Shown here in pieces: positions 1 through 64,000 of a DNA stretch of 64,000 bases. Origin of the DNA: Bacteroidota bacterium (GTDB taxonomy: Bacteria > Bacteroidota > Bacteroidia > 2-12-FULL-35-15); contig CANNHN010000010.1 in assembly GCA_947504725.1 (NCBI GenBank), forward strand, positions 1-64,000, in the 5' to 3' direction. The notes under the pieces were generated by a model, which saw only the letters and a list, made by a program, of their open reading frames with translations, ran no database searches and was not told the origin of the DNA. Within the stretch, counting starts at the first letter, position 1. Each line of letters opens with the position of its first letter. The translations under genes were made by a program, and so were the position numbers.

Positions 1-123
1 AAAGAGAACGAATAAAACAAAATTGTATTAGGAGCAGAAAAATGGAATACGAAAAATTAAAATTGAAAAACAAAAAAAATAACTTAGCTTTGAATTAACA
101 ATAAACACTCCTTAATGAAAAGT

Positions 124-543
124 TCAAATTACTTTGAAGACATACATTAATTTTCTACTTTTAATGAAAAGGTATATGATGAATATACAAAACACGCACA
201 TTGCAATTAAAGCATACGTCAAAAGTTGATTTTTCTCTCTAGCTTTTTGAGAATTTAGTTTTTCGCGCTCAATTTCTTTTTCTTTTTCGCTTAATGCAAG
301 TTTTCTTTCTAAAAGAGAGATGGTGTTTATCTTTTCTATATTGAGTAATTTGTTTTTGAGAGTTGTTTGGAGTTCAAGTGTATTATAAGCTTCTGTATAG
401 TTGCCCATATCTTTATGAAGTAAAATCACTTCCTCATAGGTTTCTGATAATTCATGATCTAAATTGTTTGCAGTGGCAATTGATATACTTTTATATAAAT
501 AGTCTTTTGAAGCTTCATACTTTTTGTTTAGGCGGTAATACAT
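124..543 (-). CDS. TPR protein, 3' part (TPR, coiled coil, one TM helix)
   Basis: This 139-residue frame begins with ATG immediately after the TGA of the 5' part, in the same phase. It holds about two TPR units (residues 1-60), a charged helix rich in E and K (residues 65-100, likely coiled coil), one hydrophobic segment (about residues 105-127) and a short tail, SRKLMYVFKVI. Related Bacteroidota proteins usually continue after the membrane helix into a coiled coil and then a HTH, kinase or SpoIIE-type domain. Here translation ends 11 residues after the helix, and the next 120 bases downstream show no open continuation. The gene is therefore either naturally short or doubly decayed. If the 5' stop is real, this part would need re-initiation at the adjacent ATG to be made. 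Confidence 0.6.
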   Translation of the reverse strand: MYYRLNKKYEASKDYLYKSISIATANNLDHELSETYEEVILLHKDMGNYTEAYNTLELQTTLKNKLLNIEKINTISLLERKLALSEKEKEIEREKLNSQKAREKNQLLTYALIAMCVFCIFIIYLFIKSRKLMYVFKVI

Positions 544-1233
544 TCAAATATATATTAAAATGGTAGCTTCGGAATCTACCATTTTTTCAGCCTTTGCCAA
601 TTCATATGCTTTATTTAATTCTTTTATTGCTTCTTCTAATCTATTTGTTTTAAGAAGTAGAATTCCTTTGTTTTGATAAAAATAGTACCTGTCAGTTTTA
701 CTTAATGAACTAAAGTTATTTTCAACATCTTTTAGTGTTAGTTCGGCCTTGTCAAATTCTTTAGTTTTAAAATAACGTAATGATAAATTTAATAAACTCG
801 TAGTAATGCCTTTTATATTGTTCCCTTTGCGAAACATAACCAACGCTTCGTTTAAAAGCTTTGTTGATTCATTTTCATTGCCTATTCTATTCTGTAAATT
901 CGATTTTAATTTAAGCACAGCACCCAATCCGTTCCAATCATTTAAGTCGTAGTAAATTTTAGATGCTTTGTTGAACTTGATATTTGCCTCTTCTAAATCT
1001 GATTTTAGAAGCAAGTATCGTCCTGTAGCAATATTAGAACGTGCAATAAGAAGTTGATCATTTGATTGAATTGCACATTTTTCAAATTCAATACTCACAA
1101 TATAGGATGAGTCAGGGTTTGAAAGAAATAGCGAATCAGCTAGTATTTTTAATGTTTCACAATCATTCTTTTTTTGAGAAAAAAGAGATTGTGAAAATAT
1201 AATAGCAAGTATGTAAATTGAATATCGTATCAA
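544..1233 (-). CDS. TPR protein, 5' part of a gene split by an in-frame TGA
   Basis: The product is 229 residues. It starts with a signal peptide (residues 1-19, cleavage likely after SLFSQ), followed by degenerate tetratricopeptide repeats such as the one around DKAELTLKDVENNF. It stops with ILIYI, in the middle of a TPR helix. The stop is TGA at 544-546, directly followed in the same frame by ATG at 541-543. The next codons (MYYRLNKKYEASKDYLYKSI) complete the TPR motif, so this was one gene reading through to 124. An intact relative in this window is the TPR protein at 15688-17100. Such proteins are periplasmic TPR modules anchored by one membrane helix, and some carry signalling output domains. 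The exact role is unknown. A point nonsense mutation or a sequencing error would explain the break. Confidence 0.75.
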   Translation of the reverse strand: MIRYSIYILAIIFSQSLFSQKKNDCETLKILADSLFLSNPDSSYIVSIEFEKCAIQSNDQLLIARSNIATGRYLLLKSDLEEANIKFNKASKIYYDLNDWNGLGAVLKLKSNLQNRIGNENESTKLLNEALVMFRKGNNIKGITTSLLNLSLRYFKTKEFDKAELTLKDVENNFSSLSKTDRYYFYQNKGILLLKTNRLEEAIKELNKAYELAKAEKMVDSEATILIYI

Positions 1234-1234
1234 A

Positions 1235-3286
1235 TTAATCTTGATTTTTCTTTTTAACCATTGTTAAAATAGTTGCAATAGCAACGGTTTCTCCTGTTTC
1301 GTCATAAACATCAACTAACCATTTTACAATTCCTTTTGCAATATCTTCATCCGATTTCTTTTCTTGCTCTATCTTTTCTTTACAAGTAAAACGAACTCCA
1401 ATTTCTGCTCCTGGATATACTGGTTTCGTAAAACGACACTCATCAACACCATAGTTTAATAAAACGGGACCTTTGGGTGCATCAACAAATAATCCTGCAG
1501 CGCGTGATAAAATATAATAGCCATGAGCAACTCTTCCTGTAAAAATTGTTCCGTCTAAAGAATTTGCATCCATATGCGCGTAAAATTTATCTCCGCTTAA
1601 TTCAGCAAATGCTTCAATGTTTTCTAATGTTACTTTATGTTTAGCTGTAATTAATGTTTCTCCAACAACTAACTCTTCGAAGTAACGTTTGAACGGATGA
1701 ATATCATTTAAGATATATTTACTTCCGTATTGATAATTATTAGTAATGTTTGTTAATGTTGTTGGTGAACCTTGGATTGCTGTACGTTGTAAATAATGAA
1801 ACACTCCACGTTTTCCACCCATTTCTTCACCGCCACCAGCTCTTCCTGGACCGCCATGCGTTAACAATGGCATTGGTGAGCCGTGACCAGTACTTTCTTT
1901 TGCACAATCAGCATTTAATACTAAAATTCGTCCGTGCATGCATGCAGCTCCGATAACAAACTCTTTCGCGATTTTATCATCACCAGTGATGATAGAACAT
2001 ACTAATGAACCTTTCCCCATTTTTGCTAATTCAATCGCATCCGCAATTGTTTTATAAGGCATGATAGTACTCACAGGGCCAAAAGCTTCAAGGTTGTGAC
2101 AATCTTGAAATTTGAAAGGATCTTTATTTAAGAATAAGATTGGCGACATAAATGCACCTTTGTTTTTATCGGCACCTGTCACTTCAAATTTTTCTAGATC
2201 ACCAAAAACAATTTCTTGAGTTTTGGCTAACTGCATTACTTTTTCTGCAACTTCTTTTAATTGAGATTTTCCTGCCAAAGCGCCCATGCGAACGCCTTCC
2301 ACATTTGGATCTCCGATAATTGTTGTTGCCAATCTTTTGCCTAGAGCAATTTGAACATCTTCTACTAATTTTTCTGGGACAATAATCCTTCTGATAGCTG
2401 TACATTTTTGTCCAGCCTTTGTTGTCATTTCTCGTTGAACTTCCTTGATAAAAATATCAAACTCAGGAGTTCCTGGAACAGCATCTGTTCCAAGCACACA
2501 GCAATTCAATGAATCAGCTTCCATGTTAAAAGGAACCGCTTCTTGAATTAAGCGTGGATGAGATTTCAGCATCATCCCAGTGCTAGCAGAGCCAGTAAAT
2601 GTTACGATATCTTGTGATTCTACATGATCTAAAATTCCATTCGCGCTTCCGCAAATAAGTTGCAATGCCCCATCAGGTAAGATCTTAGATGCAGCAATTT
2701 CTTTGACTACTGCTTCCGTTAAAAAGGATGTAACAGTTGCCGGTTTTACAATTGCTGGAACTCCCGCCAATAAATTCACAGCAATTTTTTCTAACATTCC
2801 CCATACAGGAAAGTTGAATGCGTTGATATGAATAGCAACACCTTCTTTTGGAACACAAATGTGATGTCCAATAAAAGTTCCGTTCTTGCTCAATTTTGCT
2901 ATGTCGCCATCCAAACAAAAAGTTTCATTTGGAAATTGTCTGCGCAAGCTGGCGTATGTAAATAAATTTCCAATTCCGCCTTCAATATCTACCCAACTAT
3001 CTGTTCGAGTTGCGCCAGTTGCCCAACTTACTGTATAAAAAAGTTCTTTTTTTGATTGCAAGTGCATCGCCAATGCTTTCAACATCAAGCCCCTTTCTTG
3101 AAATGTTAATTTGCGCAATGCTGGTCCGCCCACCTTGCGCGCATAGTTCATCATTTCTGCAAAGTCTAAGCCTTTGCTACTAGCAGTTGTAATTTGCTCA
3201 CCAGTAATCGCATTAAATAATGCTTGGCCTTCGCCATCACCTGAAATCCATTTTCCTGACGCGTAATTCTCTAATTTCATAATCAA
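1235..3286 (-). CDS. paaZ: PaaZ bifunctional oxepin-CoA hydrolase / semialdehyde dehydrogenase
   Basis: The protein is 683 residues, the usual PaaZ length. Residues 1-515 form an aldehyde dehydrogenase domain and residues 530-675 a MaoC-type (R)-specific hydratase domain. The ALDH catalytic pair is visible: Glu256 in FNMEADS and Cys295 in AGQKCTA, the same numbers as described for E. coli PaaZ. The hydratase pair is Asp566 and His571 in SGDKFYAHMD, followed by GRVAHGYY. PaaZ opens the oxepin-CoA ring in phenylacetate degradation and oxidises the resulting semialdehyde. The rest of the pathway (paaABCDE, paaG) is not in the window, although a PaaK-like ligase lies at 7.5 kb. The start could also be the third codon (MKLENYA). 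The TPR gene follows within 2 bases, so the two may share a transcript. Confidence 0.93.
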   Translation of the reverse strand: MIMKLENYASGKWISGDGEGQALFNAITGEQITTASSKGLDFAEMMNYARKVGGPALRKLTFQERGLMLKALAMHLQSKKELFYTVSWATGATRTDSWVDIEGGIGNLFTYASLRRQFPNETFCLDGDIAKLSKNGTFIGHHICVPKEGVAIHINAFNFPVWGMLEKIAVNLLAGVPAIVKPATVTSFLTEAVVKEIAASKILPDGALQLICGSANGILDHVESQDIVTFTGSASTGMMLKSHPRLIQEAVPFNMEADSLNCCVLGTDAVPGTPEFDIFIKEVQREMTTKAGQKCTAIRRIIVPEKLVEDVQIALGKRLATTIIGDPNVEGVRMGALAGKSQLKEVAEKVMQLAKTQEIVFGDLEKFEVTGADKNKGAFMSPILFLNKDPFKFQDCHNLEAFGPVSTIMPYKTIADAIELAKMGKGSLVCSIITGDDKIAKEFVIGAACMHGRILVLNADCAKESTGHGSPMPLLTHGGPGRAGGGEEMGGKRGVFHYLQRTAIQGSPTTLTNITNNYQYGSKYILNDIHPFKRYFEELVVGETLITAKHKVTLENIEAFAELSGDKFYAHMDANSLDGTIFTGRVAHGYYILSRAAGLFVDAPKGPVLLNYGVDECRFTKPVYPGAEIGVRFTCKEKIEQEKKSDEDIAKGIVKWLVDVYDETGETVAIATILTMVKKKNQD

Positions 3287-3340
3287 TATTTTTTTATTCT
3301 TTTCTTTTATTTCTATTGCCTATTTTTCTTTTTACTTTTC

Positions 3341-3994
3341 CTATTTCACCATCGCACCTTTTTTCCATTTACGATATATCTTTTCGTTTTTTTCTAACGC
3401 TTCGTGAAAAGCTCCTGCCCAGTATGTTTTAACACTTCCGCCTTGTGGCCGACCTGTGATTTTTTCTTGCAATAATATGTTTTTTGATGTAACATCAAAT
3501 ACTATACAATAATAGGTTGCAATTTCTTCTATACTGTTGTAACTTTCTACTAAATAAATTACACCAATTCCTTCTGTAGCAATTCCATTAAATGATTTTA
3601 TTATTTCTGGGAAAGCGATTGTGTTTAAACGGTATACATTCGAAAAAGCAATAAGGCTATCGCTATTGTATCGTTGCCCTCTTGCTAAAACACTATCAAT
3701 GTCAAAATAGATATAATCTTTTTCAAATGATTTTCCAATGTCATATTTTTGTCCCTCTTTTAATGGAATCATGTTCCAATCTTTAAAATAATGCTTCACA
3801 ACATAATCGGGAGTTTTGTTGAATTTGCCATGTATACTTGCCTGTCCAATAAATTTACAACGTGTGAAATCCAATCCATACCACACCATTTTTTTTTCGG
3901 TAAACACATCAGCGCTTGTATATTTTTTTTGTGCTGAAAGATTCAAGTTTGTTATACATGCGAAAATCAAAAGGAGAAGTACTCTATTTTTCAT
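3341..3994 (-). CDS. Secreted protein of unknown function
   Basis: The product is 217 residues with a clear signal peptide (residues 1-21, MKNRVLLLLIFACITNLNLSAQ, cleavage after SAQ) and no further membrane segment. The mature part is mixed alpha/beta with a C-terminal WAGAFHEALEKNEKIYRKWKKG segment. It shows no motif I can assign. Its length and plan (export signal, about 190 mature residues, hydrophobic strands ending in a short amphipathic helix) loosely resemble the secreted protein at 8869-9492, but I cannot show homology by eye. It lies 54 bases upstream of paaZ on the same strand and 18 bases downstream of the acyltransferase gene, so co-transcription is plausible. It is probably periplasmic. 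Confidence 0.75.
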   Translation of the reverse strand: MKNRVLLLLIFACITNLNLSAQKKYTSADVFTEKKMVWYGLDFTRCKFIGQASIHGKFNKTPDYVVKHYFKDWNMIPLKEGQKYDIGKSFEKDYIYFDIDSVLARGQRYNSDSLIAFSNVYRLNTIAFPEIIKSFNGIATEGIGVIYLVESYNSIEEIATYYCIVFDVTSKNILLQEKITGRPQGGSVKTYWAGAFHEALEKNEKIYRKWKKGAMVK

Positions 3995-4012
3995 CTGAAT
4001 CAGATTGATTTT

Positions 4013-5161
4013 TTAATTACTTATTGTAGACAATTTTTTAGTTTTCACAGGATTCGAATACATGCTTATAAACAAATTGAATAGCGATTGTTCATCTCCT
4101 GTCAGTTTGCTTATTTTTTGATTAATATAGTTGATGAAATTGTTTTTTTCCTCTGCCGAATAGTAAGAAGAGAATTCGGTTGATTCATTTGCAATGTCAT
4201 TTGCAATATAATTTACTGGCCACAATTTATAATTGGAGTACAATTGCTCATCGATAATATTTACCAACTGTTTTATCTTTTCGTTTTCATTTCCAATTTT
4301 TTCAATCTCTACTAATTCGTTGTCGATTGGTTTGCCAACAGCCAAGTGTATTCGGCCTTTTGGTTGCATCACTCCTGTGAGAATGCTTTTTATATCTTCG
4401 CCAGGCGCCTTTACATATTTTGAGTGTAAGGATGATAAATATAGCTCTTGTACTTTTAAATCGTCACAAGGTTCGTATTCATAAGAAATGGTAAGTGGAA
4501 CAATTTTTAATTCTTTGATGCTTTCTGAGAAATTTTTACTTCCACTCATGTTTAACATTTTAATTAAACCAGTTTGAGTCATGTCGTTTCCGTCTTTTGT
4601 TCGACCATTTCGTTGAGCAATCCAAACTGAAACATTTTTTTGACTAACTGTATGACGGATATAGGCGGATAATTTTTGAGAAATTTCATATAATTCTCTG
4701 CTATTGCCTTCGCGTAAAACAGTAAACATGCGGTTTAATTTTCCAAAATCAGTAATAAAACCACCTTGCATTAAATTGTTGCCAAAAGTAATTTCGCTGG
4801 TTTGGAATCCATGTTCGACCAATAAAATTTGAAGAATTGCAGAGTCGAGTAAGATATCACGGTGATTTGCAATGTATAAATAGGCCTGGCTTGGGTCTAA
4901 GTTTTCAAATCCACTAGATGTTAGTCCACTTGACGAGCGAGAAACAATTACGCGGATGGCTTGATGCATGAATTCTAATTGAAAAGCCATATTGCTGGTC
5001 ACTTTATCAGCTTTAGCAAACGCTTCCTCTTGTGTCATGGTTGGCCAAAGGTGGTTTACCAACTGCATAAACAACGGGTCGTGCTGCAGTCTGCGCATCA
5101 CACCCCGTGCTTCATTGTCGTAATAAGGACGAATATCTTCAAAATTAAAGTTCTCAGTCAT
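4013..5161 (-). CDS. PlsC-type 1-acyl-glycerol-3-phosphate acyltransferase family protein
   Basis: The protein is 382 residues. The acyltransferase HX4D signature is present as NHRDILLDSAIL near residues 93-104, followed by a conserved basic block (WIAQRNGRTKDGND) typical of the second and third PlsC motifs. Family members transfer acyl chains from acyl-ACP or acyl-CoA to glycerolipid or related acceptors at the inner membrane. This subtype is longer than PlsC (about 240 residues), with a helical N-terminal extension and a C-terminal extension of about 100 residues, as in Bacteroidota proteins annotated only as acyltransferases, so the exact acceptor is uncertain. It is the first gene of a minus-strand run and is divergent from the C45 hydrolase gene at 5286. 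Confidence 0.82.
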   Translation of the reverse strand: MTENFNFEDIRPYYDNEARGVMRRLQHDPLFMQLVNHLWPTMTQEEAFAKADKVTSNMAFQLEFMHQAIRVIVSRSSSGLTSSGFENLDPSQAYLYIANHRDILLDSAILQILLVEHGFQTSEITFGNNLMQGGFITDFGKLNRMFTVLREGNSRELYEISQKLSAYIRHTVSQKNVSVWIAQRNGRTKDGNDMTQTGLIKMLNMSGSKNFSESIKELKIVPLTISYEYEPCDDLKVQELYLSSLHSKYVKAPGEDIKSILTGVMQPKGRIHLAVGKPIDNELVEIEKIGNENEKIKQLVNIIDEQLYSNYKLWPVNYIANDIANESTEFSSYYSAEEKNNFINYINQKISKLTGDEQSLFNLFISMYSNPVKTKKLSTISN

Positions 5162-5285
5162 AGAATAGTCTTCCCATTAATTGAGGGGAACTAAAAATAC
5201 TCATTTTTGAGAAATAATAGGAATAATTAGCATAAAAAATCAATTATCTGAAACTACTATTATTGTTATCTTTGCACTACTATTA

Positions 5286-6995
5286 ATGATAAAGAATCTA
5301 CTTAAACGATATGCCCGCTGGCTATTCTACTCTTTTTTTGTAGTAATGGATGTGTTGTTCATTTTATTGGTTTGGTTCATTATAACGGTTACAATTCCTA
5401 CACCTGTTCCTAATGATTTAACTGTTTTAAGTTTAAATCGGACTGAAATCTCAACAGATTTTTATACTCTTAAAAATAATTGGATTAAAAAAAGCGAAAC
5501 AGGCTTGTGGGAAATTTATTTGGAAGGCGATGGCTTTGAACGAGGAGTAGTAGAAGGGAAGTTGAACAAAGAATTGGCAGAAAAGCAAGAGATTGCATTT
5601 GTGGGACAAATTAAAAAAATGATTCCTTCTCAAGGAATGTTGAATTACCTCAAATTTTTTATCGCTTTTTTTAATAGAAATCTAGATAAATACATTCCAG
5701 AAGAATACAAATTGGAAATTTACGGAGAATCACTTTCGGCTTCAGATCAGTTTGATTTTATTGGTCCGAAATATTATAGAATGTTGAATTATCATGCTGC
5801 ACACGACATCGGCCATGCGTTGCAAGATAAAAACATGACCGTTGGTTGTACCGCTTTTGGCGCTTGGGCTGATAAAACAGAGGATGGGACATTGCTCATC
5901 GGACGAAATTTTGATTTTTATGTAGGCGATGCTTTCGCAGAAGATAAACTCATCAATTTTGTTAAACCGAAAGATGGTTATAAGCTAATGATGATTTCAT
6001 GGGCGGGAATGATAGGAACGGTTTCTGGAATGAATGAAAAGGGGTTGACTGTAACGATTAATGCATCTAAATCAGAAATTCCAACCGGAGCCGCTACTCC
6101 AATCTCTATACTGGCTCGCGAAATATTACAGTATGCAAAAAATATAGACGAAGCGTATGCAATTGCTCAAAAACGAAAAACATTTGTCTCCGAATCTATT
6201 CTGATTGGATCTTTAGAAGATAATAAAACTGCAACCATAGAAAAAACACCTTCCAAAACAGAATTGTATACTTCCGAAAATTCAGATTACATCATTTGTG
6301 CCAATCATTATCAAGGAAAAGCTTTTGCAACAGATTTAATTAATCAAAGTAATATCGAAAAAAGTTCATCCAACTATCGTTTGAAACATTTAACACAATT
6401 GGTAAATGAAACACCAAAAATCTCTGTAAAAGACGCTGCAGCGATTTTGAGAAATCGTCAAGGACTAGATGGGAAGGCTATCGGCATGGGAAATGAAAAA
6501 GCCTTGAATCAATTGATAGCACACCACTCCGTAATATTCAAACCAGCTAAGTTGCAAGTTTGGGTTTCCACAAATCCTTTCCAATTAGGACAATATGTTT
6601 GCTACGATTTAAACAAAGTATTTGCAGAAGCATCGGGATTAAAAACTAAAAAAGAGTTGTATGAAAAGGAATTGAATGTTCCAGCAGATAGTTTTTTGTA
6701 TTCAGCAGCGTATAAAAACTTTGTTGCTTATAAATTAATGAGAGAAGGATTTCAAATTAGACATAAACACACAATAAAAGATACCATAGATTCAAAAACA
6801 ATTACTACTTTCATTCAATTGAATGAAGAATATTGGGAAACGTATTTTATATTAGGGAATTATTATCGTGATGAAAAGAATACTCAGGAAGCCTTAAAAT
6901 ATTATAATTTAGCATTGACTAAAGAAATCACAACTGTGCAAGATAAAGAAGCGATTGAAAAAAGTATTGTAGACGTTCAAGAAGTAAAAGAATGA
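5286..6995 (+). CDS. Membrane-anchored C45/Ntn-family acyltransferase-hydrolase with TPR-like tail
   Basis: The product is 569 residues. Residues 12-38 form an N-terminal membrane anchor. A peptidase C45 (acyl-CoA:6-aminopenicillanic-acid acyltransferase-like) Ntn-hydrolase domain then covers about residues 65-440. The expected nucleophile is Cys188 in MTVGCTAFGAW, which would become the new N-terminus after autocleavage, followed by the family signature GRNFDFY. A TPR-like repeat, EEYWETYFILGNYYRDEKNTQEALKYYNLAL, closes the protein. Family members cleave or form amide bonds, for example in beta-lactams, bile salts and N-acyl amides; the substrate here is unknown. A TAtcTTTG box sits at 5267-5274, just upstream of the ATG, suggesting a very short leader. 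The gene overlaps acpS by four bases (ATGA). Confidence 0.82.
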   Translation: MIKNLLKRYARWLFYSFFVVMDVLFILLVWFIITVTIPTPVPNDLTVLSLNRTEISTDFYTLKNNWIKKSETGLWEIYLEGDGFERGVVEGKLNKELAEKQEIAFVGQIKKMIPSQGMLNYLKFFIAFFNRNLDKYIPEEYKLEIYGESLSASDQFDFIGPKYYRMLNYHAAHDIGHALQDKNMTVGCTAFGAWADKTEDGTLLIGRNFDFYVGDAFAEDKLINFVKPKDGYKLMMISWAGMIGTVSGMNEKGLTVTINASKSEIPTGAATPISILAREILQYAKNIDEAYAIAQKRKTFVSESILIGSLEDNKTATIEKTPSKTELYTSENSDYIICANHYQGKAFATDLINQSNIEKSSSNYRLKHLTQLVNETPKISVKDAAAILRNRQGLDGKAIGMGNEKALNQLIAHHSVIFKPAKLQVWVSTNPFQLGQYVCYDLNKVFAEASGLKTKKELYEKELNVPADSFLYSAAYKNFVAYKLMREGFQIRHKHTIKDTIDSKTITTFIQLNEEYWETYFILGNYYRDEKNTQEALKYYNLALTKEITTVQDKEAIEKSIVDVQEVKE

Positions 6996-7363
6996 TAATC
7001 GGAATCGGAACAGACATAGCAGAAGTACCACGCATTGCAAAGAGCATTGAAAACAATAGCTTTAAGGAAAAGGTGTTTTCTAAAGTAGAAATTGCTTATT
7101 GTGAATCAAAAACAAATTTTGCTGAAAGTTTCGCTGCACGTTTTGCTGCAAAAGAAGCGTTTTTTAAAGCATTAGGAACAGGCTGGAGAGGCGGAATGGC
7201 ATTTAATGAAGTGGAAGTAGTAAACGATGAATTAGGAAAACCAACTTTGGTTATTGTTGGAACAACTGCAGAAATTATAAAAGATAAAAATATCAAAACA
7301 ATTCATGTTTCATTGTCGCACGTAAAAGATATGGCAATGGCAACAGTAGTACTCGAAGGGTAG
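6992..7363 (+). CDS. acpS: Holo-[acyl-carrier-protein] synthase AcpS
   Basis: The protein is 123 residues, the standard AcpS length. It transfers 4'-phosphopantetheine from CoA to the serine of apo-ACP and so activates fatty-acid synthesis. The Mg-binding and core motifs are visible: GIGTDIAEVPRI at the N-terminus and FAARFAAKEAFFKALGTG in the middle. SLSHVKDMAMATVVLE closes the fold. The start ATG overlaps the stop of the C45 hydrolase gene (ATGA), so translation is probably coupled. After the stop comes a palindromic repeat pair (7410-7492). Confidence 0.95.
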   Translation: MIIGIGTDIAEVPRIAKSIENNSFKEKVFSKVEIAYCESKTNFAESFAARFAAKEAFFKALGTGWRGGMAFNEVEVVNDELGKPTLVIVGTTAEIIKDKNIKTIHVSLSHVKDMAMATVVLEG

Positions 7364-7409
7364 TTCAACGTTTAAAGTTGTTTCCGAAGATTTGTTTTTG
7401 TTTTTAACT

Positions 7410-7492
7410 GTCATCCCGTGCCACGAGACGGGATCTCGTAATTGTGAGCCGAGTCAATGATTTACAGATTCCGTGTCGTGGCACGGAATGAA
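7410..7492. repeat. Inverted pair of palindromic intergenic repeats
   Basis: Two copies of a short repeat lie head to head, at 7410-7436 and 7466-7492. Each is itself partly palindromic (CCGTG...CACGG around a CCACGA core). The left copy starts GTCATCCCGTGCCACG; the right copy is its reverse complement with TTCATTCCG in place of GTCATCCCG. A third copy lies at 26644-26671. The pair could fold into a large hairpin between acpS and the ligase gene. The frame of the ligase is open back into the right arm (GTG at 7473), but this is repeat DNA and not a credible N-terminus. Confidence 0.8.
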
Positions 7493-7514
7493 GTTTAATA
7501 AAGGTTATTCATAT

Positions 7515-8801
7515 ATGATACCGAACATAGAAACCAAATCTTTATCAGAACAAAAGTCTCATCAGGAAGCACAACTTCCCGCTTTGCTTCAGTATGTTTC
7601 TGAACGTTCTAAATTTTATTCCGAATTATTTAAAAAGAACAACATTGACTTATCTAAGATAAAAACATTAGAAGATCTTCAACAAATTCCAGTTACGACT
7701 AAAGACGATATTCAAAATCGGAACGATGATTTTATTTGTGTTGCACCGAGTAAAATAATCGATTACATCACTACATCTGGAACATTGGGTGATCCAGTTT
7801 TATTTCCGATGACCGACAAAGATTTAGATCGTTTAGCTTATAACGAATGTATTTCATTCGAATGTGCTGATTCTACTTCCGATGATATTTTTCAGTTGAT
7901 GACCACCTTGGACAAACGCTTCATGGCAGGTTTAGCGTATTTCTTAGGAATCCGAAAATTAGGTGCAGGAGTTGTTCGTGTCGGAGGCGGAATTCCTGAA
8001 TTGCAATGGGATACTATTAATAGAATAAATCCAACCGCATTTGTAACTGTTCCTTCTTTTTTATTAAAACTGATCGAATATGCCGAAGCAAATGGTATTG
8101 ATTATAAAAATACTTCCATCAGTAAAGCAATTTGCATTGGTGAGTCTTTGCGCAACGAAGATTTTAGTTTGACTACGCTTGGACAAAGAATAAAAGATAA
8201 ATGGGATATCAAATTGTATTCTACTTATGCTAGCACAGAAATGAGTGCAGCCTTTACAGAGTGCTCAGCAGGAAAAGGTGGTCATCATCATCCTGAATTA
8301 GTGATTGTGGAATTTTTAGATGAAGACAATAAGCCTGTTGCAGAAGGCGAACCTGGAGAGGTAACCATCACAACTTTAGGAGTAGAAGGAATGCCATTGT
8401 TGCGATTTAAAACAGGAGATTTATGTTCACATTATTCTGATCCGTGTTCTTGCGGTAGAACAACCATTCGCTTAGGACCAATTGTCGGCAGAAGAAAACA
8501 AATGATTAAATATAAAGGAACCACTTTGTATCCACCTGCTTTATATGATATTTTAAACAATATTGAAGGTGTCACTAATTATGTTGTAGAAGTATATACG
8601 AATGATATTGGAACAGATGAGATATTAATTCGTATTGGTTGTGATGTAGTTCCAGAAAATTTCGAAAAAGACATCAAAGATCATTTTAGAGCCAAGTTAC
8701 GTGTGGCTCCACAAGTAAAATTTGAGGATGTGGATGTGATTAATAAAGTCCAGTTCCCTGAATTAAGCAGAAAACCCGTTGTGTTTTTTGATAAACGATA
8801 A
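7515..8801 (+). CDS. Phenylacetate-CoA ligase-like AMP-forming enzyme (PaaK family)
   Basis: From the ATG at 7515 the protein has 428 residues, matching the PaaK family (about 430-440). I prefer this start because the frame upstream (GTG 7473, ATG 7488) runs through the palindromic repeat, and because MIPNIETKSL aligns with family N-termini. The adenylate-forming P-loop appears as TTSGTLGDPV, the A5-type motif as YASTEMSAAF and the ribose-binding Asp in LRFKTGDLCSHY. A GPIVGRRKQMIKYKGTTLYP hinge and a C-terminal swivelling domain follow. Family members activate phenylacetate or other aryl and acyl acids to CoA thioesters. With paaZ nearby a role in aryl-acid use is possible, but no pathway operon is present, so the substrate is open. 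Confidence 0.85.
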   Translation: MIPNIETKSLSEQKSHQEAQLPALLQYVSERSKFYSELFKKNNIDLSKIKTLEDLQQIPVTTKDDIQNRNDDFICVAPSKIIDYITTSGTLGDPVLFPMTDKDLDRLAYNECISFECADSTSDDIFQLMTTLDKRFMAGLAYFLGIRKLGAGVVRVGGGIPELQWDTINRINPTAFVTVPSFLLKLIEYAEANGIDYKNTSISKAICIGESLRNEDFSLTTLGQRIKDKWDIKLYSTYASTEMSAAFTECSAGKGGHHHPELVIVEFLDEDNKPVAEGEPGEVTITTLGVEGMPLLRFKTGDLCSHYSDPCSCGRTTIRLGPIVGRRKQMIKYKGTTLYPPALYDILNNIEGVTNYVVEVYTNDIGTDEILIRIGCDVVPENFEKDIKDHFRAKLRVAPQVKFEDVDVINKVQFPELSRKPVVFFDKR

Positions 8802-8868
8802 TACACTTTCTAGTATGATTTTTATTAAATTTTTTTATATTTGTATGTAAACTAAAAAACTAAGCACT

Positions 8869-9492
8869 ATGAAAACAAAATTATTATTAATAGCTGGATT
8901 TATTGCTGTTGCAGGTTTGTCTGCAAGTGCACAAAAAATGCTTGAAGGCGATAAAAAATTATCCTTCTTAGCTGGACAAACAAAAATCAATATCGTTTAT
9001 GATTATGATGGTATGATGGTGGGTAAAAAAGAAGAGGCAGAATATTTGAATGAGAAAAAAGCAAAAGGAAACGAAAAACAACCAGGTAAAGGAGATCGTT
9101 GGGTTGAAAAATGGCATAATAATAAAACGTCTATGTATGAGCCGATGTTTGATGAGTTAATCAATAAACAATTGTTTAAAGGCAAAACGAATGCGACAGC
9201 TGTTAAAGGGGCTGCAGATGCAAAATATACAATTATTGTAAAAACTGTTATGTTGGAACCCGGTTTTAATTCGGTTGTAATGAAACAAAATCCATTTTGT
9301 AAGTATGAAATTACTTATATTGAAACTGCAACTAAAACAGTTATGGCAAAAGGCCTTTTAACTGCTCAGGGAGTATTAATGGGTGGTAGCGATTGGGATT
9401 TTGATCCAGCTAATGGAATTAAAGAATGCTTTGCTAAAGCAGGTAAAGTTTGTGGAAGTTCAATGGCAAAAGCAATGAAAGTTAAAAAATAA
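8869..9492 (+). CDS. Secreted protein of unknown function
   Basis: The product is 207 residues with a signal peptide (residues 1-21, ending LSASAQ) and no other membrane helix. The mature part contains a charged segment (EEAEYLNEKKAKGNEKQPGK, about residues 50-70), strand-rich stretches (AKYTIIVKTVMLEPGFNSVVM) and a GLLTAQGVLMGGSDWDFDPANGIKECFAKAGK end. I do not recognise the family; it resembles small Bacteroidota exported proteins. A TAtaTTTG box at 8836-8843 precedes it, and a strong terminator follows at 9515-9550, so it is probably transcribed alone. The overall plan resembles the secreted protein at 3341-3994. Confidence 0.75.
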   Translation: MKTKLLLIAGFIAVAGLSASAQKMLEGDKKLSFLAGQTKINIVYDYDGMMVGKKEEAEYLNEKKAKGNEKQPGKGDRWVEKWHNNKTSMYEPMFDELINKQLFKGKTNATAVKGAADAKYTIIVKTVMLEPGFNSVVMKQNPFCKYEITYIETATKTVMAKGLLTAQGVLMGGSDWDFDPANGIKECFAKAGKVCGSSMAKAMKVKK

Positions 9493-9514
9493 TCATTCAC
9501 TCAATATAATATAT

Positions 9515-9550
9515 AAATCCCGCTTCTGATAACAGGAGCGGGATTTTTTT
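9515..9550 (+). terminator. Rho-independent terminator after the secreted-protein gene
   Basis: A GC-rich stem with arms AAATCCCGCTTC and its near-complement, with a 7-9 base loop, is followed by a run of seven T. It lies 23 bases after the stop of the upstream plus-strand gene and just before the convergent oxidoreductase gene. Confidence 0.85.
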
Positions 9551-9601
9551 GATTTGATACTTCGCAATGAATTTGTATTAGTAACAAGGCGCAATTTCTT
9601 T

Positions 9602-11194
9602 TTAATCAACTACTTTATACCGTATTACTTTCCACAATAAGTTTCTTTTTAAAATAGCAATGGATGTAATTAGTCCAGAAAACATTGCCGCTCCAACACC
9701 AACACATACAATATCTTGTCCAGTTAAAAATAAATTTTTATAATTTGTATTTGCTCTTAATTGTAAAAGATTAAATCGAGCAGGAGTATGTTCAAGGCCA
9801 TAGATTTCTCCATTTGCATAATTACTAAAGTGTTTTGTTGAAAGAGGAGTTGATAGCTCACATATTTCAATATGATCTTTAATCTGAGGCAATGTCTTCA
9901 ATAGTTTTTCTAATAAGTAATTTTTTATTTCTTCTTTCTTTTTTTCATATTCTTCACCACGTTTTTGCCATTGGCAATCTTCCCATTCTTTCATCCATTC
10001 ATATGGAAATGAACCCAAAACCTGTATAGTAGAAGTTTCTGGATGCTTCTTAACCCAATCTGGATCTTTTGCAGATGGGAATGAAATATAAGTAATTGGA
10101 GAAATACTATTTTTAGTATTTAAATGATGATTTTGAGAATGATCAATCTGGTAATTATCGAAGAGCCAAATATTGTACTTAGGTAGTTTTAGTGTTTCAT
10201 CACTAGCATTTAGTCCTACATAAATGCAAACGTGAGATACTGAAGGTTTTACTTTATTTAGAGCAATTGTATTTTCTTCTTTCTGAATAGATTTTGAAAT
10301 TAGCTTATTGAAAGTATTATGAGCTCCAGCATTACTAACTACAGCTTTCGAATATAGTTTGTCGCCATTAGCCATTTCTACTCCAATAGCTTTATTTTTT
10401 TCTATTATAATACTTTTTACTTCTGCTTTTATTGCTACTATTCCTTTGTTGTTTTCAATTACAGCCATCAATTTTTTGTGAATGCTTGATGCTCCACCTA
10501 CTGGATAATTTCCACCTTCAATAAAATGTTCTACAATCATTCCATGAATGGCGAAACTGCTTTTATTTGGAGCCAAGCCGTAATTGCCACACTGTGCGCA
10601 CAAAACAGCAATTAATTTTTCATTAGATGTTAAACTCTTTAATACTTCTGCTGTTGTTTGCTGAGAATATTTATAAAATTTTCTTCGCATAAAATAACCA
10701 ACGGTTTTACTCAACCAGAATGGCATCGTTCGTTCAGAAAAAAAAGTTGTATAGTTGGAGCCTATTTTTTCTACTAATTGATAATATTTTCGAATGGCAT
10801 TTTCTTCTTCTGGAAAATATTCAATCATTTGATTAATTTGATTCTCTCTACCTTTCTTAAAGTTATAGGTGCTACCTTCAATAATTGTTTGGTCGTAAAT
10901 CTCGCCCATGTCCGCCCATTTGAGTTTTCCGTCTGATAAATAATCAAAAGCTTTACGCATTAAATTGTTTTTCAAATTGACTTGGCCAACATAATGAACA
11001 CCTACATCCCATTCGAATTTTTTTCTTTTGAATGTATGTGTGAAACCACCAGGAACATAATGTTTTTCTAAAATCAATACTTTTTTTCCAGCCTTGGCTA
11101 AGAATACCGCTGTAGTCAATCCACCAACACCCGAGCCTATAATAATAGCATCGTAAGTAGATTTTGTTAAATCGGAGGAGTAGAGATTTTTCAT
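9602..11194 (-). CDS. FAD-dependent oxidoreductase, phytoene desaturase / carotenoid isomerase-like
   Basis: The protein is 530 residues. The dinucleotide-binding motif is DAIIIGSGVGGLTTAVFLA (residues 15-33), followed by ILEKHYVPGGFTHTF, typical of the CrtI/CrtISO/retinol-saturase superfamily. The C-terminal FAD contact is NLFLTGQDIVCVGVGAAMFSG. Such enzymes desaturate, saturate or isomerise polyene chains at the membrane. The next gene upstream (11277-12812) is another member and the third (12899-14173) is a different FAD enzyme. All three are on the minus strand, which suggests a polyene or pigment function. No carotenoid synthase (crtB) or polyketide synthase gene is present here to confirm it. 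Confidence 0.82.
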   Translation of the reverse strand: MKNLYSSDLTKSTYDAIIIGSGVGGLTTAVFLAKAGKKVLILEKHYVPGGFTHTFKRKKFEWDVGVHYVGQVNLKNNLMRKAFDYLSDGKLKWADMGEIYDQTIIEGSTYNFKKGRENQINQMIEYFPEEENAIRKYYQLVEKIGSNYTTFFSERTMPFWLSKTVGYFMRRKFYKYSQQTTAEVLKSLTSNEKLIAVLCAQCGNYGLAPNKSSFAIHGMIVEHFIEGGNYPVGGASSIHKKLMAVIENNKGIVAIKAEVKSIIIEKNKAIGVEMANGDKLYSKAVVSNAGAHNTFNKLISKSIQKEENTIALNKVKPSVSHVCIYVGLNASDETLKLPKYNIWLFDNYQIDHSQNHHLNTKNSISPITYISFPSAKDPDWVKKHPETSTIQVLGSFPYEWMKEWEDCQWQKRGEEYEKKKEEIKNYLLEKLLKTLPQIKDHIEICELSTPLSTKHFSNYANGEIYGLEHTPARFNLLQLRANTNYKNLFLTGQDIVCVGVGAAMFSGLITSIAILKRNLLWKVIRYKVVD

Positions 11195-11276
11195 ATTGCT
11201 TATCGCAGAACTAAGATAGGCGTATTTATGGTGTGGGGATTAAAAATGTGCTGAGAAATGTGAACTTAGTATAAAC

Positions 11277-12812
11277 TCAATATTGGGTTTGAGGAATCGT
11301 CTTAAACTTAACCTTATACTCTTTGCAAATCTCCTTAGCAACATCTCTTCCGGTTTTAATTGCAATTGGTAATCCTCCGCCAGGTTGGTTCCAATGGCTT
11401 GAGTAGTAGAAGTTCTTTAATCCAGGAAATTTAAATCCAACTGGTGATTTTGCTAATAAATTTTTTCCTGGCAACCATCCTTGAGTACTTCCTTTCCAAT
11501 TTCCTGTATATCTTTGAAAGGTTGCTGGAGTTGCAATGTCAATTACTTCAATTGAATTTTTTATTCCACCTAAAGTTTTGTCCAACAAGTCGATAATTTT
11601 TGTTGTGAACTCTTCTTTTGCTTTGCGGTATTTCGGACGATCATTTTTTCGTGCATCAATCCAGAATTCTCTATTGGTTGTGTAATAACTAACAGTTACA
11701 GATGTTTTTCCTTTCGGAGCAAGTGTATTGTCGTAATTATATATATGTACTTCAAATCTTGGATATTCTGAACCATCAGGAGAAATAAGTGGTTCGTCTA
11801 GCGGAACTCTAAAAAAATGGGGCCATTCACTCAAATCTTTATTTATACCAAATGAAAATTGCATAACTGAATAGAATACTTCAAACTTTTTTAAATCGCG
11901 TACATCCAACATGTGTTGATCCACAAACTTTCCATCCAAAGCCTCAAATGCTGTAAAATTCCAATCTGCTGCCGAAAGTGTTATATCTGAAAAATGTTTT
12001 ACTTCATTTCTAACCAACAATCCTTTTGCAACACCGTCTTCTGTAATAATTTTCTTTACTGGAGTTTTATAATGCATGGTGCCACCTAACTTAATATAAG
12101 TCTGCTCAATGTTTTTAGCAAACGCCATGGATCCACCAATGGGATATCCGGCACTTTTTTTATCGAATACAGACAATGGCATTGTCAACACCATCATGTT
12201 TACTTCTTCGCCATCGTATAGTAATTCAAAGCTTTCACGAAGAAATGGATTTTTGAATTTTTTCGCGTATGTGTAATTGGTGAAATTTTTTATTTTCAAA
12301 AACCAGTATAAAAATTCAAGGTAACGAGCCATTTTAATACTGCGTATCATCGATTGAAAGAATGGTAAATCATCCATGATAGGAGGCAAGTCAAACTTTT
12401 GCATGATGCGCATTGGTTTGATAAATTTTTTGATTTCCTCCGTATCCTCAGGAGCCAAGTCAATCATGTAGTTCTCTAAAACACTAAGATTTGTATAAAG
12501 TTTGAAGTTTTTTTCTCCATATTTATTTGCATGTACTTTTGTTCCTACTTCTACACGAATGTCATGATTATGAAAAGCAATTTTTTTCATATCTAATATT
12601 TCCGACCAAATTTTGTAGAAAGAAGAACCTGTATCAGAGCCTAATATCCAGTGAGCACAACTATCAAAAGTATATTCCCCTTTTTTCCAACTTGTACATA
12701 AACCTCCTGGGATAGAATGTTTTTCGAAAATATGTGTTTCAAATTCGTTCATCTGCAGGTAAATGCCAGCAGTTAAACCCGAAACGCCTCCTCCGATGAT
12801 GTTGATTTTCAT
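11277..12812 (-). CDS. FAD-dependent oxidoreductase, phytoene desaturase-like
   Basis: The protein is 511 residues. The N-terminus MKINIIGGGVSGLTAGIYLQ is a Rossmann FAD motif, followed by IFEKHSIPGGLCTSW as in CrtI-like desaturases. The C-terminal FAD segment is FYYSSHWNQPGGGLPIAIKTGRDVA. The substrate is unknown; members act on carotenoids, polyenes or other isoprenoids. It shares its plan with the neighbouring 9602-11194 protein but differs clearly in sequence, so the two are old paralogues rather than a recent duplication. It is probably membrane-associated. A hairpin terminator (12843-12878) lies between this gene and the next gene upstream. Confidence 0.82.
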   Translation of the reverse strand: MKINIIGGGVSGLTAGIYLQMNEFETHIFEKHSIPGGLCTSWKKGEYTFDSCAHWILGSDTGSSFYKIWSEILDMKKIAFHNHDIRVEVGTKVHANKYGEKNFKLYTNLSVLENYMIDLAPEDTEEIKKFIKPMRIMQKFDLPPIMDDLPFFQSMIRSIKMARYLEFLYWFLKIKNFTNYTYAKKFKNPFLRESFELLYDGEEVNMMVLTMPLSVFDKKSAGYPIGGSMAFAKNIEQTYIKLGGTMHYKTPVKKIITEDGVAKGLLVRNEVKHFSDITLSAADWNFTAFEALDGKFVDQHMLDVRDLKKFEVFYSVMQFSFGINKDLSEWPHFFRVPLDEPLISPDGSEYPRFEVHIYNYDNTLAPKGKTSVTVSYYTTNREFWIDARKNDRPKYRKAKEEFTTKIIDLLDKTLGGIKNSIEVIDIATPATFQRYTGNWKGSTQGWLPGKNLLAKSPVGFKFPGLKNFYYSSHWNQPGGGLPIAIKTGRDVAKEICKEYKVKFKTIPQTQY

Positions 12813-12842
12813 ATTAGTTTTATAATGCCTAAATATAAATAC

Positions 12843-12878
12843 AAAAAAGGAGATGTGTATTTATCATCTCCTTTTTTT
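12843..12878. terminator. Bidirectional-looking terminator hairpin
   Basis: The arms AAAAAAGGAGATG and CATCTCCTTTTTT flank a 9-base loop and are bounded by A and T runs, so the hairpin can act on both strands. It lies just after the stop of the minus-strand gene at 12899-14173 and separates it from the next oxidoreductase gene. Confidence 0.75.
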
Positions 12879-12898
12879 ATAAGTGGGTACTTCATGTC

Positions 12899-14173
12899 TT
12901 AGTTTTCTTTTGCAGCTTCTTCAGCAGCAGATGCTTTTTGCATTCGGATAATTTTAGCAAGTGTTCCAACAGCTCGCTCGTGTTTTTTTACAAACGGATT
13001 GCTTAAATCCCAAACATATCCAGCTAATACCGAACAAATTTTTTTTTTAATTTCTGGGTCAGGATCTTTTGTGAAAAATATTTCGTGTAAATCCCCATTG
13101 TACCAGCTTTTAACGTAAGTTCTAAAAGTGTTGATTCCTTGCATCATGTAATCAACATATTCAGTTTGGAAGTCAACTTTTTCTCCTTTTAATTTTCTGC
13201 TAACTACTTTTGCGGCAGTAGAACCAGATTCCATAGCAAACGTTACTCCTGAAGAAAATACGGGATCCAAAAACTCCGTAGCATTACCTGCTGTTACGTA
13301 TCCTTTATCAAAAAATTTGGTTGAAGTAATGGCATATCCTTCAATAGTTCTAGGTGATAAAACCATTTCTTGTTCGCTAAAACGCTCTTTTAATATTGGA
13401 TTTGCATTTACAAGTGCTCTCATTCTTTCTGCTGGATCTTCAGGATAGTCCTTGAAAAATTCAGGATTTGCAACATATCCTACTGATGTTTCGCCTGTTG
13501 AAAATGGAATAATCCAAATCCATACTTCTTGCGCATGAATAACTACAGTTATTCTATTTCCTTCTGCACCTTCATGACGCTTAGGATCTGTAAAATGTGT
13601 AAAATGTGTTTTGCGAGGGTCGAAACTCGATTGTTTGTTTAATCCTAGCAAATTAGGGATAACACGTCCATATCCACTGCAGTCGATGATGTAACGTGCT
13701 TCTATTTTCTTTTCAATTCCGTTTGCATCAACAACAGTTGTTACTGATGATTCGTCTTCGTTAAATTGAATTTCTGTTACCCCCATTTCAAATTCAACCT
13801 GAACTCCTTTTTTTGCTAGACTTTCAGCAAGAACTTTATCAAATTTAGCTCGCTGCACTTGCCATGTCCATGTCCAACCTTTGCTAAATTGATCTGAAAA
13901 ATTAAAATCACATACTTTGTCATCTAACAAAAATTTTGCTCCAAATTTTTCTTGAAATCCTGCTTTTTTTACATCTTCAAGTAAGCCAGCTTCATCTAGG
14001 TGATCCATTACACGAGGTAATAAACTTTCGCCAATTACAAATCGTGGAAATTTTACTTTTTCTACGACACGTACTTTCAATCCGTTATTGTGTACAATGG
14101 AAGCGGCAATACATCCCGCAGGACCTGCACCAATAACTAATACATCTGTTTTTTCTGTATACATAAGCATCAT
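12899..14173 (-). CDS. FAD-dependent oxidoreductase of the halogenase / geranylgeranyl-reductase-like group
   Basis: The protein is 424 residues. It has DVLVIGAGPAGCIAASIVH near the N-terminus, then EKVKFPRFVIGESLLPRVMDHL, a signature of the flavin halogenase/monooxygenase superfamily. WIWIIPFSTGETSVGY matches the WxWxIP block found in flavin-dependent halogenases and close non-halogenating relatives. The C-terminus is Lys/Ala/Glu-rich (QKASAAEEAAKEN). I cannot tell from sequence whether it halogenates or reduces. Enzymes of this type sit in aryl-polyene and flexirubin clusters of Bacteroidota, and the two desaturase-like neighbours fit that picture, but the polyketide genes are missing here. 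The start could also be the third or fourth codon (MLMYTEK/MYTEK). Confidence 0.78.
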   Translation of the reverse strand: MMLMYTEKTDVLVIGAGPAGCIAASIVHNNGLKVRVVEKVKFPRFVIGESLLPRVMDHLDEAGLLEDVKKAGFQEKFGAKFLLDDKVCDFNFSDQFSKGWTWTWQVQRAKFDKVLAESLAKKGVQVEFEMGVTEIQFNEDESSVTTVVDANGIEKKIEARYIIDCSGYGRVIPNLLGLNKQSSFDPRKTHFTHFTDPKRHEGAEGNRITVVIHAQEVWIWIIPFSTGETSVGYVANPEFFKDYPEDPAERMRALVNANPILKERFSEQEMVLSPRTIEGYAITSTKFFDKGYVTAGNATEFLDPVFSSGVTFAMESGSTAAKVVSRKLKGEKVDFQTEYVDYMMQGINTFRTYVKSWYNGDLHEIFFTKDPDPEIKKKICSVLAGYVWDLSNPFVKKHERAVGTLAKIIRMQKASAAEEAAKEN

Positions 14174-14333
14174 TTTTGAACTAAAACAAACTATGTTTTA
14201 AATTGTTTATTTCTATTAAAATTAATGTTCAAATGTAGCCATTATTTGAAGAAATTAAGGCTATTTGCAGATGAAATTTATCAGGTTTTATTGGTTTAAG
14301 CCGTCTTGTGTTTAGCTAAATGTAAATTGGAAA

Positions 14334-15539
14334 TTAATAGGCATAATCACTAAGATATTCAAAATCTTTCATTAGTTTCCCATCTTTACAAATACTTGCT
14401 CTTTCAATAACTCCATCTGTATCTTCACCAATTATACTCGGAAGCACGCGTTCCATCAAATCTTTCCCGAAATCATCACTTGCATCACGGGGTAATTCGC
14501 AAGGCAAATTATCAACTGCCATGATACAAACGGTATCTTTATTAAACGGTAAATCTTCTTTGTCTTGAAGAATATTGTATCCATAAAAAGGTTTATCAAT
14601 CGATGATGAACGAATTGTGGAAGGCACTGAACCTGGAACATCACAAGTAATATCAGCAATTACGCTAATATGAAAGTCTGTCGCTTTCATGTCTGATAAT
14701 TCAAACATTCTGGGAGCACGCGGGTCCCAATAATGTGCCGAAATATAGATATCAGTTACTTTTGCATACTTTGCAAAAGCGGATTCAAAATGTTCGGGAT
14801 GTCCGAAAAAATCTTGTAAATCAAAATTGTGATCACCCTTGCGCTGAACATAATCACGAGGGTTCAATTGACAATACACCGGTTCACGAAACGAACCCAT
14901 TAGAAATTCTTCTGGAGTAACTTTACGAATACGCAATGCACTCAATGTTTCTATAACGCCATTTGCAACTCTTCCGCCACCTGTCAAAGCAATTTTAACG
15001 TTCGGTAATTTTACACGTTTTAATTCGTCTTCCATTTCTGCCCTGTCGCGACAAATATTAGCAGGTCGTAATTGGAAGAGGTCATATTTTTTTCCGTAGC
15101 CTAAAATACCATTGTAAGCTCCAACAATACCAGCGTATCTGCCAAAACCTATAATACGATTATGGTTTTTATCTGTCAGTGTTTCGTAATCAATCATTTG
15201 AATTTTCTTTTCAATCAAAGTCTTCATCAACTTCTGATTGTGAGATTGTTTTTTGATTGTGTGGGAGAAAAAAAAGTATTTTTTGTTGGGTTGTAATAGT
15301 TCCTTAGGAACTTCTTTAACGCCCATTAATATTTCACAGTCGCTTAAATCCTCCTGAAGTTGAACGCCAAAGGCAGTGTATTCAGCATCCTCATAACAAC
15401 GAATTTTACTAGGTTGAACAACAATTTCTATGTGAGGATATTTACGTATTAATTCGGCACAGATAAGTGGAGTTAAGGGAACTCTTTTGTCTGGTGGGCT
15501 TTTCTCTTCGCGCAAAACGCCAATCTTTAATTTAGTCAT
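14334..15539 (-). CDS. AlaDH/PNT-type, saccharopine dehydrogenase-like NAD(P) oxidoreductase
   Basis: The protein is 401 residues. The N-terminal half (KIGVLREEKSPPDKRVPLTP) is the alanine dehydrogenase/transhydrogenase N-terminal domain, with the conserved Arg-Val-Pro-Leu-Thr-Pro. The central VKIALTGGGRVANGVIETLSAL is the nucleotide-binding Rossmann motif. It fits the lysine-forming saccharopine dehydrogenase (LYS1-like) branch better than true alanine dehydrogenase, which is about 370 residues, but the substrate cannot be fixed by eye. It is likely cytosolic. A TAtaTTTG box on the minus strand (15559-15566) lies 20 bases before the ATG. The gene diverges from the TPR gene at 15688. Confidence 0.8.
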   Translation of the reverse strand: MTKLKIGVLREEKSPPDKRVPLTPLICAELIRKYPHIEIVVQPSKIRCYEDAEYTAFGVQLQEDLSDCEILMGVKEVPKELLQPNKKYFFFSHTIKKQSHNQKLMKTLIEKKIQMIDYETLTDKNHNRIIGFGRYAGIVGAYNGILGYGKKYDLFQLRPANICRDRAEMEDELKRVKLPNVKIALTGGGRVANGVIETLSALRIRKVTPEEFLMGSFREPVYCQLNPRDYVQRKGDHNFDLQDFFGHPEHFESAFAKYAKVTDIYISAHYWDPRAPRMFELSDMKATDFHISVIADITCDVPGSVPSTIRSSSIDKPFYGYNILQDKEDLPFNKDTVCIMAVDNLPCELPRDASDDFGKDLMERVLPSIIGEDTDGVIERASICKDGKLMKDFEYLSDYAY

Positions 15540-15687
15540 ACTGTTTTTTGTTGGAATACAAATATAGGTTTTATAGGGAAATTATTGAAACTATTTCTTT
15601 CATTGATTCCAGATATTCTTTCATATGCTTTTATTCTACATTGCACCTTAATTTTGCTACATTTGAAATAGGATATAGATCGAAAAA

Positions 15688-17100
15688 ATGCATAACATTC
15701 TGAATATAAATCCATTTATGCGAACATTAATGCTTTTGTTTGTTCTCGTTTTGAGCAACTGCTTTGCGTTTTCTCAAGTAAGCTCCGGGCAATATTATTC
15801 ACTTTACAGTAAAATAGAATCAAAAGATACTGTTGGTCTCTTTTCGAAAATATGTTCTCTAAAAAAAGCAAACCCAAGTTCATTTTATGTTTTATTGGCT
15901 GAAGGAGATTATCGATTAATTCAAGGGAAATTAAAAGATGCTTTAAATTCTTATTCTGATGCAATGGCAAATGTTGAGAGTATAGATATTGATACACTAC
16001 AGGCATTAGTAAATTATAAAATTGGTTCACTTCATTATTTTAATAGTAGTTATCCTGAAGCTTTAAAATATTTTAATCAAGCTTCTCTCATTTATAATTA
16101 TAACCCAAAGAATTATCAACAAGCAAGATTGTATTTGTATATGGGTAATATTCAAATCGACTTGTCTACCAGTAGTCAGACTATTAAAAGTTACAGAGCG
16201 GCCCTTGGTTTTTATAAAAAGCAAAATGATCAAACGAGGGTTGCTTCGATTCAAAATAATATTGCATTGGCTTATATTGAGAGTAGCGATTTTGAAAATG
16301 CAGAAAAGTATCTTGATAGCAGCTTAGCTATTCGGAAAGAGAAAGATGATTTGATCGGAGTTGGACAGGCATATAACAATTATGGAACGATGTTTTTTAA
16401 AATGAATGAATTTCAAAAAGCCTTAGATTTCTATAAATTAGGATATGAAAACAGAATCACTGGAAAGGTGGGGAAAGGTGGAACAATTGAATCTGAAATC
16501 AATATAGGCAAATCCTACTTTAAATTAAACGATCGAGAAAATGCTATTTATTGGCTCGAACAAGCCTTAGCAGAAGCAAAACAAATTTCCCAGATTAATC
16601 ACCAGAAAAGAGCTGCAGAGTATTTAAAAGACTTGTATTTTCAATCGAAGAATTATGCAAAAGCTTATGAATTACAAGCTTTATATTATACAATCAATGA
16701 TAGTTTGTATGGAATGGATAAGAAAATTGCAGTTGAAAATTTAGTTCTTCAGAATCAATTCGAATCTAAAATTAGACAAGACAGTATTAATAATTTCGAT
16801 CGAATCAAACTTGAAACGATACTTTCTGTCGAGAAAGAGAAAAGGAATACTATTTTCCTCTTCGTTTTATTAGGTGGAATTATCTTTTTATCAATTTTTG
16901 TTTTTCAGCTTTATAAGTCAAACTCGAATAAGAAAAAAGCAAATGCTTTAATTCTTTTGCAGAAAGATGCTTTGGGATCTAAGCAGAAAGAGATTATTGA
17001 TAGTATACAGTATGCAAAAAGGATTCAAGAGTCATTGTTGCCAACTGAAAAATATATTGAACGTAATATTTCTAGATTAAAAGAAGTAAAGAAGTCTTAA
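15688..17100 (+). CDS. Exported TPR protein with TM helix and SpoIIE-type linker, no phosphatase
   Basis: The product is 470 residues. The signal peptide is best read from MRTLMLLFVLVLSNCFAFSQ (second in-frame ATG at 15718). At least five TPR units follow (about residues 60-340), for example YNNYGTMFFKMNEFQKALDF. A membrane helix lies at about residues 387-407, then a coiled coil and the segment IIDSIQYAKRIQESLLPTEK. That segment is the linker which, in related Bacteroidota proteins, leads into a PP2C/SpoIIE phosphatase; here the protein ends 14 residues later. It probably acts as a periplasmic sensor or scaffold without its own output. A TAcaTTTG box lies at 15658-15665. Confidence 0.8.
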   Translation: MHNILNINPFMRTLMLLFVLVLSNCFAFSQVSSGQYYSLYSKIESKDTVGLFSKICSLKKANPSSFYVLLAEGDYRLIQGKLKDALNSYSDAMANVESIDIDTLQALVNYKIGSLHYFNSSYPEALKYFNQASLIYNYNPKNYQQARLYLYMGNIQIDLSTSSQTIKSYRAALGFYKKQNDQTRVASIQNNIALAYIESSDFENAEKYLDSSLAIRKEKDDLIGVGQAYNNYGTMFFKMNEFQKALDFYKLGYENRITGKVGKGGTIESEINIGKSYFKLNDRENAIYWLEQALAEAKQISQINHQKRAAEYLKDLYFQSKNYAKAYELQALYYTINDSLYGMDKKIAVENLVLQNQFESKIRQDSINNFDRIKLETILSVEKEKRNTIFLFVLLGGIIFLSIFVFQLYKSNSNKKKANALILLQKDALGSKQKEIIDSIQYAKRIQESLLPTEKYIERNISRLKEVKKS

Positions 17101-17126
17101 GTGTACTTTTTTTATACAAAACTCGT

Positions 17127-19307
17127 TTAAAACTTAAATCTCACTTGCGCTCTAACTTCCGACTTAGTATTTCCTTTTATTTCAGTAAGTGAACCTTCGC
17201 TAATAACATCTTTGTTGTCGTAAAATGTTTGAGAATAACGTAACCACAATTCTATCCTTCTTGTTAAATTATAATCAAGCATAATGTAAAATCTGGAACC
17301 TCTGTCGTAATATGCTGGAATAGAGTAGGAGCCTGGTACATCGTTTTCGTATGCGTAAATTCTTGCATTATAACTATCAGTTTGAAAAATCGCATAGCGC
17401 AAAGTAACTGAAAGTGGTTTACCCATTTTGCTATAAACAATGTCTTGATAAACCAAATATCCTTTTTCAGTTTTGTTGTTATCCAATTTATAGTCGATTA
17501 ATTCCAACCTGTTTTTTAATTTGATTGTTTTTGAAATTGAATATGAAATATTAAAACGATAATTGCTTTGTTTTACAGGAACTAAGTAATCGATTGGGTC
17601 CATAACGTTGTTGCTGTTTTTTTGTTTATCACGTGTGCGAATTCTTACATACATGTCCACTTTTTTGGATGGAGTGTAATTGAATTGTGCCATATAATCA
17701 TTGCCATAGGAAGGAGCATTGTTTTGATATTTTAACCATGGAAATTCGAAACGGTCGTAATATGCAGTTATGGTTGTTGTATTGGTTGGTTTAGCGACCA
17801 TTCCAAGGTACAACCCTTTTTCGTTGTTTGGAAGGGTGTTTTCTCCGAAACCATTACTAAGTAAATTTTGAAAGTTGCGTTCGTAATAACGATGTAAAAG
17901 TGTAAATGATAAACGCGGGTCCAAACTCATCATTGCTCCATTCACAAATGCTTTCCCTCCATTCTGACTTATACTTCCTTCACCAAAGAAATTAATGTTG
18001 CGTAAAATAAAATTATAGTCCACGCCAACATTTAAATTTTTTGATGATGCAAATTCAAATTGATTGTAATAAGACAATGCTCTGTTGTAATCGACATCTA
18101 ATTGATAACTCATTGCAGAAACGCCAACACTAAACTTTCTGGCTTTGTAAGAAATGTTTCCACCCATTAAAGTTTGTAAGATTGCGTCTTTGTCGGCAAT
18201 TTCACTTGAAGTACTGTGATATCCTGTTTCTTGAATTGAAGAAATTGCTGCGGCTTCACCATCTAATGTTGTGTCGCTTATGTTTGCGTCAATTCGTTTG
18301 CGTGAATAAAAAATTGTTGCATCAAATTTTTTGTACCCAAAAGTAGTAGCAGCGCCTCGCATAAAACGATTTTCATCTACTGAAGTGTATGGGGTAATAC
18401 CTCTAGCAGATCTCTTTACAGTCATGATATCTGGACTTTTCCCAAACGCTTGTCCAGTCCACAATGTTAATCCCTGTCCGAATGTTGCTTGATAATCTCC
18501 AACTGCTAATGCTCTTATAAATTTTACATTCTTCAAATACAAATGTGCAGAATAAAAATCAAAACCTGATTGCTGATTTCCTTTTAATGAGTTTTCGTAA
18601 AAATCGTATTTGAATTTTTGTTTCTCTTTGAAAAACAACTCTCCTTGATCTTTTTCTGCCGTTACTCCCCAACTAATATTTGTGCCGTAAGTAAATCGGT
18701 AACGAGCATAAATTCTATCTGGACTTCCAATGTATCTCGAATTCATACTGTTTGCAAGTGATGTGCTATCGATAGCAGAAAAACCTGTTTGGTCTTCTAA
18801 TGTTCTGCCATAACGAAACAAAAGGGTATGTTGTCCGTTTTTAAACATTTCTTTTGCCCCAAAATGTGCTGAAGTAAAATTGTCAGTAACCTTCACATAT
18901 GGTAAAAGTTTTTGAATCGTTTGTAAATCAAAACCACTAATTCCTTGCAATTCATAAATGGTAATTAGTTTTCCATGTTTTTCTATATGCGTTAAAAGAT
19001 TGTTGATTTGAATCTCGTTCAAAATCTCCAAGGCTTGTAATTCTTCTTTGTTAGTTTTATTTAAGTTGATTGGATTTTGATTGGAATAAACCAATACTTC
19101 AACCAGATTAGTATAGTCTGCTTCTTCATCTGAAGTGTTTTCCGCAATGTTTTCTAGCTTTTGCTGAATATCACTATCATCTGTTTTTTTTGTGGTATCC
19201 TGTGCAAAAGTTAAAAGAGGTAAGTTGAAAGTCAAAAGAAAAAGGAAAAGAATTTTCTTTGCAGTGGTGCTGAATAAACAATGCGATATGTGCTTTTTAT
19301 TGTTCAA
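17127..19307 (-). CDS. Helix-hairpin-helix outer-membrane protein
   Basis: The product is 726 residues. An N-terminal signal region is followed by a Thr/Lys/Asp-rich stretch and by paired helix-hairpin-helix units (NPINLNKTNKEELQALEILN, then ELQGISGFDLQTIQKLLPYV, about residues 75-135), as in ComEA-type proteins. The remaining 580 residues are rich in alternating aromatic strands and end in VRAQVRFKF, a typical terminal beta-strand of an outer-membrane barrel. This HhH-plus-barrel plan is common in Bacteroidota but lacks a defined function; transport of a polymer is a guess. The start overlaps the end of the PorV-like gene upstream by 11 bases, so the two form an operon. Confidence 0.8.
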   Translation of the reverse strand: MNNKKHISHCLFSTTAKKILFLFLLTFNLPLLTFAQDTTKKTDDSDIQQKLENIAENTSDEEADYTNLVEVLVYSNQNPINLNKTNKEELQALEILNEIQINNLLTHIEKHGKLITIYELQGISGFDLQTIQKLLPYVKVTDNFTSAHFGAKEMFKNGQHTLLFRYGRTLEDQTGFSAIDSTSLANSMNSRYIGSPDRIYARYRFTYGTNISWGVTAEKDQGELFFKEKQKFKYDFYENSLKGNQQSGFDFYSAHLYLKNVKFIRALAVGDYQATFGQGLTLWTGQAFGKSPDIMTVKRSARGITPYTSVDENRFMRGAATTFGYKKFDATIFYSRKRIDANISDTTLDGEAAAISSIQETGYHSTSSEIADKDAILQTLMGGNISYKARKFSVGVSAMSYQLDVDYNRALSYYNQFEFASSKNLNVGVDYNFILRNINFFGEGSISQNGGKAFVNGAMMSLDPRLSFTLLHRYYERNFQNLLSNGFGENTLPNNEKGLYLGMVAKPTNTTTITAYYDRFEFPWLKYQNNAPSYGNDYMAQFNYTPSKKVDMYVRIRTRDKQKNSNNVMDPIDYLVPVKQSNYRFNISYSISKTIKLKNRLELIDYKLDNNKTEKGYLVYQDIVYSKMGKPLSVTLRYAIFQTDSYNARIYAYENDVPGSYSIPAYYDRGSRFYIMLDYNLTRRIELWLRYSQTFYDNKDVISEGSLTEIKGNTKSEVRAQVRFKF

Positions 19308-20145
19308 CTTTTGGAGCAGTAGATTCAGTCTTTTTGAAAATATAGGTTAATCCAAGTTGCGGACTAATTCCAAGAGTTTGATGATAATTTCCAGAAACAT
19401 CAATTTTAAAATTCTTCAAATTGATTCCAAAACCAAAAGAAGTTAAAGTTGGATTTGTGCCCACGCCAACACGGATGTATAATTCATCAATAGGTTTGTA
19501 TTCTATTCCTGCTTTAAAAATTGCTTTTTGTGCAATGTCTTTTTCTGTTTCAATAGCAACTGTAACTTTATCAGAAAAATTATAATCGCCACCAAAACGA
19601 ATGATGGTTGGCAAACGTTCATCATTGTAATCTGCAATTTTTGCACGAGTAGGATTAAAAACGTGTGCGCCAATGGTTAATCCTTTTAATGGTTTTGCTT
19701 GAATTCCAAATTCTCCAGCCAAAACTCCTTTATTTCCATAACCTTCTGCAATTTTTGTAGTTAAGTAGTCCATTGCTAAGCCGAAGGAAAGCTTATCGCC
19801 AAAGGTTTTTGCAAATGAAAGACTGTATTTGTTCTCATTATAAAGAGAATATCCGAAATTGCTAATGGTTAATCCAAAAGTACCTGCTTTAATTGGTAAT
19901 GCTACAACTCCGCCTTTAACACTTATTTCTTTTAATAAAAAGCGATTTTCATAGTAAGCACCTGCAGAAATATCACGAACAAAACCTAGTCCCGCTTGGT
20001 TATGATGGGCACTCCAAACATCTCCAAAGGAAACAGAGGCATTTCCCATTCCCGAAGAGCGCGACCCAATTGGGTTGTTCTCGTTCCAGGCTTGGGACGT
20101 GAAAAAAGTGAAAAGCGTAAATGTTGTAATGTAAATTCGTTTCAT
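19297..20145 (-). CDS. PorV/PorQ-like outer-membrane beta-barrel protein
   Basis: The product is 282 residues with a signal peptide (cleavage near SQAW, residue 19). The mature N-terminus NPIGSRSSGMGNASVSFGDVWSAHHNQAG is the signature start of the PorV/PorQ (FadL-related) family. Repeated barrel strands follow, closing with ISPQLGLTYIFKK. PorV shuttles T9SS cargo at the cell surface, but this protein is shorter than PorV and could be a paralogue of other function. It is translationally linked to the HhH barrel gene downstream (11-base overlap), so the pair probably works together in the outer membrane. Confidence 0.8.
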   Translation of the reverse strand: MKRIYITTFTLFTFFTSQAWNENNPIGSRSSGMGNASVSFGDVWSAHHNQAGLGFVRDISAGAYYENRFLLKEISVKGGVVALPIKAGTFGLTISNFGYSLYNENKYSLSFAKTFGDKLSFGLAMDYLTTKIAEGYGNKGVLAGEFGIQAKPLKGLTIGAHVFNPTRAKIADYNDERLPTIIRFGGDYNFSDKVTVAIETEKDIAQKAIFKAGIEYKPIDELYIRVGVGTNPTLTSFGFGINLKNFKIDVSGNYHQTLGISPQLGLTYIFKKTESTAPKVEQ

Positions 20146-20251
20146 TTATAGTGCGGATTTCCTCAAATGTCCTGTTATACTATTAAGTAAATGCAAAAAC
20201 ATCATTATATTATTCCTAAAACTAACCTCGTAGCAATCCCAAACTTCCCGC

Positions 20252-20299
20252 TGTCACCCTGAGTGTAGTCGAATGGGTGGAGAGGGGTTGGGGGGTGAG
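20252..20299. repeat. Dispersed intergenic repeats (GTCACCCTGAG...GTAGTCGAA and a G-rich tract)
   Basis: The repeat at 20252-20277 contains TGTCACCCTGAG and GTAGTCGAATGGG, the same family as the copies at 26714-26739, 36569-36592, 39031-39086 and 46098-46121. It is followed by a G-rich tract (20277-20299, GGAGAGGGGTTGGGGGGTG). Both lie between purE and the PorV-like gene, beyond the purE stop. Confidence 0.7.
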
Positions 20300-20304
20300 G
20301 TAGG

Positions 20305-20817
20305 CTAGTTCGTTTTAAACTCAAACTTTATTTCCGACAGCTCTTTATTAGCTTTTAAGATCTTATTTTTCAAATTTTCTTTAAAATCGAGCACTTTTTT
20401 CAAGATTTCGTCATTTCCAGCAGCTAAAATCTGAACGGCTAATATTCCAGCATTTTGTCCCCCATCCAAAGCCACAGTTGCAACCGGAATTCCTGGAGGC
20501 ATTTGAAGGATAGAAAGTACTGAATCCCAGCCGTCAATAGAGATTGAGGAGCGACATGGCACTCCGATTACAGGTAGTGGCGTGAATGCAGCAACAACAC
20601 CTGGCAAATGAGCCGCACCGCCTGCTCCAGCAATAATTACTCTTATTCCTTTTGAATGAGCATTTTTAGCAAACTCAGCCACTTGTTCTGGTACTCTGTG
20701 AGCGCTTAATGCATTAATTTCGAAGGGGATTTTAAATTCGTTTAAAATCTTTGCAGCTTCTTGCATAATGGGCATATCAGATGTGCTACCCATGATAATA
20801 CTCACTTTTGGTGTCAT
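20305..20817 (-). CDS. purE: PurE, N5-carboxyaminoimidazole ribonucleotide mutase
   Basis: The protein is 170 residues, the class I PurE length. It moves the carboxyl group of N5-CAIR to give CAIR in de novo purine synthesis. The motifs MGSTSDMPIM (phosphate loop), SAHRVPE and GAGGAAHLPGV are all present. The C-terminus carries a Lys-rich helix. It is divergent from the purine salvage gene hpt (20941), so two purine genes share one intergenic region of 123 bases. Confidence 0.96.
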   Translation of the reverse strand: MTPKVSIIMGSTSDMPIMQEAAKILNEFKIPFEINALSAHRVPEQVAEFAKNAHSKGIRVIIAGAGGAAHLPGVVAAFTPLPVIGVPCRSSISIDGWDSVLSILQMPPGIPVATVALDGGQNAGILAVQILAAGNDEILKKVLDFKENLKNKILKANKELSEIKFEFKTN

Positions 20818-20940
20818 AAAATCGGTTTTTATAAGGATTATAGCAGTAAAAGTATGTTTTTATATGCTAAGAATAAAATAAAGTTTTCAGGTTTTTTTTC
20901 AGCTAAAATTGTTTATTTTTGGTGAATTAATAGCCTTTTT

Positions 20941-21492
20941 ATGAGTAGTGTTGTAATTCATGGTCATACTTTTAAGACCAAAATAAGTTCTTCAGAAATT
21001 CAAAAAGCGGTAGCCGAAGTTGCTGAGCAAATAAATAAAGATTTGAAGGGAAAGAAACCTTTGTTTCTTGCAGTATTAAATGGCTCATTTATGTTCGCTG
21101 CCGATTTAATGAAAAAGGTAAATATTGAATGTGAAATTTCTTTTGTGAAAGTAGCTTCATATGAAGGAACTTCTTCCACAGGAAAGATAAAAAAATTGAT
21201 TGGACTAAATGAAGATTTAAAAGGAAGAACGGTTGTTGTAATTGAAGATATAGTTGATACAGGAAATACTATTGAAAATGTATGGGAGCAATTAAAAGCG
21301 CTCGGTGTGGCAGATGTTAAAATTGCAACTTTGTTATTTAAGCCAAACGCATATACTAAAACTGTTCCAATTGAATATGCAGCCATTGTCATCCCAAATG
21401 ATTTTATAGTGGGATACGGATTAGATTATAAAGGACTAGGACGAAATTTGGAAGATATTTATGTGTTGGATTATGATAATGACAAAAAATAA
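20941..21492 (+). CDS. hpt: Hypoxanthine phosphoribosyltransferase
   Basis: The protein is 183 residues. The PRPP-binding signature VVVIEDIVDTGNTIENV (residues 99-115) is intact, and VGYGLDYKGLGRNLEDIYVLD closes the purine site. The enzyme converts hypoxanthine or guanine with PRPP to IMP or GMP. A TAttTTTG box at 20914-20921 lies 19 bases before the ATG. The gene opens a plus-strand run (adk, obgE, PAP2, crcB, phosphatase, GNAT) reaching 26639. Confidence 0.95.
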   Translation: MSSVVIHGHTFKTKISSSEIQKAVAEVAEQINKDLKGKKPLFLAVLNGSFMFAADLMKKVNIECEISFVKVASYEGTSSTGKIKKLIGLNEDLKGRTVVVIEDIVDTGNTIENVWEQLKALGVADVKIATLLFKPNAYTKTVPIEYAAIVIPNDFIVGYGLDYKGLGRNLEDIYVLDYDNDKK

Positions 21493-21540
21493 TATTGTAA
21501 CCGTTTAAAAACTTAACTTATCACTCAAATACAAAACGCC

Positions 21541-22527
21541 ATGTTAAACATTGTACTATTCGGACCTCCAGGTGCAGGCAAAGGAACTCAATCGGAAAAA
21601 TTAATTGCAAAATATCAATTGGTTCACCTTTCTACGGGTGATATATTGAGAAGCGAAATTGCTGCTGGAACTCAATTGGGTTTAGAAGCTCAAATGTTGA
21701 TGAATGCAGGAGTATTGGTTCCTGATGAAGTAGTGATTGGAATGATTAGTTCGAAATTGGATAAAAATTCTGGAGCAAAAGGATTTATTTTTGATGGTTT
21801 TCCACGTACAGAAGCTCAAGCAGAAGCACTGGATAGATTGTTATTTGAAAAACATACTTCCATTACTATGATGTTGGCTTTGGAAGTGAGTGATGCCGAA
21901 TTAACTAAACGTTTATTGATGAGAGGAATGGAAAGTGGTAGACCAGATGATCAAAATGAAGGAGTAATTCGAAATCGTATTCAAGAGTACAATAATAAAA
22001 CAGCACCTTTAAAAACATATTATACTAACCAAGGAAAGTTTAGGTCAGTAAATGGAATTGGAACAGTTGAGCAAATTTTCACAAACCTTTGCGCTGTTAT
22101 TGACCCTCGTTCTGCTAAATCAGTTATTTCTTTTCAACCTTCTAAAGAAAAAGTTTTCATTTCAAAAGCAGAAGACAAGCCATCTAAGAAAGAGGTTATT
22201 AAGAAAGAAACTCCAAAGAAAGTTGCAAAACCTGTCGCTAAAAAAGTAGAAAAGAAAGTTGTGAAAAAAGCTGCTCCTAAGAAAGTAGTGAAGAAAGTTG
22301 CTCCGAAAAAAGTGGCTAAAAAGGCGGTTAAGAAAGTAGCTCCTAAAAAGAAGGTTGCTAAAAAGGTAGTCAAGAAAGTAGTTAAAAAAATTGCGAAAAA
22401 AGTAGCACCTAAAAAGAAAGTCGCGAAAAAGGTAGTGAAGAAGGTTGCAAAAAAATCTGCACCTAAAAAAGCTACTAAGAAAGCTGTAAAGAAAGTTGCT
22501 AAAAAAGCAGCTAAGAAAAAAAGATAA
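21541..22527 (+). CDS. adk: Adenylate kinase with histone-H1-like Lys-rich C-terminal tail
   Basis: The protein is 328 residues against about 190 for ordinary Adk. Residues 1-188 are a complete short-lid adenylate kinase: GPPGAGKGT P-loop at 8-16, STGDILR AMP site, FDGFPRT, and RLLMRGMESGRPDD lid. It interconverts ATP + AMP and 2 ADP. Residues about 200-328 are almost only Lys, Ala, Val and Pro in KKVAPKK/KKVVKK-like units, resembling bacterial histone H1-like tails. The tail is read in the same frame with no stop, and codon use varies between its units (AAA/AAG, several Ala codons), so it looks maintained rather than an accident of simple repeats. Nucleic-acid or polyphosphate binding is an inference. 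obgE follows after 36 bases. Confidence 0.92.
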   Translation: MLNIVLFGPPGAGKGTQSEKLIAKYQLVHLSTGDILRSEIAAGTQLGLEAQMLMNAGVLVPDEVVIGMISSKLDKNSGAKGFIFDGFPRTEAQAEALDRLLFEKHTSITMMLALEVSDAELTKRLLMRGMESGRPDDQNEGVIRNRIQEYNNKTAPLKTYYTNQGKFRSVNGIGTVEQIFTNLCAVIDPRSAKSVISFQPSKEKVFISKAEDKPSKKEVIKKETPKKVAKPVAKKVEKKVVKKAAPKKVVKKVAPKKVAKKAVKKVAPKKKVAKKVVKKVVKKIAKKVAPKKKVAKKVVKKVAKKSAPKKATKKAVKKVAKKAAKKKR

Positions 22528-22563
22528 GTTTTTGTGAATAGGTGATAGAAGGGTAATAAAAGA

Positions 22564-23592
22564 ATGGATTCGAATTTTGTTGATTATGTTAAAATATGTT
22601 GTCGCTCTGGAAAAGGAGGACAAGGCTCGGTGCACTTGCATCGTAGTAAATTAACTTCTAAAGGTGGTCCGGATGGAGGAGATGGTGGTCGCGGGGGACA
22701 CATTGTTGTAAAAGGGAACAAACAGTTTTGGACTCTCATTCACTTAAAATATCGTAAACACATTATAGCGGAGCCGGGAGGTTCAGGCGGAAGTGCGCGT
22801 ATGACTGGTGCTGAAGGGAAAGATGAAATTCTGGATGTTCCTTTGGGTACAATCATTCGTGATGCTGAAACCGGAGAAGTAGAAGGAGAGATAACAGAAG
22901 AGGGACAAGAAATAATTGTTGTTGCAGGTGGAAGAGGTGGATTAGGAAACGATCATTTCAAATCTTCAACCAATCAAACTCCGCGTTATGCTCAGCCTGG
23001 TGGCGATGGTAGAGATGAATGGAAAATATTAGAATTAAAAGTTTTGGCAGATGTTGGTTTGGTTGGTTTTCCAAATGCTGGTAAATCAACGTTGCTTTCT
23101 GTAGTTTCAGCAGCAAAACCCGAAATCGCAAATTATCCTTTTACTACGCTTGTTCCCAATTTAGGAATTGTAGAGTACCGCGATTATAAATCGTTTGTAA
23201 TGGCGGATATCCCTGGAATTATTGAAGGTGCTAGTGAAGGCAAAGGAATCGGATTGAGGTTTTTGCGTCACATCGAAAGAAACTCTACGTTACTATTTTT
23301 AGTTCCTGCCGATTCGGATGATATCATTGCAGAATATAAAATTCTATTAAATGAATTAGATAAATTCAATCCAGAGTTACTTCATAAAAAAAGAATTCTT
23401 GCCGTTTCTAAATGCGATATGTTAGATGATGAGTTGTTGGAAGAAATGAAAAAGGACATGGACAAAAAATTCAAAGAAAAGAAAACGGTTCCGGTAATGT
23501 ATTTTTCTTCTCAAAGCGGAAAAGGACTAGTTCAATTGAAAGATGAGTTGTGGAAACAACTGAATGCGAAGGATAATTCGTTTGATTATTAA
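22564..23592 (+). CDS. obgE: Obg family GTPase ObgE/CgtA
   Basis: The protein is 342 residues. The glycine-rich Obg domain (residues 1-158) has [12 protein letters not shown] and [17 protein letters not shown]. The GTPase domain follows with G1 [12 protein letters not shown]2/switch around [11 protein letters not shown]3 DIPGIIEGA and G4 SKCD. Obg proteins act in late 50S ribosome assembly and stress control. The variable C-terminal domain found in longer Obg proteins is absent. It lies directly after adk, in the housekeeping run. Confidence 0.96.
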
Positions 23593-23598
23593 TTTAAA

Positions 23599-24174
23599 AT
23601 GAGTTTTATTTCATCACTTAAAGAAATTGATACAACGCTTTTTCTGTTCTTCAACAGTATGCACAATTCCTTTTTTGATGTTGTGATGTTCTGGGTGAGT
23701 CATAAATATTTTTGGATTCCTTTATATGCATTTTTTCTTTTTCTTTCCTATAAACATTTCAATAAAAAAGTATGGTTGGTTGCTCTTGGAGCTGCATTGG
23801 TAATTGTATTTTCTGATCAACTTTCCGTTCATGCATTTAAACAAGTTTTTTTGCGTTACCGTCCTTGTCATAATTTATTGATACAGTCGCAAGTGCATTT
23901 GAATGATGGATGTGGTGGAATGTATGGCTTCGTTTCTTCTCATGCTGCTAATACGTTTGCCCTCGCAATGTTCTTAGGTTTGTTGTTTAAGGACAAAATA
24001 AAATACTTCGGATTGGCAATTTTCTTCTGGGCAGCATTCGTATCCTATAGCAGAATATATAATGGAGTTCATTATCCAGCAGATATTGCTTGTGGTGCTA
24101 TTTTAGGAATGGGAATAGGAATTTTGGTTTTTAAAATGTATCAATTACTTAATAAGAAAATATACAATGAATAA
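23599..24174 (+). CDS. PAP2-family membrane phosphatase
   Basis: The protein is 191 residues with about five membrane segments. The three PAP2 motifs are visible: KQVFLRYRP (KX6RP), SSHAAN (PSGH variant, catalytic His) and SRIYNGVHYPADI (SRX5HX3D). Such enzymes remove phosphate from undecaprenyl pyrophosphate or phosphatidic/phosphatidylglycerol phosphates at the outer face of the inner membrane; the substrate is not decided here. It starts 7 bases after obgE and overlaps crcB by 8 bases. Confidence 0.88.
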   Translation: MSFISSLKEIDTTLFLFFNSMHNSFFDVVMFWVSHKYFWIPLYAFFLFLSYKHFNKKVWLVALGAALVIVFSDQLSVHAFKQVFLRYRPCHNLLIQSQVHLNDGCGGMYGFVSSHAANTFALAMFLGLLFKDKIKYFGLAIFFWAAFVSYSRIYNGVHYPADIACGAILGMGIGILVFKMYQLLNKKIYNE

Positions 24175-24535
24175 TATTCTACTTGTATTTTTAGGTGGTG
24201 GATTAGGAAGTTTGGCAAGATTTGGAATTTCTGAAATTGTAAAAAATAATTTTAAAGCATCTTTTCCAATTGCTACTTTAAGTTCAAATATTTTAAGCTG
24301 TTTAATTTTAGCATTGATGGTTGGATTGTATAGTGGAAAGGTAGATGCAAGTCCAGCAATGAAAACGTTGATAGTAGTTGGTTTTTGTGGAGGATTTAGT
24401 ACGTTCTCTACGTTTAGTTATGAAACAGTTGAACTGATGCGCTCAGGAAATATGATTTATGCGATTGCTAATATTTTGATAAGTGTTATAGTCTGTGTAG
24501 CACTTGTTTATTTTTTATCTAAACAAACAGCTTAA
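24167..24535 (+). CDS. crcB: Fluoride channel CrcB/Fluc
   Basis: The protein is 122 residues with four membrane helices. The family signatures GGGLGSLARFGISE at the N-terminus and GFCGGFSTFSTFSYE in helix 3 are present, including the Phe residues lining the pore. It exports fluoride as a dual-topology dimer. A single gene is present here. I see no fluoride riboswitch, since the gene is inside an operon, overlapping the PAP2 gene by 8 bases. Confidence 0.93.
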   Translation: MNNILLVFLGGGLGSLARFGISEIVKNNFKASFPIATLSSNILSCLILALMVGLYSGKVDASPAMKTLIVVGFCGGFSTFSTFSYETVELMRSGNMIYAIANILISVIVCVALVYFLSKQTA

Positions 24536-24540
24536 ATTTT

Positions 24541-26181
24541 ATGAAAAAAACAATTTTCTTCCTTCTAATTAATTGTATCGCTTTATTAAGCGTTGCTCAA
24601 ACTCCAAAACCCGCTCCAAAACCCACCAAACCAAAATTGGTTGTTGGGATTGTAATCGATCAAATGCGTTATGATTATATTTATCGCTTTTGGAATAAAT
24701 ATGGAAATGATGGGTTTAAAAAATTAGTGAACGAGGGTTTCTTTTGTAAGAATACCAATTACAATTATGTGCCAACATATACTGGTCCAGGACATGCTGC
24801 GATATATACAGGAACAACCCCTGCTGTAAACGGGATAATTGCAAACGATTGGTTTGATAGTTCAAACAATAAAAATGTATACTGTGCGGAAGATAATAAA
24901 GTAGTAGGAGTAGGTACAACCGCAAAAGAAGGAAAACGTTCACCAGTAAATATGCTTACAAGTACTATTTCTGATGAGTTAAGGATTTCTACTAACATGA
25001 AATCAAAAGTGATAGGGATTGCTTTGAAAGACAGAAGTGCAATTTTACCTGCTGGGCATGCTGCAAACGCGTCATATTGGTATGATGGTAGTAATGGTTG
25101 TTTTATTTCAAGTACTTATTATATGAAAGAACTACCTATTTGGGTTCAAGAATTTAATAAAAAGGAATTGCCTAAAAAATATTTAAGTCAGCCGTGGAAT
25201 ACGCTTTTGCCAATTGAACAATACACGGAAAGTTTACCAGATGATAATAAATATGAAACGTTATCGAAGGGTGAAACAAAACCTGTTTTCCCTCATGATT
25301 TAGCAAACCTGTATCCTAAAAATGGTGGCTTGGGAATGATTCGTGGAACACCTTTCGGAAATACGTTAACAAAAGACTTTGCCATTGAAACAATCAAACA
25401 AGAAAATTTAGGAAAATCTGGAGCTACTGATTTTTTAGCTGTTTCTTTTTCTTCACCCGATTATATTGGTCATTATTATGGTCCGAACTCAATTGAACAA
25501 GAAGATGATTATTTACGTTTAGACAAAGAACTTGCTGAATTGATTAAGGTGATAGAGTTGCAAGTAGGAAAAGGCAATGCAATCATTTTTCTAACAGCAG
25601 ATCATGCGGCTCCTGAAGTCCCTGCTTATTTAATGGATTTAAAAATTCCAGCAGGTTATGTTGATGAAAACAAGATGCTAGATTCGTTGAAAAAATATCT
25701 AACAAAAACGTATGGCGATTCATTAGTGCTTTCTTTTTCGAATCAACAAGTGTTTTTAAATCATAAAGTAATTGAATTAAAAAAATTGTATTTGCAACAA
25801 GTTCAAGAAGATGTTGCATCATTTTTAATACAATTTAAAGACGTGTCGGAAGTAATTACTGGAACAACAATGAATAATACTCAATTTACAGAAGGCGTTC
25901 GATATTTAATGCAAAAAGGATACAATTCAAAACGTTCTGGAGATGTGCTTGTTAATTATCTTCCTGGTTATGTTGAGTATATGCCAACAGGAACAACGCA
26001 CGGTTCACCATATAGTTATGATACACATGTTCCTTTGTTGTTTTATGGTTGGAATATTAAGCAAGGCAGTTCAACTGAGCAGATTTATATAACGGACATT
26101 GCTCCAACATTGGCAATGATGTTAAACATTCAATTTCCAAATGGTTGTACAGGAAAACCGATTTCGTTTATAGTGAAATAA
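24541..26181 (+). CDS. PafA-like alkaline phosphatase
   Basis: The product is 546 residues with a signal peptide (cleavage after LLSVAQ, residue 20) and a Pro/Lys-rich linker. The alkaline phosphatase superfamily core is clear: the first metal-binding Asp in VVGIVIDQMRYDY, the Thr nucleophile region NYVPTYTGPGHAAIYTG (Thr79 or Thr81), DYIGHYYGPNS and the metal-binding TADHA. PafA-type phosphomonoesterases release phosphate in the periplasm of Bacteroidota. The gene starts 6 bases after crcB, and its stop overlaps the ATG of the GNAT gene by one base (TAATG). Confidence 0.9.
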   Translation: MKKTIFFLLINCIALLSVAQTPKPAPKPTKPKLVVGIVIDQMRYDYIYRFWNKYGNDGFKKLVNEGFFCKNTNYNYVPTYTGPGHAAIYTGTTPAVNGIIANDWFDSSNNKNVYCAEDNKVVGVGTTAKEGKRSPVNMLTSTISDELRISTNMKSKVIGIALKDRSAILPAGHAANASYWYDGSNGCFISSTYYMKELPIWVQEFNKKELPKKYLSQPWNTLLPIEQYTESLPDDNKYETLSKGETKPVFPHDLANLYPKNGGLGMIRGTPFGNTLTKDFAIETIKQENLGKSGATDFLAVSFSSPDYIGHYYGPNSIEQEDDYLRLDKELAELIKVIELQVGKGNAIIFLTADHAAPEVPAYLMDLKIPAGYVDENKMLDSLKKYLTKTYGDSLVLSFSNQQVFLNHKVIELKKLYLQQVQEDVASFLIQFKDVSEVITGTTMNNTQFTEGVRYLMQKGYNSKRSGDVLVNYLPGYVEYMPTGTTHGSPYSYDTHVPLLFYGWNIKQGSSTEQIYITDIAPTLAMMLNIQFPNGCTGKPISFIVK

Positions 26182-26639
26182 TGAAAGTAGAATCTTATAC
26201 TAAAGACAACTATTCCATCTCCACAGATAAATCAAAGCTGGATATTTCTGTTATTCATGGTTTTTTAAGTAAATCGTATTGGGCAGAAGATATTCCTGTT
26301 GAAATTGTAAAAAATGGGATTGAAAATTCATTGTGCTTTGGAGTTTATAATGGAACGACACAAGTTGGTTTTGCAAGAGTCATTACCGATTATACCACGT
26401 TCGGTTATTTAGCAGATGTTTTCATAATAGAATCGGAAAGAGGTAAAGGGTTATCAAAATGGCTGATGGAATGTATTCTCGCTCATCCTCAATTGCAAGG
26501 CTTACGTAATTTTTGTTTGATGACACAAGATGCCCATTCTCTATATTCGAGATACGGATTCAAAAATATTCCCAAGCCGGAAAACTTTATGGCAAAGAAA
26601 ATTGAGGGAATTTATAAAAAGAAGAACATTCAATCTTAA
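26181..26639 (+). CDS. GNAT family N-acetyltransferase
   Basis: From the ATG at 26181 (MKVESYTKDNYSIS) the protein has 152 residues. The frame is open further upstream inside the phosphatase gene, but the TAATG overlap marks the natural start. The acetyl-CoA motif A is ADVFIIESERGKGLSKWLMECIL, and the fold continues with LMTQDAHSLYSRYGF. The acceptor is unknown; this compact form is typical of the single-domain acetyltransferases found widely in bacteria. It ends the hpt-to-GNAT plus-strand run. Palindromic repeats begin four bases after the stop. Confidence 0.88.
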   Translation: MKVESYTKDNYSISTDKSKLDISVIHGFLSKSYWAEDIPVEIVKNGIENSLCFGVYNGTTQVGFARVITDYTTFGYLADVFIIESERGKGLSKWLMECILAHPQLQGLRNFCLMTQDAHSLYSRYGFKNIPKPENFMAKKIEGIYKKKNIQS

Positions 26640-26643
26640 GTAC

Positions 26644-26671
26644 CGTCATCCCGTGCCACGACACGGGATCT
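26644..26671. repeat. Palindromic intergenic repeat (GTCATCCCGTGCCACG family)
   Basis: Apart from one base (GACACGGGATCT against GAGACGGGATCT), this is identical to the left arm at 7410-7436. The internal palindrome CCCGTG...CACGGG is perfect here. Confidence 0.8.
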
Positions 26672-26713
26672 CATCATTAAGAAGATACTCGCTACTAACA
26701 GGGAGATGCCGCC

Positions 26714-26739
26714 CATTCGACTCCGCTCAGGGTGACATC
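26714..26739. repeat. Dispersed repeat (ATTCGACTCCGCTCAGGGTGACA)
   Basis: This is the reverse-orientation form of the GTCACCCTGAG...GTCGAAT repeat seen at 20252. It is nearly identical to the 39031-39052 copy. Confidence 0.75.
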
Positions 26740-27020
26740 ACATGTAACGACTAGCAAAGATGGTCTCGATTTCATAAAACCTTGCGGTCAATTTAAATCA
26801 CCACATATCCAATTATAATACCTACCTTTGTTTTATATTACATGAATTAAACTACTCATTGTTATCCCTCACGTGCGGGGATCCTTTATCTCTCAATGCT
26901 TTCGGAGTATCATCATCCCAAAAATTAGAAGTTTAACCAGTAAATAAGAATTTTGTTTCATCAGACCGATGAACAGAAAGTCTATAATTTTATTCGGTCT
27001 ATAACTTAAATACATATATA

Positions 27021-28343
27021 ATGTCATTTGAAAATTTAAATTTAATTGAGCCGATCCTTAAGGCTTTAAAAACAGAAGGATACACAACACCTACACCCAT
27101 TCAAAAACAAGCTATTCCTTTGGTGTTGGCTAAAAAAGATTTGTTGGGATGTGCACAAACAGGTACAGGAAAAACTGCAGCGTTTGCTATTCCAATCATT
27201 CAATTGTTGATGGAAGATAAAACTCCTCCACAAGGAAAAAGAGTAATTAGAAGTTTGATTTTAACACCAACACGTGAACTTGCGATTCAAATTGGAGAAA
27301 GTTTTGCTAATTATGGCAGAAATACCAATTTGAGATACAAAGTTATTTTCGGAGGCGTTAGTCAGTTTTCACAAGTTGAATCATTACGTGCTGGAATAGA
27401 TGTCTTGGTTGCAACTCCAGGAAGATTATTGGATTTGATGAATCAACGTCATGTTGATATTTCTAAAATTCAATTATTTGTTTTGGATGAAGCAGATAGA
27501 ATGTTGGACATGGGATTTGTTCACGATGTGAAAAAAGTAATTTCAAAATTACCTACTAAACGTCAGTCGTTATTTTTCTCAGCAACAATGCCTCCTGAAA
27601 TTGTGAAGTTGGCAGATACTATTTTGGTTAATCCTTCAAAAGTGGAAGTAACTCCGGTTTCCTCTACTGCGAACACTATTAATCAGGTTGTTTATTTTGT
27701 AGATAAAGAAAACAAGAAAAATTTATTAATCGATTTGTTGAAAGATAAAAAAATTGAAAGAGTGTTAGTGTTTACTCGTACAAAACACGGAGCGGATAAA
27801 GTAGCGAAAGATTTAACGAAGAATGGAATTCAATCTCAAGCCATTCACGGAAATAAATCTCAGAATGCCCGTCAGAATGCATTGAATAATTTCAAATCGA
27901 AATTAACAAGAGTTTTGGTTGCGACAGACATTGCAGCTCGCGGTATTGATATTGATGAATTGACTCACGTTATTAATTACGAATTACCAAATGTTCCTGA
28001 ATCGTATGTTCATCGTATAGGTAGAACAGGTAGAGCAGGAGCAAGTGGAATTGCTATTGCTTTTTGTGATGCAGAAGAAAAAGAATACTTAAGAGACATT
28101 CAAAAACTGATAGGTAAACAAGTTCCTGTTATTGATAATCATGCATATCCTTTGATGAATCATGATGTTATTAAAGCACCTCCTAGACAGCAACGACCAC
28201 CTCGTAATCAAGGACAAAATAGAAATGGTAGTGGACAAAGAAATGGTGGAGGAGCAAATACTTCTTCTGGTTCAAAGCCAAATTCTTCTGCTCCAAAAAA
28301 GAAAAAATGGTTTGGTGGAAAAAGAAAACAAAACGCTAGTTAA
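27021..28343 (+). CDS. rhlE: DEAD-box RNA helicase, RhlE type
   Basis: The protein is 440 residues. The helicase motifs run in order: Q motif (TTPTPIQKQAIP), I AQTGTGKTAA, Ia PTRELAIQ, II DEAD (VLDEADRMLDMGF), III SAT, IV VLVFTRTK, V TDIAARGIDI and VI HRIGRTGRAG. Residues 380-440 are a disordered Arg/Asn/Gly/Gln tail ending in KKKKWFGGKRKQ, as in RhlE proteins that act in ribosome assembly and cold adaptation. The gene stands alone, with a long leader upstream and a perfect palindromic terminator downstream. Confidence 0.95.
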   Translation: MSFENLNLIEPILKALKTEGYTTPTPIQKQAIPLVLAKKDLLGCAQTGTGKTAAFAIPIIQLLMEDKTPPQGKRVIRSLILTPTRELAIQIGESFANYGRNTNLRYKVIFGGVSQFSQVESLRAGIDVLVATPGRLLDLMNQRHVDISKIQLFVLDEADRMLDMGFVHDVKKVISKLPTKRQSLFFSATMPPEIVKLADTILVNPSKVEVTPVSSTANTINQVVYFVDKENKKNLLIDLLKDKKIERVLVFTRTKHGADKVAKDLTKNGIQSQAIHGNKSQNARQNALNNFKSKLTRVLVATDIAARGIDIDELTHVINYELPNVPESYVHRIGRTGRAGASGIAIAFCDAEEKEYLRDIQKLIGKQVPVIDNHAYPLMNHDVIKAPPRQQRPPRNQGQNRNGSGQRNGGGANTSSGSKPNSSAPKKKKWFGGKRKQNAS

Positions 28344-28344
28344 T

Positions 28345-28384
28345 AAAAAAGAAAGGGAAACAAATTTGTTTCCCTTTCTTTTTT
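28345..28384. terminator. Perfect 40-base palindromic terminator between convergent genes
   Basis: The two 20-base arms (AAAAAAGAAAGGGAAACAAA and its exact complement) meet without a spacer at 28364/28365 and are bounded by A and T runs. The hairpin serves rhlE on the plus strand. Its last base is the first base of the stop codon of the convergent PD40/SPOR gene, so it can also terminate that transcript. Confidence 0.85.
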
Positions 28385-30369
28385 TATTTTGGAATTGCAG
28401 GAATCAATCCTATCTTTTCTAAATCTTCTAAGTAAACTCTTTTTCCTTGATAGATAGCTGTTACAAACGCATCTTTTTGTCCGGCTTCCTTTACTTTATT
28501 CTTGTGTGCAATGGCATCGTTTAATGTTTTAAATGAACCACCAATGGTAAAGCGAGTAATGCCATCATCCAATAAAAGTTTTTCTACGTTACCCAACCCT
28601 TTCAAATATTCATATTTGTAATTTTTTGGCATATTGTAAGCAGCAATTTGTACTTTGAATTCTAAGCCTTCCTTCGAGAAGTTTCCGCTATCAAATGGAT
28701 TAGTAGTTGTGCTTTTTGTCGTATCAGTATTTGCCAAAATTGGAGCAGAAGTTGAATCTGTTTTAGCGGAGTCAACTTTTGTACTAAATTTAATATCGTA
28801 TATCAATTCATGATATCCTATTAAGTTCATGGCCTCTATATTTCTAATTTGATCAGGAAATCCTTCTAATTTGTAGGTAATTTTATAATTATGTCCAGCA
28901 ACTAAGTTTACTAAATACGTTCCTTCAATACCATTGGAATTGAGTGTTCTGTAATTTTGATTGTTGTCGGTCATGTCAACTTGAATCGGTTTTCTTAATG
29001 GTTGATCGTCAAGTGTAATTGCTCCTTTTAACATAATCACATTCGGTTTTACAAAATCATCAGGCATATCAACAGTATAGATATCGTGGAATCCATATCC
29101 TCCAACTTTTCCAGATGCATAAAATCCTCTTTTACCATCGGTGGATAAAACAAAATATCTATCATCATCAGGGGTGTTTATTGGATATCCTAAATTTTTA
29201 GGGGTAGACCATGATGAATCTGCTGAATTTAATTCAGTTAAAAAAATATCATAGCTTCCCATACTATTTAATGCTTCCGAACTAAAGATTAATATTTTTC
29301 CATCAGGATGAATAAATGGTGCATCATCATCTCGCGCTGTATTTACATTCATACCTAAGTTTTTTATATTCCCCCATGATCCATCAGGCAAAACAGTAGC
29401 TTTGTATAAATCTCTTCCACCAAATCCACCAGGCCGTTCACTCGCAAAATACAATGTTTTTTCATCAGCGGATAAAGAAGCGCTTCCTTCCCATGCAGCA
29501 GTATTAACTTCTCCTTTTATTTTTTCGGGAGCCGACCAACTAATACTATCTACAGTACTTATGTATATGTCTCCAGCATCGTAGCTGTTATCTTTAAATA
29601 TAAATAATTTTTGACCATCATTTGAAATTGCAATTGCAGCATCGTGAGCATTTGTGTTGATATTTGTACCAATATTTGAAGGTGTAACCCAATTTCCTCC
29701 TTCTTTGTGACTTATAAATACATCCTCGTAATACAAACCAAAACTGTCTGGAACGTTAAAGTCATTTTGTAATCCTCCAATAGATTGGTCTCCAGTATAC
29801 GTAAAAATAATTACACTTTCATCCGAAGAAACAACTGGAACATATTCAGAACCTACTGTATTTAAAATATCTCCAATGTTTTCTATTTTGGCATCTACAG
29901 GGCTAGCCACTAAAATTTTTGCGTTATTACAATATTGAATAAGTTGCTCAGCATCCTTTTTATCTTTTTCAGTTAAGTTTTTATCTTTTAAGTGCTCCTC
30001 AAGAATAGCAAGTGCCTCATCAAATTTGTAATTGTAATGATAAGCTCTTGCAACATCATACCGTATTCCAGCAGCCTTTTTGTTTTTGGAATAAACAAGC
30101 GTTAAATATTCTAAGGCTTTTTCGTGCATATCGCTTCTGTATAAGCCACAAATCCCGGTAACGTATTTTAAATACATTTCCTTGGGATGATTTTCCTGTA
30201 ATTTATCGAAAATTGGCAAGGCTAGAAGATAGTTTTCGTCTATGAACATTGCCTGAGCACTCGTGAGTGAGTCTTTTTCCAATTTCCTCCATTTTCTAGT
30301 TTTCATAGTTTGTGAGAAACTATTTAAAAGAAAAAACAGAAAAATGATCGAAACAACTAATTTTTTCAT
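28384..30369 (-). CDS. TPR-PD40-SPOR envelope protein
   Basis: The product is 661 residues with a signal peptide (residues 1-19, ending NSFSQ). TPR-like repeats follow (about 35-150), then WD40-like PD40 beta-propeller blades (about 175-455; e.g. DGQKLFIFKDNSYDAGDIYIS, KTLYFASERPGGFGGRDLY), a carboxypeptidase-like/Ig-type domain (about 460-540) and a C-terminal SPOR domain (about 590-655, EFKVQIAAYNMPKNYKYEYL). Related proteins in Bacteroidota are PorE-like or OmpA-like envelope factors; SPOR domains bind denuded peptidoglycan. The protein at 32860-35673 has the same plan with three SPOR-like units. It has a good minus-strand promoter (30392-30421). Confidence 0.87.
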   Translation of the reverse strand: MKKLVVSIIFLFFLLNSFSQTMKTRKWRKLEKDSLTSAQAMFIDENYLLALPIFDKLQENHPKEMYLKYVTGICGLYRSDMHEKALEYLTLVYSKNKKAAGIRYDVARAYHYNYKFDEALAILEEHLKDKNLTEKDKKDAEQLIQYCNNAKILVASPVDAKIENIGDILNTVGSEYVPVVSSDESVIIFTYTGDQSIGGLQNDFNVPDSFGLYYEDVFISHKEGGNWVTPSNIGTNINTNAHDAAIAISNDGQKLFIFKDNSYDAGDIYISTVDSISWSAPEKIKGEVNTAAWEGSASLSADEKTLYFASERPGGFGGRDLYKATVLPDGSWGNIKNLGMNVNTARDDDAPFIHPDGKILIFSSEALNSMGSYDIFLTELNSADSSWSTPKNLGYPINTPDDDRYFVLSTDGKRGFYASGKVGGYGFHDIYTVDMPDDFVKPNVIMLKGAITLDDQPLRKPIQVDMTDNNQNYRTLNSNGIEGTYLVNLVAGHNYKITYKLEGFPDQIRNIEAMNLIGYHELIYDIKFSTKVDSAKTDSTSAPILANTDTTKSTTTNPFDSGNFSKEGLEFKVQIAAYNMPKNYKYEYLKGLGNVEKLLLDDGITRFTIGGSFKTLNDAIAHKNKVKEAGQKDAFVTAIYQGKRVYLEDLEKIGLIPAIPK

Positions 30370-30391
30370 TGTTAAGTTTAGATTAGGTACC

Positions 30392-30421
30392 CAAATATAA
30401 TTAATTTTGTCTCATTCGCAA
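30392..30421 (-). promoter_or_regulatory. Bacteroidota-type promoter of the PD40/SPOR gene
   Basis: Read on the minus strand, TTG (30421-30419), a 19-base spacer and TAtaTTTG (30399-30392) match the TTG-N19-TAnnTTTG consensus of the Bacteroidota primary sigma factor. The ATG of the target gene is at 30369, giving a leader of about 17 bases. The -33 TTG overlaps the ATG of ywbE on the other strand. Confidence 0.65.
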
Positions 30422-30636
30422 TGAATTTAAACGCTCCCCATACACCCAATATGTTTCGTTCTAATATCCTATTAGGATTGGAGGTTGATGTTGTTCTTAA
30501 AAAAGATCAACGTACAGGAAAAAGAACTAGAGGAAAAGTGCAATTTATTCTAACAAGTGCTGCTTTTCATTCGAGAGGAATAAAAGTCCAGCTAGATACT
30601 CGTCAAATCGGCAGAGTTCAAGAAATCATAGGTTAA
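30421..30636 (+). CDS. ywbE: YwbE family small protein
   Basis: The protein is 71 residues. LGLEVDVVLKKDQRTGKRTRGKVQFILT...HSRGIKVQLDTRQIGRVQEI matches the YwbE (DUF2196) family of about 65 residues, a small KOW/SH3-like barrel of unknown function. The family core begins about residue 17, so the ATG at 30451 (MFRSNILLG) is an equally good start and would avoid the overlap with the divergent promoter. It stands alone between the SPOR gene and the CotH gene. Confidence 0.85.
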   Translation: MNLNAPHTPNMFRSNILLGLEVDVVLKKDQRTGKRTRGKVQFILTSAAFHSRGIKVQLDTRQIGRVQEIIG

Positions 30637-30651
30637 ATATAGGTATTTAAC

Positions 30652-30682
30652 TTGTTAAATAATTGTTTTTAATGTAGATTTG
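30652..30682 (+). promoter_or_regulatory. Bacteroidota-type promoter of the CotH/T9SS gene
   Basis: TTG at 30652-30654, a 20-base spacer and TAgaTTTG at 30675-30682 fit the consensus. The ATG follows 25 bases after the -7 box, at 30708. Confidence 0.6.
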
Positions 30683-30707
30683 TTTATACACGAATTGTCT
30701 ATAATTT

Positions 30708-32789
30708 ATGAAAAAACTTGTTTCTTTTATCTTCGTAATAGCTTCTTCCGTTGGATTTGCTCAAACATATTCTGGTGCTACAGGCCCGATTTCCGATGAT
30801 GGCGTTGCCAATGATTTTAATTTAAATGTTTCAGGCTTAACACCAAGTGCGTTAAATGGAACCCACGGTTTGATAAATGTTTGTATCAACATTACCCATA
30901 CTTGGGATTCTGATTTGAATATTAATTTGATTGCTCCTGATGGAACGGATATTCTTTTATTGTCATATGTTGGAGGAAGTGACGATGATTTTACGAATAC
31001 TTGTTTTAGTCAAAGTGCAACAAATTCTATTGTTTCCGGAACAGCTCCTTTTACAGGAACATTTAAACCGATGAATACATTAGGCAATGCAAATAACGGG
31101 CAAAATGGAAATGGAATATGGAAACTACGAATTGTCGATACGTATGCTGCCGATGCAGGGAATTTATTGAATTGGGACATTACTTTTGGTCCAAGCGCTC
31201 CTCTTCCAAATGTTTTCACTTCTTCTAACTTACCCATCGTTTTGATTAATACTTTTTCGCAAACGATTGTGAATGAGCCTAAAATCAATGCGAATATGAA
31301 AATCATTTATAATGGGCCAGGTGTAACAAATTATGTAACAGATGCTCCAAACGCTTATAATAACAATATCGGGATTGAAATTCGTGGAGCATTTTCTTCG
31401 AGTCTCCCACAAAAACCATATTCAGTAGAAACAAGAAATTCTTTATTGGCAGAGAATGATACAATTTTATTAGGAATGCCTGCTGAACACGATTGGTGTC
31501 TACTCGCTACGTATAATGATAAAGTATATGTTAGAAATACATTAGCAAATAAATTGTTTGATGAAATGGGCCATTATGGAACTCGCTCTCAACATTGCGA
31601 AGTATTAATTAACGGTCAATATCAAGGAATTTATTTTTTATGCGAAAAAATAAAAAGAGACAGTAATCGGGTAGATATATCCAGATTAGATTCACTTGAT
31701 AATATAGGATTGCAACTCACAGGCGGCTATATTATTAAAAACGATTACTGGGATGGGTCAAATAGTTGGTTGCTAGGTTATAATCCGATTGATCATCCTA
31801 CTTATGATGTTCATTTAGTATACGATTATCCTCAACCAGATAAAATTACGCCTCAGCAAAAAACGTATATTCAAACGTATGTGAATAGTTTTGAAAGCGC
31901 TCTTTATAGTCCGGGTTTTGCTGATCCAATTACTGGATATCGAGCTTATTTGAGTACCGGATCTTTCATCGACTATTTAATTGTAAATGAATTGTCGCGC
32001 AACAATGATGGATTTAAAAAGAGTTGGTACATGCATAAAAACAGAGATGATAAGGGCGGTAAATTAAAAGCTGGACCTGTTTGGGATTTTGATTGGGCTT
32101 GGGCAGATATTCCAGGATGTAGCATTTTTTCTGCAACGGATGGTTCTGGTTGGGCTCATAAAATTAATGATTGTGGTCCGGATGTAAATTCAAATGGATG
32201 GTATGTCCGAATGCTTCAGGATACAACTTTTCAGAATGAATTAAAATGTCGATGGTTAACTGTGAGAAGTAGTTTGTTGGATACTGCTTATATATTTAAT
32301 TATATAGATTCAACAGCTTTAGCACTAGATTCTGCACAGATGAGACATCAAGATAAATGGGGGACATTAGGAGTAGACGTTGGTACTCCAGAAATAGGGA
32401 TACAACCAACTACTTTTCAAGGCGATATAAATTTGTTTAAAGCATGGATTACTGAGCGGATTGATTGGTTAGATGCAAATATGCCTGGGAATTGTTATAC
32501 GCTTGGAACAAACGATTTAGCAGCATCAGAAAGTGTTATTTCCTTATTTCCGAATCCTACAACTGATTATGCTTTTGTAAATATGGAGAACTCTGCCATT
32601 ACGAATTCTACAATTATTAGTATTTCGGATGTATTAGGAAGAGTAGTGGAGACATATCAAATAAATGCGGTAATGAATAACGGAATGATGATTCGTTTAA
32701 ACAACTATTCAAATGGAACATATCTCTGTAGGTTTATTGAGAATGGAAATGATGTCGTGAAGCCAGTAAGGTTGGTGATTCAAAAATAA
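30708..32789 (+). CDS. CotH kinase-like protein with P domain and T9SS sorting tail
   Basis: The product is 693 residues. The signal peptide covers residues 1-19 (SSVGFAQ). A proprotein-convertase P domain follows (about 20-165; CINITHTWDSDLNINLIAPDG, GIWKLRIVDTYAADAGNLLNWDITF). The CotH domain (about 175-600) has HDWCLLATYNDKVYVRNTLA, GQYQGIYFLCEKIKRDSNRVD, GGYIIKNDYW and GPVWDFDWAWAD. The final 75 residues (SLFPNPTTDYAFVNM ... VKPVRLVIQK) are a type A T9SS sorting domain, so the protein should be secreted to the surface. CotH proteins of spores are atypical protein kinases; the target here is unknown. It has its own promoter and a strong terminator (32809-32843). Confidence 0.88.
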   Translation: MKKLVSFIFVIASSVGFAQTYSGATGPISDDGVANDFNLNVSGLTPSALNGTHGLINVCINITHTWDSDLNINLIAPDGTDILLLSYVGGSDDDFTNTCFSQSATNSIVSGTAPFTGTFKPMNTLGNANNGQNGNGIWKLRIVDTYAADAGNLLNWDITFGPSAPLPNVFTSSNLPIVLINTFSQTIVNEPKINANMKIIYNGPGVTNYVTDAPNAYNNNIGIEIRGAFSSSLPQKPYSVETRNSLLAENDTILLGMPAEHDWCLLATYNDKVYVRNTLANKLFDEMGHYGTRSQHCEVLINGQYQGIYFLCEKIKRDSNRVDISRLDSLDNIGLQLTGGYIIKNDYWDGSNSWLLGYNPIDHPTYDVHLVYDYPQPDKITPQQKTYIQTYVNSFESALYSPGFADPITGYRAYLSTGSFIDYLIVNELSRNNDGFKKSWYMHKNRDDKGGKLKAGPVWDFDWAWADIPGCSIFSATDGSGWAHKINDCGPDVNSNGWYVRMLQDTTFQNELKCRWLTVRSSLLDTAYIFNYIDSTALALDSAQMRHQDKWGTLGVDVGTPEIGIQPTTFQGDINLFKAWITERIDWLDANMPGNCYTLGTNDLAASESVISLFPNPTTDYAFVNMENSAITNSTIISISDVLGRVVETYQINAVMNNGMMIRLNNYSNGTYLCRFIENGNDVVKPVRLVIQK

Positions 32790-32808
32790 GTTAAAACGAT
32801 GTATGTGT

Positions 32809-32843
32809 AAAAAAAGCTTCTCATAATTGAGAAGCTTTTTTTT
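32809..32843. terminator. Bidirectional terminator between convergent CotH and SPOR genes
   Basis: The arms AAAAAAAGCTTCTCA and TGAGAAGCTTTTTTTT enclose a 4-base loop, with A and T tracts on the two sides. It lies 20 bases after the CotH stop and 17 bases after the stop of the convergent SPOR gene. Confidence 0.88.
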
Positions 32844-32859
32844 GAGAGAAACATTTTGT

Positions 32860-35673
32860 TTAGTTGATTTTCCTATTAAAGAAATTGTTCGCAATTAACT
32901 CTTGCAACAACATTCTATTTCCATTATAAAATACCGTAATCCAAGCATCTTTTGTTCCTTGTTTAATACATTCTTGTCTGAATGCATCTGCGTCTTTAAT
33001 CGTTGTGAATTCACGCATTGTAAAGCGAGTGATTCCATCTGGATAAGGAGTTACAAGTGGAGCTGGTGGTTCTAATTTATTCAAGTTTTTATGTTTAAAG
33101 TTTTGTGGTTTACGGTAAGCACCAATTTGAACTTTAAAAAGCAATCCTTCAGCACAATTGTTACCAGCCATTTCAATTAACTTGTTGTATACTTCTTTGT
33201 CGTTTAAATCTTTTCCAACAAATGCAGAGAAGTCAGAAGGAGCATTTGGATTACAAGGATTATTTTGTTCTTCCAATGTTTTACGCACACCGAAGAAAAA
33301 CACGGTTACAAATGACTGAGCTGTTTCTGGTTCTTTCTCAATAATCATTTTCTTAAATGCTTCTGCTTCAGCAAGTGTTTTGAATGGCCCTAGTGTATAT
33401 CTTGTTTTTCCATCAGGATACGTTTTGCTGTCAATCTTTCCGTACTTACTTAGTGATTGCAATTTGAAATCATTTGGGTTGTCGACAGCACCTATTTCTA
33501 ACTTATACGTTAATCCAGAAATTTCAGTTTTTCCTTCATCTTTTACTAAGTTAGTTACAACATTTCCAGTTGATAAGTCTACTATTCCTTTTTTCTCCTT
33601 TATAAGTTTTGTATTTGTTGGAGCTGTGTAATCTTTACGCGTATATTCAGATGAGTAATATTGTTGAACTAGTTTTCGCTTATTGCAATCGTTAACTGTT
33701 ACAACAACATTTTTTAGTGATGTATCTTTGTCTATTACTTTGTATTTGAAAATTTCAGCATTCAAAAGTGTTTCAAAGCCAGCAAAGTAATAGGTTGTTC
33801 CTAAGGAATCTTTGCGTTCTTGAATATCTCCTAACCCAGCCAGTTTTTTTGGACTAAAATCGCTAGCTTTTTCAAAAGTTCCTAGTTCAAGTAAATAGGT
33901 AACGCATTCTTTTTTTATTTCTCCGTATTTTCTAATGATATCTTGAAAAACTCTTGCTTCATATATCTCTGCTTTTCTTTCTTCGTTATATCTTCTTATT
34001 TGATCATTGATTTGTAACTGAACAAGATTGGAAGAGTCTTTTACAGAAGTTATACCATTTGTTTTTTTATACTCATCTGAATAAAATTTAAAATCTTGTT
34101 GTGCTTGAACAAATGTTTCTAAGCTCTTCACATTTACATATTGTATCTGTGCTTCGTATCCTTCAACTTCAATTGCTACTTTATAATTGTTTCCAGCTGT
34201 AAGTGCAATTAAATATTTTCCACTAGCTGAGTTGGAATGAAAAGTCCCTTGCTTTTCACCTGTTTCAGCATTTGTGACATTTATGGTTGCATCTACAGCT
34301 TGATCATTTGCAAATACAGTTCCTACTACTAATGCAAGAATTGGTTTCTCCCCAAAAAATCCTGGCGTTACAGAATAAATATCTTGCTGTCCAAACCCAC
34401 CTTTCATATCCGAAGAATAGTAACCGTGTTCTCCATCTGCTGTTAAAACATAATATCGTTCATCTTCGGTAGTGTTTATAGGGTAACCGATGTTTGTTGG
34501 CTCACCCCATTTGCTATCCTTGAAGGTTGAATACATAATATCGTATCCGCCAATACTACTATGCCCTTGTGAACTAAAAAACAAGGTGATACCATCTGGA
34601 TGAATAAAAGGAGCATCATCATCAAAAGCTGTATTGATAGTAGGACCTAAATTTTCTGCTTTCCCCCAGCTGCCATCAGGCATTTTTTTACTAATATATA
34701 CATCTCGCCCTCCTAATCCTCCTGGACGCTCACTTACAAAGTATAAAGAAAGTTCGTCTGCAGACAAAGAACAACTTCCTTCCCAATATTTTGTATTGAT
34801 GTTTGGTCCTAATGCAACTGCCTCTCCCCACGTATTTCCTTTTAAAGCACTCATATATATATCGCCACCATCTTTTTCTGTACTATGGAAAATGAATAAT
34901 TTTTGTCCATCTGCAGAAAGTGCAATACTGGCATCATGATTCTTAGTATTGATGTTGATTCCAATACTTTCTGGGGTTAACCAGCTCTCTCCAACCCGCT
35001 GCGCAATGAATACATCTAAATAGTAAATACCATTTGGATCTGGATTGAATTCTTCATCCATTAATCCTCCAGTACTTCTCGGGCCGGAATAAGTATAAAT
35101 TAAAACGGATTCATCTGAAGAAATTACGGGTACGCCTTCTTGATTTTCGGAATTAATAACATTGCCAATATTTGTTATTTCGCATTTTACTTTTATTTCC
35201 ATGAATACTTTCGCATTCTTGCTGTTCTCAATGTATCGTTTGGCTAATAATTGTTGATTTACAGAAGGTACTGGTTTTTGTGCGAGATAATTGTTTAATG
35301 TAACGATTGCCAATTCAAAATTGTAATTTAAATGGTAGGCTCTGCCTAAATAAAAATTCATGTCTTGATTTCCTGGGTCACCGGCTTGTACTTCTTTAAA
35401 CAAAGAAATAGATTTGCTTTTTTCATCACTCTTGCTCAAATAACAAATACCTGCTTTAAATTTAAAGTATAAATCGTTGCTGTGTGCCGACATTAAATCA
35501 ATGAATAGTGGCAGCGCTCTTAAGTAATTTTCCTCTGAATAAAAATATTCTGCATCAGTCAGTTTTTTTGAGTCCTCCTTACTTAACTGCTTTACATTAG
35601 GCTTTAAGCTTTTTTGTGCATAAGCAAAAGTAGTAAAGAGAAAAAGAGAAAATATGACAAGTATTTTTTTCAT
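32860..35673 (-). CDS. TPR-PD40 envelope protein with three SPOR-like repeats
   Basis: The product is 937 residues with a signal peptide (residues 1-19, TTFAYAQ). TPR-like helices (40-160) are followed by PD40 propeller blades (about 180-460; KLFIFHSTEKDGGDIYMS, LSLYFVSERPGGLGGRDVYIS) and a carboxypeptidase-like domain (470-545). Three SPOR-like units come last (about 595-665, 715-785 and 850-925; e.g. TYKLEIGAVDNPNDFKLQSL and LFKVQIGAYRKPQNFKHKNL). It is a longer paralogue of 28384-30369, with blade and linker sequences in the same order. It is likely bound to peptidoglycan or the outer membrane. The two paralogues bracket ywbE and the CotH gene. Confidence 0.87.
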   Translation of the reverse strand: MKKILVIFSLFLFTTFAYAQKSLKPNVKQLSKEDSKKLTDAEYFYSEENYLRALPLFIDLMSAHSNDLYFKFKAGICYLSKSDEKSKSISLFKEVQAGDPGNQDMNFYLGRAYHLNYNFELAIVTLNNYLAQKPVPSVNQQLLAKRYIENSKNAKVFMEIKVKCEITNIGNVINSENQEGVPVISSDESVLIYTYSGPRSTGGLMDEEFNPDPNGIYYLDVFIAQRVGESWLTPESIGININTKNHDASIALSADGQKLFIFHSTEKDGGDIYMSALKGNTWGEAVALGPNINTKYWEGSCSLSADELSLYFVSERPGGLGGRDVYISKKMPDGSWGKAENLGPTINTAFDDDAPFIHPDGITLFFSSQGHSSIGGYDIMYSTFKDSKWGEPTNIGYPINTTEDERYYVLTADGEHGYYSSDMKGGFGQQDIYSVTPGFFGEKPILALVVGTVFANDQAVDATINVTNAETGEKQGTFHSNSASGKYLIALTAGNNYKVAIEVEGYEAQIQYVNVKSLETFVQAQQDFKFYSDEYKKTNGITSVKDSSNLVQLQINDQIRRYNEERKAEIYEARVFQDIIRKYGEIKKECVTYLLELGTFEKASDFSPKKLAGLGDIQERKDSLGTTYYFAGFETLLNAEIFKYKVIDKDTSLKNVVVTVNDCNKRKLVQQYYSSEYTRKDYTAPTNTKLIKEKKGIVDLSTGNVVTNLVKDEGKTEISGLTYKLEIGAVDNPNDFKLQSLSKYGKIDSKTYPDGKTRYTLGPFKTLAEAEAFKKMIIEKEPETAQSFVTVFFFGVRKTLEEQNNPCNPNAPSDFSAFVGKDLNDKEVYNKLIEMAGNNCAEGLLFKVQIGAYRKPQNFKHKNLNKLEPPAPLVTPYPDGITRFTMREFTTIKDADAFRQECIKQGTKDAWITVFYNGNRMLLQELIANNFFNRKIN

Positions 35674-35921
35674 AAAAATAGTTTATCGTTAACACAATCG
35701 AATAGACATAGTCCTTCCATTAACTTCACTAAATTCTCTATAATATAAGGAGTAATAACTTCAATTGATTCAAACTTATAAACATTGGGTCGTTGAAAAG
35801 GCAGTATTTTTCTTAAATAAAAAATGGTGAAAGTCTTCGAATTAAGGGGTTGTGGGTGATTTTTGATAAATTTTTTATGCTTCAAATATTTGTGTACATT
35901 CGTATCATAAATCTTACATGA

Positions 35922-36563
35922 ATGGAATTTATTGACGAAAAAATTGAAAATTATGCCTTGGCTCACTCTCAAGCCGAGTCGGATGTGCTCAAGAAATTGA
36001 ATAGAGAAACGTATGCAAAAGTAATTGCGCCTCGAATGTTGTCGGGACATTTGCAAGGAAACCTGTTGAGTATGCTTAGTAAAATGATTTCTCCTCAACA
36101 AATATTAGAAATAGGCACGTATACAGGCTATTCGGGTATTTGTTTGGCGCAAGGGTTAAAAGAAAATGGGAAATTGCATACCATTGATATTAATGATGAG
36201 TTGGAAAAAATGGTGCGTTCATATATAGCTGAAGCTGGCTTAACTGACAAAATCGAATTGTATTTGGGAAATGCGTTGACAATTATTCCAACAATAAATG
36301 AAACATTTGACTTTGTTTTTATTGATGCCGATAAAAAAAATTATTCTGCATATTATGATTTAGTGTTTGACAAAGTAAGTAGTGGAGGATATATTATTGC
36401 CGATAATGTGCTTTGGAGTGGAAAAGTGTTGGGTGATGAAACGATCATGGATCCGGATACAAAAGCGATTCACGATTATAATAAAAAAATACATAACGAT
36501 TCAAGAGTGGAACATATGCTCTTGCCAGTTCGTGATGGATTAATGATTGCTCGAAAAAAGTGA
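35922..36563 (+). CDS. SAM-dependent O-methyltransferase (COMT-like, class I)
   Basis: The protein is 213 residues. The SAM motif I region is ILEIGTYTGYSGICLAQGL, followed by LHTIDIND (motif II acidic end), DFVFIDADKKNYSAYYD (metal-binding Asp) and GGYIIADNVLWSGKV. These are hallmarks of cation-dependent catechol O-methyltransferase-like enzymes (TrmR/YrrM group). The substrate may be a small catechol or a tRNA hydroxyuridine. The start could also be an ATG a few codons away, but MEFIDEKIENYA is typical. A dispersed repeat follows (36569-36592). Confidence 0.88.
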   Translation: MEFIDEKIENYALAHSQAESDVLKKLNRETYAKVIAPRMLSGHLQGNLLSMLSKMISPQQILEIGTYTGYSGICLAQGLKENGKLHTIDINDELEKMVRSYIAEAGLTDKIELYLGNALTIIPTINETFDFVFIDADKKNYSAYYDLVFDKVSSGGYIIADNVLWSGKVLGDETIMDPDTKAIHDYNKKIHNDSRVEHMLLPVRDGLMIARKK

Positions 36564-36568
36564 TCATC

Positions 36569-36592
36569 GCACTTCGACTCGCTCAGTGTGAC
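36569..36592. repeat. Dispersed repeat (CTTCGACTCGCTCAGTGTGAC)
   Basis: This is a single copy of the GTCACACTGAGC...GTCGAAG family between the methyltransferase and threonine aldolase genes. Confidence 0.7.
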
Positions 36593-36628
36593 GGTTTAGT
36601 TGCCACAACAAAATAAACGATTAATAAT

Positions 36629-37645
36629 ATGATAATAGATTTAAGAAGCGATACTGTTACAAAGCCAACAAAAGAAATGTTGGAGGCAATGTTTAATGCA
36701 GAAGTGGGTGATGATGTGTTTGCAGAAGAACCAACAGTAATTGCTTTAGAGCAAAAAGCAGCTAGGCTTTTTGGAAAAGAAGCGGCTTTGTTTTGTCCTT
36801 CAGGAACCATGACCAATCAGATTGCTATAAAAGTACATACCAATCCTGGGGATGAAGTGTTGTGCGATGCAACTGCGCATATTTATAATTATGAAGGCGG
36901 AGGAATAGCATTCAATTCAGGCGTTCAGGCAAAGTTGATCCAAGGTGAACGTGGACGAATTTCAGCTCAACAGGTTTTGGAAAGCATAAATCCAACTTTT
37001 GATTGGTTGACTAAAACGAGTTTAGTTTGTATTGAAAATACAGCAAATAGAGCTGGAGGAAGTTTTTATTCCTTAAAACAAATGCAAGAACTTTCTGAAG
37101 TAAGTAGAAAAAATGAATTGAATTATCATTTGGATGGTGCCAGAATTTTTAATGCGATTGTAGAAACAGGATATTCTGCTTTGGAAGTAGGCGCGTGTTT
37201 TGATTCTGTATCTATTTGTTTATCGAAAGGCCTTGGTGCCCCAGTTGGCTCATTGTTATTAGGCGAAACAGAATTTATTCGAAAAGCCCGTAGAGTTCGA
37301 AAAGTTTTTGGTGGCGGAATGCGACAAGCAGGTTATTTGGCTGCAGCGGGAATTTATGCGTTGGATAATAATATTAACCGATTGAGCGAAGACCATAAAC
37401 GCGCAAAACAATTAGCGAAAACAATGAGTGGTTTAAGTTATATTGACAATGTATTGCCAGTTGATACAAATATTATCATTTTTAATCTGAGTGAAAAAAT
37501 GAATCCTGATGCATTTTTGAAAAAATTAGCGGACAATGATATTAAAGCTGTAGGGTTTGGTAAACAAGCGATTCGCTTTGTTACGCATTTAGATTTTACA
37601 GATGACATGTTGGAGAAAACTGAGAAATTTTTAAAAGGAATTTAA
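36629..37645 (+). CDS. ltaE: Low-specificity L-threonine aldolase
   Basis: The protein is 338 residues. It starts with the diagnostic [15 protein letters not shown] and has the PLP-lysine Lys200 in [29 protein letters not shown] and [10 protein letters not shown] (PLP Asp) are also present. The enzyme cleaves threonine or allo-threonine to glycine and acetaldehyde. The (4Fe-4S) small protein begins one base after its stop region, suggesting co-translation. Confidence 0.93.
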
Positions 37646-37646
37646 T

Positions 37647-37874
37647 ATGAACGATAAAGAAATCTCTATCAACTATAAAAATAACGACATCACCGTTGTT
37701 TGGAAACCGAAAGTCTGTATTCATTCTAAAAAATGCTGGAAAGAATTAGGTGATGTATTTAAACCGCAAGAAAAACCTTGGGTGAATATGGATGGCGCAA
37801 CTTCCGAACAAATCATGAAACAAGTGGATTGTTGCCCTTCAGGTGCCTTATCCTATCATAAAAACGAAAAGTAA
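37647..37874 (+). CDS. (4Fe-4S) mono-cluster small protein (YjdI-like)
   Basis: The protein is 75 residues. Four cysteines are placed as in divergent mono-cluster 4Fe-4S proteins (Fer4_19): VCIHSKKCWKEL and VDCCPSGALSY. It probably serves as a small electron carrier or sensor; the partner is unknown. It lies right after threonine aldolase and converges on the PaiB-like gene, with stop codons adjacent (37874/37875). Confidence 0.85.
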   Translation: MNDKEISINYKNNDITVVWKPKVCIHSKKCWKELGDVFKPQEKPWVNMDGATSEQIMKQVDCCPSGALSYHKNEK

Positions 37875-38483
37875 TTACAATTTCTTCTTCATCTCTTTAG
37901 AGATTTCATTTTGAGCAGAATCTTCTCTTTTGCCTAAGGAATCAACAATGTTCTGTTGTTCATTCTTTGTTTTGTTCTGACTCAATTTGAATTTCCCTTC
38001 CAGCTTAGTAACTTCAATTTCAAATCCTACAATGGCTTTTAGCATTCCATTCACATATTCTGGAGATAAATTTTTCCATTGCTCATAAAATCCTTTTTCA
38101 AAATGATGGATGGTTTTTTCCATCAAAGCAATGACTTCTGATGGTTCGGAAATAATTTTTGTTTTTCCCGTTGCGTGAACAGCAATGTAATTCCAAGTAG
38201 GAACATTTTGTTGTTTTTCGTAATGTGTTGGAGAAATGTAAGCATGTGGTACTTGGAAAATAACCAATACTTCATTTTGTGTAAAAGCTTCCCATTGCGG
38301 ATTGGCTTTTGCCATGTGACAAACTAAGAATAGTTTTTCTCCTCTTTTTTCAATTACAAAGGGCAGATGTGTGGCACAAATGTTGGAATCCTTGGTGCTG
38401 ATGAGAGTAGCGAAATTATACGCCTGCATAAACTCAATTAGTTTTTGCTCATCATTTTCTTTATAGTAGGGTGGTATGTACAT
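37875..38483 (-). CDS. PaiB-like FMN-binding negative transcriptional regulator family
   Basis: The protein is 202 residues. MYIPPYYKENDEQKLIEFMQAYNFATLIS is the characteristic N-terminus of the PaiB family (FMN-binding split barrel), and VPTWNYIAVHATGK is the conserved FMN site. B. subtilis PaiB is a negative regulator of sporulation and protease genes; in Bacteroidota the role is not known and a plain flavin-linked enzyme is possible. The C-terminus is a charged tail (EDSAQNEISKEMKKKL). Confidence 0.88.
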   Translation of the reverse strand: MYIPPYYKENDEQKLIEFMQAYNFATLISTKDSNICATHLPFVIEKRGEKLFLVCHMAKANPQWEAFTQNEVLVIFQVPHAYISPTHYEKQQNVPTWNYIAVHATGKTKIISEPSEVIALMEKTIHHFEKGFYEQWKNLSPEYVNGMLKAIVGFEIEVTKLEGKFKLSQNKTKNEQQNIVDSLGKREDSAQNEISKEMKKKL

Positions 38484-38526
38484 AGGATAAAATTAGTTAA
38501 ATTTACTCAATCAATAAATTAAAACT

Positions 38527-39003
38527 ATGCGTAAAATAATTCTGTTGTTACTTCTGATTTCGTCTGCAACGTTTGCGCAAGATTTGAAATTGATGAAAGC
38601 TACAAAGCAAACCACCAATGCTGGAGCATCTCCTACATCAACAATCAATTATACAATACGAGTAAAAAAATCAAAAAAATGTAAAGTGTCCATTGATTCG
38701 GTTGTGAATGTGTACACACAAAAGTCCTCTTTATTTAATGTTTATAAAACGGGAAAAGCAACAGTGCTTTCTCCAGCGCAGCAAATAGATGCGACAAATA
38801 TCAAAGAAAAAGGTTCGTACGACATTAATTTTTATTCAACAAAAAACAGAGGTAGTGGCAGACCAGGTGCTCCGCCAATGGAACTAATGGTGCCAATTGC
38901 TGATTTTACTCAAGGTGCAATTGTATATTATCGTGTTGGAAAAAAGAGTAAAAAAATAACGGTTGAATCTTTCGAAGAGCTACCAAAAATCAATGCTCCT
39001 TAG
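38527..39003 (+). CDS. Small secreted protein of unknown function
   Basis: The product is 158 residues with a signal peptide (residues 1-17, ISSATFAQ). The mature part is strand-rich (INYTIRVKKSKKCKVSIDSVVNVY, GAIVYYRVGKKSKKITV) with a short Gly/Pro loop (RGSGRPGAPPMEL). It has a single cysteine after the signal peptide. I do not recognise a family. Its position between two oppositely transcribed genes gives no functional hint. It is probably periplasmic or outer-membrane associated. Confidence 0.72.
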   Translation: MRKIILLLLLISSATFAQDLKLMKATKQTTNAGASPTSTINYTIRVKKSKKCKVSIDSVVNVYTQKSSLFNVYKTGKATVLSPAQQIDATNIKEKGSYDINFYSTKNRGSGRPGAPPMELMVPIADFTQGAIVYYRVGKKSKKITVESFEELPKINAP

Positions 39004-39030
39004 ATAATAATTTGATAGTACTTCTTAGCA

Positions 39031-39086
39031 ATTCGACTCCGCTCAGTGTGACAATCGAGGCGTCAGGCTGAGCGTAGTCGAAGACT
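39031..39086. repeat. Inverted pair of dispersed GTCGAA-type repeats
   Basis: The left copy at 39031-39052 (ATTCGACTCCGCTCAGTGTGACA) and the right copy at 39061-39086 (CGTCAGGCTGAGCGTAGTCG...) face each other and could pair into a hairpin between two convergent genes, possibly acting as a terminator. Confidence 0.72.
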
Positions 39087-39662
39087 TTATATCGTACACG
39101 TAAACACAAATGCCGGTGGAAGGTTCATGGGCGTGAAATTCAAATCTACATTTTTAAAAATAGCTTTAAAACGCTTGTATGCATTCAGTGAATATTGATA
39201 CTGAATAAATGCTCCATCGGCTTTTAAAGTTTTCAAAACTACTTCCATAATAGTATCAACAACCGAATCGGGGATCATAAAGAGAGGGAGTGAAGAAACC
39301 ACATAATCTACTTTTTCTACCTTGTATTGTTTTAGATAATCTTCAAGTTTTTCTGCAGAATCACTTATGACTTTTAATCTTGGATCGTTAATTTGATTAA
39401 GTGTATCACAAAATTCTTTGTTGATTTCGAAAGCTAAAAGGATAGAATCAGCAGGCATTTGTCTTAAAAGTTCATGTGTGATGATTCCTGTTCCTGGACC
39501 CAATTCTACAATGCATTTCACATTTTTGAATTGGATTGGATCAACCATCTTTTTTACCAAAAACTTAGAACTGGGAGTAACAGAGCCAACGTTTTTGCCT
39601 TGCTTTAAAAATGCAGAAAAAAATTCTTTTTTGCTCACAATGCAATTTTGTTTGTAGTGCAA
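39087..39662 (-). CDS. Class I SAM methyltransferase, phospholipid N-methyltransferase-like
   Basis: The protein is 191 residues. FLKQGKNVGSVTPSSKFLVKKM is the conserved N-terminal block of Rhodobacter-type phospholipid N-methyltransferases and KsgA-like relatives. Motif I is CIVELGPGTGIITHELL, motif II LLAFEINKEF and motif IV VDYVVSSLPLFMI. The likely substrate is phosphatidylethanolamine, but rRNA-type substrates are not excluded by sequence alone. The final residues PPAFVFTC close the fold. Confidence 0.82.
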   Translation of the reverse strand: MHYKQNCIVSKKEFFSAFLKQGKNVGSVTPSSKFLVKKMVDPIQFKNVKCIVELGPGTGIITHELLRQMPADSILLAFEINKEFCDTLNQINDPRLKVISDSAEKLEDYLKQYKVEKVDYVVSSLPLFMIPDSVVDTIMEVVLKTLKADGAFIQYQYSLNAYKRFKAIFKNVDLNFTPMNLPPAFVFTCTI

Positions 39663-39692
39663 ATTAAGGAATAAATAACTGGAATATGAAAT

Positions 39693-40181
39693 TTAAAATA
39701 GTTCGGTCTGTTTGCCAAAGATAACACCATGTTCGTGCTTGAGCAACCATTCTTTGCGCCACAATCCACCAGCATATCCTGTTAGTTTGCCCGAGCTTCC
39801 AATTACTCGATGGCAAGGGACCACTATTGCGATTGGATTTTTACCATTCGAATTTCCTACAGCTCTGGTTGCATTTTCATCTCCTAGCTTTAACGCAATG
39901 TCTAAATACGACCATGTTTTTCCAAACGGTATTTCAACCAACTCTTTCCAAACCTTTTTTTGAAATTCGGTTCCTTTGGGATTTAACTTTAATCCAAATT
40001 CTTTACGGATACCAGTAAAGTATTCATCCAATTGATAAGCCACCTCTTTTATGGATTCATGAATCTTTGCGGTAGGTTCAACTTCTTCATCCAAAAACAA
40101 CAAACTAACCAAGCCTTCTTCGTTCCCTTTTATTTCAAGAGTACCGATAGGAGAGGAGTAATATGCTGTGTGAAGTTCCAT
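39693..40181 (-). CDS. ogt: Methylated-DNA-[protein]-cysteine S-methyltransferase
   Basis: The protein is 162 residues. The active-site motif [10 protein letters not shown] is intact, with Cys123 as methyl acceptor. The helix-turn-helix [24 protein letters not shown] and Asn114-type hinge residues (NSNGKNP) are present. It repairs O6-methylguanine and O4-methylthymine. It is of Ogt type, without the AdaA domain. Confidence 0.93.
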
Positions 40182-40202
40182 TGATATATAGTATAAATGT
40201 AT

Positions 40203-40235
40203 AAAAAAAACGCAGAGAATAAAAATCTCTGCGTT
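40203..40235 (-). terminator. Terminator of the beta-oxidation operon
   Basis: Read on the minus strand, AACGCAGAGA pairs with TCTCTGCG, and a run of eight T follows. It lies 36 bases after the acyl-CoA dehydrogenase stop. The further sequence CTCTGCGCC...CTGCGG (40236-40263) is a related GCAGAG-type repeat unit. Confidence 0.75.
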
Positions 40236-40270
40236 CTCTGCGCCTTCTCAGCGTCCACTGCGGTTAAATT

Positions 40271-42043
40271 TTAAAAACAATATTTATTTTCAGCAATTAA
40301 CTTAGCAGAAATGTTTCTTCGTGCTTCTGTTGTATTTAATGGTTCTGTCTTTGTAAAACGTTTTAAGCCCATTAACATTGCTTTTTGTTCATCACCTGTA
40401 GCAAATGAATTGATTGCTTCTTTTCCTGATTTGTGAATTCTGTCGGCTGCATCGTTGATATAAACACGCATGATGTCCAATTGCTCTTTGCATGCTGCTT
40501 CACCTTTTAAAGAAACAAGTTTCTCAACGCGTAGTTGTAATGATTCAGAAACATACGTTTCAATAATCATGTCAGCTAAGTTCATTAAAATTTCTTGTTC
40601 TTTTCCTAATTGCATCATCAGCTTTTGAACAGCAGCACCAGCCACCATCAATACTGATTTTTTAAATCCTGTTACATATTTTTTCTCGTTGGAGAATGTT
40701 GTTGTTTCACCTGCTGAAAAATCAGGAATACCCATCAATTCTGCTGCAACTGCTTGTGCTGGTCCCATCAAATCCAATTCACCTTTCATGGCACGTTTTA
40801 ACATCATGTCAACCGTTAGCATTCTGTTAATTTCATTCGTGCCTTCAAAAATTCTGTTGATGCGAGCATCACGGTAAGCTCTGTCCATCGGAGCTTCTGC
40901 GCTGTATCCCATTCCGCCATAAATTTGAACACCTTCGTCCACAACATAATCTAACACTTCTGATCCATGTACTTTTAAGATGGCTGCTTCTACAGCAAAT
41001 TGTTCAACTCCCTTAAGTTTTGCCTTTGCTTCATCCATTCCGCCTTCAATTAAAGATTTAGTTGCATCTTCAATATTCTGACTTGCTCTATAAATTGCTG
41101 ATTCGCTTGCATAAATTCTAATCGCTTGTTCTGCTAGTTTGTGACGAATGGCTCCGTATTTTGAAATTGATCTGCCAAATTGTTGGCGTTCATTTGCGTA
41201 TTTCACCGAAAGCGTACATGTCTCTTTGCTTCCACCAATTGCAGCACCAGCAAGTTTTACGCGACCTAAATTCAAAATGTTAACAGCTATTTTAAATCCA
41301 TTTTGTCTTTCTGATAGTAAATTTTCAACTGGAACCTTACAATCGTTAAAGAAAACTTGACGCGTTGAACTTCCTTTGATTCCCATTTTATGTTCTTCTG
41401 GATTTAAAGAAATTCCACCAAATGTTTTTTCTACAATAAATGCAGATAAATTTTCATCGTCATCAATTTTAGCGAATACAGTATAGATATCTGAGAAACC
41501 ACCATTGGTGATCCACATCTTTTGTCCGTTTAATATATAATGTTTTCCATCTGCAGAAAGTTTTGCATTTGTTTTTCCTGAATTGGCATCTGATCCAGCA
41601 CTTGGTTCTGTCAAGCAATAGCAAGATTTCCATTCACCACTAGCCAACTTTGGAATGTATTTTGCTTTTTGTTCTTTTGTTCCATAATATAAGATCGGAA
41701 GTGTACCAATTCCTGTGTGAGCAGAAATAGCAACTGCAAATGAATGTCCTGCACCTAATATTTCTGTTGCCAACATAGAAGTTGTAAAGTCTTTTCCGAA
41801 TCCACCATATTCTTCAGGAACAGAAATCCCTAAAAGTCCAAGTTCTCCTGCTTTGTTAAGCAAGTCAACCATTAAACCTTCTTCTTGCGCATCAATACGA
41901 TCTAATTTGTCCCAAACATTTTGAGCTAAAAAATCGTGACAAGTTTGAGCAATCATCAATTGTTCTTCGTTCCATTCTTCTGGAATAAAAACATCTTTTG
42001 CTTCTGTTTCTTTGATAAGGAATTCTCCACCTTTTAATGACAT
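40271..42043 (-). CDS. Acyl-CoA dehydrogenase (long-chain type)
   Basis: The protein is 590 residues, about 200 longer than short-chain dehydrogenases, with the extra C-terminal helical domain of VLCAD-like enzymes. The signatures CYCLTEPSAGSDANS and QIYGGMGYSAEAPMDRAYRDARI are present, and the catalytic Glu lies in RIFEGTNEINR. It catalyses the first, FAD-linked step of fatty acid beta-oxidation. It is the last gene of the MarR-HADH/ECH-thiolase-ACAD operon and lies 13 bases from the iteron-bounded element that separates it from the thiolase. Confidence 0.93.
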   Translation of the reverse strand: MSLKGGEFLIKETEAKDVFIPEEWNEEQLMIAQTCHDFLAQNVWDKLDRIDAQEEGLMVDLLNKAGELGLLGISVPEEYGGFGKDFTTSMLATEILGAGHSFAVAISAHTGIGTLPILYYGTKEQKAKYIPKLASGEWKSCYCLTEPSAGSDANSGKTNAKLSADGKHYILNGQKMWITNGGFSDIYTVFAKIDDDENLSAFIVEKTFGGISLNPEEHKMGIKGSSTRQVFFNDCKVPVENLLSERQNGFKIAVNILNLGRVKLAGAAIGGSKETCTLSVKYANERQQFGRSISKYGAIRHKLAEQAIRIYASESAIYRASQNIEDATKSLIEGGMDEAKAKLKGVEQFAVEAAILKVHGSEVLDYVVDEGVQIYGGMGYSAEAPMDRAYRDARINRIFEGTNEINRMLTVDMMLKRAMKGELDLMGPAQAVAAELMGIPDFSAGETTTFSNEKKYVTGFKKSVLMVAGAAVQKLMMQLGKEQEILMNLADMIIETYVSESLQLRVEKLVSLKGEAACKEQLDIMRVYINDAADRIHKSGKEAINSFATGDEQKAMLMGLKRFTKTEPLNTTEARRNISAKLIAENKYCF

Positions 42044-42056
42044 AGTTTTTTGAATT

Positions 42057-42492
42057 AGTATCAGGTATCAAGTATCAGGTATCAGGATGTTTGTAAAACG
42101 GACTTTTTCAATCCATTTATCATCCTCTGAACTTTACATACCCTTTCGGTTAGTAATTGTGTTTGTTCTTTAGTTATATAATTAAATTCACTCGATAATA
42201 ATAGTTGTGTTTCTAGCTCAAAAGCTGATCCTAGCGCAATATTCAAAAATTGATTAAAATCTTTATCAGTTCCTCTGCCAGCACCTTCTGCAATATTACT
42301 TGGTATTGAAATTGAACAACGATTTATTTGAGAGATTAATCCGTATTTTTCTTCATTCGGAAAACTTTTTGTAGTAGTATAAACTTCCTTTGTCAACGCC
42401 ATTGCTTCTTGCCAAACTTTTAGTTCTTTAAAATTATGCATAAATATTTTTTATTTTTTTGTCTTGATACCTGATACTTGCTACCTGATACT
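42057..42492. mobile_element. 436-bp element: four-helix-bundle gene between inverted heptamer-iteron ends
   Basis: The left end (42057-42084) is four 7-bp units, alternating AGTATCA and GGTATCA. The right end (42465-42492) is the inverted copy, with one changed base (GGTAGCA). The ends match at 27 of 28 positions. The only gene inside runs on the minus strand: its ATG is 21 bases inside the right end and its TGA stop lies in the last unit of the left end. No transposase or target duplication is visible. It sits exactly between the thiolase stop (42495) and the acyl-CoA dehydrogenase start (42043). A partial copy of the right end occurs at 59256-59280. Confidence 0.7.
42082..42441 (-). CDS. 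Four-helix-bundle protein (23S rRNA intervening-sequence protein family)
   Basis: The protein is 119 residues. FKELKVWQEAMALTKEVY, EEKYGLISQINRCSISIPSNIAEG and FLNIALGSAFELETQLLL are the conserved blocks of the IVS-encoded four-helix-bundle family (IPR012657/PF05635), first known from insertions in 23S rRNA genes and related to the Avd accessory proteins of diversity-generating retroelements. The function is unknown; the fold has a positively charged face suited to nucleic acids. The stop codon TGA is supplied by the left terminal repeat. The gene interrupts a beta-oxidation operon in the same orientation, so it is transcribed with it. Confidence 0.92.
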   Translation of the reverse strand: MHNFKELKVWQEAMALTKEVYTTTKSFPNEEKYGLISQINRCSISIPSNIAEGAGRGTDKDFNQFLNIALGSAFELETQLLLSSEFNYITKEQTQLLTERVCKVQRMINGLKKSVLQTS

Positions 42493-42494
42493 TT

Positions 42495-43670
42495 TTACAG
42501 CATTTCGAATATACCTGCAGCACCTTGACCGGTACCTACACACATACTTACAATTCCGTATTTTTTATTCTGACGTTTTAATTCTGAAAATAACTGAACC
42601 GATAATTTCGCTCCGGAACAACCCAATGGATGTCCAAGTGAAATTGCTCCGCCATTCACATTCACAATGTTTTGATTGATGTTTAATTCTCTGCAAACAG
42701 CTAATGATTGTGAAGCAAAAGCTTCGTTTAATTCAATTAAATCTATTTGACCTAAATTCATTCCTGCTAATTTCAAAGCTTTAGGAATAGCAGCAACTGG
42801 ACCGATTCCCATAATTCTAGGAGGAACACCTGCCGCAGCAAAACTCACCATTCTCGCAATTGGTTTTAAATTATTTTCTTTTAAAAATTTCTCGCTTACA
42901 ATCATTACGAATGCTGCTCCGTCACTTGTCTGGGACGAATTTCCTGCAGTTACACTTCCTTTTGCATCAAACACTGGTTTTAATTTTGCCAATGCTTCAA
43001 GTGTTGTATCGGCACGCGGACCTTCATCTGTATCAATAATAAAATCTCTAGTTTTCTTTTTTTCGTTTTCGTCAAGATATGTTTCAGAAATTTTAACAGG
43101 AACAATTTCGTTTTTGAATTTACCTTCTTTGATAGCTTTCATTGCTTTCATGTGAGAATTGAATGCAAATGCATCTTGGTCTTCGCGACTAATCTTATAT
43201 TCATTCGCAACTGCTTCTGCAGTTAATCCCATTCCCCAATAATGATCTGGATGAGCAAGTGCGACACCAGCATGTGGAACAATTCTCCATCCGCCCATCG
43301 GAATTAAACTCATGCTTTCTGCTCCACCAGCAACAATACAATCTGCCATACCCGCATGAATTTTTGCAGCTGCGATAGCAATTGTTTCTAAACCTGAAGC
43401 ACAATATCTGTTTACTGTTACTCCAGCAACTTTATCAGTATTGAATGCCATTAACGAAATTAATCTCGCCATGTTCAAACCTTGTTCTGCTTCGGGCATT
43501 GCGTTTCCAACAATCAAATCATCTACTTGATCGTGTGCAATGTTTGGAACACTTGCCATCAAATGCTTGATAACATCTGCTGCCAAATCATCTGGGCGAG
43601 TGAATCTAAATCCACCTCTGTTTGCTTTTCCTACTGCGGTTCTAAAACCAGCTACTATAAATGCGTTCAT
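42495..43670 (-). CDS. fadA: Acetyl-CoA C-acyltransferase (3-ketoacyl-CoA thiolase)
   Basis: The protein is 391 residues, standard thiolase II length. The acylated Cys90 is in NRYCASGLETIAIAA. The catalytic His is in SLGHPLGCSGAK and the second Cys in MCVGTGQGAAGIFE. It releases acetyl-CoA in the last step of beta-oxidation. It starts 4 bases after the HADH/ECH gene, so the two encode the trifunctional-type pair. The inverted terminal repeat of the four-helix element begins two bases after its stop. Confidence 0.94.
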   Translation of the reverse strand: MNAFIVAGFRTAVGKANRGGFRFTRPDDLAADVIKHLMASVPNIAHDQVDDLIVGNAMPEAEQGLNMARLISLMAFNTDKVAGVTVNRYCASGLETIAIAAAKIHAGMADCIVAGGAESMSLIPMGGWRIVPHAGVALAHPDHYWGMGLTAEAVANEYKISREDQDAFAFNSHMKAMKAIKEGKFKNEIVPVKISETYLDENEKKKTRDFIIDTDEGPRADTTLEALAKLKPVFDAKGSVTAGNSSQTSDGAAFVMIVSEKFLKENNLKPIARMVSFAAAGVPPRIMGIGPVAAIPKALKLAGMNLGQIDLIELNEAFASQSLAVCRELNINQNIVNVNGGAISLGHPLGCSGAKLSVQLFSELKRQNKKYGIVSMCVGTGQGAAGIFEML

Positions 43671-43673
43671 ATT

Positions 43674-46070
43674 TTAGTTTCTTAAAATTTTACCACCTGT
43701 GATAATTGACTGTAATCTTTCTAACGTTTTTCTTTCTCCGCACAAACTTAAAAATGCTTCTCTTTCCAAATCCAATAAGTATTGTTCGCTTACTAATGTT
43801 GGAGATGATAAATCACCACCGCATAAAACGTAAGCTAATTTTTGAGAAATCTTCACATCGTGTTCGCTGATGTAATTTCCAACTTGCATGGAGTTTGCAC
43901 CTAAATAAGCTAATCCCAGTGCTTGTTTTCCTAATACACGAATATCTTTTCTTGCAGCAGGTTTTGTATAACCAGCTTCTGCTAGTTCGATGCAATTTAA
44001 TTTTGCTTCCGTTAAAACGCGGTTGCGAGAAATTACCACAACATCTTTTCCTTTTCTTAAATATCCTAAATCAAAAGCTTCATAAGCTGACGTTCCAACT
44101 TTAGCTTGACCAATCGTTAAAAAACGATCACGGAAATTATTTAATTCAATATCGCCATCTTGTAATTCATCCGATAATCGAACTGCGAATTCTTTTGTTC
44201 CTCCACCTCCTGGAATCAAACCAACTCCAAATTCTACTAATCCCATGTATGTTTCAGCGTGTAAAACCACTCTGTCCGAATGCATACTCATTTCACATGC
44301 GCCACCCAATGCTAAATTGTGTGGTGCTACAACAACTGGAATAGAAGAGTAGCGAACACGCATCATTGTGTTTTGAAAAGTTTTGATTGCGAAATTCAAT
44401 TCATCGTATTCTTGTTCAACCGCCATCATAAAAATCATTCCCACATTTGCTCCAGCTGAAAAATTTGCTCCTTCGTTGGAAATAACCAATCCTCTAAAAT
44501 CTTTTTCTGCTATTTCAATTGATTTGTTGATGCCTTCAATTACTTCTGCACCAATGGAATTCATTTTTGTATTCCATTCTAAGTTCACAATTCCATCACC
44601 AATATCCGTCAATGTTGCGCCACTGTTTTTCCAAACTGTTTTGTTTGCGCGAATATTATCTAAAATGATAAATGATTCAGTTCCTGGAATTACTTTGAAT
44701 GATTTTGATGGAATGTCGTAATATTTTTTACTTCCGTTTTCTACTTTGTAAAACGAAGTTGCTCCAGAAGAAAGCATATCGTAAATCCATTGTGCTGGTT
44801 TGTTGCCTGCTGCTTCCATAGCTTTTACAGTTTCTGCAACGCCTAATGCATCCCATGCTTCAAATGGTCCAAGTTCCCATGCGAAACCTGCATTCATAGC
44901 GGCATCAATTTTATAAAGTTCGTCTGTGATTTCAGGAATGCGATTGCTCACATAAGCAAATAAACCATAGAAAGAAGTCCGGTAAAAGTCACCTGCTTTG
45001 TCTTTTCCCGCCAACAACACTTTCATTCTATCACGCAAGTTGTCGATCGTCTTTGTTTGTTCGAGTGTTGCAAATTTTGCTTTTACAGATGGTTTGTATT
45101 CTAATGTTTTTAAATCCAAAGAATGAATTTCGGATTTTCCACCAGCGCCTTTTACTTTTTTGAAAAAGCCTTGTTCTGTTTTACTTCCAAGCCATTTATT
45201 TTCTACCATTTTAGAAACATAACCTGGGATTTTGAAAACATCAATTGCTTCATCTTTCGGACAGCTTGCTGCAACTCCGTTAGCAACGTGAACTAATGTA
45301 TCTAATCCTACTACATCACACGTGCGGAAGGTTGCAGATTTCGGTCGGCCTAAAACTGGTCCAGTTAATTTATCTACTTCATCAATTGTTAAACCCATTT
45401 TTTCAACGGTGTGAAACAAATTCATGATTCCGTAAACTCCAATTCTGTTAGCAATAAATGCTGGAGTGTCTTTACATAAAACGGTTGTCTTTCCTAAATA
45501 TAATTCTCCATACTTCATTAAAAAGTCAACGACTTCAGGAGACGTTTTCGGTGTTGGAATAATTTCCAATAATCTTAAATAGCGTGGAGGATTAAAAAAG
45601 TGAGAACCACAAAAGTGCTTTTGAAAATCTTCGCTACGACCTTCATTCATTAAATGAATAGGAATACCAGAAGTATTAGAAGTAATTAATGTTCCGGGTT
45701 TGCGGAATTTTTCTACGTTATCGAAAACTTGTTTCTTGATGTCCAAACGCTCAATCACCACTTCAATAATCCAATCGCAAGTAGCGATGTCTTTCATGTT
45801 GTCATCAAAATTCCCCGTTGCAATACGTTTTGCAAATGCTTTTCGATAAATAGGAGATGGGTTTGATTTCAAAGCAAATGCCAATGCGTCATCTACAATT
45901 TTATTTACCCCTCCCTGCCTCCCCGAAGGGGAGGAGTTGGTTTCGTCTTTGTTGACAAACGGTATGTCCAATAGAATTACTTCGATACCAATGTTAGCAA
46001 AATGACAAGCAATTCTGCTTCCCATTACACCTGAACCAAGAATGGCTACTTTTTTAATTGTTCTGTTCAT
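43674..46070 (-). CDS. 3-hydroxyacyl-CoA dehydrogenase / enoyl-CoA hydratase fusion (FadB-like)
   Basis: The protein is 798 residues. Residues 1-300 form the HADH NAD domain (VAILGSGVMGSRIACHFAN) and residues 300-480 its C-terminal domains. The enoyl-CoA hydratase domain is at the C-terminus (about 500-720; VAPHNLALGGACEMSMHSDR, GLIPGGGGTKEF). This order is the reverse of E. coli FadB and is typical for Bacteroidota. Residues about 44-55 (TNSSPSGRQGGV) are encoded by a palindromic intergenic-type repeat (45907-45940) read in frame. The start is 65 bases downstream of marR. Confidence 0.92.
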   Translation of the reverse strand: MNRTIKKVAILGSGVMGSRIACHFANIGIEVILLDIPFVNKDETNSSPSGRQGGVNKIVDDALAFALKSNPSPIYRKAFAKRIATGNFDDNMKDIATCDWIIEVVIERLDIKKQVFDNVEKFRKPGTLITSNTSGIPIHLMNEGRSEDFQKHFCGSHFFNPPRYLRLLEIIPTPKTSPEVVDFLMKYGELYLGKTTVLCKDTPAFIANRIGVYGIMNLFHTVEKMGLTIDEVDKLTGPVLGRPKSATFRTCDVVGLDTLVHVANGVAASCPKDEAIDVFKIPGYVSKMVENKWLGSKTEQGFFKKVKGAGGKSEIHSLDLKTLEYKPSVKAKFATLEQTKTIDNLRDRMKVLLAGKDKAGDFYRTSFYGLFAYVSNRIPEITDELYKIDAAMNAGFAWELGPFEAWDALGVAETVKAMEAAGNKPAQWIYDMLSSGATSFYKVENGSKKYYDIPSKSFKVIPGTESFIILDNIRANKTVWKNSGATLTDIGDGIVNLEWNTKMNSIGAEVIEGINKSIEIAEKDFRGLVISNEGANFSAGANVGMIFMMAVEQEYDELNFAIKTFQNTMMRVRYSSIPVVVAPHNLALGGACEMSMHSDRVVLHAETYMGLVEFGVGLIPGGGGTKEFAVRLSDELQDGDIELNNFRDRFLTIGQAKVGTSAYEAFDLGYLRKGKDVVVISRNRVLTEAKLNCIELAEAGYTKPAARKDIRVLGKQALGLAYLGANSMQVGNYISEHDVKISQKLAYVLCGGDLSSPTLVSEQYLLDLEREAFLSLCGERKTLERLQSIITGGKILRN
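45907..45940. repeat. Palindromic CTCCCC-TTCG-GGGGAG-type repeat inside a coding region
   Basis: Its core CCTCCCCGAAGGGGAGG is a perfect palindrome with a GAA/TTC centre, flanked by CCCCTCCCTG on one side. This is the look of common Bacteroidota intergenic repeats, but here it lies inside the HADH/ECH gene without breaking the frame. Confidence 0.75.
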
Positions 46071-46097
46071 AGTACTACTTTTTATTTCCTTTAAGTT

Positions 46098-46121
46098 GTC
46101 ACTTCGAGCGGAGTCGAGAAG
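46098..46121. repeat. Dispersed repeat (GTCACTTCGAGCGGAGTCGAGAAG)
   Basis: This is a copy of the GTCGA-type repeat family in the 65-base gap between marR and the HADH/ECH gene. The CTTCGAGCGGAGTCGAGAAG core can form a small hairpin within the operon leader. Confidence 0.7.
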
Positions 46122-46135
46122 CGAGAAATCTTCTC

Positions 46136-46588
46136 TTATCCGAGTTTAAGTATCTTGTTTTTTTCTTCCGCCAATGAAATAATATCATTCACTGTTTTCA
46201 AAAATTCATCAATTTTATTTTTTCCGATTTTATTTTCTATTTCTGAGTTGAAATTGCGGACAATCTTTTTTGCAAGTTCTTTATTTTCTTTGCCTTTTTG
46301 AGTTAAGATAAGTTTAACCTTGCGTTTATCTTCCTTATCGGCTTTGCGGATAATCAGCTTCTCGTCTTCAAGAGCTTTAATGATACGAGAAAGTGAAGTG
46401 CTTTCCATTCCTAATTTAGGAGCAATGTCGGAAGCATATGCTCCTTCATCACTATCGATGTTCAATAAAAAGTGACCAATGGCAATGCTTCCACCATATT
46501 GTGCGGCTTCAGCATTGTACATGCGGGAGATAATCTGCCAGGCAGACTTTAATTTTGAATCAACGGTTTCGGTGTGTTTTTTCGACAT
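46136..46588 (-). CDS. MarR-family transcriptional regulator
   Basis: The protein is 150 residues. The winged helix is visible: APKLGMESTSLSRIIKALEDEKLIIRKADKEDKRKVKLILTQKG, with the DxRxxxxxLT-type wing. N- and C-terminal helices form the dimer. It is the first gene of the beta-oxidation operon, and two palindromes directly upstream (46591-46631) are probable autoregulatory operators. By analogy with FadR/MarR systems the ligand may be an acyl-CoA, but this is an inference. Confidence 0.92.
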   Translation of the reverse strand: MSKKHTETVDSKLKSAWQIISRMYNAEAAQYGGSIAIGHFLLNIDSDEGAYASDIAPKLGMESTSLSRIIKALEDEKLIIRKADKEDKRKVKLILTQKGKENKELAKKIVRNFNSEIENKIGKNKIDEFLKTVNDIISLAEEKNKILKLG

Positions 46589-46590
46589 TC

Positions 46591-46631
46591 TTATGCAAAC
46601 ATAATAATTTTTATTTATTATGCAAGCATAA
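46591..46631 (-). promoter_or_regulatory. MarR operators overlapping the -33 and -7 promoter boxes
   Basis: Two 14-base near-palindromes start 27 bases apart: TTATGCAAGCATAA (46618-46631, arms perfect) and TTATGCAAACATAA (46591-46604, one mismatch). Read on the minus strand, the first contains TTG (46625-46623) and the second TAtgTTTG (46603-46596), separated by exactly 19 bases, which is a consensus Bacteroidota promoter. The ATG is at 46588, so the transcript should be nearly leaderless. Confidence 0.75.
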
Positions 46632-46697
46632 TATTGATTATTTTAGCTGATTTCTGTCATGTGTCTATTCTTGACTAACTTTGTGCAATATTCAGCT

Positions 46698-47321
46698 ATG
46701 CAAACACAATACATTTTAGAAGTTTTAGGAACAGGTTTTTTTGCCATTTCAGGGGCATTGGCAGCCAATGATAAAGCCCAGCCAGATTGGTTCGGAGCTA
46801 GTTTTATTGGATTTATTACTGCCATTGGAGGCGGTAGTTTAAGGGATATTTTATTGGGCAGTTATCCTTTGGTTTGGGTAAACGACATTTTTTTTGTTTA
46901 CGCGATTATTGTAGGGGTAGTACTGGCCAGTGTATTCTTTAAAACCCTAATAAAATTGCGAAGAACCTTCTTTTTATTCGATACAGTCGGTATTGCCATG
47001 TTTACAATTGTAGGAACCGAAAAAGCAATGAGTTTGGGAGTAAATCCTTTTATTTCCGCGTTGATGGGAATGTTTTCGGCAGTAATGGGCGGAGTTATTC
47101 GCGATGTTTTAACCAATGAGATTCCAATTATCTTCAAAAAGGAAGTTTATGCTACTGCTTGTTTGGTTGGAGCGGTAGTTTATTTAACATTGGATTATGT
47201 TGGTTGTGAAAGGAATGTAAACTTTCTAATAGCTGCTTTGTTAATTATAGGAATACGGATTGTTGCTGTAAAGAAAAATTTAAGTCTTCCTAAGTTTATT
47301 AAAGAAAAAGATGAAATCTAA
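46698..47321 (+). CDS. Trimeric intracellular cation channel (TRIC) family protein
   Basis: From the ATG at 46698 (MQTQYILEVLGTGFFAISG) the protein has 207 residues. The frame is open 13 codons further upstream, but that extension is not hydrophobic in the family manner and runs close to the marR promoter region. Seven membrane helices and the two duplicated glycine motifs AIGGGSLRDILLG and VMGGVIRDVLTNEIP identify the UPF0126/YadS-type TRIC channels, potassium channels of the inner membrane. It is divergent from marR. Confidence 0.9.
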   Translation: MQTQYILEVLGTGFFAISGALAANDKAQPDWFGASFIGFITAIGGGSLRDILLGSYPLVWVNDIFFVYAIIVGVVLASVFFKTLIKLRRTFFLFDTVGIAMFTIVGTEKAMSLGVNPFISALMGMFSAVMGGVIRDVLTNEIPIIFKKEVYATACLVGAVVYLTLDYVGCERNVNFLIAALLIIGIRIVAVKKNLSLPKFIKEKDEI

Positions 47322-47404
47322 AATAATATATACCGAAAAGCATATATGTAATAGCCCAATAAATTGGTCTAACATATATTGCATCGGCATTAATTTACAA
47401 GCAA

Positions 47405-48061
47405 TTGACTCCTATGAATAATAATAAAATAATTTACATATACGATCCCTTGTGTGGTTGGTGTTACGGTTTTTCTCCAGTTATCCAGAAGATACAAAAG
47501 GAATATGCAGAGAAATTGGATTTTGATATTATTAGTGGAGGAATGGTGATTGGCGAGAGAGAAGGATTGATTGGTGATTTTGCCGATTATATTTTAAAAG
47601 CATTGCCTCGTTTAGAAGAAATGACGGGAGTGAAATTTGGAGAGCCTTATCTATCGAAGTTGAGAGACAAGTCGTTGTACCAATCTTCTCTAAAACCTTG
47701 TATTGCTTTGGAAGTTTTTAAATCGTTCAATGAAAAGGATGCAATCACTTTTGCATCTTCTATTCAGAAAGCACAATATATTGATGGGCACGATTTGCAA
47801 GACGATTCGGTTTATTTAGAACTCATCAAACCTTATGGAATTTTACCAGAAGCATTTTTACAAAAATTGAATAGTGATGAATTTCGAATGGAAACAACTA
47901 ATCAATTTAAAATGATTCAAGAATGGGGTATTTCTGGTTTCCCTGCAGTGATTCTTGTGAAAGACAATCAGTTTTATCTTATAGCAAAAGGATATGTTGA
48001 TTATGATAATTTGAATAAGGTGATTGAAAAGATTCTTGCTGAAAAGACTACTTTATCTTAG
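47405..48061 (+). CDS. DsbA/FrnE-family thioredoxin-like protein
   Basis: The protein is 218 residues. The N-terminal IIYIYDPLCGWCYGFSP holds a CxxC pair (CGWC), and the cis-Pro loop is WGISGFPAVILVK. A helical insertion lies between them, as in the DsbA/FrnE (2-hydroxychromene isomerase-like) group. There is no signal peptide, so it is cytosolic and probably a disulfide or glutathione-type reductase; the substrate is unknown. The ATG at 47414 is an alternative start. Its end overlaps the convergent TMTC-like gene by 14 bases. Confidence 0.85.
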   Translation: MTPMNNNKIIYIYDPLCGWCYGFSPVIQKIQKEYAEKLDFDIISGGMVIGEREGLIGDFADYILKALPRLEEMTGVKFGEPYLSKLRDKSLYQSSLKPCIALEVFKSFNEKDAITFASSIQKAQYIDGHDLQDDSVYLELIKPYGILPEAFLQKLNSDEFRMETTNQFKMIQEWGISGFPAVILVKDNQFYLIAKGYVDYDNLNKVIEKILAEKTTLS

Positions 48062-49994
48062 CAGCCTTCTTTAACCAAATGTCGCCATTTGCCGTATCGC
48101 CCATGTTGTTGTATGTGATTCCAATAAATTGGTATGCCGATTTATAATTTGGATCTATTTGTGTCGCTTTTTTGAAATGTTGAATGGCAATAGTAAACAT
48201 CTCATTCGCTTTTTCAAGATTGTTTTGAATCTTGTAGTTTTCTCCCATCGCTCCGTAAGCACTTCCTAAATTACATTCAGCATCTACATCGTATTTGTCT
48301 ATTTCTGTAGCCTTCTGAAATGCTTTTGCCGCTTCTTCAAATTTCCCAACTGAAAACAAGCAAGTTCCTGCATTGTTGTGATACATTCCTTTTCCTGGAT
48401 TCATTTCCATAGCTCTACTATAACTTTTAAATGCCGCATCGTAATTTTTTTGCTCGTAATGAACTCGTCCAGCTACGTTGTGTGCATCTGGAAAAAGCTC
48501 ATATAATTGTAATGCTTTTGTAATACTTTTTTCTGCTTTTACTAAGCGCTTTTCTCGTTCAACTGGATCTTTGACAGCATTTAGTGAATCCTTATTTGCC
48601 AAATTATTTGCATAATAAAATAGCATATGCGCACTGTTTGGAACGGTCTCAATATCATGTCCGAATAAATACGTATCCGATTTCCAATCTTTATTTCTGG
48701 AATATGTTTTCATGGAATACAAAATCATCACAACTCCAACGATTGCTAATAATGTTGTATTTACTTTGAAAAATGAATTGAGTTTGGTAGTATCGAATAG
48801 GTCGATCTTAAATAGTTTGCATAAAAAGTAAATTGCCGCCAAACAAAATGCTACCGAAGGGAAGAACAATAAACGTTCTGCCAAATGTGTTCCAATAAGC
48901 ATAAAAATATTGGACGCCAATGCCATACTTCCTAAATAAAATAAAATGCAAAATGATAGAAAGTGTTTTTCTTTTATTTTTTTGATTGCAAAAATCAATA
49001 AGAAGATATGAAATGCCGCTGCTAATAAAAAACCGATGTTGCCGAGTGAAACAATAGGAATAGTATTAAAAGAATAGTCGCAAGATAGAGGATGTGGAAA
49101 AACCATCAATAAAAAGTACTTTCCTAAAATATAAATAGCGGTTGCTTTTTGTTCAATAAAGTTGGTTGTATACAACAATGAATTATCAATTACCGGAATA
49201 TTGTCGATTCCAATGCTTCCAATAATGCTTTTATGTAACATCATATATAAAGCTGCAACAACAGCTAAGGATCCAGTTACTTTAATGTTGCTCTTTAAAG
49301 TTGCGTCAGTGAAAAAGTAAATAAATAATGGAGCTAAAGCCACATAAACAATGGCCGATTCTTTTGATAACAATGCGAGGAAGAAACATCCCAATGTTCC
49401 TATCAACATCAAAATTTTATTGGAAGAAAGATATTTGTGAATGCAAAGCAAAGAAAGTAATAAGAATAGCATGCTGGAAATTTCATCGCGACTTTTAATG
49501 TTAGCTACTACTTCTGTATGAATCGGATGTGCTGCAAATATCAAGGCTGTTATAAATAAAATGTAGATGTTGATTTTGGTGTAACGCAACAAGACAATAA
49601 ACAGCAAAACACAAACTAGTGAATACATCAATACATTTATCAAATGATGAAAATGCGCATTGTCGGGAGAGATTTGCCATTCGATGGCGAACATTGCCTT
49701 TGTAAGCGGACGATATAAGTTGTTCTCGTTGTTGCCGTAACCTTCTCTGTAGCTGTTAGCGAAAATTTCTTTCAAGGAGGCCGTTCCCTGTTTTGTCATT
49801 TGATTTTCTTTGATGACAGAATAATCATCCAGAACAAATTGGTGGCTTAGTGTATTTGAATATAAAAAAAAAGCAACGAGTGCGATTACAAAAGAAAATT
49901 TTAAAATCAACTTTTTGTCGATTGAAAAGACAGTCGTTTCCGATTTAGCTTTCGGTTCGTGTGGTTTATGCTTTTGATTTTTTTTTGAAGACAT
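48048..49994 (-). CDS. Multi-pass membrane protein with C-terminal TPRs (TMTC-like, GT-C fold)
   Basis: The protein is 648 residues. Residues 30-430 hold about 10-11 membrane helices. The first periplasmic loop has FVLDDYSVIKENQ (paired acidic residues of GT-C enzymes), followed by LYRPLTKAMFAIEW and HPIHTEVVANIKSRDEISSM, which match the TMTC/DUF1736 group. Residues 440-645 contain about five TPRs (NAGTCLFSVGKFEEAAKAFQKA). Eukaryotic TMTC proteins O-mannosylate cadherins; bacterial relatives are not characterised to my knowledge. It lies 7 bases downstream of the acyl-CoA synthetase gene. Confidence 0.85.
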   Translation of the reverse strand: MSSKKNQKHKPHEPKAKSETTVFSIDKKLILKFSFVIALVAFFLYSNTLSHQFVLDDYSVIKENQMTKQGTASLKEIFANSYREGYGNNENNLYRPLTKAMFAIEWQISPDNAHFHHLINVLMYSLVCVLLFIVLLRYTKINIYILFITALIFAAHPIHTEVVANIKSRDEISSMLFLLLSLLCIHKYLSSNKILMLIGTLGCFFLALLSKESAIVYVALAPLFIYFFTDATLKSNIKVTGSLAVVAALYMMLHKSIIGSIGIDNIPVIDNSLLYTTNFIEQKATAIYILGKYFLLMVFPHPLSCDYSFNTIPIVSLGNIGFLLAAAFHIFLLIFAIKKIKEKHFLSFCILFYLGSMALASNIFMLIGTHLAERLLFFPSVAFCLAAIYFLCKLFKIDLFDTTKLNSFFKVNTTLLAIVGVVMILYSMKTYSRNKDWKSDTYLFGHDIETVPNSAHMLFYYANNLANKDSLNAVKDPVEREKRLVKAEKSITKALQLYELFPDAHNVAGRVHYEQKNYDAAFKSYSRAMEMNPGKGMYHNNAGTCLFSVGKFEEAAKAFQKATEIDKYDVDAECNLGSAYGAMGENYKIQNNLEKANEMFTIAIQHFKKATQIDPNYKSAYQFIGITYNNMGDTANGDIWLKKAAKIK

Positions 49995-50001
49995 ACTTTT
50001 A

Positions 50002-51768
50002 TTAAGCTCCGAAAATTTTATCTACCAAGGATTTGTTGTTAGCCATGATTACTTTTCGTTTCAATGATAATTTTGGTGTCATTTCATTGCTATCGATTGT
50101 CCATTCTTTAGGAAGTAATTCAGGTCGTTTGATTTTTTCGTATTGCGCTAAATCGTTGTTCGTTTTCTCAATCTCTTCAATGATGCGTGCTTTGATAATC
50201 GGATTTTTAATTATTTCTTCATTGCTTGTATATTCAATGTTTTTAAGCACACAATAATTTTTTAAATAATTAAAAGAAGGAACAACTAAAGCGGAAGCAT
50301 ATTTTTCATTTTCTCCGATAACCAGAACTTGCTCAATAAATGGTGATTCTTTTAATTTGTTTTCGATCATCAAGGGAGCAATATATTTTCCGCCAGATGT
50401 TTTAAAGATTTCTTTTTTGCGATCTGTGATTTTTAAAAATCGATTCTCAATAAATACTCCAATATCTCCAGTATGAAACCAGCCATCTGAATCGATTGCT
50501 TCTGCTGTAGCGTCAGGACGATTGTAATATCCGAGCATTACATTGGGACCTTTTACTAATATTTCACCGTCTTCTGCAATTTTAACTGTTACTTTATCTA
50601 TCACAGTTCCAACAGTTCCAAACTTAATTCCATTTGGTAAAAAATTGTTTACTGCAATAACAGGAGAAGTCTCCGTTAAACCGTATCCTTCTAATACCAT
50701 AATTTTTCCTGCACAAAAAACACGTGCTAATCTTGGTTGAAGTGCCGCACCTCCAGAAACTACAGCAGTAATATTTCCACCAAGCGCCTCTCTCCATTTA
50801 GAGAAAATAAGTTTATTTGCTATTTTTAATTGAAACTCATACCACCATCCGTTTGCTCCATTTAGTTCGTATTTCAATCCGAGTTCAAGCGCCCAGAAAA
50901 ATAATTTTTTCTTAATTCCAGTTTGCTCAGTCCCTTTTGCAACAATTTTATCATACACTTTTTCTAATAATCTCGGAACTGTTGAAAATACTTCTGGTTT
51001 AATTTCCTTCAAATTGTCGCCAATTGTTTCAATACTTTCAGCATAATAAATAGAAATCCCAACATAAAAATAAAGTGTAGAAAGCATTCGCTCGTATACG
51101 TGATTGAGCGGCAAGAAGCTCAAAGCTTTCCATTCACTTTTAAAAGGACACAACGACTGAGAAGCCAAAGAGTTGCTAATAAGATTATTGTGTGAAAGCA
51201 TTACACCTTTTGGATTTCCTGTTGTTCCGGATGTATATAATATTGAAAATAAATCGTTGGGCTGAATACTATTCTTAATAGCTTCAATTTCTTTCGACTT
51301 AGGGTTTTGTTTTCCCTCATTTGCTAAATCCAACCAGCTTTTTGCACCGTCAACTTTGTCAAATGTATAAATGCCTTTAATTGATGTCGTGGTAGCGGAT
51401 ACAGCTTTTACTTTTTCAAATAATTCTTTCGTAGAAACAAAAACATATTTAATTTTTGCATCATTTAATATGAACATCAAATCGTGCTCACTAATCGTTG
51501 GATAGATCGGAACACTTACACCACCTACTTGTTGAATTGCAAAATCTGCAAAATTCCATTCTGGTCGATTGTTAGCAATAATGGCAATTTTATCTTCACG
51601 TTCAAGTCCTAGGTTATGCAAACCATAACTTAGATTATTAACATTATCAATAAAATCTTGAGTTGAATACGTTCTCCATTTTCCATTTTCTTTGGCAGCC
51701 AAAGCATTTGGTTTGTTATATTTTTCAAGAAGTTGTGGTAGAATGTCAAATATTCGTGTAATTGCCAT
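50002..51768 (-). CDS. Long-chain fatty acid-CoA ligase
   Basis: The protein is 588 residues. The ATP/AMP signature LYTSGTTGNPKGVMLSHNN is intact, with EGYGLTETSPVIAVNN, GWFHTGDIG and ITDRKKEIFKTSGGKYIAP. It is of the FAA1/FadD type (long N-terminal gate region). It activates fatty acids, feeding the beta-oxidation operon at 40-46 kb. A consensus promoter lies at 51803-51833. The next gene downstream (TMTC-like) follows after 7 bases. Confidence 0.93.
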   Translation of the reverse strand: MAITRIFDILPQLLEKYNKPNALAAKENGKWRTYSTQDFIDNVNNLSYGLHNLGLEREDKIAIIANNRPEWNFADFAIQQVGGVSVPIYPTISEHDLMFILNDAKIKYVFVSTKELFEKVKAVSATTTSIKGIYTFDKVDGAKSWLDLANEGKQNPKSKEIEAIKNSIQPNDLFSILYTSGTTGNPKGVMLSHNNLISNSLASQSLCPFKSEWKALSFLPLNHVYERMLSTLYFYVGISIYYAESIETIGDNLKEIKPEVFSTVPRLLEKVYDKIVAKGTEQTGIKKKLFFWALELGLKYELNGANGWWYEFQLKIANKLIFSKWREALGGNITAVVSGGAALQPRLARVFCAGKIMVLEGYGLTETSPVIAVNNFLPNGIKFGTVGTVIDKVTVKIAEDGEILVKGPNVMLGYYNRPDATAEAIDSDGWFHTGDIGVFIENRFLKITDRKKEIFKTSGGKYIAPLMIENKLKESPFIEQVLVIGENEKYASALVVPSFNYLKNYCVLKNIEYTSNEEIIKNPIIKARIIEEIEKTNNDLAQYEKIKRPELLPKEWTIDSNEMTPKLSLKRKVIMANNKSLVDKIFGA

Positions 51769-51802
51769 CGTTGGTTGTTTTAATTGTCTAATTTTGTTTC
51801 TC

Positions 51803-51833
51803 CAAAAATAAAATATTTTACGGATTTATCCAA
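51803..51833 (-). promoter_or_regulatory. Bacteroidota-type promoter of the acyl-CoA ligase gene
   Basis: On the minus strand TTG (51833-51831), a 20-base spacer and TAttTTTG (51810-51803) fit the consensus, giving a leader of about 28 bases to the ATG at 51768. No palindrome like that of marR is present here. Confidence 0.62.
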
Positions 51834-51849
51834 TATAAACTATCACCAA

Positions 51850-52851
51850 ATGCAAACGAAACTAACTGAAGCATTATCAATTGATTTTCCAATGATTATG
51901 GCGCCTATGTTTTTGGTGAGCAACGAAGCAATGATAGTGGAAGGAATGAAAGGTGGGATAGCGGCAGCATTTCCAACTTTGAATTATAGAAATGAAAATG
52001 AATTAGAGCAGATCTTGGATAAATTGAATCTTGCAAAATCTGGACTTACAATAAAAGGAACGTATGGCGTTAATCTAATTGTGCAAAAAACGAATCCACT
52101 TTATGAAAAGCATCTTAAAATTTGTGTTGAGAAAAAAGTGCCTTTCTATATTACGTCTCTTGGGAGCCCGAAACAAGTGATTGAGAAAGCGCATAGTTAC
52201 GGAGCGAAGGTGTTTTGTGATGTAACCAATTTGGAACACGCACAAAAGTGTGCCGATTTAGGTTGTGATGGGTTTATTGCAGTTGGACAAGGTGCTGGTG
52301 GACATGCTGGTCCGAATCCATTACAAATTATTGTCCCAGCATTACAGAAAAAATTCCCAAACATACCCGTGATAGCTGCTGGAGGAATAGCAGATGGAGC
52401 TGGAATAGTATCGATGTTGGCTATTGGCGCTTCTGGAGTATCAATAGGAACAAGATTTATTGCAACTACTGAAGCGGGAGTAAGTCAGGATTATAAAAAT
52501 GCCATTGTTAGCTCTAAAATGACAGATATTGTTTTGACTGAAAAAATTTCTGGCACACCTTGTACTATTATTAATACTCCTTTCGCTAAAAAAATAGGAT
52601 ACAAGCAAAATTGGCTTGAACGAATGTTATCTAACAACTCTACTACAAAGAAGTATTTTAAAATGTGGGTGCAGATCAGTGGAATGAAAAAACTGGAGCA
52701 GTCAGTAAAGCCAGGGAACTATCAAACCTTGTGGTGTGCCGGACAAAGTGTAGAGTTAATTGATGATATTTTGCCTTGTGGCGAAATCATTAAAAGAATG
52801 AAAATAGAAGCAGCCGAAGCACATTCTAAGCTTAGCTCTTTCTTTAAATAG
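51850..52851 (+). CDS. NAD(P)H-dependent flavin oxidoreductase (nitronate monooxygenase-like)
   Basis: I chose the ATG at 51850 (MQTKLTEALSIDFPMIMAPM, 333 residues). The frame is open 22 codons upstream from a TTG, but that segment lies in the divergent promoter region. The TIM-barrel FMN motifs are visible: PMIMAPMFLVSN, FIAVGQGAGGHAGPNPLQI (with the catalytic-type His) and IPVIAAGGIADGAGIVSMLAIGASGVSIGTRF. Members oxidise alkyl nitronates or act as enoyl reductases (FabK-like); the substrate is not decided. Confidence 0.88.
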   Translation: MQTKLTEALSIDFPMIMAPMFLVSNEAMIVEGMKGGIAAAFPTLNYRNENELEQILDKLNLAKSGLTIKGTYGVNLIVQKTNPLYEKHLKICVEKKVPFYITSLGSPKQVIEKAHSYGAKVFCDVTNLEHAQKCADLGCDGFIAVGQGAGGHAGPNPLQIIVPALQKKFPNIPVIAAGGIADGAGIVSMLAIGASGVSIGTRFIATTEAGVSQDYKNAIVSSKMTDIVLTEKISGTPCTIINTPFAKKIGYKQNWLERMLSNNSTTKKYFKMWVQISGMKKLEQSVKPGNYQTLWCAGQSVELIDDILPCGEIIKRMKIEAAEAHSKLSSFFK

Positions 52852-52998
52852 AGCTTTTTTATTATTCATCGATATCTCCAAGTTTCCAGATTTTTCCAAA
52901 AGTTCAACACTGGCTTGAAAATTTGCACTTTTCAACAGCCATTAATCGATTTTGTTAATTAATTTATCGATGATTAACATAAATATAACGACAAATAT

Positions 52999-53028
52999 TT
53001 GTTTTGTATCAGAAAAGGAGTACTTTTG
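52999..53028 (+). promoter_or_regulatory. Bacteroidota-type promoter of the small lipoprotein gene
   Basis: TTG (52999-53001, within ATTTG), a 19-base spacer and TActTTTG (53021-53028) match the consensus exactly. The ATG is 31 bases beyond the -7 box. Confidence 0.68.
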
Positions 53029-53058
53029 CACTCTGAAATAACATAATAATTAAAAAAA

Positions 53059-53454
53059 ATGAAAAATTTATTTGTTTGTTTTGCTTTATTGGTAAGTGTT
53101 TTAACGGTTTCTTGCTCGAAAGAGAATGAAGTGAAGCCTCAAACTGCTGCGGTTTCTTCAACAGTTAATATAGAATACAAAATTCAGAATATATCAGGAC
53201 TAGTTGGTGTTGATTATATTGCTCCAAATGCTAGCGGAGTATTGGAAGTAATGCACATGGATGTTAATCGTACAGAACAATCTATCAGCTTCAGCTATAC
53301 AAGTACAACTTTAAATCCTTATTCAGTTACTGCTTATAATGTGAACCCATCTAACGATGTAGTTCAAGTTCAAATATTTGTTAATGGTGTATTGAAAGCT
53401 GAACATTCAGTAACTGCGCCAGGACAAAGCGCTGTTGCCAAAGGCAATTTTTAA
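53059..53454 (+). CDS. Small lipoprotein of unknown function
   Basis: The product is 131 residues. The signal peptide ends in a lipobox (LTVSC, Cys at residue 19). After a short linker (SKENEVKPQTAAVS), the mature part is a small strand-rich domain (STVNIEYKIQNISGLVGVDYIA, SYTSTTLNPYSVTAYNV, VQVQIFVNGVLKAEHSV). It is likely in the periplasm or at the outer membrane. It has its own promoter and terminator, so it is a single-gene unit; no function can be given. Confidence 0.8.
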   Translation: MKNLFVCFALLVSVLTVSCSKENEVKPQTAAVSSTVNIEYKIQNISGLVGVDYIAPNASGVLEVMHMDVNRTEQSISFSYTSTTLNPYSVTAYNVNPSNDVVQVQIFVNGVLKAEHSVTAPGQSAVAKGNF

Positions 53455-53496
53455 TAATTAGATTTAGTTTAGAGAGATTTTGTCTAATTTAGAGAG

Positions 53497-53527
53497 ACCC
53501 GTTACAGAAATGTAGCGGGTTTTTTCT
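53497..53527 (+). terminator. Rho-independent terminator after the lipoprotein gene
   Basis: ACCCGTTACA pairs with TGTAGCGGGT around a 4-base loop and is followed by TTTTTTC. Just upstream a short direct repeat TTTAGAGAGA occurs twice (53467 and 53488). Confidence 0.8.
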
Positions 53528-53628
53528 TTTTACAATAACAAATGTTTTGTCAAGATTATTATTTTCTAACATTTCTAGATTTTCCCCTTTTTTATTTTAT
53601 TTTTAGGAAAGATTAATCCCGAAGAATT

Positions 53629-56244
53629 ATGGCTAAAAATTATAAGTTAAAAGAGGTGAAGGTCTATTCATCTGATGAGTGGATGGCTAATTCTACAAAA
53701 AAGTATCGTGCCGTTTTTGATAAAATGGAAACTACGTATTTGAGAACAGAATTTTCGTTTTACAATAAATTATTTGATGAGGCAGAATGGAATGCTAAAG
53801 TTACGTTGAAAGCAATTTCATTGGATGGGACAACTCGAAAAGAATTATGTTCGATAGATTCAACCATTACAATTAAGATAGATGAAAATATTGTGTACGT
53901 TCGTGATGGTTGGGGGACTCCAAATGAAGGAACTTTTTGGTTTAAAGGAGATTATCTGTGGGAAGCATATATCGATAATGAATTAGTTGGTTCTAAAAAA
54001 TTCTTTGTCGAAGACGTTGGGAAAGTAACAACATCTTTCAATCCTTATTTTACTGTCGAATCTGTAAAGCTGTATTCAGGCCCGTTTGATGGTTGGAACA
54101 TCACCAACAGAACGTATTATAAAAAGCTTGATAGAAGTAAAACCCCCTATTTGTGGGTTGAATTCAAAATAAAAACAAAAACTTCTTCAGATTGGAATTA
54201 CGAATTCTTTTTTAATTTTTACGATGATGCAGGCCAAGCGAAAGGGCAGAGTATGCGTAGCAGCGTAATCGAAAAAGGAAAACAAGACACAATTTTTGTA
54301 ATTGATGCTGGTTGGGGAAGCGATTCTGCTGGTTCATGGAAAGATGACAAATATACAGTAGAGATTGTTTTTATGGATACACTTGTTGCTCTTATTCCTT
54401 TTGAAATGGGTGATGTTGCGGAAGAAGGAGAGATGACTCCGCTTGTTTCTGCCGAACAAGCTTTGCAAACTGTTGCTTCAGTGACAACTACTCCTGTTGA
54501 AGAAGAAACTACAGAACAGCTACTTGCAAAAATTGATGAGTTAGTAGGAATGGAAGAAGTGAAAAAAAACATTAAAGACCATATCAATTATATCAACTTT
54601 ATAAAATTACGTAAAGAAAAAGGGTTTGAAGATTCTGGGAAAATTAGTTTGCATAGTGTGTTTACTGGAAATCCAGGCACTGGAAAAACAACAGTGGTTA
54701 ATATGTTGGGGAAGCTCTATAAAAAGATGGGTTTGTTGAGTAAGGGCCATGTAAAGGAAGTAGATCGTTCGGATTTGGTTGCACAATATATCGGACAAAC
54801 AGCTCCGAAAGTCAAGAAGATTATTGAAGAAGCAAAAGGCGGAATTTTATTTATAGACGAAGCATATTCTTTAACGCGTGCGAAAGAAGATTCCAATGAT
54901 TTTGGGCAAGAAGTGTTAGAGATTTTGTTAAAAGAGATGAGCGATGGAACAGGCGATATTGCAATCATGTGTGCAGGTTATCCAAAAGAAATGCAAACTT
55001 TTATTGATTCAAATCCAGGATTAAAATCTCGTTTCACACATTATTTCCATTTCGAAGATTATATGCCAGAGGAAATGTTTTCGATTGCTGAATTGGCGGC
55101 AAAGAAAAAAGGTGTAAGTATTACTGAAGAAGCAAAAACATATATGAATGAAATGCTTGTGGAGGTTTATCGTAACCGTGATAATTCTTTTGGGAATGCA
55201 CGTTATGTGTATTCATTGGTTGATGAAGCAAAAATGAATTTAGGATTACGTTTGATGGTACATCCAAATGTAAATGATCTTACTAATGAAGTGCTTTCTA
55301 CAATTGAATTAGCAGACATGCAAAAAGTATTTGCTGCTCAAGGTAAAAAGAAATTAAGTTTAGAAGTAAACGAAAAATTATTGAAAGAAGGTTTGGCAGA
55401 GTTGAACGCATTAACAGGCATGAATTCTGTAAAAGAAGAAATAAATGAATTGGTAAAATTGGTACGTTTCTACAAAGAAACAGGAAGAGATGTGTTGAAT
55501 AAATTTTCGTTGCACAGTATCTTTACAGGAAATCCGGGAACAGGAAAAACAACTGTTGCTCGTATTGTTGCAAAAATTTACAAAGGCTTGGGGTTGTTAG
55601 AGCGGGGACATATTGTGGAAGTTGACAGAGAAGGATTGGTAGCTGGATTTGTTGGACAAACGGCTATTAAAACCGGAGAGAAAATTGAAGAAGCACAAGG
55701 TGGAATTTTATTCATTGATGAAGCATACGCTTTGGCAAATGGAGGAAACGGACATGATTTTGGACAAGAAGCCATTCAAGTAATTTTAAAACGTATGGAA
55801 GATTTGCGTGGACAGTTTGGAGTTATTGTAGCAGGTTATACTGATAACATGCATCAGTTTATTGAATCTAATCCCGGATTAAAATCTCGTTTTGATAGAA
55901 CATTTCATTTTACAGATTATGGAACAGAAGATTTGTATATAATTCTGCTTTCAATATTAGCAAAAGAAAAAATCACTCCAGATGCTGATTCGGAAGCACA
56001 TATGAAAGCATACTTTGCTCACTTACATAGTAACCGTGATAAACATTTTGGTAACGCAAGAATGGTTAGAGGTGTTGCTGGCGAAGCCATCAAAAATCAA
56101 AATTTACGATTGGCAGGAATGCCAGCTTCCGAAAGAACGCAAGCTCATTTGTCTACGTTAACTTTAGAAGATGTTAAAGAGTTTGAAATAAATACAAATG
56201 AGCGTGCAAAAGGAAGTAGTTTAGGATTTAAGATTGGTGGGTAG
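53629..56244 (+). CDS. AAA ATPase with two CbxX/CfqX modules and two N-terminal sandwich domains
   Basis: The protein is 871 residues. Residues 1-130 and 137-265 are two similar strand-rich domains: KLKEVKVYSS...RDGWGTPNEGTFWFKGDYLWE against TVESVKLYSG...DAGWGSDSAGSWKDDKYTVE. A linker is followed by AAA module 1 (about 300-560, Walker A GNPGTGKTT at 345-353, Walker B GGILFIDEAYSL) and module 2 (about 585-860, GNPGTGKTT near 634, Walker B GGILFIDEAYAL). Both are of the CbbX/SpoVK type, known for rubisco activation and protein remodelling. Each retains the Walker lysine and acid. No rubisco is present. The N-terminal pair may bind the substrate. Confidence 0.88.
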   Translation: MAKNYKLKEVKVYSSDEWMANSTKKYRAVFDKMETTYLRTEFSFYNKLFDEAEWNAKVTLKAISLDGTTRKELCSIDSTITIKIDENIVYVRDGWGTPNEGTFWFKGDYLWEAYIDNELVGSKKFFVEDVGKVTTSFNPYFTVESVKLYSGPFDGWNITNRTYYKKLDRSKTPYLWVEFKIKTKTSSDWNYEFFFNFYDDAGQAKGQSMRSSVIEKGKQDTIFVIDAGWGSDSAGSWKDDKYTVEIVFMDTLVALIPFEMGDVAEEGEMTPLVSAEQALQTVASVTTTPVEEETTEQLLAKIDELVGMEEVKKNIKDHINYINFIKLRKEKGFEDSGKISLHSVFTGNPGTGKTTVVNMLGKLYKKMGLLSKGHVKEVDRSDLVAQYIGQTAPKVKKIIEEAKGGILFIDEAYSLTRAKEDSNDFGQEVLEILLKEMSDGTGDIAIMCAGYPKEMQTFIDSNPGLKSRFTHYFHFEDYMPEEMFSIAELAAKKKGVSITEEAKTYMNEMLVEVYRNRDNSFGNARYVYSLVDEAKMNLGLRLMVHPNVNDLTNEVLSTIELADMQKVFAAQGKKKLSLEVNEKLLKEGLAELNALTGMNSVKEEINELVKLVRFYKETGRDVLNKFSLHSIFTGNPGTGKTTVARIVAKIYKGLGLLERGHIVEVDREGLVAGFVGQTAIKTGEKIEEAQGGILFIDEAYALANGGNGHDFGQEAIQVILKRMEDLRGQFGVIVAGYTDNMHQFIESNPGLKSRFDRTFHFTDYGTEDLYIILLSILAKEKITPDADSEAHMKAYFAHLHSNRDKHFGNARMVRGVAGEAIKNQNLRLAGMPASERTQAHLSTLTLEDVKEFEINTNERAKGSSLGFKIGG

Positions 56245-56296
56245 GGTTTCATTGTAGATTTTCAGATGATCACTGATGAATATTAAATAACGTAAT

Positions 56297-56767
56297 ATGC
56301 AATCAAAAGCAGTAACACCGGATGAATATATTGCTGAATTACCAGCTGATAGAAAAGAAGCAATGATAAAATTGCGGAAAGAGGTATTGAAAAATCTTCC
56401 GAAAGGTTTTAAAGAAACAATGGGTTACGGTATGATGGGTTATGTTGTTCCTCATTCAATTTTTCCTGCCGGTTATCATTGTAAACCTTCAGATCCATTA
56501 CCATTTGCAGGTTTTGCTAGTCAAAAAAACTTTATTGCATTTTACCACATGGGAATTTATTCTGACCCAAAACTGTTGAAATGGTTTTTGGCTGAATATC
56601 CCAAACATACTGATGCAAAACTGGACATGGGAAAAAGCTGTATCCGTTTTAAGAAATTAGAAAAAATTCCTTTCATATTATTCGGGGAGTTAATGAGTAA
56701 AATGACAGTGAAAGAATGGATTGAGAAGTATGAATCGATGTTGAAGGTCCCTTCAAAGAAGAAGTAA
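56297..56767 (+). CDS. DUF1801 protein
   Basis: The protein is 156 residues. YIAELPADRKEAMIKLRKEVLKNLPKGFKETMGYGMMGYVVP is the conserved N-terminal block of DUF1801 (YdhG-like). FASQKNFIAFYHMGIYSD and MGKSCIRFKKLEKIPF complete the small alpha/beta fold. The function is unknown; a metal- or protein-binding role is guessed in the family. It is 52 bases downstream of the AAA ATPase gene on the same strand. Confidence 0.85.
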   Translation: MQSKAVTPDEYIAELPADRKEAMIKLRKEVLKNLPKGFKETMGYGMMGYVVPHSIFPAGYHCKPSDPLPFAGFASQKNFIAFYHMGIYSDPKLLKWFLAEYPKHTDAKLDMGKSCIRFKKLEKIPFILFGELMSKMTVKEWIEKYESMLKVPSKKK

Positions 56768-56777
56768 ATAGTCTTCG

Positions 56778-57509
56778 TCAGAGTCGCATGCCTAAAGCAA
56801 ATACGATATGACTGTCTCTTATGTTCAGATTGTTTGTGTGATTATTTCCATCGTAATGCAATCTTGAAATTGAGTAACGATAGGTGAATTCAAAAAAGAC
56901 GGCTCTTCCTGAATCTCTAAAGTTATATTGAAGTCCGAGCCCGCCTTGATAAAAAGCATTCAATCCTTTTTGTAAACGTTGATTCTCAAAATCAACATTG
57001 TCTTTTGCATCATACACCGTTAATCCTGTTGTGTCGTTTGAAATAACGGAGTAAGAGCCAAAAATATATCTTGCTCCAATTCCTCCAAGAAAGTATGGTG
57101 TGTAGAAATGTTCTTTTTCTGAGTTGAAACAAATTTTTAACATCAAAGGTACTTGTACTTCTTGGATTCTTACTTCATGCAAATACGCGTAGCTTTCATC
57201 AAATATGTAAGTATAGGTATCCGCTTTGTAATAACCCTTAAACTTTAAGCCTTGATTAAAATAATCTAATCCGATTAAGATGTTTGTTTTTCTGCCTAAA
57301 AGAATTTCGCTTTTGTAGGATGCACAAAAACCAATTTGTGCTTTTGTTCCAGAAGTGTGTTTAGGATGATTCTTGTAAAATGATTTAACAGGAGCCACGC
57401 TCAAACGGTGTTTTACTTTCCATTTGCGGTAAGGTTGTCCGTCCTGTGCATTGAGATTGAAAGCAATTGCAAGGATGAATAAAAAGGTATATGTTATTTT
57501 ACTTCTCAA
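56778..57509 (-). CDS. Outer-membrane beta-barrel protein
   Basis: The product is 243 residues with a signal peptide (residues 1-21, AFNLNAQ). The rest is alternating aromatic and polar strands (YKSEILLGRKTNILIGLDYFNQG, GAVFFEFTYRY-like ends), closing in SHIVFALGMRL, a typical terminal strand. It is an 8-10 strand porin-like barrel of the PF13568 kind. It directly abuts the amidohydrolase gene (57509/57510), so it belongs to the same transcript. Confidence 0.82.
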   Translation of the reverse strand: MRSKITYTFLFILAIAFNLNAQDGQPYRKWKVKHRLSVAPVKSFYKNHPKHTSGTKAQIGFCASYKSEILLGRKTNILIGLDYFNQGLKFKGYYKADTYTYIFDESYAYLHEVRIQEVQVPLMLKICFNSEKEHFYTPYFLGGIGARYIFGSYSVISNDTTGLTVYDAKDNVDFENQRLQKGLNAFYQGGLGLQYNFRDSGRAVFFEFTYRYSISRLHYDGNNHTNNLNIRDSHIVFALGMRL

Positions 57510-59285
57510 TTATTTGTTTGAATAAACTTTTTCACCATTCAGATACGTAAAAATTACTTTTGTTTTTGGAACTTCATCTATGTTACAATTCATAATATCA
57601 TTTTCCATTATTACAAAATCAGCAAATTTTCCAATTTCAATACTTCCTTTTTCTTTTTCTTCAAAGTTAGCATAAGCTCCCCAAATAGTCATTCCGCGTA
57701 TTGTGTTTTCTCTCGAAAGGGCATTCTCCATTTGAAAGCCACCTTCTGGAAATCCTTTTAAGTCTTTACGGGCAACTGCTGCATAAAACGTATACATCGG
57801 ATTAATATTCTCTACGGGGAAATCTGTTCCCAGAGCAATCACGCCAGATGCTTTTAGTAAATCGTTGTAAGCATACGCATATTTTACTCGCTCTTGTCCT
57901 AATCTATCTTTTGCCCAATACATATCGGATGTAGCATGAGTAGGTTGAACGGATGGAATTATTCCAGAATAAAATTTAAAATCTTCTTTATTTAATACTT
58001 GAGCATGTTCAACTCTCCATCTATAATTAATAGGTGGAGGGCTTGCTGTGCTTTTTTCAATAAGTGTGTTTAAATAGGTGAGAGAAATTAATCTTGCTGC
58101 AGAATCTCCAATACAATGAGTGTTCATTTGAAACTTATTGTCTTTCATTAATGTAGCTGCACTATCATAATGTTCTGGTTTACTTAATAAAAATCCTTGT
58201 CCTTCAGGTTTATCTGAATAGGGGTGAAGTAAACAGGCTCCTCTTGAACCAAGAGCTCCATCGGCATAAAATTTAAAAGAACAAACATTTAATCGCTCAG
58301 TTTTATAAGTGCCGTTTTTTAAATAATAATTCGCATTTTCTTTGTTATCAGTTAACATAGCATATATGCGCATTTTCAGTTCTCCATTTTTTTGGAGCTC
58401 ATCAATATTGTCAACAATGATTTTTTCTAGTCCAGCATCATCAACAGTTGTTAATCCAACAGCAAAACAATCTTTTTGTGCGGCAAGTAAAGCTGTTTTG
58501 ATAGATTCTTTTGATGGTTTTGGGATTTTAGTTTTAATGAGGTCTACAGCATTATCAATCAGAATTCCGCTTGGTATAGAAAGAGGATATTGAATTGGTT
58601 TTGTTTCCCCTCCGTATTCAAATTTCAACCAATCATATTTTTCTCCTTCTTCTTTTTTGATTAAATCAACTTCAATTACTCCGCCAGAAATTTTTGTGTC
58701 AATTCCAATGTTAGCTTTTTTAAGAGCAGTGCCGTTAGCAATGGCAGCATGCCCGTCAACTCGCTCTAGAAAAACAGGAGTGTTTGGAAATAATTTTTCC
58801 AATTCATAGCGCGTTGGATATTCTTTTACATTCCAATCGTTTTGATCCCAGCCGCGACCAACAATCCACTCCGATTTATTTGTTTTGGAGTATTCTACTA
58901 CTTTTTCAATTACTTCTTCAAATGATTTTGTTCCGACTAAATCCAATTCCTGCAGACCTTGTCCGTAGCCGTAAAAATGACAATGTGAATCGATGAAGCC
59001 AGGATAGACTGCTTTGCCCTCAGCATCAATCATTTCTTTCGCTTCGTATTTATTTAGGATATCTTCGTTTTTGCCAACAGCAACAAATTTCCCATCTTTA
59101 ATTGCAAAACTTTCTGCATTCGAAAAAGTTGAGTCAACTGTATAAACAAGAGCGTTGTGAACGATTAAATCAGCTTGTTGTTTTGATGAGCACGATACAA
59201 GTGTAATTAAGAAAATAATAGATGTACATCTCAAAAGTGTTGAGAAAAGTCTTGTGTCTTGATACTTGATACCTGATACTTTCAT
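57510..59285 (-). CDS. YtcJ-type amidohydrolase, lipoprotein
   Basis: The product is 591 residues. After a lipobox (ITLVSC) it has an amidohydrolase/metallo-dependent hydrolase fold: HNALVYTVDS, metal motif DSHCHFYGYG (HxH), WRVEHAQVL, and the late metal Asp in ALGTDFPVENINP. The YtcJ group hydrolyses amide or ring bonds; the substrate is unknown. The first 12 codons (MKVSGIKYQDTR) are a translation of the heptamer repeat at 59256-59280. A TTG at codon 18, giving a more usual lipoprotein signal (MRCTSIIFLITLVSC), may be the original start. It abuts the SDR gene with TAG-ATG. Confidence 0.86.
   Translation of the reverse strand: MKVSGIKYQDTRLFSTLLRCTSIIFLITLVSCSSKQQADLIVHNALVYTVDSTFSNAESFAIKDGKFVAVGKNEDILNKYEAKEMIDAEGKAVYPGFIDSHCHFYGYGQGLQELDLVGTKSFEEVIEKVVEYSKTNKSEWIVGRGWDQNDWNVKEYPTRYELEKLFPNTPVFLERVDGHAAIANGTALKKANIGIDTKISGGVIEVDLIKKEEGEKYDWLKFEYGGETKPIQYPLSIPSGILIDNAVDLIKTKIPKPSKESIKTALLAAQKDCFAVGLTTVDDAGLEKIIVDNIDELQKNGELKMRIYAMLTDNKENANYYLKNGTYKTERLNVCSFKFYADGALGSRGACLLHPYSDKPEGQGFLLSKPEHYDSAATLMKDNKFQMNTHCIGDSAARLISLTYLNTLIEKSTASPPPINYRWRVEHAQVLNKEDFKFYSGIIPSVQPTHATSDMYWAKDRLGQERVKYAYAYNDLLKASGVIALGTDFPVENINPMYTFYAAVARKDLKGFPEGGFQMENALSRENTIRGMTIWGAYANFEEKEKGSIEIGKFADFVIMENDIMNCNIDEVPKTKVIFTYLNGEKVYSNK
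59256..59280 (-). repeat. Solo end of the heptamer-iteron element
   Basis: Read on the minus strand it is AGTATCA, GGTATCA, AGTATCA, then AGACACAAG. The inner junction GTCTTGATAC (plus strand) is the same as at the right, gene-5' end of the element at 42057-42492, while the left end of that element lacks it. No four-helix-bundle gene is nearby, so this is a relic or an independent copy of that end. Confidence 0.75.
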
Positions 59286-60047
59286 CTATTTACGAAGTGT
59301 AGTTGTTGCATTTGCTTGAACTGTCGGCATTATAACTATGTCGTTGATGTTTACATGTGGCGGACGAGTTGCTACCCAATACACTGTTTCAGCAATGTCT
59401 TCTGGTAGTAGTGGTTGTAATCCTTTGTAAACATTTTTTGCTCTTTCTTCATCTCCATTAAAACGAACAATAGAAAATTCTGTTTCCACCATTCCAGGAT
59501 TAATTGCTGTTACTTTAATATTGTGAGAAAGTAAATCAATTCGCATTCCTTTGCTCAGTGCATCTACTGCATGCTTGGTTGCGCAATACACATTTCCGTT
59601 GGCATACACTTCTTTTCCAGCAATGGAACCAATGTTGATGATATGTCCGTAACCATTGTTGATCATAATGGGAGCAATGTTGCGTGTCATGTAGATTAAT
59701 CCTTTGATGTTGGTATCAATCATACGTTCCCAATCATTTACATTTCCTTCTTGAATGGTGTTTAATCCAGCTGCTAATCCGGCATTGTTTAATAGCACAT
59801 TGATTCTTTTCCAGTGATCAGGAATTGAACTAATCACCGTTTCTACTTCATTTAAATTGCGCACATCAAAATTTAATACAAGTACATCAATAGCATAAGT
59901 CGATTTGAGGTATTGAGAAAATTCATCCAAGCGTTCTTTTCTTCTGCCAGTAATAATAATATTATAACCATTCTTTGCGAATAGTTCAGCACTTGCTTTT
60001 CCTATCCCCGCAGTTGCGCCAGTAATGAATGCTATTTTATTGTCCAT
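59286..60047 (-). CDS. SDR-family NADP-dependent oxidoreductase (YdfG-like)
   Basis: I chose the ATG at 60047 (MDNKIAFITGATAGIGKASAELF, 253 residues). The frame is open to 60077, but a TAtaTTTG box at 60077-60084 places the transcript start downstream of that codon. The cofactor motif TGATAGIG and the active-site YCATKHAVDALSKG (YxxxK) are intact, with NNAGLAAG and INIGSIAG. It belongs to the 3-hydroxy acid/serine dehydrogenase-like cluster. The substrate is unknown. Confidence 0.9.
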   Translation of the reverse strand: MDNKIAFITGATAGIGKASAELFAKNGYNIIITGRRKERLDEFSQYLKSTYAIDVLVLNFDVRNLNEVETVISSIPDHWKRINVLLNNAGLAAGLNTIQEGNVNDWERMIDTNIKGLIYMTRNIAPIMINNGYGHIINIGSIAGKEVYANGNVYCATKHAVDALSKGMRIDLLSHNIKVTAINPGMVETEFSIVRFNGDEERAKNVYKGLQPLLPEDIAETVYWVATRPPHVNINDIVIMPTVQANATTTLRK

Positions 60048-60123
60048 AAATGTATTTCTAATGAAATTGTGTTTCACAAATATACGATTTTGAAAGTCAA
60101 TAAAGAAGTGGGAAATGTGCTAG

Positions 60124-61209
60124 TTATTTATTCATAAACTCACAGATGAGGCGGTGAAAATGGTGGGTGCCAGTCTCACGAGCTGGAGAATACCTTCCGT
60201 TTGTATAAAAGCGAGAACGAACACCTTTTTGCACATTTTCTACTACCGCTTCGTCTTCACGCTCTACTTTATCCAACATGTTACCTGCACCTTGGTCGAG
60301 TTTGGATTCGTCATAAATATAGGTAAGGAACGAAACTTTGGTTAATTGTGTTCCCATCGGTTTGATAATATTTACCGATAATCCCCATGGATAAAAATTG
60401 AACATGATGTTTGGGAAAATCCAATAATAGTATGCTGCAACTTGCTTTCCATAATCAGGAGAATCTTTTGGTAAATCAAAAACATCATCTCCGCCTTTTG
60501 AAAGTGCTAATTGTAAATTGGAATAGCGATAAAGTTCAGTAGTATATGTTCCGTAATCGATCACGCTGTTTAATGAATTATGAATAAACGGAATGTGAAA
60601 CCCTTCCAAATAATTTTCGCAATACAATGCCCAATGTGCTTTTACAAGATAATCGCGCGAACGAGTTGGTTCCAGTTTGTATTGATTGATTGGTAAAAAA
60701 GATAATCGCTTTTTCATTTCTCCAATCGCATCATCCAATTTCATTTCAGGAGTGATGGATGCAAAAATTAATTTTTCCCAAACACCGAATGGAACTTTTG
60801 CCAAATCATCTTTTTCGGTTGGAAAACATTGTACATTTTCAAATTCGGGCATTTGCTTGAATTTGCCACTCAGTTCGAATCTGCGACCATGGTATTTGCA
60901 ACGAATTTGACTTTCTGTACAGGAATGTTCTACTAAAATATTTCCACGATGTGTGCAAACATTGGAAATGCAATTAAGTGTATCGTCTTTATCTCGAACC
61001 AAAAGAATTGGTTCATCCATAAATCCAGGAAGAATGGTATGTGGCACTAATAGGTTCGATAATTTTATTTCATAGGTATCACCTATAAATTGCCAAGTCT
61101 TCGCAAATATTTTTTCTTTAGACAATAGAAAACTTTCTTCGGAAGTGTAAAACTCCGAATCGATTGTAGAGGCTTTTGTTATGTCTTCGTCAACGAAAAA
61201 TTTTTTCAT
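60124..61209 (-). CDS. Rieske non-haem iron oxygenase, alpha subunit
   Basis: The protein is 361 residues. The Rieske cluster ligands are Cys85-x-His87 and Cys104-xx-His107. The mononuclear iron site is ENYLEGFHIPFIH with His205 and His210. Such enzymes hydroxylate or demethylate aromatic or quaternary-amine substrates. The length and the single-subunit plan suggest the carnitine/choline/stachydrine type rather than naphthalene-type enzymes, but this is a guess. No reductase or ferredoxin gene is adjacent. It lies 14 bases downstream of the permease gene. Confidence 0.88.
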   Translation of the reverse strand: MKKFFVDEDITKASTIDSEFYTSEESFLLSKEKIFAKTWQFIGDTYEIKLSNLLVPHTILPGFMDEPILLVRDKDDTLNCISNVCTHRGNILVEHSCTESQIRCKYHGRRFELSGKFKQMPEFENVQCFPTEKDDLAKVPFGVWEKLIFASITPEMKLDDAIGEMKKRLSFLPINQYKLEPTRSRDYLVKAHWALYCENYLEGFHIPFIHNSLNSVIDYGTYTTELYRYSNLQLALSKGGDDVFDLPKDSPDYGKQVAAYYYWIFPNIMFNFYPWGLSVNIIKPMGTQLTKVSFLTYIYDESKLDQGAGNMLDKVEREDEAVVENVQKGVRSRFYTNGRYSPARETGTHHFHRLICEFMNK

Positions 61210-61223
61210 GAGTATTTTGAAAA

Positions 61224-62900
61224 CTATTTAGTTGCAAGCTTACTATGATTTCTACTATACAAGAAATAAACCACCAATCCTACCGCTAACCAAATTGAAA
61301 ACCATATCCAGTTCGATGCAGCCATTCCAGTTAACAAATAACAACACGATACTAATCCTAAAACAGGAATCAATGAAAGGTTTTTTAAGAATGATAAAAC
61401 TGTCATTACTATACAAACGATGAAGAATCCTATCATAGGTAATTTGCCTCCGAAGTTATCAGAAGTGAACATAAATGCATCTACAAAAAATGCTGGATAT
61501 TTAAAGATTAAAAATGAAAATGTTGTAATAATAATTAATGGGAAACTGAATTTTGCATTGATGTATGGCAATCTAAATTTTCCTTTAGTAGCTTCTGTCG
61601 CTGTTTTTTCTTCTGCACTTTGTGATGGAAGTAATAGGACGCCTCCACAAACAAGAACGAACGCAAACAATGTTCCGATGCTTGTAAAATCTAAAATGAA
61701 ATTTTCATCAGTAAAAAACATAGGTAGACCAACAACTAAACCTGTAATGATTGTTGCAAATCCAGGCGTTTTATATTTCGGATGAATTTTGGAAAAACGT
61801 TTTGGTAATAATCCATCACGACTCATGGTCATCCAAATTCTTGGTTGTCCCATTTGAAAAACAAGCATTACGCTTGTCATTGCAACAACTGCTGCAATTG
61901 ATACAATGAACAACATCCATTTAACACCTTTCAATGCAAATATTTCTGCAAGAGGATCACTTACTCCTAATAATGTATATGAAACCATTCCTGTTAATAC
62001 GAGTGCTAGAATAATATAAACAGCAGTACATACTACTAATGAATAAATCATTCCACGCGGCAAATCTCTTTGTGGATTTTTTGCTTCTTCTGCCAATGTT
62101 GAAACAGCATCAAACCCAATGTAAGCAAAAAACACAGCAGATACTCCAGCCATTACTCCGCCAAATCCGTTGGGCATAAATGGAGTCCAGTTTTCAATAT
62201 CGATATAAAAAGCTCCTACAATGATTACTAACACAACAACAGCTAATTTTATCATTACCATCAAGTTGCTGAAATTTCTCGATTCTTTCGTTCCTACATA
62301 AACCAAAGCAGTAATCATTATATTAATCATTACAGCTGGCAAGTCAAAAATGATATGTAGGCCGCCAATTTGTGGAGCGTTTGTCCATGCTAACATTCCT
62401 TCTCCTGCTGCATTTTCAGTAAATGCACGGTGAGCAGCTGTATAATTTATAGTTAACCATTCTGGTAAGTGTAATCCAAAACCATCTAACAAGTTTGTAA
62501 AATAGCCGCTCCATGAAAATGCGATGTATATATTTCCAATGGAGTATTCCATCAACAATGCCCAACCAATAATCCATGCAAATAATTCTCCGAAAGAAAC
62601 ATAAGCATAAGTATAAGCACTTCCAGAAACGGGAACACGAGCAGCAAATTCCGCATAACACATTGCGGTGAATCCGCATGCAATAGCACAAATAACGTAA
62701 AGTAAGATAACGGCCGGTCCGCCCGAAAAACAAGCATTTCCAATTGCACTGAAAGTTCCGCCTCCGATGATGGCGGCAATTCCGAAAAATGTTAGATCGC
62801 GTACAGTTAATACTTTACTTAAACCGGAATGTTCTAAATCGCTTCCTTCTTGTAATACTACATTTGCTGATTTCTTTCGGAATAAATTTTTAAAACTCAT
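61224..62900 (-). CDS. APC-family amino acid permease
   Basis: From the ATG at 62900 (MSFKNLFRKKSANVVLQEG, 558 residues) it has about 14 membrane helices. The family start VRDLTFFGIAAIIGGGTFSAIGNA and the helix 3/6 motifs (CAIACGFTAMCYAEFAARVPVSGSAYTY; FFAYIGFDAVSTLAEEAKNPQRDLP) are those of cationic amino acid transporters (CAT, TC 2.A.3.3). It is therefore likely an arginine/lysine-type importer. The frame is open 9 codons upstream to 62927, an alternative start. A TAaaTTTG box (62925-62932, minus) lies just beyond. Confidence 0.9.
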   Translation of the reverse strand: MSFKNLFRKKSANVVLQEGSDLEHSGLSKVLTVRDLTFFGIAAIIGGGTFSAIGNACFSGGPAVILLYVICAIACGFTAMCYAEFAARVPVSGSAYTYAYVSFGELFAWIIGWALLMEYSIGNIYIAFSWSGYFTNLLDGFGLHLPEWLTINYTAAHRAFTENAAGEGMLAWTNAPQIGGLHIIFDLPAVMINIMITALVYVGTKESRNFSNLMVMIKLAVVVLVIIVGAFYIDIENWTPFMPNGFGGVMAGVSAVFFAYIGFDAVSTLAEEAKNPQRDLPRGMIYSLVVCTAVYIILALVLTGMVSYTLLGVSDPLAEIFALKGVKWMLFIVSIAAVVAMTSVMLVFQMGQPRIWMTMSRDGLLPKRFSKIHPKYKTPGFATIITGLVVGLPMFFTDENFILDFTSIGTLFAFVLVCGGVLLLPSQSAEEKTATEATKGKFRLPYINAKFSFPLIIITTFSFLIFKYPAFFVDAFMFTSDNFGGKLPMIGFFIVCIVMTVLSFLKNLSLIPVLGLVSCCYLLTGMAASNWIWFSIWLAVGLVVYFLYSRNHSKLATK

Positions 62901-62942
62901 AGATGTTTTTTTTGGGTTATAGAACAAATTTAAACTAATTTA

Positions 62943-64000
62943 TTAATTCAGTATTTTTTTTAGAAAAGACATTTTTTTTAAAAGTTTTTCTTTGTCAATT
63001 AGAAAAAGCAATCCAATTGCTAGAAATGGCAGGGCAATCGTTTTGTAACGAGCAATTGCACCAAGAATTGGAGTTGTTTCTCCAATGATTAAAAACTGTA
63101 TTAATACAAACGAAAAGCAAAACAAAACGTATGTCCATTTTATTTCTTTCAATGGTTTGATGAATAAAAAAATAAGAAGAGAAGTAAAAAGAATCAGCAA
63201 TGTTTCTAATCCTGCTAACAGAATCAATGGAGATTTTAACTCCCAAATATATGGTCGAAATAATGTGTTTATTAATGCTTGTGGACTGTTTTTGAAAAAC
63301 GAATAGAAAGTAGGTTCGAGTGTTTTGATTTGAATCAGGCTATTAGCAGTTGGAATGGGATTGTTGTTTGAGTCAGTTAGTTGTCCTGTTGCCAATTGAT
63401 TAAATTCATTTTGTTTTAATGAAAGTGTTACCAATGGATTTTGAATATCAACAATTGAGTCAATGTTTAAACCAATTCCTCCAACAATCAACACTACTAA
63501 AATGAATTTTAGGAATACTTTTTTAGATGAAGTTTTATTTATCCACAGCAATAAAATGATGCTTGGAAAAATAGCCAGCCAAACATAAAACTTTGAAAAA
63601 GCTAGCAATAGTGCCATTGCGATACAAGCTATGATAGATTTTATTTTGAATAATTTAGTGGAATAGTAAATCAATAAACCTAGTGCGAAAAATATTAAGC
63701 CTTCTTTTAGAACTCCTGATCCCCAAAATAATACGGATGGTAAAAGAAAAACTGCAAAAAGTAATTCGCGTTTTTTATCTTGAAGATGAGTTACAAAAGT
63801 TTTATAGATGGCAGTTAATCCAATAAGTGAAAGAAAACAAATAACTACAGTGTGAACATTATAATATCCAAATGAAAATATGCGGACTGCTGCATTAAAA
63901 CGAATAATTGTGTGGCTGTCGTTATAAATATTGCTATCGACTTTTCGTGCCCAATAATTCATTTCTGAATAGTAATGATCAAATGAAGGAGTGTTATTCC
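62943..64000 (-). CDS. Multi-pass membrane protein, N-terminus outside the window
   Basis: The visible part is about 350 residues with about nine membrane helices and two basic loops (KTSSKKVFLKF; LKEIKWTYV). The frame is open through the window edge (residues NNTPSFDHYYSEMNYWARK before the first visible ATG at 63962), so that ATG is not the true start. A large loop (about 200-280) precedes FYSFFKNSPQALINTLFRPYIWE. It resembles polysaccharide or glycosyl-lipid membrane enzymes of the GT-C or O-antigen polymerase kind in general layout only; I cannot assign a function. Confidence 0.7.
   Translation of the reverse strand, partial: NNTPSFDHYYSEMNYWARKVDSNIYNDSHTIIRFNAAVRIFSFGYYNVHTVVICFLSLIGLTAIYKTFVTHLQDKKRELLFAVFLLPSVLFWGSGVLKEGLIFFALGLLIYYSTKLFKIKSIIACIAMALLLAFSKFYVWLAIFPSIILLLWINKTSSKKVFLKFILVVLIVGGIGLNIDSIVDIQNPLVTLSLKQNEFNQLATGQLTDSNNNPIPTANSLIQIKTLEPTFYSFFKNSPQALINTLFRPYIWELKSPLILLAGLETLLILFTSLLIFLFIKPLKEIKWTYVLFCFSFVLIQFLIIGETTPILGAIARYKTIALPFLAIGLLFLIDKEKLLKKMSFLKKILN

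Follow-up and report, generated by a model that had tools for sequence, protein, structure and literature searches.

A PF05635 gene enclosed by inverted heptad arrays, which we examined in an operon of a Bacteroidota bacterium, is best explained as one member of a widespread protein-plus-repeat system that would behave like REP/RAYT and be built on an Avd-like pentameric ring. We give this reading a probability of about 0.6. It rests on the association of such genes with such arrays, on heptads that are specific to each locus, on a five-fold count of units, and on the sense placement, dispersal and turnover at shared junctions of the arrays, all of which are read directly from sequence. The window, that is, the whole stretch of DNA analysed, comprises 64,000 nucleotides (contig CANNHN010000010.1, positions 1 to 64,000), and the features discussed are located in Table 1.

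Table 1. Positions in the window of the element, its host operon genes and a gene-less array
Feature	Position	Strand	Description
Left heptad array	42056..42086	+	NRG at 42056 TAG, 42063 AGG, 42070 AAG, 42077 AGG, 42084 AGG
PF05635 gene (23S_rRNA_IVP / S23 family)	42082..42441	-	119 aa, four-helix-bundle protein, Avd-like fold
Right heptad array	42463..42493	-	Five in-phase NRG (AAG, AGG, AAG, AGG, AAG), inward on minus strand
Thiolase, upstream host operon gene	42495..43670	-	391 aa
Acyl-CoA dehydrogenase, downstream host operon gene	40271..42043	-	590 aa
Gene-less TATCA array (L238)	59246..59288	-	Six NRG motifs; behind stop codon, sense orientation

The element and its host operon

The element ends in two inverted arms (42057-42087 and 42462-42492), each 31 nt long; they are 94% complementary and 374 nt apart. 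The near-perfect inverted ends of the original prediction were thus confirmed, at slightly more than the 28 bp first reported. Units in the arms alternate between AGTATCA and GGTATCA, as had been noticed, and when an arm is read as N-R-G-N-N-N-N, five NRG motifs stand in phase in it instead of the four units previously counted. The motifs of the left array read inward; this array lies 3' of the PF05635 gene and overlaps its stop codon. The right array lies 5' of the gene, directly behind the stop codon of thiolase. As the ATG of the PF05635 gene is 20 nt from the right arm and its stop codon lies inside the left arm, the gene fills the space between the ends, as predicted. The right array is ~1 nt from the thiolase stop codon and the left array 12 nt from the acyl-CoA dehydrogenase ATG, so that the element occupies the whole interval from the thiolase stop to the acyl-CoA dehydrogenase start, and the precise fit between operon stop and start codons also holds. 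The operon order (MarR, hydroxyacyl-CoA dehydrogenase, thiolase, acyl-CoA dehydrogenase) is retained in ~30 genomes of the same genus.

Assignment of the window protein to the IVS family PF05635 was borne out by a score of 142.9 bits (curated cut-off 33.8) over positions 1-106 of 106, and the protein scored 130.4 bits against TIGR02436. No second PF05635 gene was found in the genome, which is 3.4 Mb in size and 99.6% complete. The unit consists of this single gene and its paired inverted heptad ends, with no recognisable enzyme encoded in it, in agreement with the earlier view that it carries no transposase. Near the element, no Rfam match at or above the gathering score was found, and searches of PADLOC and of phage records gave no match.

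Inverted heptad arms at PF05635 loci

We surveyed 125 non-redundant PF05635 loci, drawn from relatives and GTDB genomes and selected by similarity to the window protein. Each was scored by the best ungapped inverted repeat between its two flanks, with cross-locus flanks, shuffled flanks and ordinary ORFs as controls. The 125 PF05635 loci had a median score of 16.5, whereas cross-locus pairs and control ORFs both had a median of 8.5. A score above 13.5 was reached by 67% of PF05635 loci, 3.2% of cross pairs and 0 shuffled flanks. Arms that were both inverted and of period 7 flanked 82 of the 125 PF05635 genes versus 2 of 135 ordinary ORFs at the same loci (Fisher p=2e-32); about a third of the PF05635 loci failed this strict test. 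Identity within arms was 0.68 at both lag 7 and lag 14, 0.65 at lag 21 and ~0.25 at nearly all other lags. The arms of a locus agreed better in register (0.862) than when shifted by one unit (0.725), indicating that each end as a whole is an inverted copy of the other.

Inverted arms were present at all plasmid copies (11/11; nine in cyanobacteria, the others in Azospirillum and Gemmatirosa, together three phyla), where the units include GGGAACA, GGGAGTA and TTTTAGC. More distant four-helix paralogues also have inverted 7- or 8-base arrays. PF05635 genes therefore do sit between inverted pairs elsewhere, and the pairing around most of them speaks against the possibility, raised with the original prediction, that such repeats are never paired at other loci. 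We regard it as practically certain that the association of PF05635 genes with inverted heptad arrays is general. Neighbours were on the same strand in 94% of cases at PF05635 loci versus 81% in the controlled comparison (p=0.003), a real if modest effect, and 3 of the 9 annotated cyanobacterial plasmid copies are antisense to their neighbours; orientation is therefore not a main argument. On plasmids of Pseudanabaena and Anabaena (L219, L223), a heptad-armed PF05635 gene lies between cas6 and cas4 in CRISPR operons.

Heptad identity and the protein

The heptads vary by locus (AGTATCA, AGATTTG, AGTTATT, AGTAGAA, GGTTACA and others) and are the same at both ends of one locus. At the six PF05635 loci of genome G035, an end scored 13 to 24.5 against its own other end, and a mean of 8.9 (maximum 12) against the ends of the other loci. 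Many genomes contain several PF05635 genes with mutually unrelated heptads. Among 92 loci, heptad distance was correlated with protein distance (Mantel r=0.356; permutation maximum 0.191), a correlation that stems mostly from close relatives; heptad distance was 0.44 where proteins were <20% different and ~1.9 beyond 50%. This covariation lends support, at the level of sequence comparison, to the earlier proposal that the protein recognises the repeats, and we consider it quite likely that each PF05635 protein recognises its own cognate heptad arrays. Alignment of the units gave one common motif, N-A/G-G-N-N-N-N (N-R-G-N-N-N-N). The innermost unit of an arm is often AAGACT(T) and is better conserved across loci than the others (e.g., L133, L140, L150 and L174).

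Five units per array and the protein fold

Array length was taken as the number of in-phase NRG motifs. Exactly five motifs formed the peak among left ends (37/91), right ends (35/91) and gene-less arrays (39/79). When pooled, 111 of the 232 arrays with at least three motifs had exactly five, compared with 19% under a Poisson distribution of similar mean; this count takes in the final NRG, and many arrays consist of four full heptads and a triplet only. Expanded arrays of 12, 34 and 17 units at L007, L223 and L321, respectively, suggest slippage at otherwise five-unit arrays.

The two members of PF05635 in the PDB, 2gsc and 2rld, have five chains each, and the title of the 2gsc paper, as it appears in the reference list of PMC10053308, speaks of five four-helix bundles. 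The protein of 2gsc is XCC0516, a PF05635 protein from a Xanthomonas species that has GGGAATC arrays. An AlphaFold model of the window protein (mean pLDDT 96.3) has the four-helix-bundle fold of 2gsc and 2rld, with a Z of 21.5 against 2gsc. The suggested relationship to Avd was upheld by a Z of 15.6 between this model and Avd in the solved DGR ribonucleoprotein, and the window protein also matched the PHROG Avd family (4.4e-08). By analogy with the five chains in 2gsc and 2rld, the window protein would be a pentamer. As arrays peak at five motifs and solved members have five chains, a ring with one unit per subunit is the natural hypothesis, and five-to-five binding, with one heptad for each subunit, is a prediction that we marginally favour. 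A precedent for reading of this kind is TRAP, whose ring binds regularly spaced NAG repeats, one to each subunit.

Dispersed arrays without a gene

In the source genome, the pattern GTATCANGTATCA has 40 exact occurrences, which we counted as 25 separate arrays among the sites listed, versus 0 of the reversed pattern. Together with the inverted-repeat scores given above, this shows that the arrangement is not a product of chance. An intact TATCA-type element occurs in three genomes, in which GTATCANGTATCA counts were 40, 43 and 30; counts were 0-8 in the remaining 33 genomes, among them G020, whose element has degenerate arms. GAGAT arrays were commoner where a GAGAT-type gene occupies the neighbouring junction (p=0.001). 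G012 and G034 are among the exceptions: GAGAT arrays are common there and no GAGAT-type gene was detected.

The arrays have a preferred place. Forty-one of 79 gene-less arrays start within 15 nt after a stop codon in sense orientation and 10 lie just before a start codon; 28 belong to neither class, and 0 were classed as antisense behind a stop codon. In PF05635 elements, the upstream stop codon (TAG) frequently doubles as the first unit (15/58), and the next start codon is usually no more than ~13 nt beyond the array. The median distance from arrays to the PF05635 start codon is 28 nt. The occurrence of gene-less single and paired arrays behind stop codons genome-wide indicates a repeat system, not just one element. 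Three loci of the source genome (L033, L040 and L054) have convergent array pairs around terminator-like hairpins, and each of these arrays follows the stop codon of a gene of its own.

Turnover at shared junctions

The original prediction called for an alignment of orthologous thiolase/acyl-CoA dehydrogenase junctions with and without the insert, and both states were seen. In four species the gene at this junction is of the TATCA type; three carry a TTAGAT-type gene, which is broken in one of them, two retain remnants, and G003 and other close relatives lack the element. For its TATCA- and TTAGAT-type genes, independent insertion was not distinguished from orthology with a heptad switch (AU p=0.43). 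The copy at this junction may be old. The hydroxyacyl-CoA dehydrogenase/thiolase junction carries GAGAT-type genes in nine relatives (L092, L093, L095-L097, L110, L115, L117 and L120), which form a separate monophyletic PF05635 lineage, and a plain 7-bp spacer in the source genome. Other occupants were observed at the same junction. An apparent nucleotidyltransferase and HepT-like pair, possibly a toxin-antitoxin, is present in G026 (L111 site B) with no PF05635 element, and an unrelated ORF with TTGGATA-type heptads at its right end only is present in G005 (L100 site B).

Arrays, too, are cleanly gained or lost between close relatives. At junction C1:495394, G000 and G035 have a TATCA hairpin without a gene, whose place is taken by one of the TAGTTGT type in G007 and by hairpins of 8-base units in G003 and G025. 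The C1:498961 arrays are present in G000 only. The orthologues of G000 C1:495394 at L252 and L254 are hairpins of the 8-base units TAGAGAAT/TGGAAAAT and similar; octad families occur in Geobacter as well. Other inverted-repeat families (CACTAAGG, CTCTGTG and CCTCCCC types) were seen at the same operon junctions at L096, L101, L113, L119 and L120.

Alternative explanations

Arrays in sense orientation behind stop codons, and a median of 28 nt between array and PF05635 start codon, are also what a host regulator with its regulon would give. PF05635 would then be a TRAP-like, post-transcriptional protein that is not selfish; the arrays would be its sites in 3' UTRs and at operon junctions, and its own arrays would serve autoregulation. 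The heptad pairs of Geobacter have indeed been put forward as global regulator sites (PMC2700814). A regulon is nevertheless difficult to reconcile with heptad families that change at one junction between species, with the clean gain and loss of arrays between close relatives, with several PF05635 genes of unrelated heptads in many genomes, and with ordinary metabolic genes as neighbours. We therefore consider this explanation unlikely.

Pairing of the ends in mRNA had been proposed to make a hairpin. The predicted fold of the sense RNA does contain a 28-bp terminal stem (-97.4 kcal/mol, z -4.84), whereas the importance of this hairpin is weakened by the arm mismatches, which showed no G-U bias on the sense strand (74 versus 82); selection for an RNA stem is thus not supported. 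These values bear on an IVS-like RNA processing, in which the arms would form a stem cut by RNase III that releases the unit from the operon mRNA, with the stem being selected and not the heptad. The Coxiella IVS has such a 28-bp stem that is cut by RNase III (PMC4990558), and the better agreement of arms in register is consistent with it. In addition to the unbiased mismatches, however, a plain stem requires neither period 7, nor a common NRG, nor a five-fold count, and many arrays are unpaired, making RNA processing a quite improbable account of the arrays.

Inverted ends, gene-less copies and presence or absence at junctions could alternatively reflect a MITE-like DNA element, with the arrays as terminal repeats for a host or foreign transposase acting in trans and PF05635 as a passenger. 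Yet no target-site duplication was found at 55 loci (flanking direct repeats 2.51 versus 2.42 shuffled, with ends uncertain by a few bases). A search of the source genome for mobilising enzymes, which covered the Y1 transposase family PF01797 and the reverse transcriptase family RVT_1, gave no match. Heptad type tracks the PF05635 protein, and single unpaired arrays are common and sense-oriented. A MITE-like origin is thus less credible still. Of the minimal mobile unit originally envisaged, the compact arrangement of gene and ends stands; its mobility remains presumptive, with neither a target duplication nor a known mobilising enzyme. Simple-sequence slippage placing tandem 7-mers near a PF05635 gene by chance, to which the arrays clearly expanded to 12, 17 and 34 units might point, can be dismissed in view of the inverted match at both ends, the peak at five, the protein covariation and the near-absence at control ORFs (2/135).

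Proposed mechanism and significance

The preferred reading, a protein-plus-repeat system, would operate as follows. A PF05635 gene sits inside an inverted pair of arrays. Further arrays with its heptad, some single and some paired, are scattered over the genome, mostly right after stop codons. The protein would form a pentameric ring, like the solved family members, and this ring would read its own arrays as TRAP does, with one N-R-G-N-N-N-N unit per subunit and five per array. Its ligand would probably be single-stranded, because a 7-bp step is ill-suited to a five-fold ring on double-stranded DNA and because the arrays are on the sense strand. The leading candidate for this ligand would be mRNA just downstream of the stop codon, although we put the chance that RNA is the ligand at only even odds. 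More speculatively, persistence could resemble that of REP/RAYT, in that the ring might promote host replication, repair or RNA-templated events in which arrays are copied or rewritten. On this view, the intervening sequences of 23S rRNA, that of Coxiella among them, would be elements of this kind that have settled in rRNA.

Extended to the whole family, PF05635 proteins might be pentameric readers of lineage-specific five-heptad arrays in single-stranded nucleic acid, related to Avd and forming a new selfish or regulatory class that unifies IVS, STRR and the Xanthomonas and Geobacter heptads; we advance this generalisation tentatively. The results offer a concrete candidate ligand for PF05635, a family that has lacked a function ever since the first accounts of 23S rRNA intervening sequences, and they suggest which protein may be cognate to the heptad repeats of many bacteria. 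The five-to-five match predicts both stoichiometry and specificity. If true, it would mean a protein-plus-repeat system whose core is a ring and not a transposase, and might offer a context for the origin of the Avd ring in diversity-generating retroelements.

Comparison with known systems

The 23S rRNA IVS of Leptospira and Coxiella have in common with the window element one PF05635 ORF, a unit of ~430 nt and a ~28 bp terminal inverted repeat, and the window ORF likewise lies inside a terminal inverted repeat capable of a predicted stem. The window unit differs in location, as it lies between the thiolase and acyl-CoA dehydrogenase genes and not in rRNA. It further differs in having cognate heptads at both ends as well as dispersed gene-less arrays. 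Tandem GACAGAT heptads ahead of the Coxiella ORF correspond to CAGATGA in the NRG register, and the Coxiella authors linked these heptads neither to a protein nor to other loci (PMC4990558).

Heptads of Xanthomonas, of Nostoc and other cyanobacteria (STRR) and of Geobacter are like the window arrays in being dispersed, mostly intergenic and often in convergent inverted pairs. In Xanthomonas, the GGGAATC arrays are found a short way downstream of ORFs, frequently as convergent pairs, and most contain four full units; G-quadruplexes were suggested for them, and no cognate protein (PMC4692102). The class 3 sites of Geobacter metallireducens are paired, with five tandem heptads each and the partners on opposite strands; they were described without a named binding protein, and IHF/HU was suggested for the heptads MTYCTGA and GGGACCG (PMC2700814). 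As for the cyanobacterial STRR, PF05635 genes lie between such heptads on the cyanobacterial plasmids examined. Heptads were thus known piecemeal from Coxiella, Xanthomonas, Nostoc and Geobacter, and what is apparently new is their joining to PF05635; our search, made mostly among papers available without subscription, found no literature linking PF05635 to heptad arrays in general.

REP/REPIN sequences with RAYT have in common with the window element a protein gene between inverted copies of its own repeat and many gene-less extragenic copies. They differ in that RAYT is a Y1 (TnpA_REP) transposase, whereas the window protein belongs to PF05635 and is a putative pentamer, and in that their repeat is a hairpin with a GTAG-type tag, whereas the window repeat is a five-unit heptad array. 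Avd of diversity-generating retroelements has the same fold as the window protein and probably a common ancestry with it, but the window element has no reverse transcriptase, template repeat or variable repeat. TRAP is an analogy of working only, having an unrelated fold, 11 subunits and a shorter spacing than the predicted window ring. Cumulatively, these comparisons indicate that the element would work most like REP/RAYT, from which it is set apart by its protein, as it is from IVS by its location and from diversity-generating retroelements by the reverse transcriptase.
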